Of a DNA stretch of 43,267 nt, positions 1-43,267 are shown piece by piece. The notes beneath the pieces were generated by a model that had not been told where the DNA came from, did not search any database, and saw only the letters and a program-made list of their open reading frames with translations. The position numbers and the translations under genes are program-made. Source of the stretch: Phascolarctobacterium sp. (GTDB lineage: Bacteria; Bacillota; Negativicutes; Acidaminococcales; Acidaminococcaceae); the NCBI GenBank assembly GCA_017467905.1, contig JAFUKD010000038.1, forward strand, positions 1 to 43,267. Direction: 5' to 3'. Positions within the stretch are counted from its first letter, which is position 1, and each line of letters begins with the position of its first letter.

Positions 1-46
1 ACAATTATAACACTCAATTATAACAAACGAAAGGAAATGAATAACT

Positions 47-337
47 ATGGAACAAACTTTAGAACTTGTATTTAAAAACGCCGAAGGTGATACCAAGGTA
101 ATCACCGTAACTGACCCTCGCGAAGGCATCACTGCAGAAGAAGCACGCACTGCCATGGAAGCCATCCTCGCCGCCAATGTGATTGAAACCAGTGGGGGCG
201 ACCTGGTGGAAATTGTGGAAGCACGCACTGCCATGGAAGCCATCCTCGCCGCCAATGTGATTGAAACCAGTGGGGGCGACCTGGTGGAAATTGTGGAAGC
301 ACGCCTGCGCGTAACCCAACTTACTGTGCTGCAGTAA
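47..337 (+). CDS. DUF2922 family small protein with internal tandem duplication
   Basis: This is a 96-residue protein of unknown function whose ends resemble DUF2922, a family of about 70-residue Firmicute proteins. The N-terminus (MEQTLELVFKNAEGDTKVIT) and the C-terminus (RLRVTQLTVLQ) are typical. The middle carries a 26-residue block, starting EARTAMEAILAANV, twice in exact tandem. Removing one copy gives 70 residues, the usual family length. The start is the ATG at 47, with a purine-rich AAAGGAAATG about 8 bases upstream. In many Firmicutes this gene is paired with a DUF1659 gene; if that is so here, the partner lies off the left edge. A bidirectional terminator follows at once. The family assignment is from sequence resemblance, and no biochemical role is known. 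Confidence 0.75.
   Translation: MEQTLELVFKNAEGDTKVITVTDPREGITAEEARTAMEAILAANVIETSGGDLVEIVEARTAMEAILAANVIETSGGDLVEIVEARLRVTQLTVLQ
140..295 (+). repeat. Perfect 78-bp tandem duplication inside the DUF2922 gene
   Basis: Bases 140-217 are repeated without a mismatch at 218-295, and a further 9 bases (GAAGCACGC) begin a third unit at 296-304. The period of 78 bases is 26 codons, so the reading frame is kept. The 9-base GAAGCACGC at both edges is the likely slippage or recombination substrate. Perfect identity, including at synonymous positions, points to a very recent event or an assembly artefact. Confidence 0.97.
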
Positions 338-350
338 GCCTCCAAATAGC

Positions 351-387
351 AAAAATCCCCGCTACCAATTTGTAACGGGGATTTATT
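351..387. terminator. Bidirectional intrinsic terminator between DUF2922 and guaA
   Basis: The stem AAATCCCCG (353-361) pairs with CGGGGATTT (376-384) around a loop of about 14 bases. A-rich sequence lies on the left and T-rich sequence on the right, so it can end the plus-strand DUF2922 transcript and the converging minus-strand guaA transcript. Confidence 0.85.
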
Positions 388-390
388 AAT

Positions 391-448
391 GGTACGTCAA
401 GCAAGTAAGTGAGCTGTGACAAAGCATAACAGTGCTTATAGCAATTTC
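391..448 (-). repeat. Half copy of the dispersed palindromic 3' element (copy R1, after guaA)
   Basis: This 58-bp stretch matches one arm of the argC-proximal copy at 37817-37874. Shared blocks include GGTACGTC, AGCAAG, GACAAAGCATAAC and GCTTATA. It lies directly 3' of the guaA stop codon. The other arm is missing: similarity stops at the centre of the palindrome, where the bidirectional terminator begins. Confidence 0.7.
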
Positions 449-452
449 ACAA

Positions 453-1760
453 TTATTCCCACTCGATAGTTGCAGAAGGTTTCGGGCTCATATCATAGCA
501 AACACGGTTAACATTTTTAACCTCGTTCAAGATACGGTCGGTAATCTTCAGCAGGATGGGCCAATCAAGCTGTTCGATGGTTGCAGTCATTGCATCAACA
601 GTGTTTACGGCGCGAATGATTACAGGCCATTCGAAGGAACGAGCGTTGTCGCGCACGCCTACAGATTTGAAATCAGGAACGATGGTGAAATATTGCCATA
701 CCTTTTTGTCCAAGCCTGCCTTAGCAAATTCTTCGCGCAAAATAGCATCAGCTTCGCGCACTGCTTCCAAACGGTCACGAGTAATTGCACCAAGGCAACG
801 AACACCAAGACCAGGACCGGGGAACGGTTGACGATAAACCATATGGTCAGGCAAGCCAAGCTCTACGCCGCAAGCACGAACCTCGTCCTTGAACAATTGG
901 CGCAGGGGTTCAACCAGTTCAAATTGCAGGTCTTCCGGCAAACCGCCAACATTGTGGTGAGATTTAACAACTTTAGCAGTTTTGGTACCGCTTTCTGCGA
1001 TATCAGGATAAATGGTGCCTTGACCAAGGAAGTCAACACCTTCAACTTTACGAGCTTCTTCTTCGAATACACGAATGAACTCTTCACCGATGATTTTACG
1101 TTTTTGTTCAGGGTCAGCAACATTTTCCAGCTTGGTCAGGAAGCGTTCAGTTGCGTCAACATAAACTAAGTTAGCATTTAATTGGTTTTTGAATACTTCT
1201 ACTACGCTTTCAGATTCACCTTTGCGCATCAAGCCATGGTTTACGTGTACGCAAATCAGGTTATCGCCAATAGCTTTCAACAAGAGCGCAGCAACTACGG
1301 AGCTGTCAACACCACCGGACAAAGCCAACAGCACTTTTTTATCGCCAACTTGTTTTTTAACCAATTCAATTTGGTCATGAACAAAGTTAGCCATATTCCA
1401 GTTAGCTTCAGCCTTACAGGTTTCAAACACAAAATCTTTCAAAGCAGCTTTAATGCCTTCTACATCATTAGCAAATTGCGGCAGTTTAACTTCACACAGA
1501 GCTTTGTCGTGACCTGCAGCAATTACAGGAATGCCTGCTTCATAGATTTCAGGCAAAACATCAATAGCAACGCCATCAACAATATTGTTCGGACCACCGT
1601 TGATTACGATACCTTTTACGTTGGGCAGTGCTTTCAGTTCATCTACAGTAATGTCGTGGGGATAGATTTCGCTATAAACACCCAAGGCGCGAATAGCTCT
1701 TGCAACGACAGTATTTTCATGGCTACCAAGGTCTAAAATAACAATCATATCTTGTTTCAT
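453..1760 (-). CDS. guaA: GMP synthase with a shortened, catalytically degenerate glutaminase domain
   Basis: GuaA makes GMP from XMP, ATP and a nitrogen donor in purine synthesis. The ATP-pyrophosphatase P-loop SGGVDSS is at residues 148-154, and the dimerisation domain ends in the canonical ATIEWE. The N-terminal class-I glutaminase domain is unusual. It keeps a Rossmann-like opening (DLGSH, then GIVINGGPNN near residue 50). Where the nucleophile-elbow motif GICYGMQ should be, it reads GIPVIAAGHDKA, so the catalytic Cys is absent, and the segment that normally carries the His/Glu pair is missing. The P-loop lies roughly 85 residues earlier than in E. coli GuaA (from memory). The start is the ATG at 1760, preceded by AGGAGG. 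The enzyme probably uses free ammonia or an unlinked amidotransferase subunit; this is inference. Confidence 0.93.
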   Translation of the reverse strand: MKQDMIVILDLGSHENTVVARAIRALGVYSEIYPHDITVDELKALPNVKGIVINGGPNNIVDGVAIDVLPEIYEAGIPVIAAGHDKALCEVKLPQFANDVEGIKAALKDFVFETCKAEANWNMANFVHDQIELVKKQVGDKKVLLALSGGVDSSVVAALLLKAIGDNLICVHVNHGLMRKGESESVVEVFKNQLNANLVYVDATERFLTKLENVADPEQKRKIIGEEFIRVFEEEARKVEGVDFLGQGTIYPDIAESGTKTAKVVKSHHNVGGLPEDLQFELVEPLRQLFKDEVRACGVELGLPDHMVYRQPFPGPGLGVRCLGAITRDRLEAVREADAILREEFAKAGLDKKVWQYFTIVPDFKSVGVRDNARSFEWPVIIRAVNTVDAMTATIEQLDWPILLKITDRILNEVKNVNRVCYDMSPKPSATIEWE

Positions 1761-1795
1761 GATTATCCTCCTCATATATTGAATACCGCTTTTTA

Positions 1796-1801
1796 AGTAT
1801 A
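1796..1801 (-). promoter_or_regulatory. Possible extended -10 promoter of guaA
   Basis: On the minus strand this reads TATACT preceded by TGA, an extended -10 pattern, about 36 bases upstream of the guaA ATG. No good -35 is seen. The leader is too short for a purine riboswitch. Confidence 0.4.
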
Positions 1802-1905
1802 TCACAAACATTTCCGCTTGTATATTTTTTTAGAAAAAATCTCCGAATAATATTTAGGCTTTAATGTAAATCGTTCAAGAAATATTTGGAAATTTTCCGT
1901 GTACG

Positions 1906-1941
1906 CAAAAACTCCCTGCTACTTTTCATAACAGGGAGCTT
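1906..1941 (-). terminator. Intrinsic terminator of groES-groEL
   Basis: On the minus strand CTCCCTG and CAGGGAG form a stem around a loop of about 12 bases, followed by TTTTT. It lies 30 bases past the groEL stop. Confidence 0.88.
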
Positions 1942-1970
1942 GATTTTTACAACATTATTCAGCTATAAGC

Positions 1971-3611
<1,641 letters not shown>

Positions 3612-3620
3612 CTATGGTTA

Positions 3621-3911
3621 TTACTCTTCAATTACAGCAAGAATATCACGTTGATTAAGAATTAAATAATCCTTGCCATTCAATTTCATTTCGGTGCCGC
3701 TGTATTTTGCAAATACAACTTCATCACCTGCTTTAACTTCAGGTTCAACACGAGTGCCATTATCAAGCAGCTTGCCCAAGCCTACTGCCAGTACATGACC
3801 GGTTTGCGGTTTTTCCTTCGCAGCAGTATCCGGCAGGAAAATGCCACTTGCTGTTTTTTCTTCTTTGGCAACAACTTCAACAATTACGTGTTCAGCTAAC
3901 GGTTTCAACAT
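3621..3911 (-). CDS. groS: Co-chaperonin GroES (Hsp10)
   Basis: GroES forms the heptameric lid of the GroEL chamber. The 96-residue product starts [20 protein letters not shown] and contains the mobile-loop region ([17 protein letters not shown]) and the conserved [15 protein letters not shown] block. The length is normal for the family. It is the first gene of the groES-groEL operon, and the upstream sequence carries a sigma-A-like promoter overlapping a CIRCE operator, which implies HrcA control and heat-shock induction. Confidence 0.98.
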
Positions 3912-3968
3912 CTTTGAGAACCCCTTTCATAAAATATCTAAAATTAAAATTTAACATACTTGCCTTCA

Positions 3969-3995
3969 TTAGCACTCTAACCATCGGAGTGCTAA
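3969..3995 (-). promoter_or_regulatory. CIRCE operator (HrcA binding site) of groES-groEL
   Basis: TTAGCACTC (3969-3977) and GAGTGCTAA (3987-3995) are separated by exactly 9 bases, a perfect match to the CIRCE consensus. It lies just downstream of the promoter -10, where HrcA repressor would block transcription. Confidence 0.98.
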
Positions 3996-4006
3996 CTGCA
4001 ATTATT

Positions 4007-4034
4007 ATTATACTTAAAGCCATATAAATTGCAA
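4007..4034 (-). promoter_or_regulatory. Sigma-A promoter of groES-groEL
   Basis: On the minus strand a perfect -10 TATAAT (4007-4012) follows a weak -35 TTGCAA (4029-4034) with a 16-base spacer. The predicted start site falls at or just before the CIRCE element. Confidence 0.75.
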
Positions 4035-4087
4035 TACTCTTTCGTAGATTTTTTACACTTTATTCAAAAATTATGCTTCGTTAGCAT

Positions 4088-4127
4088 AAAAAAGAGCTTC
4101 GCTACCACAAAAATATGGTAACGAAGC
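4088..4127 (-). terminator. Intrinsic terminator of the ANTAR regulator gene
   Basis: On the minus strand GCTTCGTTACCA pairs with TGGTAGCGAAGC around a short A/T-rich loop, followed by TCTTTTTT. It ends the transcript running from tsaE through the ANTAR gene. Confidence 0.88.
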
Positions 4128-4193
4128 GTTATTTGGCTGTTTGTAATATATATTTTGAGTCAAATATTGCGGAAAGTAATAATTTGTTTTTAG

Positions 4194-5150
4194 TCACCTT
4201 GCACTCTTTATAATTCTCTCGGCAAGCTCTTTAAGAGGAATCCTCTTCTCCATACTAAACTGCTGCAATTTACGGTAAGCCTCCTGCTCCGTCATACCAT
4301 ATGCCGTCATAAGGATTCCCTTAGCCCTGTCCAGAAGCTTTCTTGTTTCAAGGCTCTCCTTTAAATCTGCCAGCTCTGCATTTAATTTTTGCAGCTCCTC
4401 GTCTCGCTTACGCAGCTCCGTCACGTCCTGCAGGATAACAATGGCGCTACCGGCCTTCGCCTTAGGAACCACTGGTAGCACACGCAGGGCGAGCAGCAAG
4501 CCATTAGTAGTAAACTCCTTGCTCGCAGCAATTCCTGTATCAATAGCCTTGCCCACTACTGGCCAGTTAATTGCCAAGTGGTTGGTACGCTTGCCAAGCA
4601 GTTCACCAATGCCCATAACCTGAAACAAATGCCTTGCTTCATTATTGGCAGCAATGATGACCTTGTTGGCATCTACAACCAGCAAGCCATCCGCCGCAGT
4701 AAGGCGCTTGTAATTGGCATCCTTATCCACCGGTCTTGGCAGGTTTAAAAGCAGCTCCACTGTTTCGCGGATAATCACCTCATCCGGATCCACCGTATCA
4801 AAGCTTAAAGCTCCGTAGCATTTACCACGCACGTCACGCAAAGGGTACACCCAAAAGCTATTGAATACACCTAATTCCAGTTCACGCATGCCACGCAGGG
4901 GGATATTATTCTGCAAGGTTCGGTAAACTAAGGGTTCTTCCACCACGCGTACCTTGCGCCCTGTCAAATCAGGCTGCTCCTTTCCCCTTTGAGTCAAAGG
5001 CTGTACCTGCTTTAACACCTGCAAAAATTTCCTATCGCCATCCAATAAGTACAGCGTTACCCTGGCATGAGCAATATCCGCTGCCAATTCCAACCCTGAC
5101 AGCAAGGTTTGTAAAGTATTCTTTTGTTCCGCTGTCAAAGTGCTTAACAT
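4194..5150 (-). CDS. GAF/PAS-ANTAR RNA-binding antiterminator-type regulator
   Basis: This 318-residue protein is a likely signal-dependent transcription antiterminator. The C-terminus, roughly residues 258-312, is an ANTAR domain (TRKLLDRAKGILMTAYGMTE, then EAYRKLQQFSMEKRIPLKEL); ANTAR domains bind paired RNA hairpins and prevent termination. The N-terminal 140 residues look like a GAF-type sensor, and the middle (about 150-250) like a PAS domain (GLLVVDANKVIIAANNEARH). A coiled-coil linker (KRDEELQKLNAELADLKESL) joins PAS to ANTAR. No receiver aspartate domain or partner kinase is nearby. It is last in the tsaE-B-rimI-tsaD direction, separated from tsaD by the DnaA-box array, with GGAG before the ATG. 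The ligand and RNA targets are unknown. Confidence 0.85.
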   Translation of the reverse strand: MLSTLTAEQKNTLQTLLSGLELAADIAHARVTLYLLDGDRKFLQVLKQVQPLTQRGKEQPDLTGRKVRVVEEPLVYRTLQNNIPLRGMRELELGVFNSFWVYPLRDVRGKCYGALSFDTVDPDEVIIRETVELLLNLPRPVDKDANYKRLTAADGLLVVDANKVIIAANNEARHLFQVMGIGELLGKRTNHLAINWPVVGKAIDTGIAASKEFTTNGLLLALRVLPVVPKAKAGSAIVILQDVTELRKRDEELQKLNAELADLKESLETRKLLDRAKGILMTAYGMTEQEAYRKLQQFSMEKRIPLKELAERIIKSAR

Positions 5151-5210
5151 GTTTTCTCCTTGTTACTTTTCTGTGTCTTTTCCCCACACCAAACAGGATA
5201 ATCCACGAAC

Positions 5211-5304
5211 TTATCCACATTATCCACAAGGTTATACACAGTAATTGTGGCGATTTTGCGTTATTTCTTTTATTTTATCCACATTATCCACAGAGTTATA
5301 CACT
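5211..5304. promoter_or_regulatory. Tandem DnaA-box array between tsaD and the ANTAR gene
   Basis: Four perfect DnaA boxes TTATCCACA lie at 5211-5219, 5220-5228, 5275-5283 and 5284-5292, all on the plus strand. Each adjacent pair is followed after 3 bases by a near-match: TTATACACA at 5232-5240 and TTATACACT at 5296-5304. The two 30-base cassettes therefore repeat with a 64-base period, separated by an A/T-rich spacer. No dnaA, dnaN or rpmH lies in the window, and gene polarity does not change here, so this is more likely a DnaA-binding cluster than oriC itself. Confidence 0.85.
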
Positions 5305-5318
5305 GAATGTACTCCTGT

Positions 5319-6332
5319 TTATCCCAATTTAAGAGATGGAACAGCGTTTAAATCCAGTGGACTTTCCATACCAGCCTGATACATAAAGTAACCACGGCAA
5401 GCAATCATCACCGCATTGTCAGTACACAAAATCGGTGCAGGATGTACCAGTTCGGCTCCAACCCTGCTCACTGCCTCTGCCAAGGTTGTTTGCAAGGTTT
5501 TATTGGCAGATACACCACCGGCAAGAACGATTTTCTTCAAACCGGTGTCCTTCATGGCGCGCACTGCCTTCTGTACCAAGGCGTTCACCACTGCATACTG
5601 GAAGGAAGCCGCCACGTCTGCGCGATTGATTTCACGTTTTGCCTGCTCCTGATTGTGCAGGTAGTTGATAACCGCAGATTTCACACCGCTAAAGCTAAAT
5701 TCATAAGGGGCATCTAATTTTGCCACAGGAAATTCAATAGCGTGTGGGTTACCGCCTAAAGCAAGCCTTTCTATTTCCGGTCCACCGGGATAGGGCAAGC
5801 CCATAACTCTGGCAATTTTATCGAAGGCTTCCCCCGCGGCATCGTCGCGAGTTTGTCCCAGCATTTCAAAGCTATTGTAACCTGTTACTTTAAGAAGCGC
5901 CGTATGCCCGCCACTTACAACCAGCGCCATAAAGGGAGGCTCCAATTCAGGGTCAGTAAGGAAATTAGCGAAAACATGTCCTTCCAAGTGGTTAACGCCA
6001 ATCAAAGGCTTATCCGTAGCCCACGCCAAGGATTTCGCCGCAGAAAGCCCCACCAAAAGAGCCCCCACCAAGCCCGGTCCATAGGTTACAGCCACAGCAT
6101 CAATATCTTCTAAAGAAACATTAGCCTGCTGTAAGGCTTCGTCAATAACGGGCATAATGTTTTCGATATGCTTACGGGAAGCAATCTCCGGCACTACGCC
6201 ACCAAATTTACGGTGAATAACAATCTGCGAGGAGATGATGTTACTCAAAACCTCACGTCCGTTTTTCACCACTGCTGCAGCTGTTTCATCACAGCTGCTT
6301 TCAATTCCTAAAATATATACATCTTTACTCAT
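5319..6332 (-). CDS. tsaD: tRNA N6-threonylcarbamoyladenosine transferase TsaD
   Basis: TsaD (Kae1/YgjD family) transfers the threonylcarbamoyl group to A37 of ANN-decoding tRNAs, completing the t6A modification. The 337-residue product opens with [16 protein letters not shown]. It carries the metal-binding HxxxH motif (HLEGH, residues 115-119), the nucleotide-binding VSGGHT segment and the late LAGGVSANK motif. It closes a cluster of tsaE, tsaB, rimI and tsaD on the minus strand, 13 bases after rimI, so the TsaB-TsaD-TsaE machinery is largely encoded together. The carbamoyl-AMP synthase TsaC is not in the window. Confidence 0.98.
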
Positions 6333-6345
6333 TGAAGTTTACACC

Positions 6346-6813
6346 TCATCTATACAGCCACATAATGACTGCATTTTCGTGATTATCTTCGTAATAATTA
6401 GGGCGAACCCCGGCGCTGGTAAAGCCACAGTTCAAGTAAGCCCGCTGCGCCGCAATATTGCTTTCACGCACCTCTAAAGTAACGGCTTCCGCAGCCAGCT
6501 CCCATGCCTTCTTGACGATAGCAGCAGTCAGGCAGGTTCCGTAATTTTTACCACGCTCAGCCTTACTTACGGCAATACGGGTAACCTGCGCTTCCCCTGC
6601 TACCAGCCAGAAGCCTGCGTAACCAATGGCTCTGCCATCCGCTTCCATAATCAGGTAGTGGGTAAGGTCATTGTTCAGCTCATCCAGCAGCATGCTTTCA
6701 TTCCAAGCATCAAAGAAGGCTTCTGCCTCAATTTCAGTCACAGCCTTGATGTCTGCTGCGCTCATGTCCCTAAAGGTAATTACTGCTGCTGCAGCTTCTG
6801 TCTTTGCTCCCAC
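6346..6813 (-). CDS. rimI: Ribosomal-protein-alanine N-acetyltransferase RimI
   Basis: This is a GNAT-fold acetyltransferase of the RimI type, which acetylates the N-terminus of ribosomal protein S18 in E. coli. The 155-residue product shows the acetyl-CoA loop region (VTRIAVSKAERGKNYGTCLT) and the characteristic C-terminal NIAAQRAYLNCGFTSAGVRP block. The chosen start is a GTG at 6813, with GGAGGAGCT directly upstream. The gene overlaps the 3' end of tsaB by 34 bases, which suggests translational coupling. RimI is commonly encoded between tsaB and tsaD in Firmicutes, which supports the call; the substrate here is inferred. Confidence 0.93.
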   Translation of the reverse strand: MGAKTEAAAAVITFRDMSAADIKAVTEIEAEAFFDAWNESMLLDELNNDLTHYLIMEADGRAIGYAGFWLVAGEAQVTRIAVSKAERGKNYGTCLTAAIVKKAWELAAEAVTLEVRESNIAAQRAYLNCGFTSAGVRPNYYEDNHENAVIMWLYR

Positions 6814-7481
6814 AGCTCCTCCGCTTCTGACCTTCTAATATAATAAGGCTCCAAACCAAAAATCTTTTTATCAGCTTCCGGGTCAAATTCCCTTTCAGCA
6901 ACCAAAGCTACACTGGAAGCCTTGGGCATCAGCAAATTTCTCGGAGCAAGCTTCACTCCGGCAGGCAGCTCCAGCTTTTCCAGCTTCTTACATTCACCCA
7001 AGATTAAAGCAGGCATCTCCACTTCCGCAATGCGTTCAAGCAGACGCTCCTTGTTCACAACTTCAGTACCTGCAAGCTCTACCAGCTTGCCTTCCTGCCA
7101 TTGATACAAAGCCTGGTAGTAATTACCCTTTTGCGCATCCAGTACAGGAGAAAGCAAAATACCTTCCACGGGAATGTTTTGAGCAAGCGCCTTTAAGGTA
7201 TCCACTCCATGGAGCAGGCACTGCCAGCTATACGCCATTGCCTCCGCGGTAGCAAGACCAATGCGTAGCCCGGTAAAGGAGCCTGGTCCCATGCTTACAG
7301 CAATTAAATCTATGTCCTGTTTTTTAGTATTAGTACGTTTCAGCAGCTGTTCCAGCTGGGGAAGCAAGCCCTCGGAATGGGTATTCCCCATACTCACGCT
7401 GTATTCTGCTGTAACTTCACCGTCGCGGCACAACGCCACGCTGCATACCTTTGTTGCAGTATCAATCGCTAAAGTCAACAA
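6780..7481 (-). CDS. tsaB: t6A biosynthesis protein TsaB
   Basis: TsaB (YeaZ) is the catalytically inactive TsaD paralogue that scaffolds the TsaB-TsaD-TsaE complex. The 233-residue product begins LTLAIDTATKVCSVALCRDG and contains the conserved GPGSFTGLRIGLATA motif around residue 70, with the typical shortened C-terminal half. The start is a TTG at 7481, supported by a strong AGGAGGTG seven bases upstream; a second TTG follows as the next codon. It overlaps tsaE by 20 bases and rimI by 34 bases, so the operon is tightly coupled. Confidence 0.96.
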   Translation of the reverse strand: MLTLAIDTATKVCSVALCRDGEVTAEYSVSMGNTHSEGLLPQLEQLLKRTNTKKQDIDLIAVSMGPGSFTGLRIGLATAEAMAYSWQCLLHGVDTLKALAQNIPVEGILLSPVLDAQKGNYYQALYQWQEGKLVELAGTEVVNKERLLERIAEVEMPALILGECKKLEKLELPAGVKLAPRNLLMPKASSVALVAEREFDPEADKKIFGLEPYYIRRSEAEELWEQRQKLQQQ

Positions 7482-7935
7482 ACTGCTTCACCTCCTGCAA
7501 AAGCTCTTCATAACGCTCGCCCTTAGGTTCAAGCACAGCCTTGCGCCCCGCTCCTTCTATAAGCAAGGTTACCTGCATATATTCCTCCGGTAATTCTTCT
7601 GCGAACAGCTCTGCCCATTCAATAAGGGTAACGCCATCGCCACCGGCATATTCATCAAAGCCAATGTCCTCTAATTCTTCGGGACGATTAAGGCGGTACA
7701 AATCAAAATGCCGTACCTCCAGCTCACTGCCATCATAAACATTCATAATGGCAAAGGTGGGACTGGTTACTTCATCTTCTGCAACACCCAAGGCAAGGGA
7801 TATGCCCCTGCTCATCAAGGTTTTGCCTGCACCTAAATCTCCTGTAAAACAAAATACATCACCGCTGCGGGCAAGCTTGCCCAAAACATTGCCAAGCCCT
7901 TCCGTTGCAGCTGCGTCTGGTAAATAGATTTCCAT
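7462..7935 (-). CDS. tsaE: t6A biosynthesis ATPase TsaE
   Basis: TsaE (YjeE) is the small P-loop ATPase that drives turnover of the t6A complex. The 157-residue product carries a Walker A motif GDLGAGKT (residues 32-39), the SPTFAIMNVY segment and the LIEWAEL signature of the family. The ATG at 7935 has GGAGGAG just upstream. It is the first gene of the tsaE-tsaB-rimI-tsaD run and lies directly downstream of the terminator that ends the previous operon, although I see no convincing -35/-10 pair in the 98-base gap. Confidence 0.97.
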   Translation of the reverse strand: MEIYLPDAAATEGLGNVLGKLARSGDVFCFTGDLGAGKTLMSRGISLALGVAEDEVTSPTFAIMNVYDGSELEVRHFDLYRLNRPEELEDIGFDEYAGGDGVTLIEWAELFAEELPEEYMQVTLLIEGAGRKAVLEPKGERYEELLQEVKQFVDFSD

Positions 7936-7994
7936 ATAACTCCTCCGTGCCCCTCAGTACGCTAAAAAGGGAGCCAAGAATAATCTTATAATCT

Positions 7995-8028
7995 CAAAAA
8001 AGCAGTACCAGCCTGCGCCGGTACTGCT
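7995..8028 (-). terminator. Intrinsic terminator of the TVP38-to-GerMN operon
   Basis: On the minus strand AGCAGTACC and GGTACTGCT form a stem around a G/C-rich loop, followed by TTTTTT. It starts just after the GerMN lipoprotein stop codon. Confidence 0.88.
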
Positions 8029-8033
8029 CATTT

Positions 8034-8546
8034 TTATTTTTGCAGTAATGATTCGTTACGCTTCAAAGGGTCTTCCACATCAAGGTGTCCACCCAAAGTA
8101 ATTACCTTCTTCCCTTCAACGAGGATTTGTACCTGTTTAACCTCCGGGAACTCTGTTAAGGTATTGACTATTGCACCGGTCATCATAACTTCATTATACG
8201 ACCCCTGCCCGTTTTTGACAATTTCTTTGCTGAAATTAGCAAGAGCAGTGCCATCGGGGGTAATACTAAAGCTAAGCACCCTTGTACCGTGGGGAATAAC
8301 GTCCTCGTACTCAGTGCTTTGAGGCTTTGCCCCTACCAATGCCCGCAGAGCATTTTCCGGCAGGCTTTTACCATTGTCAGTCATGGTAAATTTTTCCGGC
8401 AGCAGCTTTTCGCTACCATCAGCACAAGCTCTGTAAAGAATGAAGCTGATTCGTTTAGGAGGCTCCGGCTTCTCATCCTGGAAGAAGGAGCAACCCGTTA
8501 TAACTATGCTGAATGTCAAAAGCATCAGCAAAAAAATCTTTTTCAT
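8034..8546 (-). CDS. GerMN-domain lipoprotein
   Basis: This 170-residue protein has a lipoprotein signal: a hydrophobic segment at residues 4-16 and a lipobox ITGC with the acylated Cys at 19. The rest resembles a GerMN (spore-germination GerM-like) domain, including a segment around GSYNEVMMTGAIVNTLTEFP that is typical of these proteins. GerMN domains are often found with or beside N-acetylmuramoyl-L-alanine amidases, and here the gene lies 12 bases downstream of one. The context suggests a periplasmic role in peptidoglycan remodelling, not necessarily germination, since no sporulation gene is seen. Confidence 0.82.
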   Translation of the reverse strand: MKKIFLLMLLTFSIVITGCSFFQDEKPEPPKRISFILYRACADGSEKLLPEKFTMTDNGKSLPENALRALVGAKPQSTEYEDVIPHGTRVLSFSITPDGTALANFSKEIVKNGQGSYNEVMMTGAIVNTLTEFPEVKQVQILVEGKKVITLGGHLDVEDPLKRNESLLQK

Positions 8547-8558
8547 GATATGCCCCCA

Positions 8559-9902
8559 TTACTTAAAGTAGTTTTCAATACCTTCTGCAATCAGCTTGGC
8601 AGTTTTTTTCTGGAACCAGTTGCCGCGCATCAGCTTTTCTTCCTTTTTATTGCTGATAAAGCACAATTCCAAAAGGGTAGCCGGCATACTGCAGCGTTTG
8701 ATTACATAGAAGTTAGCTTCTCTCAGCCCCAGATTATCCCTGCCAAAGTTTTCTGTAAGCTCATCGTGAATGGATTTGGCAATCTTGGTATCAAACTTTG
8801 TTTTCGGGAAGTAGTAGGCGCTAAAGCCGCCCACCTTTTTATTTACAGAAGAATTGATATGCACGCTGACAAAGAGGTCGGATTTATGCCTTTCCGCTAC
8901 GTTCACACGCGCCTGCAGCTCGTCAACGTCGCTGGCACCAGGGCCGGCAACCTCTTTATCCGTTCTGCGGGTCATATAAACGATGGCGCCCCTTTCTTCC
9001 AGCTCTTCCTTCAAGCGCAGAGAAATATCCAAGGTAATATCCTTTTCCAAGGTACCTCTTTCACCTACAGCACCGGGGTCGCTACCGCCATGGCCGGGGT
9101 CAATGGTAATAATCTTTCCGGCAATACCGCCGTCAGTTGCAAATACACCGGGCAGCTTGTCGGTCTTTTTATTCTTCTGCTGCTTTTTAAGCTCTTTTTC
9201 ACGTTTCTTCTTTTCTTTTTCCTTTTTCTTGCGCTCTTTCTCTTTTTTCTTTTTATCCTTTTCGCTTTCTTCACTGCTACCGCCACCAGCGGATAAGCTT
9301 ATAGAAGGCGCGCTCACGCTTGCACTTACAGTAGCAGGGGAAGTGCCCACTCCAGGCGGCTTCTTGCGCGTATTGGTCACAGGCTTATTGCCCACTACTG
9401 CCTCGCCACCTGTTGCAGAAGCGGCAGGCTTATTGCTCACAGCTGCCTTGGAGCCTGCGGCTGTGCTGCCAGTAACAGCAGCACTTGCCGGGGCAAGACG
9501 TTTTTCTGCGGTAATATCTAAAACAATGCGATGCGGACGCTTTGTTTCCGGGTCCTTACGCAAAGTAAAGCTTTTGTATTCGTTGGCCTTCAATGCCCTG
9601 CTTAGGGGAATTTTAATCAAGGTTTTGTTGCCGGCAGGCTCAACCTTCATCACAGAGGCAACGGTACTACGGGTTTTACTGCTGCGGCTGGTTTTATCCT
9701 TTAGCTCCGCGTCAACAGTTACGGTCATCAGCTTATCATTAACTTCAACCTTGTAGGGAGCTGCATCTGTCAAATCTACTACGAAGCGCAGCATATTATC
9801 CTTGTCCACGCCCCATTTAACGTCAGTAACCTGGGCAGCGCCTGCCACAGCGCTTATCATCCAACAGCATAGCACAAGCATCAGCAGAAATAATTTTCGC
9901 AA
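8559..9902 (-). CDS. AMIN-domain N-acetylmuramoyl-L-alanine amidase
   Basis: This exported zinc amidase cleaves the bond between N-acetylmuramic acid and the stem peptide. A signal peptide (MRKLFLLMLVLCCWMISAVA) is followed by an AMIN-type domain (about residues 25-135), an Ala/Ser/Pro-rich linker, an extreme Lys/Glu-rich stretch (about 225-255) and an Amidase_3 catalytic domain (263-447). Predicted zinc ligands are His271 (DPGHGG), Glu286 (TLEKD) and His348 (VSVHIN), with catalytic Glu412 (LLELCF). I chose the TTG at 9902 because GAGGTG lies six bases upstream and it gives a clean signal peptide. An ATG at 9965 would add a Cys-rich leader overlapping the nnr gene. It precedes the GerMN lipoprotein gene. 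Confidence 0.93.
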   Translation of the reverse strand: MRKLFLLMLVLCCWMISAVAGAAQVTDVKWGVDKDNMLRFVVDLTDAAPYKVEVNDKLMTVTVDAELKDKTSRSSKTRSTVASVMKVEPAGNKTLIKIPLSRALKANEYKSFTLRKDPETKRPHRIVLDITAEKRLAPASAAVTGSTAAGSKAAVSNKPAASATGGEAVVGNKPVTNTRKKPPGVGTSPATVSASVSAPSISLSAGGGSSEESEKDKKKKEKERKKKEKEKKKREKELKKQQKNKKTDKLPGVFATDGGIAGKIITIDPGHGGSDPGAVGERGTLEKDITLDISLRLKEELEERGAIVYMTRRTDKEVAGPGASDVDELQARVNVAERHKSDLFVSVHINSSVNKKVGGFSAYYFPKTKFDTKIAKSIHDELTENFGRDNLGLREANFYVIKRCSMPATLLELCFISNKKEEKLMRGNWFQKKTAKLIAEGIENYFK

Positions 9903-9934
9903 CAGTTTCACCTCACAAAATCCATAATAACAAT

Positions 9935-11536
9935 TTATTCTAACACTTTTACAGCAGGGTTGCAAACCAATTCTTCTACGTCATCGCTCTCCTGCACCAG
10001 CTGGCGCACCCTTGGCAGCTGCAACGCAATTTCATTGGCGGCAAGCCCCAACCTACCATCCGCAGCCAGCTCCCCTGCCAAGCCATGCAGGTACACACCG
10101 CACAGAGTTGCCTCCTGCAGGGTAATCCCCTGGCCCGCCAAGCCTGCAATAATTCCTGTAAGCACATCACCGGAACCACCAGTTGCCATTGCCTCACAGC
10201 CGGTAGGATTAATATAAACAGTTCCGTCAGGGCAGCCAATAACAGTTGCCGCTCCCTTTAACACAACCACTGCCTGCCACTCCCTTGCGTACTGCACCGC
10301 CAGCTCAAGACGCTTGGAATTTACCTCTGCAATAGAAAGACCTGTCAAACGGGCGAACTCTCCGGGATGGGGAGTGAGTACCTTGGGCACCTGCATTTCC
10401 TTCAATATATATGTGTGCCCTGCCAAAGCAGTTAGGGCATCTGCGTCAATGACAACGGGCTTGTCAATTTGCAGCAGCACCTCCCGCACTGCAGCCTGCG
10501 TTCTTTTGCCGGTACCTAAGCCCGGTCCAATGGCAAGCACGTCCGCTCCATTTGCCCTTTCCACAATAGCTTCTACCGCCGCCTCCGTCAGCTCGCCTTG
10601 CGCATCCTCATCCAAAGGATGAACCATTGCTTCATCTAATTTAATGGCGAGCAGCTCTGCAACGCTTTCTCCTGTCAGCAGGCTAAGCAGCCCTGCACCG
10701 GACTTCACCACTGCGCGACAAGCCATTGCCGCCGCTCCAATGAAGCCACGGCTTCCTGCCACTACCACTACACGTCCGGCATCTCCCTTATGGGCATCCC
10801 TTTTACGCAGGGGCAATAAATCACCCACAATCTCTGCCGTCAGACGATACTTCTTACTGTTAAGCTCTGCCAGCAAATTTGCGGGCATACCCAGCTCCGC
10901 AATGTACAGCTTCCCTACACATTCACGAGCAGGATACTGCAGCATGCCAACCTTCACCAGCTGCATGGTTACAGTAGCCTCTGCCATAATACTGTCCTCA
11001 TCTGCTGCGCCGCTGTCAGCGTTCACCCCCGTGGGCACGTCTACAGCAACAACAGCCTTGCCGGAAGCATTGACAATTTGGCACACCTTCTTGTAGCTAC
11101 CACGCAGTTCTCCCTTAAAGCCAGTTCCCAGCATGGCATCAATCAGCACATCTGCCTGCTGGCACTCCTCTTCAATAATGGCAATCTCGTTTTCAACACT
11201 TACTACGGAAAGCAGCCTGCCGCCTCCCTGCAAATACATCTGCAGCTCGAGAGCAGCATCACCTTGAACCTCCTCAGGCTTAGCGTTAATGAGCAGCACC
11301 TCTACTTCATAACCGTAGTTTTGCAGCCAACGCGCCGCACCAAAGCCATCGCCGCCATTATTACCCTTACCGCACAGCACCACAGCCCTTGTGCCCCTAT
11401 GTCCTTCCAAGAAATCAGCAGCAACATCTGCCACTGCCTTAGAAGCGTTTTCCATCAGCACAATGCCGGGAATACCGTACCTTTCCATTGCCAATCTATC
11501 TAAGCTTTGCATTTCTTTAGCACTTACCAGCTTCAT
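9935..11536 (-). CDS. nnr: Bifunctional NAD(P)HX epimerase / ADP-dependent NAD(P)HX dehydratase
   Basis: Nnr repairs hydrated NADH and NADPH: the N-terminal domain epimerises the R and S forms and the C-terminal domain dehydrates the S form using ADP. The 533-residue fusion begins MKLVSAKEMQSLDRLAMERY, with the epimerase motif LCGKGNNGGDGFGAARWL near residue 55. The C-terminal ribokinase-like half shows AIGPGLGTG, LTPHPGEFARLTG, VLKGAATVIG and the ATGGSGDVLTGIIAGL signature. It starts immediately after the acpS stop codon, a pairing common in bacteria. Confidence 0.97.
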   Translation of the reverse strand: MKLVSAKEMQSLDRLAMERYGIPGIVLMENASKAVADVAADFLEGHRGTRAVVLCGKGNNGGDGFGAARWLQNYGYEVEVLLINAKPEEVQGDAALELQMYLQGGGRLLSVVSVENEIAIIEEECQQADVLIDAMLGTGFKGELRGSYKKVCQIVNASGKAVVAVDVPTGVNADSGAADEDSIMAEATVTMQLVKVGMLQYPARECVGKLYIAELGMPANLLAELNSKKYRLTAEIVGDLLPLRKRDAHKGDAGRVVVVAGSRGFIGAAAMACRAVVKSGAGLLSLLTGESVAELLAIKLDEAMVHPLDEDAQGELTEAAVEAIVERANGADVLAIGPGLGTGKRTQAAVREVLLQIDKPVVIDADALTALAGHTYILKEMQVPKVLTPHPGEFARLTGLSIAEVNSKRLELAVQYAREWQAVVVLKGAATVIGCPDGTVYINPTGCEAMATGGSGDVLTGIIAGLAGQGITLQEATLCGVYLHGLAGELAADGRLGLAANEIALQLPRVRQLVQESDDVEELVCNPAVKVLE

Positions 11537-11537
11537 C

Positions 11538-11909
11538 TTAATCCTCCAAGATAACCTGCGCCATAGCGCACTCCCTACTGTGGCTTAAAGTAACATGAAT
11601 CCTTTGTACGCCCTTTGCCTGCGCCAGCTGTAGATGATAACCGCTTAAAGTCATTTTAGGGCAGCCTAATTCGTCGTTCAGCACTTCAAGCTCCGTCAAC
11701 GCACCGCCACGCAAGCCTGTTCCCAAGGCTTTAAGCAACGCCTCCTTGGCAGCAAAGCGTGCGGCAAAGCTGGCAAACTGCTGCTTACCCCTACCTTGGC
11801 AGTAAGCAATTTCTTCTGCAGTAAACACGCGCGCCTTAAAAGACGCCCTCTGTACAGCCTTTTCCACTCTATCTATTTCAATAATGTCACAACCAATTCC
11901 AATAATCAT
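11538..11909 (-). CDS. acpS: Holo-[acyl-carrier-protein] synthase
   Basis: AcpS attaches 4'-phosphopantetheine from CoA to a serine of acyl carrier protein, activating it for fatty-acid synthesis. The 123-residue product opens MIIGIGCDIIEIDRVEKAVQ, in which Asp8 is a magnesium ligand. It carries the FAAKEALLKALGTG motif, whose Glu is the second ligand, and ends with HVTLSHSRECAMAQVILED. The length is typical. It is packed directly against nnr and lies 19 bases downstream of the CYTH gene. Confidence 0.97.
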   Translation of the reverse strand: MIIGIGCDIIEIDRVEKAVQRASFKARVFTAEEIAYCQGRGKQQFASFAARFAAKEALLKALGTGLRGGALTELEVLNDELGCPKMTLSGYHLQLAQAKGVQRIHVTLSHSRECAMAQVILED

Positions 11910-11928
11910 AATAAATCCTTCTATAATA

Positions 11929-12585
11929 TTACGCTTTAACAGCAGGCAAATCGCCTTCCATTCCTAAAAGCGCCAAGCCTCTGGCAAACTTGCTACGTTT
12001 TTCCGTGCGCACCGTCACCAGCTGCCCCATCTGCTCAGCAAAATGTAAGAGAGCTTCCACTTTACCCTCAACCAATTCCAGCTCTACCTCGTCAATCGCG
12101 TCCTCGCCACCAGCAGCAATAATCCTGCCCTTATCCACGGCAAGCTCTACCACCGCGCCTACCAAATCCAAAATGTAGGTAGTGCGCACCACGTCCACGG
12201 TAAAAAGCTTCTTCACTCCATTAGGTGCAAGCTCTGTCAGCTCAAAGCCCAAGCCCAGCTTCCCAAAGCCTTCAAGAACAGCAGCGTTTTCCTTCAAAGG
12301 CAGATTCATCTCCAAGCGTTCGCTTAAACCTTCGGCACTCTTCCTATCCGTCTTAACCGTTGCCTCAAAGGTACCATCTCCCTTGTCGCGTACACGGTAG
12401 GCAATCCCCTGCTGCTTCAATGCCAAATCAGCAGTATCGTAATAACAGCTCACTAAATTACGCTTTTTTTCACTGCCCTTGCGCAGTACGCCCTGCAGTA
12501 AATCAGAAGCCAACAGCTTTTCCAAATCGCTCTTGCTAAGCAAAAGCTTTAATTCTATTTCCACATTCTTTTGCATATTACTCAC
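11929..12585 (-). CDS. CYTH domain protein (probable inorganic triphosphatase)
   Basis: This 218-residue protein has the hallmark ExExK motif of the CYTH triphosphate tunnel fold (Glu9, Glu11 and Lys13 in VEIELKL) and further alternating charged motifs (RVRDKG, EATVKTDRK, VELELVEGK). Bacterial members hydrolyse tripolyphosphate or, less often, act as class-IV adenylate cyclases; I cannot tell which from the sequence. The chosen GTG at 12585 overlaps the stop of the upstream TVP38 gene (GTGA). An in-frame ATG at 12576 is a possible alternative, since neither has a strong ribosome-binding site. Confidence 0.85.
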   Translation of the reverse strand: MSNMQKNVEIELKLLLSKSDLEKLLASDLLQGVLRKGSEKKRNLVSCYYDTADLALKQQGIAYRVRDKGDGTFEATVKTDRKSAEGLSERLEMNLPLKENAAVLEGFGKLGLGFELTELAPNGVKKLFTVDVVRTTYILDLVGAVVELAVDKGRIIAAGGEDAIDEVELELVEGKVEALLHFAEQMGQLVTVRTEKRSKFARGLALLGMEGDLPAVKA

Positions 12586-13259
12586 TGCCTTTCACGTATC
12601 TTCCTGCTCTCACCGCTCCGCTGCCACCACACCAGGGGCACGCCAAATGCCACCAGCAGCACCAGCACAGCAACGTAAAACTTATTAGTCCCAAAGGAGC
12701 CTGCCAAAAAATTATAGGCAATAGCTCCGGGCAACATCCCCAAAAGAGTTGCGCCAAAATATTTTTTAACACCCAAGCCCACGCTACCGGCAATAACGCT
12801 CACCGGGTCGTAGGGAAAGATGGGTACGGTACGCAGCCACAATAATTTGGTAAAGCTTTTGCTGCCCACAAGGTAGTTACGCAAACGCTCACCCCACTGC
12901 CCGCCAAAATTCTGTAGCAGCCAACGGCCACCGCCAAAACGCCCCCACAAATAACAGAAGCTGGCACAGCCCATGCCACCAATCAGCAGGAACAGTACGC
13001 CCCAGTAAGGACCAAAGAGCACACCTGCGCTCAGGTTCAATATTAATGTAGGAAACAGCAGCAGCGGACGGATTGTGTAAACGCCAATGTACATCAACGG
13101 TGCCAAGCTGCCAAAGCCTGCTACCCAACGGCGAATGTCATCCGCACTTTGAGGATGGGGGTTATAGGGTGACTGGTACACAAAATAAAAGATAGCTCCC
13201 ACAACAGCAACATACACCGCTAAACGCAAGCATAAATATATAAATCTTTTTTGCTTCAT
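12582..13259 (-). CDS. TVP38/TMEM64 (DedA-like) inner-membrane protein
   Basis: This 225-residue polytopic membrane protein belongs to the VTT/SNARE-associated family. Hydrophobic segments lie near residues 10-30, 55-75, 80-105, 150-175 and 190-210. The family signature is visible as LLLFPTLILNLSAGVLFGPYWGVLFLLIGGMGCA and later RTVPIFPYDPVSVIAGSVGL. Relatives include DedA-type transporters and lipid scramblases; the substrate is unknown. It is the first gene of the operon ending at 7995. The nearest Shine-Dalgarno-like AGGAG is about 20 bases from the ATG, unusually far, so the exact start is less certain. Confidence 0.85.
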   Translation of the reverse strand: MKQKRFIYLCLRLAVYVAVVGAIFYFVYQSPYNPHPQSADDIRRWVAGFGSLAPLMYIGVYTIRPLLLFPTLILNLSAGVLFGPYWGVLFLLIGGMGCASFCYLWGRFGGGRWLLQNFGGQWGERLRNYLVGSKSFTKLLWLRTVPIFPYDPVSVIAGSVGLGVKKYFGATLLGMLPGAIAYNFLAGSFGTNKFYVAVLVLLVAFGVPLVWWQRSGESRKIRERQ

Positions 13260-13303
13260 AAAAATCAGCTTTGAGTTTCTCCTAAAAATACATCTATATT
13301 ATT

Positions 13304-13332
13304 ATCATACATTGATGGCAAAATATTGGCAA
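13304..13332 (-). promoter_or_regulatory. Promoter of the TVP38-CYTH-acpS-nnr-amidase-GerMN operon
   Basis: On the minus strand -35 TTGCCA (13327-13332) and -10 TATGAT (13304-13309) are 17 bases apart, each with one mismatch to consensus. Confidence 0.7.
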
Positions 13333-13381
13333 GCATCTACAAAGGAACTGCCTTTAGAAAAGGAAAAAGATTGTGAAACGA

Positions 13382-13410
13382 TTGACATTCCTATGTTAAA
13401 AGGCAATAAT
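13382..13410 (+). promoter_or_regulatory. Promoter of the gamma carbonic anhydrase gene
   Basis: A perfect -35 TTGACA (13382-13387) and -10 AATAAT (13405-13410) are separated by 17 bases, about 48 bases upstream of the ATG. Confidence 0.7.
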
Positions 13411-13457
13411 TAAATTAAGAAATGCATACTTAAACATCTAAGAAAGTGGTGAACAAT

Positions 13458-14009
13458 ATGATTTTTAAATTTGAAGGCAAACAACCTAAAATTGATGAGA
13501 AGGCTTACGCTTTTACCACCTCTACCGTAATCGGTATGGTTGAGATGAAGGAATACAGTAGCGTTTGGCCTAACGTAACCGTTCGCGGTGACGTAAACCG
13601 TATTGAAATCGGTCGTTATTCCAATATTCAGGACAACAGCGTTCTGCACGTTGCAGACAAGTACGCCTGTGTAGTAGGTGACTTCGTAACCGTTGGTCAT
13701 AGCGCATTACTGCATGCCTGCACCGTAGAAGACCACTGCCTCATCGGCATGCACGCAACCGTCTTGGACGGCGCAGTTGTTGGTCGCGGCTCCATCGTCG
13801 CTGCGGGTGCAGTAGTAACCAAGGGCACCATCATCCCGCCCTTCTCTTTAGTAGCAGGTATTCCGGCAAAGGTTATCAAAACCTTGGACGAAGGCAATCT
13901 GGACAACATCCATGCTCAAGCAGTGAAGTACAAAGACCTGTGGACCAGACGCTACGGCTTGTTGCCTGATGGTGGCGGCGAAACCTACAACGGCGAGCAA
14001 ATTGTATAA
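13458..14009 (+). CDS. Gamma carbonic anhydrase family protein (left-handed beta-helix)
   Basis: This 183-residue hexapeptide-repeat protein belongs to the gamma-class carbonic anhydrase/YrdA group. The imperfect [LIV]-GxxxxI repeats run from about residue 20 to 150. The three metal-binding histidines typical of the class are at His64 (VLHV), His81 and His86 (VGHSALLH). Whether it hydrates CO2 is uncertain, because many YrdA-like members lack measured activity. I chose the ATG at 13458, with GGTGA six bases upstream, over two GTG codons at 13446 and 13449. It is a single-gene plus-strand unit between two minus-strand operons, with its own promoter and a shared terminator. Confidence 0.92.
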   Translation: MIFKFEGKQPKIDEKAYAFTTSTVIGMVEMKEYSSVWPNVTVRGDVNRIEIGRYSNIQDNSVLHVADKYACVVGDFVTVGHSALLHACTVEDHCLIGMHATVLDGAVVGRGSIVAAGAVVTKGTIIPPFSLVAGIPAKVIKTLDEGNLDNIHAQAVKYKDLWTRRYGLLPDGGGETYNGEQIV

Positions 14010-14020
14010 TAAAAGCTAAA

Positions 14021-14055
14021 AAATCCCCGCTGACACTTTCGTCAACGGGGATTAA
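14021..14055. terminator. Bidirectional terminator between the carbonic anhydrase gene and nifU
   Basis: AATCCCCG...TGAC pairs with GTCA...CGGGGATT around a 6-base loop. A-rich and T-rich flanks allow use from both converging genes. Confidence 0.82.
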
Positions 14056-14071
14056 ACTTTGCCACCGGAGT

Positions 14072-14518
14072 TTATTCTTCCTCGTGAGAGTGGCAATCAT
14101 GGTCACAGCATGCGCAATTGGGGAATAGGCTTGCGTCGTAGTCTATGCCATTTTTGTCATAATAATCTTGCAGCGCTACCTTAATAGCTTCTTCTGCCAA
14201 AACGGAGCAGTGAATTTTATGTACCGGCAAACCGTCCAGCGCCTCCACTACAGCCTTATTGGTAACGCTCATAACCTCATCTAATTTCTTACCCTTAATC
14301 AGCTCTGTTGCCATGGAGCTGGCAGCAATAGCGCTACCACAGCCAAAGGTTTCAAATTTAGCATCGCTCACTCTATCATCATCAATCTTCAAGTAGATTT
14401 TCATGATGTCGCCGCATTTAGCGTTGCCAACTTCGCCAACACCATCAGCGTTTTCCATAGAACCTACATTACGAGGATTGCGGAAATGATCCATTACTTT
14501 TTCACTATACAAAGCCAT
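14072..14518 (-). CDS. nifU: Fe-S cluster assembly scaffold NifU/IscU-like
   Basis: This scaffold protein assembles Fe-S clusters from sulfur delivered by the neighbouring desulfurase. The 148-residue product has the three canonical cluster ligands Cys35 (AKCGD), Cys60 (FGCGSAIAASS) and Cys104 (IHCSVLAEEAI). It adds a C-terminal Cys/His-rich tail (CACCDHDCHSHEEE) beyond the usual IscU fold; this could be an extra metal site, which is inference. The ATG has GAGGTG upstream. It lies 10 bases after nifS. No IscA, HscA or ferredoxin genes follow, so this is a minimal two-gene NIF-type system. Confidence 0.95.
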   Translation of the reverse strand: MALYSEKVMDHFRNPRNVGSMENADGVGEVGNAKCGDIMKIYLKIDDDRVSDAKFETFGCGSAIAASSMATELIKGKKLDEVMSVTNKAVVEALDGLPVHKIHCSVLAEEAIKVALQDYYDKNGIDYDASLFPNCACCDHDCHSHEEE

Positions 14519-14528
14519 TAGTTACACC

Positions 14529-15719
14529 TCACTTCAAAATAAACTCTCTTTTGCCTTTCACTAAATCGCCCCACAGCGGAGAGATACTACGCAGGTACTC
14601 TACAACCTCTGCTACGGCTTTAATAATATAATCAACTTCTTCTTCAGTTGTTTCTTCTGATAAGGATAAGCGGAGCGAGCCGTGAGCTACGTCATGTACC
14701 CTGCCAATCGCCAAAAGCACATGGCTTGGGTCAAGCGAACCGGAAGTGCACGCAGAACCGGAGGATGCGTACACGCCCTTATCATCCAAAAGCAGCAGCA
14801 TAGCTTCGCCTTCAATACCTTCAAAGCAGAAGCTTACATTATTGGGTAAACGCTTCACCGCATCCCCATTCAGTGCAGAATGAGGAATCTTTTCCAAGCC
14901 GGCAATAAGTCTATCGCGCAGCTTCACGAGTTTAGCCTGATTAGCATCTAAATTTGCAGCAGCCTCTTCCAAGGCAGCAGCCATACCCATAATAGCAGGA
15001 ATGTTTTCCGTACCGGCACGCTTGCCACGCTCTTGAGCGCCGCCTTCAATTAAATTCACAAGGAAAATTCCCTTGCGCGCATACAACAAGCCAACACCCT
15101 TCGGCCCATGGAACTTGTGTCCGGAAACAGAAAGCATATCAATATTTTGAGCCTTCACGTCAATATGTAAATGCCCTGCCGCCTGTACTGCATCAGTGTG
15201 GAAAAGCACTCCCTTTTCCCTGCACACAGCACCAATCTCAGCAATGGGCTGGATGGTACCAATCTCATTATTGGCAAACATAATGGTCACCAAGCAAGTA
15301 TCCGGGCGAATAGCCTCGCGTACCTGCTGCGCTGTTACCAACCCATTCTCGTGAACATCAAGCAAAGTAATTTCAAAGCCTTCCTTTGCCAGCTTGTTCA
15401 AGGTATGGAGCACTGCATGATGTTCAAAGGCGGTAGAAACAATGTGCTTCTTACCCTTGCGCGCTCCTAACCAGGCAGCAGACAATATTGCCTGATTATC
15501 AGCCTCGCTGCCGCCGGAGGTAAAAGTAATCTCGCGCGGTTCGCAGTTCAAAACTCTGGCAACTCTTTCCCGTGCATCACTTAATGCTTCGTTAGCACGC
15601 TGCCCTACAGAATGTAGGCTGGAAGGATTACCATACTCTTCTGCCATATAAGGCAGCATTGCCTCAATAGCAGTCTTGCTCATTTTAGTAGTCGCCGCGT
15701 TATCAACATATATTTTCAT
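14529..15719 (-). CDS. nifS: Cysteine desulfurase NifS/IscS-like
   Basis: This pyridoxal-phosphate enzyme converts cysteine to alanine and passes the sulfur to the NifU scaffold. The 396-residue product opens [20 protein letters not shown], carries the PLP-lysine motif [10 protein letters not shown] near residue 205, and has the active-site cysteine loop [16 protein letters not shown] near residue 325. The short loop around the cysteine resembles NifS-type (group I) enzymes. It is first in the nifS-nifU operon, with a strong promoter about 65 bases upstream. No IscR-type regulator gene is adjacent. Confidence 0.97.
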
Positions 15720-15783
15720 ATTAAAAACCTCACTACAATTTTCTCAAGGCCTACAAGCATCTACAAGCTCTTGGCTTATTTAC

Positions 15784-15812
15784 ATTGTATTTTATATTTC
15801 CTACTCCGTCAA
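15784..15812 (-). promoter_or_regulatory. Promoter of nifS-nifU
   Basis: On the minus strand -35 TTGACG (15807-15812) and -10 TACAAT (15784-15789) are 17 bases apart, each one base off consensus. Confidence 0.78.
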
Positions 15813-15850
15813 TATGTTTTCATCTTGTTTGCAAAAAGTTCATACTTAAA

Positions 15851-15879
15851 AAATAAAAGCCCCCTCAAAAAAGGGAGCT
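15851..15879 (-). terminator. Intrinsic terminator after the coiled-coil gene
   Basis: On the minus strand AGCTCCC pairs with GGGGGCT (one G-U pair) around an 8-base T-rich loop, followed by TTTATTTT. Confidence 0.8.
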
Positions 15880-15901
15880 TCATTTTCAAGATAGACCTAT
15901 A

Positions 15902-16495
15902 TTATTCTGTTTGCTCTTCAAGCACAGCAACAGCTTGATTAGAGCGTTCTTCCAAATTCTTCTGCTCTGCCAAAATACTGCTACGATTATCAGCCAAGCC
16001 TTGCAGCGCAGATTGCAGGTTACTGCCCAAATAAGCAAGCATATCATCTGCATATTGCAGGGAATCTTGTTTCACGCGCACAGCATAGTCATCTGCTTCA
16101 CGCTTCATTTCTTCCTGATAACGCAGGGCATTAGCCTTAATATCTTCAGCAACAGCATTAGCCTGCTTAACAATCTCTTCTTCCTGCAAAATGCGGTCAG
16201 CTTCAGCATTAGCTACGCCCACAATACGTTCCGCTTCGCTTTTAGCCTGCTGCACGATGCGGTCAGCTTCTTCGTAGGCCTTGTTCACGATACTCTTTTG
16301 TTCTTCCAGAACCTGGCTGGCGTTACGCACTTCCTTAGGAATTGCTGCCTTAAGCTCGTCCAAAGCATCTGCCAAATCATTAGCTTCAATGATAACCTTA
16401 TCAGTAAGAGGAATACGATTGGCTTCGGTAACCAAATTATAGATATCCTCAAAAATCCTATCTAAGGTGACACTGGTATTGTTACGTTCAATCAT
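15902..16495 (-). CDS. Coiled-coil protein of unknown function (ATP-synthase-b-like repeats)
   Basis: I do not recognise a defined function for this 197-residue protein. It is almost entirely alpha-helical and rich in Ala, Glu, Gln and Asp, with a long coiled coil from about residue 55 to 190. Short repeats such as EADRIVQQAKSEAERIV and VANAEADRILQEEE resemble F-type ATP synthase b subunits and DivIVA-like proteins, but there is no membrane segment. The start is the ATG at 16495, with GAGG upstream; a TTG two codons earlier is less likely. It lies 21 bases downstream of coaD, so it is probably co-transcribed. Confidence 0.75.
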   Translation of the reverse strand: MIERNNTSVTLDRIFEDIYNLVTEANRIPLTDKVIIEANDLADALDELKAAIPKEVRNASQVLEEQKSIVNKAYEEADRIVQQAKSEAERIVGVANAEADRILQEEEIVKQANAVAEDIKANALRYQEEMKREADDYAVRVKQDSLQYADDMLAYLGSNLQSALQGLADNRSSILAEQKNLEERSNQAVAVLEEQTE

Positions 16496-16516
16496 TTTCA
16501 AAACCTCGCTTTTAAA

Positions 16517-17005
16517 TCAACCCTGTGCCGCAATGTGCTTACGAATACGCTCTTCCACGCATTCAGGCACCAAATCCTTCAAGGGTCCTCCAAAGGCTGC
16601 CAGTTCGCGCACGCCAGAAGAGCTCACGAAGGAATATTTTGCATTGGTCATAATAAACACGGTTTCCAAATTAGGATCAATCTTCTTGATCAGGAGCGCA
16701 CGTTGGAATTCATATTCAAAATCGGTAAACGCACGCAAGCCTCTAACAATTACAGGAGCGTCTTCTTTTACGCAAAACTCGTTCAACAATCCGGAAAAGC
16801 TGGTTACACGCACATTGGGAATATGCTTGGTAGCAAGCTTAATCATCTCCACCCTTTCTTCCATGCTAAACATAGATTTATCTTTCGTAGGGTTATAAAA
16901 TACGCTGATGATAAGCTCATCAAACATAAGGCTGGCTCTTTCAAAAATATCAATGTGACCTCTGGTTACAGGGTCAAAGCTACCGGAACAAACTGCTCTA
17001 CGCAT
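16517..17005 (-). CDS. coaD: Phosphopantetheine adenylyltransferase
   Basis: CoaD makes dephospho-CoA from 4'-phosphopantetheine and ATP, the fourth step of CoA synthesis. The 162-residue product has the N-terminal nucleotidyltransferase motif GSFDPVTRGH (TxxH form, residues 8-17), the RGLRAFTDFEYE block, and the YSFVSSSGVRELA motif of the KMSKS-like region. Its length is typical. It follows rsmD on the same strand after 66 bases, the same pairing as ylbH-coaD in Bacillus. Confidence 0.98.
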   Translation of the reverse strand: MRRAVCSGSFDPVTRGHIDIFERASLMFDELIISVFYNPTKDKSMFSMEERVEMIKLATKHIPNVRVTSFSGLLNEFCVKEDAPVIVRGLRAFTDFEYEFQRALLIKKIDPNLETVFIMTNAKYSFVSSSGVRELAAFGGPLKDLVPECVEERIRKHIAAQG

Positions 17006-17071
17006 TTGGTAGACCTCCTAAAATACTTCTTCTGTATATTTTATCACACAAATATAATTTTAGCACTCTTT

Positions 17072-17638
17072 CTACAGAATATTTTCTTCATTATAATAGA
17101 TAAAATCCACGATGGTTTCGCCATACTTTTCGCTACGCACAAGCTCAAAGACAGGCGGCAAGGCTGCAATGGTTTCGTGAACAGCACGCTCCACAACTAA
17201 ATAGCCACCCTGCTTCAAGGCAGGATAAGTAGTTAGGGCCGTAATGACTTTTCCAACCCAACCCTTATTATAAGGCGGGTCGCAGAAGGCAAAATCAAAA
17301 CGCTTGCCCTGCTTATGCAGGCGCTCAATAATATTCACAGCATTGCCCTTGATGACATTACAATCCTTTTCCGCCCTGCATTTGGTAATATTGCTTTGTA
17401 CCAGGCGCAGGCTCTCGCGGCTTTCATCAATAAAGGTAATCTCTTCCGCGCCACGGCTCCAGCTTTCCAAACCTAAATTACCTGTTCCTGCAAAAAGGTC
17501 TAAAACCCTGGCACCAATAATCCTGCTGCCAATAATGTTAAAGACTGATTCCTTAACCCTATCCGCAGTGGGGCGCACGTCAAAATTCTTTGGAGTTGTC
17601 AACTGCAGGCCACGAGCACGACCAGTAATAATCCTCAT
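17072..17638 (-). CDS. rsmD: 16S rRNA (guanine(966)-N2)-methyltransferase RsmD
   Basis: RsmD methylates G966 of 16S rRNA using SAM. The 188-residue product opens MRIITGRARG, has the SAM-binding VLDLFAGTGNLGLESWSRGA near residue 50, and the catalytic motif CDPPYNKG near residue 120. I chose the ATG at 17638, with GGGAG six bases upstream; seven upstream codons in the open frame are unlikely to be translated. It is first in the rsmD-coaD-coiled-coil run and has its own promoter. Confidence 0.96.
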   Translation of the reverse strand: MRIITGRARGLQLTTPKNFDVRPTADRVKESVFNIIGSRIIGARVLDLFAGTGNLGLESWSRGAEEITFIDESRESLRLVQSNITKCRAEKDCNVIKGNAVNIIERLHKQGKRFDFAFCDPPYNKGWVGKVITALTTYPALKQGGYLVVERAVHETIAALPPVFELVRSEKYGETIVDFIYYNEENIL

Positions 17639-17685
17639 ACAAGGCTCCCATCCATACAAAAGCTTTTAAAAATATTCCAAATGTG

Positions 17686-17714
17686 ATTTTAACCGAAAAA
17701 GCCTTTCTTGACAA
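17686..17714 (-). promoter_or_regulatory. Promoter of rsmD-coaD
   Basis: On the minus strand -35 TTGTCA (17709-17714) and -10 TAAAAT (17686-17691) are 17 bases apart, just past the rpmF terminator. Confidence 0.72.
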
Positions 17715-17725
17715 GTAAATGTATA

Positions 17726-17760
17726 GTAAAAATCCCTTGAAGCTACGCTCCAAGGGATTG
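17726..17760 (-). terminator. Intrinsic terminator of yceD-rpmF
   Basis: On the minus strand AATCCCTTG pairs with CAAGGGATT around an 11-base loop, followed by TTTACT. Confidence 0.85.
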
Positions 17761-17771
17761 TCAATCCTGAA

Positions 17772-17951
17772 TTATTCAGCTTTAGCAATGACTTGTTTGC
17801 CATTGTAGTAACCGCATTCAGTGCAAACACGGTGCGGCATTTTCATTTCGTGACATTGCGGGCATTCAACCATGCCGGGTACAGTCAGTTTCCAGTTAGC
17901 GCGGCGAGAATCGCGACGTGCTTTGGACATTTTTCTCTTAGGTACTGCCAT
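17772..17951 (-). CDS. rpmF: 50S ribosomal protein L32
   Basis: This 59-residue protein begins [20 protein letters not shown], the conserved L32 opening. It has a zinc-ribbon arrangement CPQC (Cys30, Cys33) and CTEC (Cys43, Cys46) and ends VIAKAE. The Cys4 (C+) form indicates a zinc-containing L32. It lies 35 bases downstream of yceD, the classic yceD-rpmF pairing, and is followed by a terminator. Confidence 0.98.
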
Positions 17952-17986
17952 TTCTCAATACACCTCCTCAGTGCTATTAAGTAAAT

Positions 17987-18490
17987 TTAATTTTTGATGA
18001 ATTGCTTTAATGCCGCCAGCCTCGGATCAACAGAAACCTTGTCGCATCCGCAGTCCCCATCATTAAGATCAGCACCGCAAACCGCACACAGTCCCTGACA
18101 ATCTTCTTTACAGAGAGCCTGCATAGGCTCTGCAAGCAGCAGGCTTTCACGAAGCGGTTCCGTTATGTCGATAACGTCCGAATCGTACACAAAAGCATCT
18201 TTTTCGATATTATCAGCGCTTGCCGGATAAAACTTTTCCAAGACCTCTGCTTTTGTAACAGCCGTAAACTCTTTCAGGCAACGCCCGCAAGTGCGACGCA
18301 CCTGCGTGCTCATAGTAGCCTCCAGGAGCAATACGTCACCGGCGTTACTTATGCTACCTTCTGTCCTAACATCTTCTAAAATCTCAATTTCTTCAGAAGA
18401 AATCTCCAGTTCAGCAGGCGTCAAGTCGAAAGCAAAAGTTTTTTGGCCGACCAGTCTTTTCTTGATTTCTGCGACATTTACTTTAATCAT
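17987..18490 (-). CDS. yceD: YceD/DUF177 family protein
   Basis: This 167-residue protein belongs to DUF177 (YceD/YlbN), a conserved partner of rpmF linked to 23S rRNA accumulation in plants and E. coli. The C-terminal half has cysteine motifs CGRC near residue 75 and CKEDCQGLCAVCGADL near residue 130, followed by CGC, suggesting metal binding. The spacing to rpmF is short and they share a perfect-consensus promoter. The molecular function is not established. Confidence 0.93.
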   Translation of the reverse strand: MIKVNVAEIKKRLVGQKTFAFDLTPAELEISSEEIEILEDVRTEGSISNAGDVLLLEATMSTQVRRTCGRCLKEFTAVTKAEVLEKFYPASADNIEKDAFVYDSDVIDITEPLRESLLLAEPMQALCKEDCQGLCAVCGADLNDGDCGCDKVSVDPRLAALKQFIKN

Positions 18491-18514
18491 ATTTCAATTT
18501 CACCAATCGTTACA

Positions 18515-18543
18515 ATTATATACACGTAAAGCTTCTTTGTCAA
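18515..18543 (-). promoter_or_regulatory. Consensus sigma-A promoter of yceD-rpmF
   Basis: On the minus strand -35 TTGACA (18538-18543) and -10 TATAAT (18515-18520) match consensus exactly with a 17-base spacer, as expected for a strongly expressed ribosomal-protein operon. Confidence 0.9.
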
Positions 18544-18569
18544 GCAAAACATCTTAACAACGCAAAAAA

Positions 18570-19778
18570 TTACAGCTCTGCGAGCCTACGGCAAATACGC
18601 TTGGTATCGCGGGCAATAACCAATTCTTCGTTGGTAGGAACAACAAAAATCTTAGTTCTTGCACGCTTCACGCTAATCTCTCTTGCCTTGCCGCGAATCT
18701 TGTTCAGCTCAGGATCAATGCGGGTTCCCAGGTATTCCAAGCCATTACAAATCTTGTCACGCATGAAAGGAGAGTTTTCTCCCAAGCCCGCAGTAAAGAC
18801 AATGGCATCAACACCACCCATGGCAGCAACGTAACCGCCAATATATTTCTTAACCTTATATGCAAAAATATCAATCGCTAATTGGCTGCGTTCATCACCG
18901 TCATTAGCTGCTCCTTCCAGATCGCGGAAGTCGCTGGACAAACCGGAAATACCCAAAATACCACTGCGACGATTTAAGAAGTTATCAATTTGCTGAGCAT
19001 CCATATGCTCCTTTTCCATAAGGAAGGGAATGATGGCAGGGTCAATCTCGCCACTGCGAGTACCCATGATTAAGCCTTCCAACGGAGTGTAACCCATACT
19101 GGTATCAACGGATTTACCATATTTGATAGCAGTCAGGCTGGCACCATTACCCAAATGGCAGGTAATGATTCGCAGGTCGTTCATATGCTCTCCCATCATC
19201 TCGGCAGCCTTTTGCGCAACGTAACGGTGAGAAGTACCGTGGAAGCCATAACGGCGCAAACCGTACTTCACATACATTTCGTAGGGCAAGCCGTACAAGA
19301 AGGCAGTCTTAGGCATAGTTTGGTGAAAAGCGGTATCAAATACTGCTACCTGAGGAACATCCGGCATTAAATCCATACAAGCCTTGATGCCATGCAAATT
19401 AGGCGGGTTATGCAGGGGTGCAATTTCACAGCACGCTTCAATGCCTGCAATTACGTCGGAAGTAATAAGCACGCTATCAGTAAAACGTTCACCGCCATGT
19501 ACTACACGGTGACCTACCGCATCAATTTCGGACATTTTTTTAATTACGCCGTGGCCTTCATGCGTCAACGCATCAATAACCAGTTTAATGGCAACCTTAT
19601 GGTCGGGAATGGGGGTGGAGATATCAATGGTATTGCCATTGGCGGGGGTGTGCTTTAAGACAGAGCCGTCCATACCGATACGTTCGATAAGACCTTTAGC
19701 CATTACGCTTTCATTCTGCATGTCAATAAGCTGGTATTTAAGAGAAGAACTACCACAGTTTATAACAAAAACGATCAC
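18570..19778 (-). CDS. ackA: Acetate kinase
   Basis: AckA interconverts acetyl-phosphate and acetate with ATP formation, giving substrate-level ATP during fermentation. The 402-residue product opens with the ASKHA-fold motif [13 protein letters not shown]. It has the second signature [20 protein letters not shown] near residue 225, and [11 protein letters not shown] near residue 325. The start is a GTG at 19778 with AGGAGG seven bases upstream. Phosphotransacetylase is not adjacent. It is divergent from tmcAL, whose product uses acetate as substrate. Confidence 0.98.
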
Positions 19779-19919
19779 GATAAGCCTCCTGAATAATAAA
19801 TTTTGGCGGGTTAAGCCACTAAGTTACAATATACAGTATACACTATTGCCAAACCCTTGCATAGCAAAAATTTCTGAACAATTAATTAGAAAAGTAAATT
19901 CTACCAAGATTAAATGTGC

Positions 19920-19925
19920 TATAAT
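19920..19925 (+). promoter_or_regulatory. Extended -10 promoter of tmcAL
   Basis: TATAAT is preceded by TGC (TGnTATAAT), about 30 bases upstream of the ATG. The -35 is poor, as is common for extended -10 promoters. Confidence 0.65.
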
Positions 19926-19955
19926 GAGCGTAAGAAATTTTCAAAGGAGTGCGTC

Positions 19956-21131
19956 ATGAAAGCTATAGGCATTGTTGCGGAATACAACCCCTTCCACAAC
20001 GGACACCTGCACCATTTGCAGGAAACAAAAAACTTAACAAGCCTCCCTGTAATTGCAGTTATGAGCGGTAGCTTTATGCAACGGGGCGAGCCTGCTTTTT
20101 TAGACAAATGGCAGAGAGCACGCCTTGCAGTGGAAAATGGTGTGGATTTAGTTTTAGAGCTTCCAACTGCCTTTTCCCTACGCAGCGCAGAGTTCTTCGC
20201 CCGCGGCGCAGTAAATATAATGGAAGCAACAGGCTGTATTACCCAGCTTTCCTGCGGTGTAGAAAGTAAGGATATAGACTTCCCTCAGCTTGCTGCAGTA
20301 ACAGCAAGCGACAGCTTCACCGCCCTTTTACAAAGCAATTTGAACGCAGGCTTCCCCTACGCAGCAGCCTACGAAGGCGCTCTGCAAAAATTAGCAGGCA
20401 CCTCCAGGCTGAACACTCCTAATGACATCCTCGCCTTAGAATATTGCAAGGCGTTAAGACTTACAAATATTACTCCCATCTTCGTAGAGCGCATGCACGC
20501 CAACTACAATGATGAAACAATAACAGGCTCCATTGCCAGCGCCACTGCCATCCGCAAGGCTTACCTTGAAAATAATCAGGATGCCATCCAAAGGTCGGTT
20601 CCGAAAAACACCTGGCAAGCCTTAGCAAAAAAGCAGTGCCCTGACGAAAGCCTGCTGTGGAATTTGATAGCCTACAATCTGCGGCTACTCGCTCCTTCCC
20701 AAATTGCAGAGCGTTGCCAATGTACGGAAGGTTTAGAAAATCTATTGAAGCAGGCAGCAAACTGCCACACCTTATCAGAAGCAATAGCATTGTGCAGTAA
20801 TAAACGTTATCCTGCTACAAGAATACGCAGGCTTTTCATGCAATTACTCTTCCAAAAGGAACGCAGGTACTTCGAACAGGAAGCCCCCGCCTACATCCGC
20901 GTGCTTGCCTTCAACGACGTAGGACGACAGCTGTTAAAGCAAATGAAGAACACTGCAAGCCTTCCCATTATTACAAAATTAGGTAAGCATCCTGCCAGTA
21001 AGCAGAGCAGTGCCTTCGCAGAACAGTTAGAGCTGGACCTCGCCGCCAGCGACGTGCTTGCCCTGCTGCAAAAAGAAGCAGCACCTACCGGCGCAGACTT
21101 CCTAAATTCACCCTACTACCACAAAAAATAA
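19956..21131 (+). CDS. tmcAL: tRNA(Met) cytidine acetate ligase TmcAL
   Basis: TmcAL (YlbM) activates acetate with ATP and acetylates the wobble C34 of elongator tRNA-Met. The 391-residue product begins MKAIGIVAEYNPFHNGHLHH, which contains the HxGH nucleotidyltransferase motif. It continues with the conserved VIAVMSGSFMQRGEPAFLDKW and later GSIASATAIRKAYLE and RRLFMQLLF motifs. The start is the ATG at 19956 with AAAGGAG upstream; a longer open frame from 19914 begins before the -10 promoter box and is rejected. Its place beside rpmF, yceD, coaD and rsmD matches the Bacillus ylb neighbourhood, and ackA next door links it to acetate. Confidence 0.96.
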   Translation: MKAIGIVAEYNPFHNGHLHHLQETKNLTSLPVIAVMSGSFMQRGEPAFLDKWQRARLAVENGVDLVLELPTAFSLRSAEFFARGAVNIMEATGCITQLSCGVESKDIDFPQLAAVTASDSFTALLQSNLNAGFPYAAAYEGALQKLAGTSRLNTPNDILALEYCKALRLTNITPIFVERMHANYNDETITGSIASATAIRKAYLENNQDAIQRSVPKNTWQALAKKQCPDESLLWNLIAYNLRLLAPSQIAERCQCTEGLENLLKQAANCHTLSEAIALCSNKRYPATRIRRLFMQLLFQKERRYFEQEAPAYIRVLAFNDVGRQLLKQMKNTASLPIITKLGKHPASKQSSAFAEQLELDLAASDVLALLQKEAAPTGADFLNSPYYHKK

Positions 21132-21132
21132 C

Positions 21133-21178
21133 AGAGCAGTGGACACTTCCTAACAAGAAGTTCCTCTGCTCTATTTTT
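21133..21178. terminator. Bidirectional terminator between tmcAL and the SIMPL gene
   Basis: AGAGCAG pairs with CTGCTCT, with a partly paired interior. T-rich sequence follows on both strands. Confidence 0.65.
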
Positions 21179-21184
21179 ATGGAA

Positions 21185-21886
21185 CTATTTCATTTCAAAG
21201 CTTGCTTCTACGCTGGCGTTAACCTTGATGCCTTTGGTTTCGATTACAGTAGAACCAGAATCACCTGCAGCTTTTAGCATCACGCTATTATACATACGAG
21301 CGTAACCGCCGTAATTGTTAATCTTTGCTGCGTTTAGCTTACCCAGCTCACGACCTGCAGCTATAGCTACAACTTCAGCTTGCAGTTTAGCATCTTCCAA
21401 AGCCTTGCCTAACAAACGTCGCTGCAAAACCTCTTGGTTGCTAATACCAAAATCCACATTACTAATGCCATCTGCACCACTAGCAGCAAGCCTATCAATA
21501 ACAGCACCAACCTTTTCAATTTCGTTGAGCTTTACCTTCATATAATGGCTTGCCTGATAACCATTAATCTTACCCTTTTCACCATAAATAGGATTCACAA
21601 AATAATTTATAGTTTCGATTGCTTCACTGGTAATACCCTCGCCAAGCAAGGAGCGTTTCACAACGGCAACCCGTTCTGCCGAAGCGCTCGCCGCCAGCTC
21701 AGCAGTATCACCCCTGCCTAAAATGTTGAAGTTCACATAAGCAGTATCAGGAGTAACTTCCATGGAAGCATTACCAGTTGCGGTAATGGTGTTCGCCATC
21801 AGCTCAGCAGCACTAACAGTAGTAACACCTAAAACACTACAGCACATTACTAAAAATCCTAAGCATAAATTCTTTAAATATCTCAT
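21185..21886 (-). CDS. SIMPL (DUF541) domain secreted protein
   Basis: This 233-residue protein has a signal peptide (MRYLKNLCLGFLVMCCSVLG, cleavage probably after VSAAE) and a SIMPL/DUF541 domain over most of the rest. The family start ITATGNASMEVTPDTAYVNF and the YQASHYMKVKLNEIEKVG block are clear. SIMPL proteins are exported; roles from oxidative-stress protection to signalling have been suggested, but function here is unknown. I chose the ATG at 21886 with GGAGGTG six bases upstream over a longer frame starting at 22042, whose first 52 residues run through the intergenic repeat. Confidence 0.88.
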   Translation of the reverse strand: MRYLKNLCLGFLVMCCSVLGVTTVSAAELMANTITATGNASMEVTPDTAYVNFNILGRGDTAELAASASAERVAVVKRSLLGEGITSEAIETINYFVNPIYGEKGKINGYQASHYMKVKLNEIEKVGAVIDRLAASGADGISNVDFGISNQEVLQRRLLGKALEDAKLQAEVVAIAAGRELGKLNAAKINNYGGYARMYNSVMLKAAGDSGSTVIETKGIKVNASVEASFEMK

Positions 21887-21985
21887 GAGTGCACCTCCAT
21901 TCTTTCTAATCAACCATAGTATATCAAAGAAAGTTGAACAAAAATCGAAAGACACAGAAATATCATAAAGATAACAGCACACTAT

Positions 21986-22109
21986 AAATGCATTAGAAGT
22001 TCCGGAAGGCGCGAAGCAATGAAGCTTGTGCCGCGAAGGCATACTAGAAGTACGTCGAGCAAGCAGACAAGTCGCGACAACGCAGGAAGACAGTGCTTAT
22101 AAAGCGTTT
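21986..22109 (-). repeat. Dispersed palindromic 3' element, copy R2 (end of PepT-like gene)
   Basis: This 124-bp imperfect palindrome has a central GCATACTAGAAGTACGTC and arms GGAAGGCGCGAAGCAA and GCGACAACGCAGGAAG. It shares these blocks with copies R3 and R5. The outer ends AAATGCATTAGAAG and CTTATAAAGCGTTT pair at 11 of 14 positions. The stop codon of the PepT-like gene lies inside the outer stem (22097-22099). Confidence 0.8.
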
Positions 22110-23218
22110 AACTTAATGATCTCGTACATCCACTGCGCAGTACCGAACAAGTCATCCTCTTTGAGATACTCTTCTGTGGTATGCACATTGCTCATGCCAG
22201 TTGCAAGAAGTGCGCAGGGCAAACCATAGCCACACAGGAAATTACCGTCACTGCAACCGCCGGTAGTTTTCAGCTCCGGCTTTAAGCCCAGATTTTCTGC
22301 AGCACGCTCTGCCAGCTCAATGCACTTGTGGTCAGTGGGAACTGCCACAGCAGGGCAGCCTTCGTGCACATCAAATTCAACCTTACCACCTTGGCTGGTA
22401 ACAACCTCGGTAATCAAGGCAATGGTATCATCCTTTAACTTTTCCAAGCCAGCTACATTCAAAGAGCGCATATCAATTACAAATTTAACTTCCGGACAAA
22501 CCACATTGGTACCAACACCGCCATTGAACATACCTACATTAAATGTAGTTTCTTTATCGATACGTCCATAAGCAGGCAGCTTGCTCAAAGCATCTGCCGC
22601 AAGCATAATTGCGTTTACCCCTTCTTCCGGTGCAATGCCTGCGTGAGCAGCCTTCCCTGTAACAGTCACATAGATATCATACAATTTGGGAGCAGCATAG
22701 GTAATTTCACCAATATCGCCGCCAATATCCAGGCAGTAGCCAAAATCTGCCTTAATCCAATTTTTATCCATGTTTACCACGCCAAGGCAGCCAATTTCTT
22801 CACTAACGGTGAAGCACAGCTGAATGTCACCATGGGGTACGCCGTCTTCTTTGAGAGCACGCACAACTTCCAGCATGGAAGCAACACCAACCTTGTCATC
22901 ACCGCCAAGAGTGGTAGTACCATCACTATACAGCACACCATCCTTGCGGATAACATTGGTACCAGTTGTGGGAGCAACGCTATCCATATGAGCTTCAAAG
23001 AAAAGTACGGGAGCAGTGGGAACATTACCTTTAATATACGCCCACACGTTACCACAGGTGCCACCAGTTTTTTCGTGTACATTATCCATTTCAGGCTCAA
23101 TGCCCATAGCACGCAGCTTGCTCATAATCAGCTCTGCCTCTTGCTTTTCATCCTTACTGGGGCAGGGAACACTTACCAATTCAATAAATTCGTTAATCAA
23201 TCTTTCTTTATTTAACAT
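22097..23218 (-). CDS. PepT-like M20-family metallopeptidase
   Basis: This is a 373-residue dizinc aminopeptidase-type protein of the M20 family, closest in pattern to tripeptidase T-like proteins. Visible metal-site motifs are FEAHMDSVAPTTG, GGDDKVGVASMLEVV (bridging Asp), FTVSEEIGCLG (catalytic Glu), CLDIGGDIGE and, near the end, GMSNVHTTEEY. The dimerisation domain with KAAHAGIAPEEGVNAI fits M20. It probably trims small peptides in the cytoplasm; substrate is unknown. The ATG at 23218 has GAGGTG seven bases upstream and is preferred to an ATG at 23239. Its 3' end overlaps a dispersed repeat. Confidence 0.9.
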   Translation of the reverse strand: MLNKERLINEFIELVSVPCPSKDEKQEAELIMSKLRAMGIEPEMDNVHEKTGGTCGNVWAYIKGNVPTAPVLFFEAHMDSVAPTTGTNVIRKDGVLYSDGTTTLGGDDKVGVASMLEVVRALKEDGVPHGDIQLCFTVSEEIGCLGVVNMDKNWIKADFGYCLDIGGDIGEITYAAPKLYDIYVTVTGKAAHAGIAPEEGVNAIMLAADALSKLPAYGRIDKETTFNVGMFNGGVGTNVVCPEVKFVIDMRSLNVAGLEKLKDDTIALITEVVTSQGGKVEFDVHEGCPAVAVPTDHKCIELAERAAENLGLKPELKTTGGCSDGNFLCGYGLPCALLATGMSNVHTTEEYLKEDDLFGTAQWMYEIIKLNAL

Positions 23219-23238
23219 TGTAGTCACCTCGAAAAGCA

Positions 23239-23271
23239 ACCCTCTCGTTACCTTGAAGATAACAAGAGGGT
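23239..23271 (-). terminator. Hairpin between glmS and the PepT-like gene, probable glmS terminator
   Basis: On the minus strand ACCCTCTTGTTA pairs with TAACGAGAGGGT (one G-U pair) around a 9-base loop and is followed by TGCTTTTCG. The T-run is short, so a leader structure of the next gene is also possible. Confidence 0.6.
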
Positions 23272-23295
23272 CATAAATCTAGTTGTATATTTCCA

Positions 23296-23415
23296 AAACG
23301 CGTCAGAAGTGCCAGATAACAAGGCGGAGAAAAATTGTACCGCGAAGGCGTACTTGAAGTACGTCGAGCAAGCAATTTTTCGACAACACAGTTAGATGGT
23401 GCTTATCACGCGTTT
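23296..23415 (-). repeat. Dispersed palindromic 3' element, copy R3 (end of glmS)
   Basis: This 120-bp element has a central GCGTACTTGAAGTACGTC and arms sharing AAAAATTG/CAATTTTT. The outermost AAACGCGT and ACGCGTTT are perfectly complementary and unlike those of the other copies. Two bases of the glmS TAA stop fall inside the stem. On the minus strand the far end reads GACGCGTTTTGG. Confidence 0.82.
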
Positions 23416-25243
23416 ACTCAACGGTAACGGACTTCGCCAAATTCCTCGGCTTATCCACATCACACCCTCTAGTCAGCGCCGCATAATAGGACAACAGCTG
23501 TAAGGGTAATACTGCCAAAAGCGGTGCGTGGTATTTACCGGTTTTAGGAATATAGATTACATGGTCTGCATATTTGGCAAGGGAAGTATCGCCTTCAAAG
23601 CCAATAGCTATTACTACCGCTTCACGAGCCTTAACCTCTTGCAGGTTGCTTACGGTTTTGTCGTAAACGTCCTCTTGAGTAGCCAGTACGATTACAGGCA
23701 CGCCGGAAACGATAAGTGCTAAAGTGCCATGCTTTAATTCGCCAGCCGCATAAGCCTCTGCGTGGATGTAAGAGATTTCTTTCAGCTTGAGCGCACCCTC
23801 CAAAGCTACAGCGTAGTCAAGGCTGCGACCGAGGAAGAAGGCATCTTCACAGCTACCATATTCGCGAGCGAACACTTTAATTTGGTCAACATTATCCAAC
23901 ATTTTATGGATTTGTTCCGGAATGGAAGCCAAACCGCCAACTAATTCTTTAGCATAAGCCTCGTCCAAGCTGCCACGCAAACGTCCAACGTAAATAGCAA
24001 GCATCAGCATTGCCAAAAGCTGGGTAGTGTATGCCTTGGTAGAAGCAACTGCAATTTCAGGACCTGCGTAGGTATAAACAACCTGGTCCGCCTCGCGAGC
24101 GATAGAAGAGCCAACCACATTAGTTACGCCCAAGGTTCTTGCACCAAGGCGTTTAGCTTCGCGCAGTGCAGCCAGGGTATCGCTGGTTTCACCAGATTGG
24201 CTGATAACAATGCACAAGCTATTACCATCAACCAAAGGACTGCGATAACGGAACTCACTGGCAATATCAACCTCTACGGGGACGCGAGCCAGCTGCTCCA
24301 GATAATATTTGCCAACGATGCCTGCGTGGTAAGCAGTACCGCAAGCTACGATAAAGATTTTATTGATGCCCTGCAATTCTTCGGAAGTCCAGTTCAGTTC
24401 CGGGAAGGTGATGGTCTTTTCTTCCGCATTCACGCGACTGGTCATAGTATCGCGCATTGCCTTGGGCTGTTCGTAAATTTCTTTGAGCATGAAATGTTCA
24501 AAGCCGCCCTTTTCCGCAGCTTCTGCATTCCAATTTACTTCAAACACTTTCTTGTTAATGGGAGTGCCGTTAATGTCCTGTACCCACACGCCGTCTTTAG
24601 TTACAGTAGCAATTTCGCCGTCGCTCATAATAAAAGTGCGGCGAGTATGGTTGATGATTGCCGGAATATCGGAAGCGATAAAGTTTTCTCCCTCACCCAA
24701 GCCAATAACCAAGGGGTTATCCTTTTTGGTGCAGATAATTTTATCCTGTTCTGCCTCGCACATGAATACCAAGGAATAAGAGCCTTTTATTTCATGAAGA
24801 ACTTTTTTAACAGTACTTTCAAAATCACCGTCAAAAAGCTCTGCCATCAGGTGAGCAACAACCTCGGTATCAGTGTCAGAAGTAAACTCTATACCTTTAG
24901 CCATCAATTTTTCTTTAATTGCCAGATAGTTTTCGATAATACCATTATGTACTACAACAAACTTACCACTGCCATCAGTATGGGGGTGGCTGTTACGGTC
25001 AGACGGACGACCATGAGTTGCCCAACGAGTATGACCAATACCAACAGTGCTTTCCGGCATATTGCTCTCTAATTTTTGACGCAGCGCGTCCAAACGACCA
25101 ACGCATTTTTCAACACGCACTTGACCTTTTTCCAATACAGCAATACCTGCGGAGTCATAACCACGGTATTCAAGCTTGCTCATTCCATCAAGCAGAAAGG
25201 GCGCAGCCTGTTTGGTGCCAATATAACCAACGATACCACACAT
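23414..25243 (-). CDS. glmS: Glutamine-fructose-6-phosphate aminotransferase (isomerizing)
   Basis: GlmS makes glucosamine-6-phosphate from fructose-6-phosphate and glutamine, the entry step to UDP-GlcNAc for peptidoglycan and LPS. The 609-residue product has the N-terminal glutaminase (MCGIVGYIG, with Cys2 the nucleophile after Met removal; GIGHTRWATHG; HNGIIEN) and two SIS sugar-binding domains (ACGTAYHAG; SQSGETSDTLAALREAK), ending CDVDKPRNLAKSVTVE. It lies downstream of glmM and is preceded by a promoter and a glmS ribozyme, so it should be repressed by its own product. Confidence 0.99.
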   Translation of the reverse strand: MCGIVGYIGTKQAAPFLLDGMSKLEYRGYDSAGIAVLEKGQVRVEKCVGRLDALRQKLESNMPESTVGIGHTRWATHGRPSDRNSHPHTDGSGKFVVVHNGIIENYLAIKEKLMAKGIEFTSDTDTEVVAHLMAELFDGDFESTVKKVLHEIKGSYSLVFMCEAEQDKIICTKKDNPLVIGLGEGENFIASDIPAIINHTRRTFIMSDGEIATVTKDGVWVQDINGTPINKKVFEVNWNAEAAEKGGFEHFMLKEIYEQPKAMRDTMTSRVNAEEKTITFPELNWTSEELQGINKIFIVACGTAYHAGIVGKYYLEQLARVPVEVDIASEFRYRSPLVDGNSLCIVISQSGETSDTLAALREAKRLGARTLGVTNVVGSSIAREADQVVYTYAGPEIAVASTKAYTTQLLAMLMLAIYVGRLRGSLDEAYAKELVGGLASIPEQIHKMLDNVDQIKVFAREYGSCEDAFFLGRSLDYAVALEGALKLKEISYIHAEAYAAGELKHGTLALIVSGVPVIVLATQEDVYDKTVSNLQEVKAREAVVIAIGFEGDTSLAKYADHVIYIPKTGKYHAPLLAVLPLQLLSYYAALTRGCDVDKPRNLAKSVTVE

Positions 25244-25285
25244 TAGATAGTATCCTCCTTAAATTTATTCGCCGTTCTGCTACTG

Positions 25286-25416
25286 AAATTTTCTCTCCTC
25301 CGTTACCGAAGGGCTTTGTATTCAGCTTACGGTTTGCAGCTAACCGAGAGGCATCCGCTGACTAATCGACAACCTCTTTCCTCGTCCACCGCTTGTACAA
25401 AGCGGTACATGCGCTA
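25286..25416 (-). ncRNA. glmS self-cleaving ribozyme/riboswitch
   Basis: The glmS leader (minus strand) carries the glmS ribozyme landmarks in order: the cleavage-site segment TTTAGCGC, the P2 hairpin ACCGCTTTGTACAAGCGGT, GACGAGG, GAGGTTGTCGA, CAGCGGATGCCTCTCGG, the P3.1-like TAGCTGCAAACCGTAAGCT, AATACAAAGCC and a closing GGAGGAGAGAAA. Cleavage is predicted between 25416 and 25415, just before AGCGC. Glucosamine-6-phosphate is the cofactor, and cleavage destabilises the mRNA. The 301-base gap between glmM and glmS is filled by this element, a hairpin and a promoter. Confidence 0.95.
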
Positions 25417-25440
25417 AACCACAAGGTGTTTTAAACACGC

Positions 25441-25480
25441 AATATACCGCGCAAGCTGGCAAGCTCCCGCGGTATATCTT
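25441..25480 (-). other. Strong hairpin in the glmS leader upstream of the ribozyme
   Basis: On the minus strand ATATACCGCG pairs with CGCGGTATAT, with a 16-base loop (GGAGCTTGCCAGCTTG) that can itself partly pair. There is no T-run on the minus strand. It starts about 10 bases past the predicted start site, so it would be the 5' end of the glmS mRNA and the main part released by ribozyme cleavage. Confidence 0.75.
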
Positions 25481-25494
25481 TTGTGATTAGTACT

Positions 25495-25523
25495 ATGATA
25501 CTATACTATTTAATTTTGGTCAA
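25495..25523 (-). promoter_or_regulatory. Promoter of glmS
   Basis: On the minus strand -35 TTGACC (25518-25523) and -10 TATCAT (25495-25500) are 17 bases apart, each one mismatch from consensus. It lies between glmM and the ribozyme, so glmS can be transcribed independently of glmM. Confidence 0.8.
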
Positions 25524-25544
25524 CAAAGTAAAAACTTTTTTAGC

Positions 25545-26885
25545 CTATGCTAATTCCTTAGTTACCACTTCTGCGATAGCACTGGCAATTTGTTCCAAGT
25601 ATTCCTGCTTGGGTCCTTCTGCCATAATACGGATTAAAGGCTCCGTGCCGGAAGCACGCACCAAAATCTGACCATTATCTCCCAATTCATCCTGATACTT
25701 TTTGATAACGTCTTTAATGGCTTGGTTTTCTTCCCAACCATTTTTATCAGCAACGCGCACATTCAAAAGAATCTGCGGAAACTTGGTCATCACATTACCC
25801 ATTTCAGAAAGTGCCTTGTTGTTTTTAACCATGGAACACAGAAGTTGAACCGCAGTCAGGATGCCGTCGCCGGTCTTAGCAAACTCAGAGAAGATAATGT
25901 GACCGGATTGCTCACCGCCCAAACTATAATCGTGCTTGAGCATTTCTTCCAATACATATCTGTCTCCTACACCGGTCTTAACAGTTTTCCCGCCAGCTTC
26001 CTTCATAGCTTTGTGCAAGCCAACATTACTCATAACAGTAGTTACCAGCATATTATCATGCAGTTTGCCTTGCGCCATCAGTTCCAAAGCGCAAATCAGC
26101 ATAATTTGGTCACCGTCAAGAACCTCGCCGTTTTCATCTACGATAAGGCAACGGTCTGCGTCACCATCATTGGCAACGCCAACATTAGCACCCACTTCTA
26201 CAACTTTAGCCTGCAGCGCTTCCAAATGAGTAGAGCCACAGCCATTATTAATATTGATACCATTGGGCTCGTTGAAGATTGTTACAACCTCCGCACCGAG
26301 GGCGCGCAAAATTTCCGGAGCAATCTCGCTGTTAGCACCATTGGAACAGTCCATAACAACCTTTAAACCATCCAATTTAGTATAAGCAGTATTCAGAATA
26401 TGCTTAATGTACTTTTCTGCCAAGCCATATTCGTAAACCACAGTACCAACACTGGAGCCACTCACTGCACCACTGTAATCAATAGGTGCAGCAACAATAT
26501 CTGCAATTTCATCTTCCACCGCATCGGGCAGCTTGTGTCCTGTTTTAGAAAAGAACTTGATACCATTATCTTCAAAGGGATTGTGAGAAGCAGAGATAAC
26601 TACCCCTGCATTAGCGTTCACCTCAGAAGTTAAGAAGGACACTGCCGGAGTGGGCATTACTCCTAATAAATGAGCATTGCCGCCGGCGGAACAGATACCT
26701 GCTGCCAAAGCACATTCCAGCATAGGACCACTGCGACGAGTATCGCGACCAATAATAATTTTAGGATTCTTTACTTCCCTGCCAAAATATTTTGCCGCAG
26801 CATAGCCTAATTTGAAAGCCAGCTCCGGAGTTAATTGCACATTTGCTACACCGCGCACACCGTCGGTACCGAATAAACGAGCCAT
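25545..26885 (-). CDS. glmM: Phosphoglucosamine mutase
   Basis: GlmM converts glucosamine-6-phosphate to glucosamine-1-phosphate for UDP-GlcNAc. The 446-residue product opens MARLFGTDGVRGVANVQLTP, has the phosphoserine loop VISASHNPFEDNGIKFF near residue 100, the metal-binding NDGDADRCL near residue 240, the sugar-binding GGEQSGHIIF near 325, and the C-terminal phosphate-binding RASGTEPLIRIMAEG. It lies downstream of cdaA and cdaR; c-di-AMP synthase CdaA is known to interact with GlmM in several Firmicutes. An unrelated FAD protein is inserted between cdaR and glmM. Confidence 0.99.
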   Translation of the reverse strand: MARLFGTDGVRGVANVQLTPELAFKLGYAAAKYFGREVKNPKIIIGRDTRRSGPMLECALAAGICSAGGNAHLLGVMPTPAVSFLTSEVNANAGVVISASHNPFEDNGIKFFSKTGHKLPDAVEDEIADIVAAPIDYSGAVSGSSVGTVVYEYGLAEKYIKHILNTAYTKLDGLKVVMDCSNGANSEIAPEILRALGAEVVTIFNEPNGININNGCGSTHLEALQAKVVEVGANVGVANDGDADRCLIVDENGEVLDGDQIMLICALELMAQGKLHDNMLVTTVMSNVGLHKAMKEAGGKTVKTGVGDRYVLEEMLKHDYSLGGEQSGHIIFSEFAKTGDGILTAVQLLCSMVKNNKALSEMGNVMTKFPQILLNVRVADKNGWEENQAIKDVIKKYQDELGDNGQILVRASGTEPLIRIMAEGPKQEYLEQIASAIAEVVTKELA

Positions 26886-26922
26886 TGAAAACCCTCCACA
26901 TAAAATTTATTTCTATCTTTTT

Positions 26923-26975
26923 AACCCCTCAGCCACAACTTCGTTGTGTCAGCTCCCCTTTCAGGGGCGCCAAGG
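26923..26975. repeat. Intergenic palindromic repeat between the FAD protein and glmM
   Basis: The element contains two small hairpins, CACAACTTCGTTGTG and CCCCTTTCAGGGG, framed by AACCCCTCAG and GCGCCAAGG. From memory this resembles a widespread intergenic repeat of gut Firmicutes (ACCCCTCAG...CACAGCTCCCC...GGAGCCAAG). It differs from the R-family elements. Function is unknown. Confidence 0.6.
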
Positions 26976-26993
26976 GAAAACCTATATTCACAC

Positions 26994-27020
26994 AAAATCG
27001 TCAGTGCTTATGGCGATTTA
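26994..27020 (-). repeat. Collapsed copy (R6) of the dispersed 3' element after the FAD protein
   Basis: On the minus strand the FAD gene stop TAA leads into AAATCG, then CCATAAGCACTGA, then CGATTT followed by TGTG. AAATCG/CGATTT pair, and the loop keeps the ATAAGCACTG motif shared with copies R1 and R2, so this looks like a terminator-like hairpin with most of the element missing. Confidence 0.5.
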
Positions 27021-28619
27021 CTTCGGACTAAAACGTAACATTATCGCTCTAGCCACGTGATAACCGTCAAGCGCTGCACTCATAATTCCACCAGCGTACC
27101 CCGCTCCCTCACCGCAGGGATAGAGCAGGTCATGAGTTTCTGAAACGTAGGTCAATTTATCACGCACAATGCGTACAGGAGCAGAAGTTCTTGTTTCCAC
27201 GCCAGTCAAAAGCGCGCCGCCATCATTGTAGCCGGCAATCTTTCTGCCAAAATCAGTGATGCCTGCTCTCAAAGTATCGCACACATAATTGGGCAGCACC
27301 TTAGTTAAATCGCAGGGAGTAATTCCCGGACGATAGGTTGAAGCAGCCAAGCTTGTCAAATCAGGCTGTGTACCCTGCAGGAAGCTGGCAAAATTCTGAG
27401 CAGGAGCATAATAATTACTACCACCTGCTGCGTAGGCAAGCTGTTCGTACCTGCGTTGGAACTCTACCCCGTCCAAGGGATTGCTGCCAAAATCTTCACT
27501 ACCTACATTGACAACCAAAGCACTATTGGCAACACCGCTATCACGATTGTACATACTCATACCATTTACTACTACGCCCCCACTTTCGGAAGCAGCAGCA
27601 ACCACCAGGCCACCGGGGCACATACAAAATGAATAGGCAGTACGCTTCTTGTCAGGAGTGTGGTAAACCAAGGCGTAATCTGCTGCACCCAAAAGCTTGT
27701 GTCCGGCAAAGGCTCCATACTGCGCCCTATCGATAAGCTCTTGGGGATGCTCAATACGCATACCAATAGCAAAAGGTTTACCGGTAATACCGATGCCCTT
27801 CGCCGCCAGCATTTTATAAGTATCGCGAGCACTGTGCCCACAGGCTAAGACTACTGCTCCCGCAGCAAGCCTTTCCCCATTAGCAAGCACCACGCCTGTA
27901 ACAGCATTGTTATTAATAATAAAATCAGTAACATGGGCTTCGTACATAATCTGCCCACCATAGGCAATGATTTGCTTGCTGATGCCTGTTACCATGGCAC
28001 GCAGCTTGTCCGTGCCAACGTGGGGCTTGTGCTCCCACAAAATATTTTCCGGCGCACCTGCCGCAACGAAAGTTTCTAAAATATCCTTCATCACCGGGTC
28101 ATTAACCCTTGTCGTAAGCTTGCCATCAGAAAAGGTTCCGGCACCGCCCTCACCAAACTGCACATTAGATTCAGGGTCAAACGCACCTGTTTGCCAAAAA
28201 CGCTTTACATCCTCCACCCTTTGGGCAACAGGCTTGCCACGCTCCAAAAGTAAAGGCTTGTAACCATATTTGGCAAGCTCCAACGCCGCAAGTAAGCCTG
28301 CCGGCCCGGCACCGATGACTATGGGCGGAGCACTCATGGGCAAACTGCCAAACTCTACGGGCGTAGCTGTCTCTTCCTTGTACTGGCTAACATCCTTATC
28401 TGCTAAAAGCCTCTTGGCAAATTTAGTATTCACATCCACATCTGCCAAAACATGGTAGTTAAGACATACATTATCTTTCTTGCGTGCATCGACAGCGCGA
28501 CGGACAATCTTTAGCTCTCCCACCACGTCCTTACCCACGCCCAGCTTTTTACAAACAGCTTTTTCCAAAGTGGTTTCGTGAAGTAACGATACACGCACAT
28601 TATTTATCTTTAGCTTCAT
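27018..28619 (-). CDS. FAD-dependent oxidoreductase (COG2509-like)
   Basis: This 533-residue flavoprotein of unknown substrate has an N-terminal RNA-binding-like region (about 1-85, starting MKLKINNVRVSLLHETTLEK), then a dinucleotide-binding fold PIVIGAGPAGLLAALELAKYG near residue 100. It also has a QFGEGGAGTFSDGKLTTR block, ACGHSARDTYKMLAAKG, and a C-terminal FAD motif PCGEGAGYAGGIMSAALDGY. These match the uncharacterised FAD-dependent dehydrogenase group often placed near glmM in Firmicutes. It starts three bases after cdaR, so it is in the cdaA-cdaR operon. The role in cell-wall or c-di-AMP metabolism, if any, is unknown. Confidence 0.87.
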   Translation of the reverse strand: MKLKINNVRVSLLHETTLEKAVCKKLGVGKDVVGELKIVRRAVDARKKDNVCLNYHVLADVDVNTKFAKRLLADKDVSQYKEETATPVEFGSLPMSAPPIVIGAGPAGLLAALELAKYGYKPLLLERGKPVAQRVEDVKRFWQTGAFDPESNVQFGEGGAGTFSDGKLTTRVNDPVMKDILETFVAAGAPENILWEHKPHVGTDKLRAMVTGISKQIIAYGGQIMYEAHVTDFIINNNAVTGVVLANGERLAAGAVVLACGHSARDTYKMLAAKGIGITGKPFAIGMRIEHPQELIDRAQYGAFAGHKLLGAADYALVYHTPDKKRTAYSFCMCPGGLVVAAASESGGVVVNGMSMYNRDSGVANSALVVNVGSEDFGSNPLDGVEFQRRYEQLAYAAGGSNYYAPAQNFASFLQGTQPDLTSLAASTYRPGITPCDLTKVLPNYVCDTLRAGITDFGRKIAGYNDGGALLTGVETRTSAPVRIVRDKLTYVSETHDLLYPCGEGAGYAGGIMSAALDGYHVARAIMLRFSPK

Positions 28620-28622
28620 TAA

Positions 28623-29549
28623 TTACTGCCTTTCTACGGAAAAACGTACCCGCACTGCCCTTACATCAGGAATAACCTTATCAGGCAGGTCAAGTTCAGC
28701 AGCCACTTCTATACTGCCGTTCAAAGAGGTAATATCAATAGGCTTAGTGCTGATTTCTTCCATCTTCTTTAGCACAGAAGGGGGCGCCGTAATGCGTACC
28801 TTTTCCGGAAGCACCTGCATTTGAGTAATACTAATGCCCTCCTGCAGTTCACCGGAGATTGCTACACGCACCGGCAGCTCTTCAGAAATCATCTTGCGGA
28901 TGATAACTGCATTCACTGTTGCCTTATCAGGAAGAATCTGCACGTCAGTAACAGGCTTATCATTTTCGTCAAGCGCAGTCAGTACACATTCTGCCTGGAA
29001 GTTTTCCCGCTGACCTTTAATATTTACAGGAGCAACAACCTCGCGAATTTTGCTCAGCTTGCTGGAAGCACCTTTAAGAGTTACATAGGCAGGATCTATT
29101 CCATTATTATCTACGGTTAAATCCTCGTCAGAATTATCCACTACCTGGGTAACAACGGGAACAGTTTTTTCGGTAATATGGTCAACCAAAACATTAACCT
29201 CTTTAGGAAATACATTAACTACCTCGCCCCTACTAAAGAAAGCGTTTACAGGCAGCTTCTGCTGTCCTTCCGCAACACCCTTTAAATCGATGTAAGCACT
29301 AATGGCAGCCGTGGCACTATCGTCCAACAACAAACGAGAAGCACGCACCTGCACCGTAACAACATCAGGCACATTAAAGATTGCCATAGTTTCTGTCACA
29401 TTCTTCTGTTGTAAAGGCACTTCGTAGTAGCGCTCAATGACGGGATTTTGCTCCATCATAACGTAAGCCCACAGAAAGCAGGCAACTACCAGGGAGATTA
29501 TCCGTGCCAGCAAATTATCTTTTTTAAACAAATCCTCGAGAAAATTCAT
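28623..29549 (-). CDS. cdaR: YbbR-domain regulator of diadenylate cyclase (CdaR)
   Basis: CdaR is the extracytoplasmic membrane-anchored modulator of CdaA. The 308-residue product has one N-terminal transmembrane helix (IISLVVACFLWAYVMM, about residues 17-32) followed by about three YbbR-like beta domains. The first begins VIERYYEVPLQ, and repeats of the kind VTVQVRASRLLL, VTLKGASSKLSKIREV and VRITAPPSVLKKMEEI recur about every 80 residues. It overlaps cdaA by 4 bases (ATGA), showing translational coupling, as in most Firmicutes. Confidence 0.93.
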   Translation of the reverse strand: MNFLEDLFKKDNLLARIISLVVACFLWAYVMMEQNPVIERYYEVPLQQKNVTETMAIFNVPDVVTVQVRASRLLLDDSATAAISAYIDLKGVAEGQQKLPVNAFFSRGEVVNVFPKEVNVLVDHITEKTVPVVTQVVDNSDEDLTVDNNGIDPAYVTLKGASSKLSKIREVVAPVNIKGQRENFQAECVLTALDENDKPVTDVQILPDKATVNAVIIRKMISEELPVRVAISGELQEGISITQMQVLPEKVRITAPPSVLKKMEEISTKPIDITSLNGSIEVAAELDLPDKVIPDVRAVRVRFSVERQ

Positions 29550-30397
29550 TTTTTCTCTCCTCGTATAGTTTTAAATTTTTCTACAAAGCTTTCTTTAACA
29601 TTCTTGCCCTGCTCAAAAAGAGAGCTACGCAAAATTTCTCTTACATCATCTGCGTGCAGGTAACGCATCAGCTCACCATTGCGAGCGATAGAAATAGTAC
29701 CGCTTTCTTCGCTGACGATAAGCACAACAGCATCAGACTGTTCAGATACACCAATACCTGCTCTATGACGAGTGCCAAGCTCCTGGCTCAGGTTACGGTT
29801 TTCCGTCAGGGGCAACAGGCAGCTTGCCGCAACAATACGCTTGCCGCGGATAATGACCGCACCATCATGCAGGGGAGTATCCTTTTCAAAAATATTAAGC
29901 AACAGCCCTTCACTTAAAAGTCCGTCAATGGCTATGCCGGTTTCAATACGCTCTTCCAAGCCGGTGCTACGTTCAAACACCATCAACGCACCCACCTTGC
30001 GACGGCTCATAATAGTAGTAGCATTGGTTACGGCGTTAAGCATCTCTGTAAATTCTGCTTCGTCCAGTTCGCTGCTGCCACCCTTGTGCAGCCATTTTCC
30101 ACGACCAATCTGCTCTAAGGCACGGCGCAGCTCCGGCTGGAACACTACGGGCAATGCTACCAAGATAACAGTCATGCTCTTTTCCATTAGCCAGCTGATA
30201 ACGTGCAGGTTCATCCATCTGCTGCCCATCATAATCACCAGCAAGATAAGCAAGCCCTTGATTAAGGTTGCGGCTCTGGTATTGACCAGCATTTGGTACA
30301 AAGTATATAAGAAATAAGCAACCACAAGAATATCTACAATATCTAAGATTCCTATGGTAGATAACAGTCCTTGTATCTGAATAAGCAAAACCCTCAC
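29546..30397 (-). CDS. cdaA: Diadenylate cyclase CdaA
   Basis: CdaA makes the second messenger c-di-AMP from two ATP. The 283-residue product has three N-terminal transmembrane helices (about residues 12-30, 38-58, 65-85) and a DAC domain with the two catalytic signatures DTPLHDGAVII and TRHRAGIGVSEQSDAVVLIVSEE. It is first in a cdaA-cdaR-FAD-glmM run, with glmS next, the conserved arrangement that ties c-di-AMP to cell-wall precursor supply. A -10 element lies about 33 bases upstream. Confidence 0.97.
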   Translation of the reverse strand: MRVLLIQIQGLLSTIGILDIVDILVVAYFLYTLYQMLVNTRAATLIKGLLILLVIMMGSRWMNLHVISWLMEKSMTVILVALPVVFQPELRRALEQIGRGKWLHKGGSSELDEAEFTEMLNAVTNATTIMSRRKVGALMVFERSTGLEERIETGIAIDGLLSEGLLLNIFEKDTPLHDGAVIIRGKRIVAASCLLPLTENRNLSQELGTRHRAGIGVSEQSDAVVLIVSEESGTISIARNGELMRYLHADDVREILRSSLFEQGKNVKESFVEKFKTIRGEKK

Positions 30398-30429
30398 CTA
30401 CTTACATTAAAAGATATTATATCATTTTT

Positions 30430-30435
30430 ATTATA
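30430..30435 (-). promoter_or_regulatory. Extended -10 promoter of cdaA-cdaR
   Basis: On the minus strand TATAAT is preceded by TGC (TGnTATAAT) directly after the argH terminator T-run. A second TATAAT lies about 14 bases downstream. No clear -35 is visible. Confidence 0.6.
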
Positions 30436-30439
30436 GCAC

Positions 30440-30483
30440 AAAAAACAAAACCACATTTATCCAATGCAAGAATAAATGTGGTT
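30440..30483 (-). terminator. Intrinsic terminator of argG-argH
   Basis: On the minus strand AACCACATTTAT pairs perfectly with ATAAATGTGGTT around an 11-base loop, followed by TTGTTTTTT. Confidence 0.92.
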
Positions 30484-30495
30484 TTTTATTATTTT

Positions 30496-31908
30496 TTATA
30501 GTTTTGCCTGCAGTTCTGCCAAAGTTTTTTCTTGAGCAGCAACTACCTCCTCGCCAATGGCGAATTGCTTTTCGTTTTCGGTAAAGGCAGGTCCGCCGTA
30601 AGATTTACGAGCAGCCACACAGTTTTCCGGTTTCAAAGCCTCCAGCAAATCTGCTTCAAAGAGTTCGGAGAAGTCCTTGTATTCTTCCAAGGAGATTTCC
30701 GGCAGGAACTTATTGTTTAAAATTGCATAAGCTACGCATTTGCCAACAACTTCATGAGCCTGGCGGAAGGGCAAGCCCTTGCGAACAAGGTAGTCTGCCA
30801 AGTCGGTAGCGTTGGAGAAATCCTTGCTAACCGCTTGCTGCATTTTGTCAACGTTCACAGTCATGGTCAGAATCATATCGGTATAAACCGCCAAGCTGAA
30901 CTTGATGGTATCCACTGCGTCAAAGAAGCCTTCTTTATCTTCTTGCAAGTCCTTATTGTAGGTTAAGGGCAAGCCTTTAGCAGTTACCAGCATTGCCTGC
31001 AGATGACCATAGACGCGACCGGTCTTGCCACGAACAAGCTCTGCGATATCCGGATTTTTCTTTTGCGGCATCATGGAAGAACCGGTAGCGAAAGCGTCGT
31101 CCAGTTCAATGAAGCCAAATTCAGTGCTGCTCCACAAGCAAACCTCTTCACTTAAACGGCTCATGTGCATCATCAGCATGGAAGCAAAGGACAAGAATTC
31201 AATTACATAGTCCCTGTCACTAACAGCGTCCATACTGTTGCAGTACACCTTGCCAAAATTAAGTTGCGCCGCTACGTCGTGACGGTCAATGGGGAAAGTA
31301 GTACCTGCAATAGCACCTGCGCCCAGGGGCATCATATCCGCACCTTCCCACACGCCTAACAAACGGCGGAAGTCGCGCTGCAGCATATTGAAGTATGCCA
31401 GCAGATGATGTGCGAAGGTAATCGGTTGCGCTCTTTGAAGGTGAGTGTAACCGGGCATCAAGGTTCTATCATGTTTTTTAGCAACAGTCAGCAAAGCTTT
31501 TTCAAAATTGATGAGCAGCTCTGCAATTTCTGCTACTTCTTTTTTCATATACATATGCATATCCAGCGCTACTTGGTCGTTACGGCTACGCGCGGTATGC
31601 AAACGAGCACCAGCTTGACCAATACGCTCGGTCAAACGTGCTTCAACGTTCATATGGATATCTTCCAAAGCAACTTCAAAGCTAAAGTTGCCAGCTTCAA
31701 TATCCTTCAAGATATCTTTCAGACCGGCAACAATCTTTTCCCCGTCCTCTGCCGGAATGATACCGCATTTTGCCAGCATGTTAGCGTGAGCGATGCTGCC
31801 ACGGATATCTTCATTATATAAACGCTTATCAAAATCAATGGACGCATTAAATGCGTCCACTAATTCGTTAGTATTTTTACTGAATCTGCCGCCCCAGAGC
31901 TTAGCCAT
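30496..31908 (-). CDS. argH: Argininosuccinate lyase
   Basis: ArgH splits argininosuccinate into arginine and fumarate, the last step of arginine synthesis. The 470-residue product begins [20 protein letters not shown], has the [17 protein letters not shown] and [18 protein letters not shown] regions and the fumarase-superfamily signature [12 protein letters not shown] near residue 280. Its ATG overlaps the last base of the argG stop (TAATG), so the two are translationally coupled. A strong terminator follows. Confidence 0.99.
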
Positions 31909-33128
31909 TATTTCAGTACACCTTGTTTCATCAGAGCGCGAACTTTCAGCGGCAAACCAAAGAGGTTGATGAAGCCGGTTGCGTCTGCTTGGTTGTAAAC
32001 TTCGTCTTCACCGAAGGTTACATATTCTTGGCTGTACAGGGAGTACGGGGATTTAACGCCTGCACTGTAGATGTTGCCTTTGTAAAGTTTCATACGAACA
32101 GTACCGGTAACGGTTTTTTGGGTTTCGTTTACGAAGCCGTCCAATGCTTCACGAAGCGGGCTGAACCACATGCCATCGTATACCAATTCGGAATAACGGA
32201 TGGAAACTTGTTGTTTGAAGCTTTGGGTTGCGCGGTCAAGGCACAGGTTTTCCAGGTCATTATGACCGAAGTAGATGATTGCGCCAGCCGGATTTTCATA
32301 AACGCCACGAGATTTCATACCAACAAGACGGTCTTCTACCATATCGGTGATACCGATAGCATTGCGGATACCAATTTCGTTCAGTTTTTCTACCAATGCG
32401 AGCGGAGTAAGTTTTTCGCCGTTTACAGCAACGGGAACACCTTGTTCATATTCAACTTCAATGTATTCCGGTTTGTCAGGAGCTTTTTCCGGAGTATTGG
32501 TTACGATGAACAGTTCATCTTTCGGAGCATTCCAGGGATCTTCAAGGTCGGAACCTTCGTGGGACAAGTGCCAGATGTTGCGGTCCATGGAATAGTCATG
32601 GTCTTTGGATACCGGAATGGGGATATTGTGAGCTTCTGCATATTCAATTTCGTCTTCGCGAGAACGGAAGTTCCATTCACGCCAAGGAGCGATGATTGCC
32701 AATTGAGGAGCTAATGCTTTGCAGGAAAGCTCAAAACGTACTTGGTCATTGCCTTTGCCGGTAGCACCGTGAGCGATAGCGTCAGCGCCTTCAGCGATAG
32801 CAATTTCTACCAATTTTTTAGCAATCAACGGACGAGCGAAGGAAGTACCCAACAGGTATTTCTTTTCATATACAGCGCCAGCTTTAACGGTGGGCCATAC
32901 ATAGTCAGTAATGAACTCTTCTTTCAGGTCGAGGATGAAGCATTTGCTTGCACCGGTGTTGAGAGCTTTGTCATAAACCGGATCAAGTTCGTCGCCTTGG
33001 CCAAGGTCAGCGCAAACAGCGATAACTTCGCAGTTGTTGTAGTTATCTTTCAGCCAGGGAATGATTACGGATGTATCAAGGCCACCGGAGTAAGCCAGAA
33101 CTACTTTTTTAATATCTTCTTTTTTCAT
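31908..33128 (-). CDS. argG: Argininosuccinate synthase
   Basis: ArgG condenses citrulline and aspartate with ATP. The 406-residue product begins [20 protein letters not shown], with the PP-loop [10 protein letters not shown], and has the conserved [15 protein letters not shown] and [19 protein letters not shown] motifs. I chose the ATG at 33128 with GGAGG nine bases upstream; the ATG at 33143 lies on the ribosome-binding site itself. It has its own extended -10 promoter and a possible ArgR/AhrC half-site in the leader, so argG-argH can be expressed separately from argCJBDF. Confidence 0.98.
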
Positions 33129-33152
33129 TATATTAGCCTCCATTTAAACAAG

Positions 33153-33177
33153 TTTTATTCATCAATTGTGAATATTT
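33153..33177. promoter_or_regulatory. Possible ArgR/AhrC operator in the argG leader
   Basis: TTATTCA and TGAATA half-sites (33155-33161 and 33169-33174) form an inverted repeat around a 7-base centre. On the minus strand ATGAATAAAA matches the first ten bases of the B. subtilis ARG-box consensus as I recall it. The half-sites face outward, unlike a standard 18-bp ARG box, so the call is tentative. Confidence 0.35.
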
Positions 33178-33194
33178 TTACAAAGCTATTGAGT

Positions 33195-33223
33195 ATTATA
33201 GCACTATTTTCCTAATACTTCAA
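33195..33223 (-). promoter_or_regulatory. Promoter of argG-argH
   Basis: On the minus strand -35 TTGAAG (33218-33223) and a perfect, extended -10 (TGC then TATAAT, 33195-33200) are 17 bases apart, directly after argF. Confidence 0.8.
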
Positions 33224-33249
33224 TGCCTTAGTACCTGTATACATAATAA

Positions 33250-34191
33250 TTACAGAACTTCGTCACTCATCAGAAGAGCCATGATTGCCTTTTGCACATG
33301 CAGGCGGTTTTCTGCCTGGTCAAAAACAACGGATTGAGGCCCTTCAATTACGTCGTCAGTAATTTCCTCGCCACGATAAGCCGGCAGACAGTGCATTACG
33401 ATTGCTTCCGGTCTTGCCGCAGCCAACAGCTCTGCGTTAATTTGATACGGAGCAAAAATTTTCTTGCGGGCATCGTGCTCTTCCTCCTGACCCATACTTG
33501 CCCAAGTGTCAGTGTAAAGTACGTCCGCACCCTTAACTGCCTTCATCACATCTTCTTCAACAGTAATGGTGCAGCCGGTATGAGCGGCATCTTCCTGCGC
33601 TTCAGCAAGAATACGGGGATCGGGCTGGTAGCCTTTGGGGCAAGCACACACCATATGCATACCCACCTTTGCACAGGCATACATCAAAGAATGCGCCATA
33701 TTATTACCGTCACCAACGTAAACCATCTTGCGGCCTTTCAGAACCTTCATCTTTTCTTGAATAGTAAAGATATCAGTGAGGGCTTGGCAGGGATGAAGCA
33801 AATCAGTCAAGCCATTGATAACGGGAATGCTTGCATAATTAGCCAGCTCCACTACGGATTCATGAGAAAAAGTACGAATCATGATGCCGTCTACAAAACG
33901 GGACAACACACGAGCAGTATCTTTTACCGGTTCGCCACGCCCAATTTGGGAAGCATCATCACTCAAATAAATAGGATGACCGCCCAATTGGAAGAACCCT
34001 ACCTCGAAAGAAGTTCTGGTACGAGTGGAAGCCTTAGAAAAAAGCATCGCCAGAGTTTTGCCTTTTAAATATTGGTGAGGCTCACCATTTTTTTGTTTAC
34101 GTTTCAATTTAGCAGCTACGTCCATAATCAACGCAACTTCACCGATTTCTAAATCGTGAATTGAAAGTAAATCCTTATGTTTTAACGCCAT
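33250..34191 (-). CDS. argF: Ornithine carbamoyltransferase
   Basis: ArgF makes citrulline from ornithine and carbamoyl phosphate. The 313-residue product has the carbamoyl-phosphate motif SKASTRTRTSFEVG near residue 55, the MIRTFSHESV and LTDLLHPCQALTD motifs, and the ornithine-site HCLPAYRGEEI near residue 265. It is the last gene of argC-J-B-D-F, 15 bases after argD. No terminator is seen before the argG promoter, so read-through into argG is possible. Confidence 0.98.
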   Translation of the reverse strand: MALKHKDLLSIHDLEIGEVALIMDVAAKLKRKQKNGEPHQYLKGKTLAMLFSKASTRTRTSFEVGFFQLGGHPIYLSDDASQIGRGEPVKDTARVLSRFVDGIMIRTFSHESVVELANYASIPVINGLTDLLHPCQALTDIFTIQEKMKVLKGRKMVYVGDGNNMAHSLMYACAKVGMHMVCACPKGYQPDPRILAEAQEDAAHTGCTITVEEDVMKAVKGADVLYTDTWASMGQEEEHDARKKIFAPYQINAELLAAARPEAIVMHCLPAYRGEEITDDVIEGPQSVVFDQAENRLHVQKAIMALLMSDEVL

Positions 34192-34206
34192 TTAAAAATT
34201 CCCCTC

Positions 34207-35397
34207 CTAAAATTCAGTCAACGCCTTATCCAATGCCTTGATTACTGTATCTATTTCTTCTTTACTTACAATCAAGGGAGGAACAAGGCGAATGACATTG
34301 CCAGCGGTGCAGTTAACGATAACATGCTCACGCAGGCAGGTTTCCACAACGGGTTTACCTTCTTTCATCAATTCTAAGCCAAGGATTAAACCACGACCGC
34401 GTACTTCCTTAACCTTATCAGGATGCTTGGCAGCCAGTGCTTCTAATTGCTCTTTAAAATAAACACCTTGGTCAGCAGCCTTATCCACTAAGTTTTCTGC
34501 ACGAATGGCAGTTAAGCAAGCATGAGCAGCAGCACAAGCCAAAGGATTGCCACCAAAGGTAGTGCCGTGGTCACCGGGTTTAAATACAGTTGCCAAACGT
34601 TCGTCAACAGCAAAGCCACCCAAGGGGAAGCCGCCGCCAACGCCCTTAGCAAAGGTCAGCACGTCAGGCTTAACACCGCTGTGCATGTAGGCAAACCATT
34701 TACCGGTACGCCCAACGCCGGACTGAATTTCATCAAAAATCAACAACGCATCATGTTTATCGCACAAAGCGCGTACCTGCTGCAAATATTCATCACTGGG
34801 AACGTGTACACCGCCTTCACCTTGGATAGGTTCCAGAAGTACAGCGCACACATCGTCGCCCATTTTTGCTTCCAAATCAGCAATGTCACCAAACTCTACG
34901 TAATCAAAGCCACCGGGCAACGGTTCGTAACCAACCTGATATTTGGTTTGACCGGTTGCAGTTACGGTCAGCAAAGTACGACCGTGGAAGGAATGTACTG
35001 CAGTGATAATGCGGAACTTGTCTGCGCTTTTCAGCTTGCCGTATTTACGAGCCAGCTTTAACGCGCCTTCATTAGCTTCCGCACCACTGTTTGCCAAAAA
35101 AATTCTATCAAAGCCGCTTACCTCTGCAATGGTACGAATGGCCTTAGCCTGAATCTCGGTGTAATACAAATTAGAACAGTGCATTACCTTCGCCGCTTGG
35201 TCAGCAATAGCCTTTACCAGTACGGGGTGAGCATGACCTAAAGCATTTACAGCAATACCTGCCAAAAAGTCCAGATACTCCTCGCCCTTGGCATCGTACA
35301 GCTTGCAGCCCTTGCCGTGGTCAATTACTAAAGGATACCTGCCAAACACAGGCAAGTAATATTTATCTGTTTCCTCTATAACAGTTTTATAATCCAT
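34207..35397 (-). CDS. argD: Acetylornithine aminotransferase
   Basis: ArgD is a class-III PLP aminotransferase that converts N-acetylglutamate semialdehyde to N-acetylornithine. The 396-residue product shows the NSGAEANEGALKLARKYGK block, the DEIQSGVGRTGKWFAY motif with the PLP-aspartate, and the PLP-lysine in LTFAKGVGGGFPLGG near residue 245. It lies after argB, from which it is separated by 147 bases that hold a palindromic element. Confidence 0.98.
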   Translation of the reverse strand: MDYKTVIEETDKYYLPVFGRYPLVIDHGKGCKLYDAKGEEYLDFLAGIAVNALGHAHPVLVKAIADQAAKVMHCSNLYYTEIQAKAIRTIAEVSGFDRIFLANSGAEANEGALKLARKYGKLKSADKFRIITAVHSFHGRTLLTVTATGQTKYQVGYEPLPGGFDYVEFGDIADLEAKMGDDVCAVLLEPIQGEGGVHVPSDEYLQQVRALCDKHDALLIFDEIQSGVGRTGKWFAYMHSGVKPDVLTFAKGVGGGFPLGGFAVDERLATVFKPGDHGTTFGGNPLACAAAHACLTAIRAENLVDKAADQGVYFKEQLEALAAKHPDKVKEVRGRGLILGLELMKEGKPVVETCLREHVIVNCTAGNVIRLVPPLIVSKEEIDTVIKALDKALTEF

Positions 35398-35432
35398 CGT
35401 ATGTAGCCTCCTAAACTAATAGAACCTGTCTT

Positions 35433-35539
35433 ACAAAAATTATGTAGGACAAGGCATGGCAAAGCTCACGCAGTGACGGCGCACTGTATGTACGCCTATC
35501 GGGTAAGCAAGCCATAACGCAGTATTACTGGATTTTTGT
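35433..35539 (-). repeat. Dispersed palindromic 3' element, divergent copy R4 (between argB and argD)
   Basis: A roughly 107-bp palindrome has the centre GGCGCACTGTATGTACGCC and the outer arms ACAAAAAT and ATTTTTGT. It shares CATAACG and the GCAAG block with copies R1 and R5 but is shorter and more diverged. It directly follows the argB stop codon, inside the arg operon. Confidence 0.65.
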
Positions 35540-35544
35540 CATTC

Positions 35545-36438
35545 TTATCTTAACTCTTTTACAACTTCGGTACCTACACCGCTGTCACTAAAGATTTCCA
35601 TAAGAATGGTGTGTTCTGCGCGACCATCAATGATGTGGGTTTTCTTTGCGCCACCGGAAAGAGCAGTGATGCAAGCACGAACCTTAGGAATCATACCGCC
35701 ATCAATCTTGCCACGGATAATAAGCTCTTGTGCTTTTTCGAAGGTAAGGGTAGAGATGAAGCTTTTTTCATCACGATAATCGGAGTAAATACCACGCACG
35801 TCAGTGAGCACCAAAAGCTTTTCAGCTTTCAACGCACCAGCAATTTCGCCTGCAACGCTGTCAGCGTTGATGTTGTAGGTTTCGCCACTGTTGCCAACGC
35901 CGGTAGGAGCGATTACGGGGATGAAGCCGTTTGCCAGAAGCACTTCAATCAATTCAGTATTAACATGTTCAACATTGCCAACATAGCCAATATCTACCAA
36001 ATTAACTTCGCCGTTTTCATAAACGTCTGCCAAATGTTTTTTAGCAGTTACCAAATTAGCATCCTTGCCGTTCAAACCAACAGCGCGGCCACCCAACATA
36101 TTCAGGCGAGCAACCAAATCGGTATTGATTTTGCCAACCAAAGCCATTTCTGCAATGCCAACGGATTCAGCATCAGTTACACGCAAGCCGCTAACGAATT
36201 CGCTCTTTTTGCCTGCTTGCATCAGCATAGCAGTAATTTCCGGACCGCCGCCATGAACTACAACGGGACGCATGCCTGCGCATTGCAGGAACACAATGTC
36301 TTGCAGCACTTTGTTTTTAATTTGGTCGTTAAGCATTGCGTTACCACCGTATTTTACAACAATGGTTTTATCTTTAAAATCGCGCAAATACGGAAGAGCT
36401 TCAATTAAAGTTTGTACTTGAGTATCGTTAATAATCAT
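35545..36438 (-). CDS. argB: Acetylglutamate kinase
   Basis: ArgB phosphorylates N-acetylglutamate. The 297-residue product has the amino-acid-kinase motifs VVKYGGNAM near residue 30, VVHGGGPEITAML near residue 65, the VGNSGETYNINADSVAGEIA region, and the GGMIPKVRACI motif near residue 250. The N-terminal helix (MIINDTQVQTLIEALPYLRD) is the type seen in hexameric, arginine-inhibited enzymes, so feedback control by arginine is likely (inference). It follows argJ after 43 bases. Confidence 0.98.
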   Translation of the reverse strand: MIINDTQVQTLIEALPYLRDFKDKTIVVKYGGNAMLNDQIKNKVLQDIVFLQCAGMRPVVVHGGGPEITAMLMQAGKKSEFVSGLRVTDAESVGIAEMALVGKINTDLVARLNMLGGRAVGLNGKDANLVTAKKHLADVYENGEVNLVDIGYVGNVEHVNTELIEVLLANGFIPVIAPTGVGNSGETYNINADSVAGEIAGALKAEKLLVLTDVRGIYSDYRDEKSFISTLTFEKAQELIIRGKIDGGMIPKVRACITALSGGAKKTHIIDGRAEHTILMEIFSDSGVGTEVVKELR

Positions 36439-36481
36439 AACAAATTCCTCCTAAAAAATTTTATGCAGGTTTTTATATAAA

Positions 36482-37687
36482 TCAGGTGTGATATTCACCA
36501 TTTATCTTTACATATTCATAGCTGAAATCGCAGGTCCAAACAGTTGCCTGCTCTTTACCGGCAGCCAGGTCAATGGTCATGGAAATATCATGCTCTGCCA
36601 TAATTGGAGCAAGATGTTCGCCGGGAACATTGCAGTTCATGCCATTTTCTACCAAACGTACGCCGCCAATCTCCAAATTAACCTTCTCGGCAAGCATCTC
36701 CGCACCGCTGTAACCAGCCGCACATACAATACGTCCCCAGTTGGGGTCTTCGCCAAAGAAGGCTGTCTTTACCAGCGGAGATTTAGCAATCGCCATGGCA
36801 GCAGTCTTGGCATCCTGCCAGGTAGCAGCACCCACTACGTTTACTTCCAAGAATTTAGTAGCGCCTTCGCCGTCATGAGCAATCAGCTTTGCCAAATCAG
36901 TTGCGCAGGTTACCAGCATTTCAAAGAACGCAGGATAATCAGGATGCTCTTCGGAAAGGATGATTTCGTTTTCTGCCAAACCGTTGGCAAGAACAATCAT
37001 ACTATCGTTAGTACTGGTATCGCCGTCAACGACTACCATATTAAAGGACTTGTCTGCTGCAGCCTTCACTGCACGCTTTAACACGTCGGGTGCGATAGCA
37101 GCATCAGTAGTAATGAAGGTAAGCATAGTCGCCATATTGGGGTGAATCATGCCTGCACCCTTGGCAATACCTGCAATCCTTACGGTCTTACCATCAATTT
37201 CAGTTTCGTAGGCTACTCTTTTAATGAAGGTATCCGTAGTTTGAATTGCCATAGCGCAGCTTTCGCCTTCGCTTTCGTCCATGGCATCAATGGCATCTGC
37301 AATACCTGTCAGCAGCTTGTCCATGGGCAGGAAGTGACCGATAACACCGGTGGAGCAGATAAAAGCTTGTTCCGGCTCGATACCTAAAAGCTCCGCACCA
37401 TGAGCTTGCATTTTCTTAGCGTCCTCAATACCTTGGGCACCTGTACAAGCGTTGGCACAACCACTGTTTACCAAGATAGCTTGGGCGTAGGGCTGTTTAT
37501 TTACTTCACGGCTTACAAGCACGGGGGCAGCACACATTTTATTTTGAGTAAACACTGCACCACAAGCTGCAGGAACAGTACTGTAAATTACAGCAACATC
37601 GTGGTTACCACTGGCTTTAATGCCAGCTTTTACGCCAGCTGCCAGAAAGCCCTGCGGAGCGGTAACCCAACCATCAATAGGTTTCAT
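36482..37687 (-). CDS. argJ: Bifunctional ornithine acetyltransferase / N-acetylglutamate synthase
   Basis: ArgJ recycles the acetyl group from acetylornithine to glutamate, and in the bifunctional form also makes acetylglutamate from acetyl-CoA. The 401-residue precursor self-cleaves at the conserved Thr in GMIHPNMATMLTFITTD (near residue 190). The DGDTSTNDS and DPNWGRIVCAAGYSG motifs are present. No argA or argE is in the window, consistent with the cyclic pathway. The ribosome-binding site is weak. It follows argC after 190 bases that carry a repeat element and a possible promoter. Confidence 0.97.
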   Translation of the reverse strand: MKPIDGWVTAPQGFLAAGVKAGIKASGNHDVAVIYSTVPAACGAVFTQNKMCAAPVLVSREVNKQPYAQAILVNSGCANACTGAQGIEDAKKMQAHGAELLGIEPEQAFICSTGVIGHFLPMDKLLTGIADAIDAMDESEGESCAMAIQTTDTFIKRVAYETEIDGKTVRIAGIAKGAGMIHPNMATMLTFITTDAAIAPDVLKRAVKAAADKSFNMVVVDGDTSTNDSMIVLANGLAENEIILSEEHPDYPAFFEMLVTCATDLAKLIAHDGEGATKFLEVNVVGAATWQDAKTAAMAIAKSPLVKTAFFGEDPNWGRIVCAAGYSGAEMLAEKVNLEIGGVRLVENGMNCNVPGEHLAPIMAEHDISMTIDLAAGKEQATVWTCDFSYEYVKINGEYHT

Positions 37688-37705
37688 ATTTAATCAACTC
37701 TTTTC

Positions 37706-37733
37706 ATTATATAGATGTCATTTTATATTTGAA
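37706..37733 (-). promoter_or_regulatory. Possible internal promoter of argJ-argB-argD-argF
   Basis: On the minus strand a perfect -10 TATAAT (37706-37711) follows a weak -35 TTCAAA (37728-37733) by 16 bases, just downstream of copy R5. Confidence 0.45.
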
Positions 37734-37753
37734 TTACACTCTTGCTAACTTTA

Positions 37754-37874
37754 AAAATTGTTAGAAGTGCTGGAAGGCGCGAAGCAACGAAATTCGTGAA
37801 GCGACGGCGTACTGGTGGTACGTCGAGCAAGCGAATGAGTTGCGACAAAGCATAACGGCGCTTATAACAATTTT
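37754..37874 (-). repeat. Dispersed palindromic 3' element, copy R5 (end of argC)
   Basis: This 121-bp element has the centre GGCGTACTGGTGGTACGTCG and the arms GGAAGGCGCGAAGCAACG and TTGCGACAAAGCATAACG. The outermost AAAATTGTTAGAAG and CTTATAACAATTTT pair at all but one position. It begins three bases after the argC stop codon. On the minus strand the far arm runs into TTTTT. Confidence 0.85.
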
Positions 37875-37877
37875 GGT

Positions 37878-38912
37878 TTAGGGGTAAATGGGAAGTTGTT
37901 GTAGTCCAGTAACTTCATCAAGTCCAAACATAACATTCATATTCTGCACAGCCTGCCCTGCCGCACCCTTCACCAGATTGTCAATAGCACTCATTACAAT
38001 AATGCGACCGGTGCGTCTATCAACCTGCCAGCCTAAATCAACATAGTTGGAAGCGCGTACATTCTTAATTTCAGGGCAGTTACCCTTACCGCGCAAACGG
38101 ATAAAGTATTCATCGCCATACATTGCCTCGAAGGCTTCTGCAACTTGTCCGTCAGTTACGCCCTCTTTAAGATTTGCATAACAGGTTGCCAAAATGCCTC
38201 TATCCACCGGTAACAGGTGGGGAGTAAACTGAATGGTAACTTCTTCCCCCGCAAATTCACTATATGCCTGTTCAATCTCCGGAGTGTGACGATGACTTGC
38301 CACACCATAAGCATGGAAGTTTTCGTTAACACTGCAATACAGGCTTCCTAATTTAAGGCTTCTACCTGCGCCGGTAGTACCACTCTTCGCATCGACAATA
38401 ATATTCTTGGTTTCAACCAAGCCAGCTTTCAGCAGAGGAACTAACGCCAAAATACTACAAGTAGTATAGCAGCCAGGGTTAGCCAAAAGCTTAGCGCCCT
38501 TAACCTGCTCACGATAAAGCTCTGTTAAACCATATACAGCCTTTGCCTCCGGGTCAAGATGTTCCACCTTGTACCACTCTTCAAAAACCCTATGGTCTTT
38601 AAATCTATAGTCGCCACCCAAATCAATAATCTTTACGTCACTACCTCGCAGATGCTTGCCAATCTTCATGGCATGCCCGTGGGGCAAAGCAATAAAAATT
38701 ACATCACTGACAGCAGCGATTTGGTCAATGTCCTGCATGGAGGTAAGATTCTTTTCAATCCTGCCTGCCAAATGCGGATACATATTAGCAATAGCCTCAC
38801 CGGTACTGCTTTCTGAAGTAATGCAGGCGATTTCTGCTTCGGGATGCCCCTCCAGCAGTCGCAACAGTTCTGCTCCGGCAAAACCGGTAGCACCAATAAC
38901 ACTCGCTTTCAT
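37878..38912 (-). CDS. argC: N-acetyl-gamma-glutamyl-phosphate reductase
   Basis: ArgC reduces acetylglutamyl-phosphate with NADPH. The 344-residue product opens with the dinucleotide-binding MKASVIGATGFAGAELLRLL and has the active-site cysteine in LANPGCYTTCSILAL near residue 147. It also has the SGTTGAGRSLKLGSLYCSVNENFHAYGVASHRHTP region, shortened here to its key parts SGTTGAGR and HRHTPEI. It is the first gene of the arg cluster, with a promoter 24 bases upstream. Confidence 0.98.
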   Translation of the reverse strand: MKASVIGATGFAGAELLRLLEGHPEAEIACITSESSTGEAIANMYPHLAGRIEKNLTSMQDIDQIAAVSDVIFIALPHGHAMKIGKHLRGSDVKIIDLGGDYRFKDHRVFEEWYKVEHLDPEAKAVYGLTELYREQVKGAKLLANPGCYTTCSILALVPLLKAGLVETKNIIVDAKSGTTGAGRSLKLGSLYCSVNENFHAYGVASHRHTPEIEQAYSEFAGEEVTIQFTPHLLPVDRGILATCYANLKEGVTDGQVAEAFEAMYGDEYFIRLRGKGNCPEIKNVRASNYVDLGWQVDRRTGRIIVMSAIDNLVKGAAGQAVQNMNVMFGLDEVTGLQQLPIYP

Positions 38913-38935
38913 ATCTAACCTCCTTATGATTGGTA

Positions 38936-38965
38936 ATTATACAACCATCTCGTATAAAATTGCAA
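38936..38965 (-). promoter_or_regulatory. Promoter of the argC-J-B-D-F cluster
   Basis: On the minus strand -35 TTGCAA (38960-38965) and a perfect -10 TATAAT (38936-38941) are 18 bases apart. Confidence 0.7.
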
Positions 38966-39072
38966 GACCTTTGCAAAGCTTTCTCCAAAAATTTAAGAGA
39001 ACAATAACCCATTTTATTATTTATATTTTACTACGTTACCGCTTCTTTTCATAGTATTTTTCTGCATAAGTT

Positions 39073-39101
39073 TTGCCAACTTGCCACTTTCTTGTTAAAA
39101 T
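39073..39101 (+). promoter_or_regulatory. Promoter of the glycosyltransferase / CoA-transferase pair
   Basis: -35 TTGCCA (39073-39078) and -10 TAAAAT (39096-39101) are 17 bases apart, each one base off consensus, about 35 bases upstream of the ATG. Confidence 0.72.
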
Positions 39102-39135
39102 AAAAGTACAATAAATTTTAACGAGGTTTCTGAGC

Positions 39136-39957
39136 ATGATGAAAACAATTTTTTTAATTGCCATCCTCTTCATGGGGATGCAAGCCTTTGACGATAAAGA
39201 TACTACCCAAGAAAAGCAAGTACCACCTCAGGAAAAGGCAAGGGTTGAACAGCACCAGAAGGATGCAGTAAAAAGCATTATCCTTTCCGTCCTTCCTCCC
39301 CAAGAAGAATGGCCTGCTCCCGTACAAAAATTCTTTCTCGCCTTCAATATGGAAGAAGTGATTAACCCTCTACGCGAAAATCCTGAATGGGTAGAACTCG
39401 AAGACATCCCCAAAAATATGCAGAACGCCCTCATCGCCATTGAGGACCATGAATTTTACGAGCATGGTGCTCTCGCTCCCGAAAGTATTTTACGCGCTAT
39501 GCTGGCAAATATTACAGAAGGGGAAATTACCCAAGGCGGTAGCACTCTTACCCAGCAATTCGTAAAAAACACCTTCCTCACCCATGAGCAGACCATGGAG
39601 CGTAAAATTGAAGAAGCCATCCTTTCCGTAATGCTGGAAGAAAAATACGAAAAGACAGAGATTTTGGAAATGTATTTGAACACCACCTACTTTGGTGCCG
39701 GAGCGACAGGCATTCACCAAGCCAGCAAGGCTTACTTTGGCAAGCACGCCAGCAGGCTCACCCTGCCGGAAGCAGCTGTTATCGCTGCCTTGCCCTACGC
39801 CCCCTCCACCCTTAACCCTTTTGAAAACCCGGTGGAATGTAAGCAACGCCAAATGTTAGTGCTAAACACCATGGCAAAGCACGGTTTCATCACACAAGAC
39901 GAAGCCGACGAAGCTAAAGCAGAATATGTTTACCTGAGTAACGGCGCAAGACTGTAA
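39136..39957 (+). CDS. Monofunctional peptidoglycan glycosyltransferase (GT51)
   Basis: This 273-residue protein polymerises glycan strands from lipid II at the outer face of the inner membrane. All GT51 motifs are present: EDHEFYEH (103-110, catalytic Glu103), GGSTLTQQ (134-141), the EEAILSVMLE motif (159-168), and EMYLNTTYFG (178-187). An N-terminal hydrophobic stretch of about 15 residues serves as anchor or signal. There is no transpeptidase domain, so it is an MtgA-type or stand-alone PBP1-like glycosyltransferase. The acidic/Gln-rich segment after the anchor is unusual. GAGG lies nine bases before the ATG. Confidence 0.92.
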   Translation: MMKTIFLIAILFMGMQAFDDKDTTQEKQVPPQEKARVEQHQKDAVKSIILSVLPPQEEWPAPVQKFFLAFNMEEVINPLRENPEWVELEDIPKNMQNALIAIEDHEFYEHGALAPESILRAMLANITEGEITQGGSTLTQQFVKNTFLTHEQTMERKIEEAILSVMLEEKYEKTEILEMYLNTTYFGAGATGIHQASKAYFGKHASRLTLPEAAVIAALPYAPSTLNPFENPVECKQRQMLVLNTMAKHGFITQDEADEAKAEYVYLSNGARL

Positions 39958-39979
39958 TATAATGGAAGGAAGTGTTAGC

Positions 39980-41107
39980 ATGCAAGCCTTGGAAGGTATT
40001 AGAATTTTAGATTTATCCAGACTTTTACCCGGTCCCTACTGCACAATGCTCTTGGCAGATTTTGGGGCAGAGGTTATTAAAATAGAAGAACCAGGTCGCG
40101 GAGACTACTCCCGCAGCTTCCCGCCCTTCCTGAAAGATTTTGGCTACTGGCATTTACAGCTGAACCGCAACAAGAAAAGCGTAGTACTGGATTTAAAAAC
40201 AGAGGAAGGCAAAAACACCTTCCTTGAACTGGCGAAGACTGCCGACGTTGTTGTGGAAAGCTATCGCCCCGGCGTGCTTAAAAAGTTAGGCATTGACTAC
40301 GAGACCGTCAGCAAGCTGAACCCCAAGATTATTTACTGCGCTCTTACCGGCTACGGAGCCAAAGGCCCACTGGCGAAGCAGGCTGACCACGACATTGGCT
40401 ACGTCAGCCTTGCCGGTATCACCAATATGAGCGGCGAAGCAAATGGCAAGCCTGCTATCCCCGGCGTGCTGATGGCAGATATGAACGCTTCCATGGCGGC
40501 AGGTATGAGTATTATGATTGCCCTGCGCCATGCTCAAATGACGGGACAGGGTCAAGAGATTGACATTAACCTTTATAATATTGCCATGACCTTAATGCCC
40601 GGTGCCGCCAGCCTTTACTTTGGCAGTGGCTTCGTGGCAGCGCGTGGCAACAACTGGCTGACAGGTATGTACGCCAACTACAACATCTACAAAACAAAAG
40701 ACAACCGTTACGTTTCCGTAGGCTGTCTGGAAAAGAAGTTCTGGACTAATTTATGCAACGCCCTTGAACGGGCGGATATGATTGACCTCATTGATGACGA
40801 GGCAAACCACCCCTACCTTAAAGAACAGCTTGCCCTTGAATTTGCAAAGCGCACCATGAGCGAGTGGGAGGCTTATTTAAAAGGCAAGGACACCTGCGTA
40901 ACACCTGTTCTTGATTTTGCAGAAGCCTGCGCAGCGGAGCAGACCCAAGCTAACGAAATGGTACTCTCCGTTCAGGACGAAGAGCTGGGCGAATACAAAC
41001 AGATTGGTTTTGCCATGAAGCTTAGCAAAACTCCGGCGCAGCTTTCCAAACGAGCACCGCGCTTGGGCGAAGACAACGAGGAAATTTTAGGACAACTAAA
41101 AAAATAA
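39980..41107 (+). CDS. CaiB/BaiF family CoA-transferase (class III)
   Basis: This 375-residue protein moves CoA between carboxylic acids through an aspartyl-CoA intermediate, or acts as an acyl-CoA racemase. The N-terminus ALEGIRILDLSRLLPGPYCT is typical, and the catalytic Asp is Asp167 in MADMNASMAAG. The YRPGVLKKLGIDYE and RNKKSVVLDLKTEEG motifs are conserved. The substrate cannot be deduced; in an amino-acid- or succinate-fermenting Negativicute, a role in acyl-CoA fermentation is plausible (inference). I chose the ATG at 39980 over 39962 because GGAAGGAAG lies just upstream. It follows the glycosyltransferase gene after 22 bases. Confidence 0.9.
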   Translation: MQALEGIRILDLSRLLPGPYCTMLLADFGAEVIKIEEPGRGDYSRSFPPFLKDFGYWHLQLNRNKKSVVLDLKTEEGKNTFLELAKTADVVVESYRPGVLKKLGIDYETVSKLNPKIIYCALTGYGAKGPLAKQADHDIGYVSLAGITNMSGEANGKPAIPGVLMADMNASMAAGMSIMIALRHAQMTGQGQEIDINLYNIAMTLMPGAASLYFGSGFVAARGNNWLTGMYANYNIYKTKDNRYVSVGCLEKKFWTNLCNALERADMIDLIDDEANHPYLKEQLALEFAKRTMSEWEAYLKGKDTCVTPVLDFAEACAAEQTQANEMVLSVQDEELGEYKQIGFAMKLSKTPAQLSKRAPRLGEDNEEILGQLKK

Positions 41108-41109
41108 AA

Positions 41110-41125
41110 TGTTTCACGTGAAACA
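41110..41125. promoter_or_regulatory. parS centromere-like site (ParB/Spo0J binding)
   Basis: TGTTTCACGTGAAACA matches the bacterial chromosomal parS consensus at every position and sits in a longer perfect palindrome of 24 bases (41106-41129) overlapping the stop of the CaiB gene. parS sites usually cluster near the replication origin. No parA or parB is in the window. Confidence 0.92.
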
Positions 41126-41135
41126 TTTTGGTAAA

Positions 41136-41172
41136 GCACAAATCCCCTGCCTCCAAACGGAAGCAGGGGATT
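41136..41172. terminator. Terminator, left copy of the 37-bp repeat bracketing hicAB
   Basis: AATCCCCTGC pairs with GCAGGGGATT, with inner TCC/GGA pairs and a short AAAC loop. It lies between the CaiB gene and hicB and could act on both. All 37 bases recur at 41952-41988. Confidence 0.85.
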
Positions 41173-41178
41173 AATTTA

Positions 41179-41562
41179 CTACTTGCTTAAAGCCATTTGC
41201 TTTTGACCGGCAACAAAGGCTAAAGAATTAGCTACATACTGATTCAAACTTAAACCTTCCATTTTAGATTGTTCTGAAATGGTTTTATGTAGTGATTTGG
41301 GAATCCTAACCACAAACTTACCACTGTACTTACTCACGTCAAGAGGTTCCGGTATTGGTAAACCATTCTCTAACATATAAGCCAACCACTCTTTTTTAGC
41401 TTCATTTATATTTCCCAAAGCTTCTGCAATAGTTTCTCCATCACTTACACAACCTTTAAGCAAAGGTATCTCTACCAAGAAGCCTCCGCCATCTTTAATA
41501 TCTATCTCCGTAATTTGCGTAGGATATTTAAGATTCATATAGTATTCTAAAGTTTTCTTCAT
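41179..41562 (-). CDS. hicB: HicB-family antitoxin
   Basis: This 127-residue antitoxin is expected to neutralise HicA and repress its own operon. The N-terminal half (about 1-70) has the HicB partial RNase-H-like fold (GGGFLVEIPLLKGCVSDGET, EALGNINEAKKEWL). The C-terminus (about 80-120) is a ribbon-helix-helix DNA-binding segment (FVVRIPKSLHKTISEQSKME, then LSLNQYVANSLAF). It lies 26 bases downstream of hicA, in the usual toxin-first order. Confidence 0.93.
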   Translation of the reverse strand: MKKTLEYYMNLKYPTQITEIDIKDGGGFLVEIPLLKGCVSDGETIAEALGNINEAKKEWLAYMLENGLPIPEPLDVSKYSGKFVVRIPKSLHKTISEQSKMEGLSLNQYVANSLAFVAGQKQMALSK

Positions 41563-41588
41563 TGTTTTTACCTCCTTAAGATCCGTAT

Positions 41589-41837
41589 CTACTGCTCATC
41601 CACATCTATAAATTCAGATAAAAACTCTGCGATTTTCTTTGCATAAATCTTTTTAACTCTTCCATTATGCACAGGTATCGTTAATGGCGGCTTGCCTATA
41701 AGAAAAATCTTATAATGACTTCCACCAGTAGGTGCTTGCACATTAACACCTAAACTTTCTAATAAAGCAACAATTTTACTCCACGGTAATTCCGCACCAT
41801 TAGCTAGCGCTCTCAAACGCTTTTCTAACTTCGACAT
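41589..41837 (-). CDS. hicA: HicA-family mRNA interferase toxin
   Basis: HicA toxins are small double-stranded-RNA-binding-like RNases that cut mRNA when free of HicB. The 82-residue product is normal in length. It has the catalytic Gly-Gly-Ser-His segment (GGSHYKIF, Ser40 and His41) and the C-terminal LTIPVHNGRVKKIYAKKI block. A promoter and a repeated TGATAC motif lie directly upstream. It is first in a two-gene operon bracketed by identical terminators, which looks like a cassette. Confidence 0.93.
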   Translation of the reverse strand: MSKLEKRLRALANGAELPWSKIVALLESLGVNVQAPTGGSHYKIFLIGKPPLTIPVHNGRVKKIYAKKIAEFLSEFIDVDEQ

Positions 41838-41876
41838 GTATTCACCTCTATAAAATTATTTGACTGCTTTATACTT

Positions 41877-41906
41877 ATGATACTATATCTGATACCAAAA
41901 GGTCAA
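41877..41906 (-). promoter_or_regulatory. Promoter and possible HicB operator of hicAB
   Basis: On the minus strand -35 TTGACC (41901-41906) and -10 TATCAT (41877-41882) are 18 bases apart. On the plus strand two TGATAC motifs (41878-41883 and 41890-41895), 12 bases apart, overlap the -10 and spacer and could be where the ribbon-helix-helix HicB binds for autorepression. Confidence 0.6.
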
Positions 41907-41951
41907 CGAAATAATAGAACCACTACGCTCTAAGACAATTTTCCCAAATAC

Positions 41952-41988
41952 GCACAAATCCCCTGCCTCCAAACGGAAGCAGGGGATT
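41952..41988 (-). terminator. Terminator, right copy of the 37-bp repeat bracketing hicAB
   Basis: All 37 bases are identical to 41136-41172. It lies about 50 bases past the porin stop codon, so it is probably the porin transcript terminator. Confidence 0.82.
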
Positions 41989-42036
41989 GCTGTATCTGTT
42001 TTAAAATTAAAATCTAAAAACTAACTAATTCTTAAA

Positions 42037-43267
42037 TTAGAAAGTGAAGATAACTTGGGTCCAGAGGGTTTCGATATCTTCTTTTGCTACTGCATCACCC
42101 ATACCTTTAGTTTCGAGGTCATAGTACTCAACAGCTGCTACGATATTTTTAGCGAGGGTGTAGTTAGCACCAACCATCCAGCCTTCAAAACCAGTTTCAC
42201 CATAGTCACCGTTCATGGTGTGAGCCATTACAGTACCACGTCCTTGGTCATACCAGTTACCATAGAGACCCCAAGAACCAGGAGCGGAAGCTTTAGCACC
42301 TTTCAAGGACAAACCAACTACAATACCTTCATCATCAATTTTGTATTCATCATTATTTTGACCAGTAATACTGTCAATATCAGATTTCAGGTAATCAGCG
42401 GTTAAGGTCAAATCTTTAGCAAGGTCAAATGCTACACCAACATTCCAAACTTTATTGTCAGGAAGGGAAATATCAGCTTTGGTCAACGTATCGTTTTGAT
42501 AATAATCAGCTACACCATCCTTATAAACAGTGTAACCAGCAGTTGCCTTTACCACACCAATTTCAGTTGCAACATGTGCACCATAGGTTTCACCATATTC
42601 AACATCAACCTTATCGTTAGTACCTGCTGTAAAATTAACTTCACCATCCATATCGGTCGGTTTGCCATAGAAAGCAGTCAATTTAACATCTTTGCCATAG
42701 GAAACTTCTACAGCATCTGCACGATGGTCATAAAGGTTGCCGTTAACCAGGTACATGTTGTAACGACCAGCAGTTACGTCCAAACCACCCAATTTACCAG
42801 TTACATAAGCACGTTGGAAGGTGGTTTCTTCCTCATCACCTTCATCATTATCGAAGTTTTGGTTATTTTGAATCAAGCCGGTATAAGCCCAATCATCATT
42901 GATTTGACCTTTGAAGTAAATACGGGAACGCAAATTATTAGCATGGCCATCAGCGTCACCATCATTTTGTTTGTAGTGATAACGGATTTGACCAGTGATT
43001 TTAACAGCGTCAGCGCCTTTTTCCAATTTAGCTACGCGAACACCGAGGGTATCCAGTTCGTCAGCAAATTCTGCAGCCAGTTTGTCAACGTTAGCGCCTT
43101 TAGCCATAGCTTTTGCTACGATTTGTGCCATTTCATAACGGGTCATCAGTTTGTCGCCGTCGAATGCGCCGTCAGCATAGCCATCAACTACGCCAGCAGC
43201 AGCCAATTTAGCTACGGAGTCATATGCCCAGTGGCCAGCGGGAACGTCAGAGAACGGGTTAGCTGCG
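42037..43267 (-). CDS. S-layer-homology outer-membrane porin, N-terminus cut off by the window edge
   Basis: The visible 410 residues lack the signal peptide, which lies beyond 43267. The frame opens inside an SLH domain (NPFSDVPAGHWAYDSVAKLA, then GVVDGYADGAF and LMTRYEMAQIVAKAM), followed by a short coiled coil (FADELDTLGVRVAKLEKG) and a long beta-barrel with alternating aromatic strands. It ends TLWTQVIFTF, with the terminal Phe of barrel proteins. This is the Negativicutes OmpM-type layout, in which the SLH domain tethers the porin to modified peptidoglycan. The long strand-connecting segments are rich in Asp and Gly, as in other porins. Confidence 0.92.
   Translation of the reverse strand, partial: AANPFSDVPAGHWAYDSVAKLAAAGVVDGYADGAFDGDKLMTRYEMAQIVAKAMAKGANVDKLAAEFADELDTLGVRVAKLEKGADAVKITGQIRYHYKQNDGDADGHANNLRSRIYFKGQINDDWAYTGLIQNNQNFDNDEGDEEETTFQRAYVTGKLGGLDVTAGRYNMYLVNGNLYDHRADAVEVSYGKDVKLTAFYGKPTDMDGEVNFTAGTNDKVDVEYGETYGAHVATEIGVVKATAGYTVYKDGVADYYQNDTLTKADISLPDNKVWNVGVAFDLAKDLTLTADYLKSDIDSITGQNNDEYKIDDEGIVVGLSLKGAKASAPGSWGLYGNWYDQGRGTVMAHTMNGDYGETGFEGWMVGANYTLAKNIVAAVEYYDLETKGMGDAVAKEDIETLWTQVIFTF

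Follow-up and report, generated by a model that had tools for sequence, protein, structure and literature searches.

A DnaA-box cluster at the 3′ end of tsaD in Phascolarctobacterium recurs across Bacillota and may restrain replication initiation

Immediately 3′ of tsaD (gcp), a Phascolarctobacterium-like genome carries six DnaA boxes that all point the same way, and box clusters recur at this gene end across Bacillota while the neighboring gene changes. We consider the tsaD cluster to be, more likely than not, an inherited DnaA-binding cluster outside the origin that sequesters DnaA, perhaps mainly ATP-DnaA, and so restrains initiation. The role of such extra-origin clusters in the replication timing of Bacillota is unsettled, the strong effect in Bacillus subtilis needing the removal of six of them, and the breadth of the tsaD cluster marks which one deserves the first test. 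It also provides a testable rule, namely that the boxes track tsaD and not the next gene.

Results

Anatomy of the cluster

The window, that is, the whole stretch of 43,267 nucleotides analyzed here, is contig C32 of a Phascolarctobacterium-like genome of 1.84 Mb in 41 contigs, the closest relatives with a name being Phascolarctobacterium MAGs of roe deer gut origin (Acidaminococcaceae, Negativicutes). The original prediction had described four perfect boxes and two variants organized in two 30-base units with a 64-base period, each unit being an abutting pair (start-to-start spacing of 9) followed by a third box 12 bases later, and this was borne out by the box coordinates (Table 1). The flanking genes were correctly said to be co-directional, with tsaD and the ANTAR gene both on the minus strand, and the gene calls of the window agreed that origin genes are absent nearby. 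Seen from tsaD, the boxes start 14 bp beyond its stop codon, and the degenerate box ahead of cassette 1 produces a box-3nt-box-box layout like that seen across the phylum.

Table 1. Coordinates of the DnaA boxes, their locus, and other features of the window.
Feature	Position	Strand	Remarks
guaA reading frame	453..1811	-	452 aa
groEL	1971..3596	-	Flank, beyond groES
groES	3621..3911	-	Flank, next after the ANTAR gene
GAF(PdtaS-type)-PAS-ANTAR gene	4194..5150	-	Local downstream neighbor of the cluster
Intergenic region with cluster	5151..5318		168 bp, mostly filled by the cluster
Degenerate seventh box, TAATCCACG	5199..5207	+	12 bp ahead of cassette 1; sequence and phylum context consensus
Six-box cluster	5211..5304	+	94 bp; five TTATNCACA and one TTATACACT, one direction
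Cassette 1, TTATCCACA/TTATCCACA/agg/TTATACACA	5211..5240	+	Sequence; spacing same in relatives
Box, TTATCCACA	5211..5219	+	Sequence reading
Box, TTATCCACA	5220..5228	+	Sequence reading
Box, TTATACACA	5232..5240	+
Cassette 2, TTATCCACA/TTATCCACA/gag/TTATACACT	5275..5304	+	Sequence; spacing same in relatives
Box, TTATCCACA	5275..5283	+	Sequence reading
Box, TTATCCACA	5284..5292	+	Sequence reading
Box, TTATACACT	5296..5304	+
tsaD (gcp/ydiE)	5319..6332	-	TIGR03723, 450.7 bits; constant neighbor of the cluster across Bacillota
glmS	23414..25243
glmS ribozyme	25271..25426	-	Upstream of glmS

An Rfam search of the window returned the glmS ribozyme only, with no RNA element at the cluster. Consensus scans found no sigma-70-type promoter in positions 5000-5450 and no terminator hairpin between tsaD and the ANTAR gene, the single terminator-like match being located inside tsaD. 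Elsewhere in the window, the guaA reading frame was short, and its N-terminal amidotransferase match was limited to residues 24-97, possibly reflecting truncation or an assembly error.

Rarity in the genome and relation to the origin

Chance is excluded as the source of the repeats. The window contains seven matches to TTATNCACA, compared with 1.9 in shuffles, and none of 100 shuffles reached seven. Four of the 23 TTATCCACA matches in the genome are in the tsaD cluster, as are all three same-direction TTATNCACA pairs no more than 30 bp apart, while the reversed pattern gave zero matches genome-wide. Other clusters in this genome were sought by the same-direction pair pattern and by reading of 16 stretches, and when 311 kb surrounding the remaining TTATCCACA matches were scanned less strictly, one further strong group emerged, in the dnaA-dnaN intergenic region on contig C4. 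Equal clusters scattered over the genome, a prospect raised in the original prediction, did not appear among the same-direction pairs.

The tsaD cluster is not oriC. Specifically, dnaA is at C4:9519-10850, on a contig other than that of the cluster, and is followed by the genome's own oriC, in which abutting boxes precede DnaA-trios (TTTTCCACA/TTATCAACA/TG-TAT-TAC-TAC-TAA-TAC-GAC-TAT). GC skew shifted from -0.09 to +0.13 near dnaA on C4 and was negative in all 4-kb bins of the window, with no flip at the tsaD cluster. The longest TAN run after both pairs in the window was 1, compared with 5 in the genome's own oriC, and none of the 39 abutting pairs from the phylum had a trio run longer than 2 behind it. 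The skew flip named in the original prediction as a refutation thus did not occur at this site, and skew, the location of dnaA, and the missing trios refute the cluster as main origin. In 15 single-contig genomes with boxes, the distance between tsaD and dnaA was 10-36% of the chromosome (median 19%), the window's own genome being in 41 contigs.

Conservation within Acidaminococcaceae

Searches for the abutting pair gave matches in 27 of 59 Acidaminococcaceae genomes, mostly between tsaD and the ANTAR gene. All four species of the genus kept the two-cassette layout, as did genera g2, g3 (P. faecium), g9, g11, and g29, and box offsets from the tsaD stop codon recurred across genera at about 26, 35, 78, 90, and 99. 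The genera with recurring offsets had TsaD proteins 80-90% identical to that of the window and ANTAR proteins about 45-60% identical. A related layout was present in Anaerospora, from another Negativicutes lineage. Among the four species of the genus, divergence was 4.6% in box columns and 22% in other intergenic columns, with a circular-shift P of 0.049 that is only about 0.05 because the boxes occupy a third of the intergenic region. At the Succiniclasticum locus neither boxes nor the ANTAR gene were found, most Selenomonadaceae loci were without the cluster, and in Acidaminococcaceae loss of the cluster tended to go with loss of the ANTAR gene.

Two other placements were noted. In Acidaminococcaceae genus g13 (L013-L017), box pairs were in another intergenic region away from tsaD, possibly through relocation, and in its single-contig member G031 the site was about 270 kb from dnaA. 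Additionally, L018 and L035 had abutting box pairs beside parB/noc-like and soj-like genes (named by eye), near rsmG.

Distribution across Bacillota

TsaD was sought in an even set of Bacillota genomes with a completeness of 90% or more. These were ranked by TsaD similarity, and we read the sequence beyond tsaD in 129 of them, from 70 families, drawn from all but the most distant of the sample. These genomes are non-independent, so that families (codes assigned automatically) are the better unit, and the strict consensus used for box calls undercounts weak boxes and their clusters. The 400 bp beyond the tsaD stop codons held 228 strict boxes in 51.6 kb, as opposed to 2.8 in dinucleotide shuffles; the 2 kb that follow at these loci had 34 in 227 kb. 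Most boxes (206 of 228) were directed against tsaD ('-'), with 22 in the '+' direction. At least one box was present in 88 genomes, at least two in 69, and an abutting pair in 38. Genomes with at least two boxes came from 40 of the 70 families, and occupation of the same gene end in so many families argues for selection. The remaining 41 genomes had zero strict boxes within 400 bp which, together with the absences in Succiniclasticum and most Selenomonadaceae loci, makes the cluster dispensable.

The spacings of nearest boxes peaked at 9, 12, 21, and 42-45 bp. Beyond 15 bp, the distances between box pairs followed a phase of about 10.5-11 bp, clearest within Acidaminococcaceae, as a complex bound along one face of the DNA would require. 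Moreover, the abutting pairs had a shared context consensus (TTATyAACAG-nn-TTATCCACATTATCCACAG), which indicates common descent. In the 38 genomes chosen for having the tsaD pair, 40 of 56 abutting pairs genome-wide were at tsaD, and 24 of these genomes had none elsewhere.

We rejected a general tie of DnaA boxes to t6A genes. As a control, tsaC (ywlC, which bears a cluster in B. subtilis) had 0 boxes in 12 kb of downstream sequence from 30 genomes, and boxes upstream in one of the 30. That genome, G197 (L287), also had a convergent ABC gene behind tsaD, similar to the arrangement in B. subtilis, and the case is consistent with confinement of the ywlC cluster to a Bacillus-like lineage.

A second recurrent Bacillota DnaA-box site was seen 3′ of comFC, often before hpf. 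There, 29 strict boxes were counted in 11.6 kb downstream versus 1 in 68.7 kb elsewhere at the same loci, and 9 of 29 genomes had at least two (survey loci L347, L350, L353, L355, L357, L358, L362, L365, and L366; other abutting pairs at L331, L333, and L336-L343). The site was absent from the window's own genome (L372).

Genes downstream of tsaD

According to mechanical, ORF-based calls, the gene after tsaD in genomes with at least two boxes belonged to 19 sequence clusters, including radical SAM, Lgt, 5-formyltetrahydrofolate cyclo-ligase, LytR-CpsA-Psr, Mur ligase, NuoE-like, and IspD proteins, and outside Negativicutes the ANTAR gene was replaced by others beside most tsaD clusters. The next gene was convergent in seven of these genomes, where its promoter region must therefore lie elsewhere than at the boxes; in one such case an ABC-type ATPase gene stood where B. 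subtilis has ydiF, with eight loose boxes in the gap. The median gap after tsaD was 90 bp without boxes versus 233 bp with them. The constant element is the 3′ end of tsaD, and the boxes are independent of the next gene.

Finally, we noted that the ANTAR protein of the window has an N-terminal PdtaS-type GAF domain and that the gene after tsaD in Mitsuokella encodes a PdtaS-type histidine kinase. The comparison suggests that a kinase and an ANTAR output have been exchanged for one another at the tsaD locus.

Discussion

Proposed function

By analogy with B. subtilis, DnaA very likely binds the tsaD cluster, and we infer a role in DnaA titration. DnaA would bind the abutting boxes and spread cooperatively over both cassettes, which, with about six helical turns between them, would share one face of the DNA. 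Lacking a DnaA-trio behind its boxes, the resulting complex would be unable to open DNA. It would thus serve as a decoy and retain DnaA, probably with a preference for ATP-DnaA like that found in B. subtilis. A passing fork would duplicate the cluster part-way along the replichore, and well before termination given the distances between tsaD and dnaA, which are compatible with titration and not specific to it. Duplication would leave less free DnaA and so restrain re-initiation at oriC. In the window's own genome YabA was not found and no Hda was above the cut-off, so that passive sites could weigh more.

The tsaD cluster belongs to an old DnaA-binding station that is apparently functional and that experiments have addressed in B. 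subtilis only. A broader and tentative proposal, which we hold to be possible and short of probable, is that it represents a dedicated DnaA-control locus from the base of Bacillota, a trio-less decoy of the tandem abutting box module of the origin that has been selected at one gene end while neighbors change, and that with the comFC site it would form a fixed set of initiation-timing stations.

Other explanations center on local transcription. DnaA bound 60-155 bp upstream of the ANTAR start could repress or activate that gene in step with replication, as the original prediction allowed in suggesting that the ANTAR gene may be DnaA-responsive. The cluster is indeed upstream of this gene, most Acidaminococcaceae with the gene have the cluster while those without it lack the cluster, and in B. 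subtilis DnaA does regulate transcription at certain regions of this type (PMC4447404). However, boxes and downstream gene separate repeatedly across the phylum, the boxes keeping to tsaD even between convergent genes, which weakens the case for local control; moreover, L068 and L069 have the ANTAR gene without boxes, Mitsuokella has its related kinase gene after tsaD without boxes, and the promoter scan around the cluster was empty. We therefore regard such an operator as unlikely, and control of the ANTAR gene as possible only as a local extra. Alternatively, the cluster could serve the tsaB-rimI-tsaD operon, with boxes that face the operon and DnaA at its 3′ end as a roadblock, by which transcription would be stopped or dampened. 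That tsaD is the only constant neighbor, that the boxes are predominantly directed against it, and that no terminator hairpin was found between it and the ANTAR gene would all fit, but the number and spacing of boxes go beyond the needs of a roadblock, and the helical phasing suggests a cooperative complex. We know of no DnaA-dependent terminator of this kind, and think the explanation quite improbable.

The remaining possibilities have far less in their favor. The repeats, at which DnaA binding is a prediction, might in principle be sites for another protein, or chance; the former is countered by the match to the DnaA consensus TTATNCACA (PMC4447404) and by DnaA binding in vitro to the corresponding B. 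subtilis region, the latter by the shuffle, genome-wide, and phylum counts, and we give the two together very little credence. An origin or back-up origin is scarcely conceivable. The cluster has a box density equal to that of oriC and its abutting pairs resemble the basal unwinding module of the genome's own oriC, but dnaA with flanking boxes, trios, and the skew flip are all on C4, the window has no flip and its box pairs have no trio behind them, and single-contig relatives with boxes have the site 10-36% of the chromosome from dnaA. Sequestration of DnaA at an inherited extra-origin cluster is the explanation we prefer.

Comparison with known systems

The suggestion that the cluster is comparable to datA or DARS holds as a functional analogy only, with location and arrangement differing. 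Like Escherichia coli datA, which is thought to lower active DnaA, it is an extra-origin box cluster; unlike datA, which is defined biochemically by IHF-dependent hydrolysis of ATP-DnaA, it is at tsaD, a location not shared, as no boxes were found at the 3′ end of E. coli tsaD. It resembles DARS1 and DARS2 in being a compact extra-origin group of DnaA boxes, but the boxes in DARS cores are inverted relative to one another, whereas all six boxes here point the same way on the plus strand. The abutting tandem pair is like that of the Bacillota basal unwinding module, including TTTTCCACA/TTATCAACA of the genome's own oriC, although the tsaD pairs are without the DnaA-trio behind.

The comparison with the DnaA-box clusters of B. 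subtilis stood, since gcp is tsaD by established nomenclature and a strong DnaA-binding region lies downstream of it. The gcp site is said to have been proposed by Ishikawa in 2007 as conserved among Bacillus species, and in the literature covered by our partial search we found no description of tsaD-linked clusters outside Bacillus or of their breadth. Among the regions of B. subtilis that bind DnaA in vitro, the one listed as 'downstream of gcp; downstream of ydiF' ranks with the strongest (Smith and Grossman 2015, PMC4447404). This gcp-ydiF cluster (region 4, 10 sites) has a Kd of 0.15 uM for ATP-DnaA and 0.33 uM with ADP, and a 16-fold ATP preference at 55 nM (PMC4447404). It counts among the extra-origin regions that bind DnaA (Okumura 2012, as cited in PMC5295017), and B. 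subtilis without six extra-origin clusters initiates early, with partial cure when one cluster is restored (PMC5295017, PMC13220808). The next gene is co-directional here (ANTAR) and convergent in B. subtilis (ydiF), and the regular two-cassette layout with its 64-bp period is found here, DnaA binding and early initiation upon removal being known for B. subtilis only. The distance of the site from the origin is about 15% of the chromosome in B. subtilis, and among sampled relatives that carry boxes it ranges over 10-36%. In both, many boxes are located immediately 3′ of tsaD and outside oriC, and the tsaD cluster is, as read from its sequence, the counterpart of the gcp-ydiF cluster.
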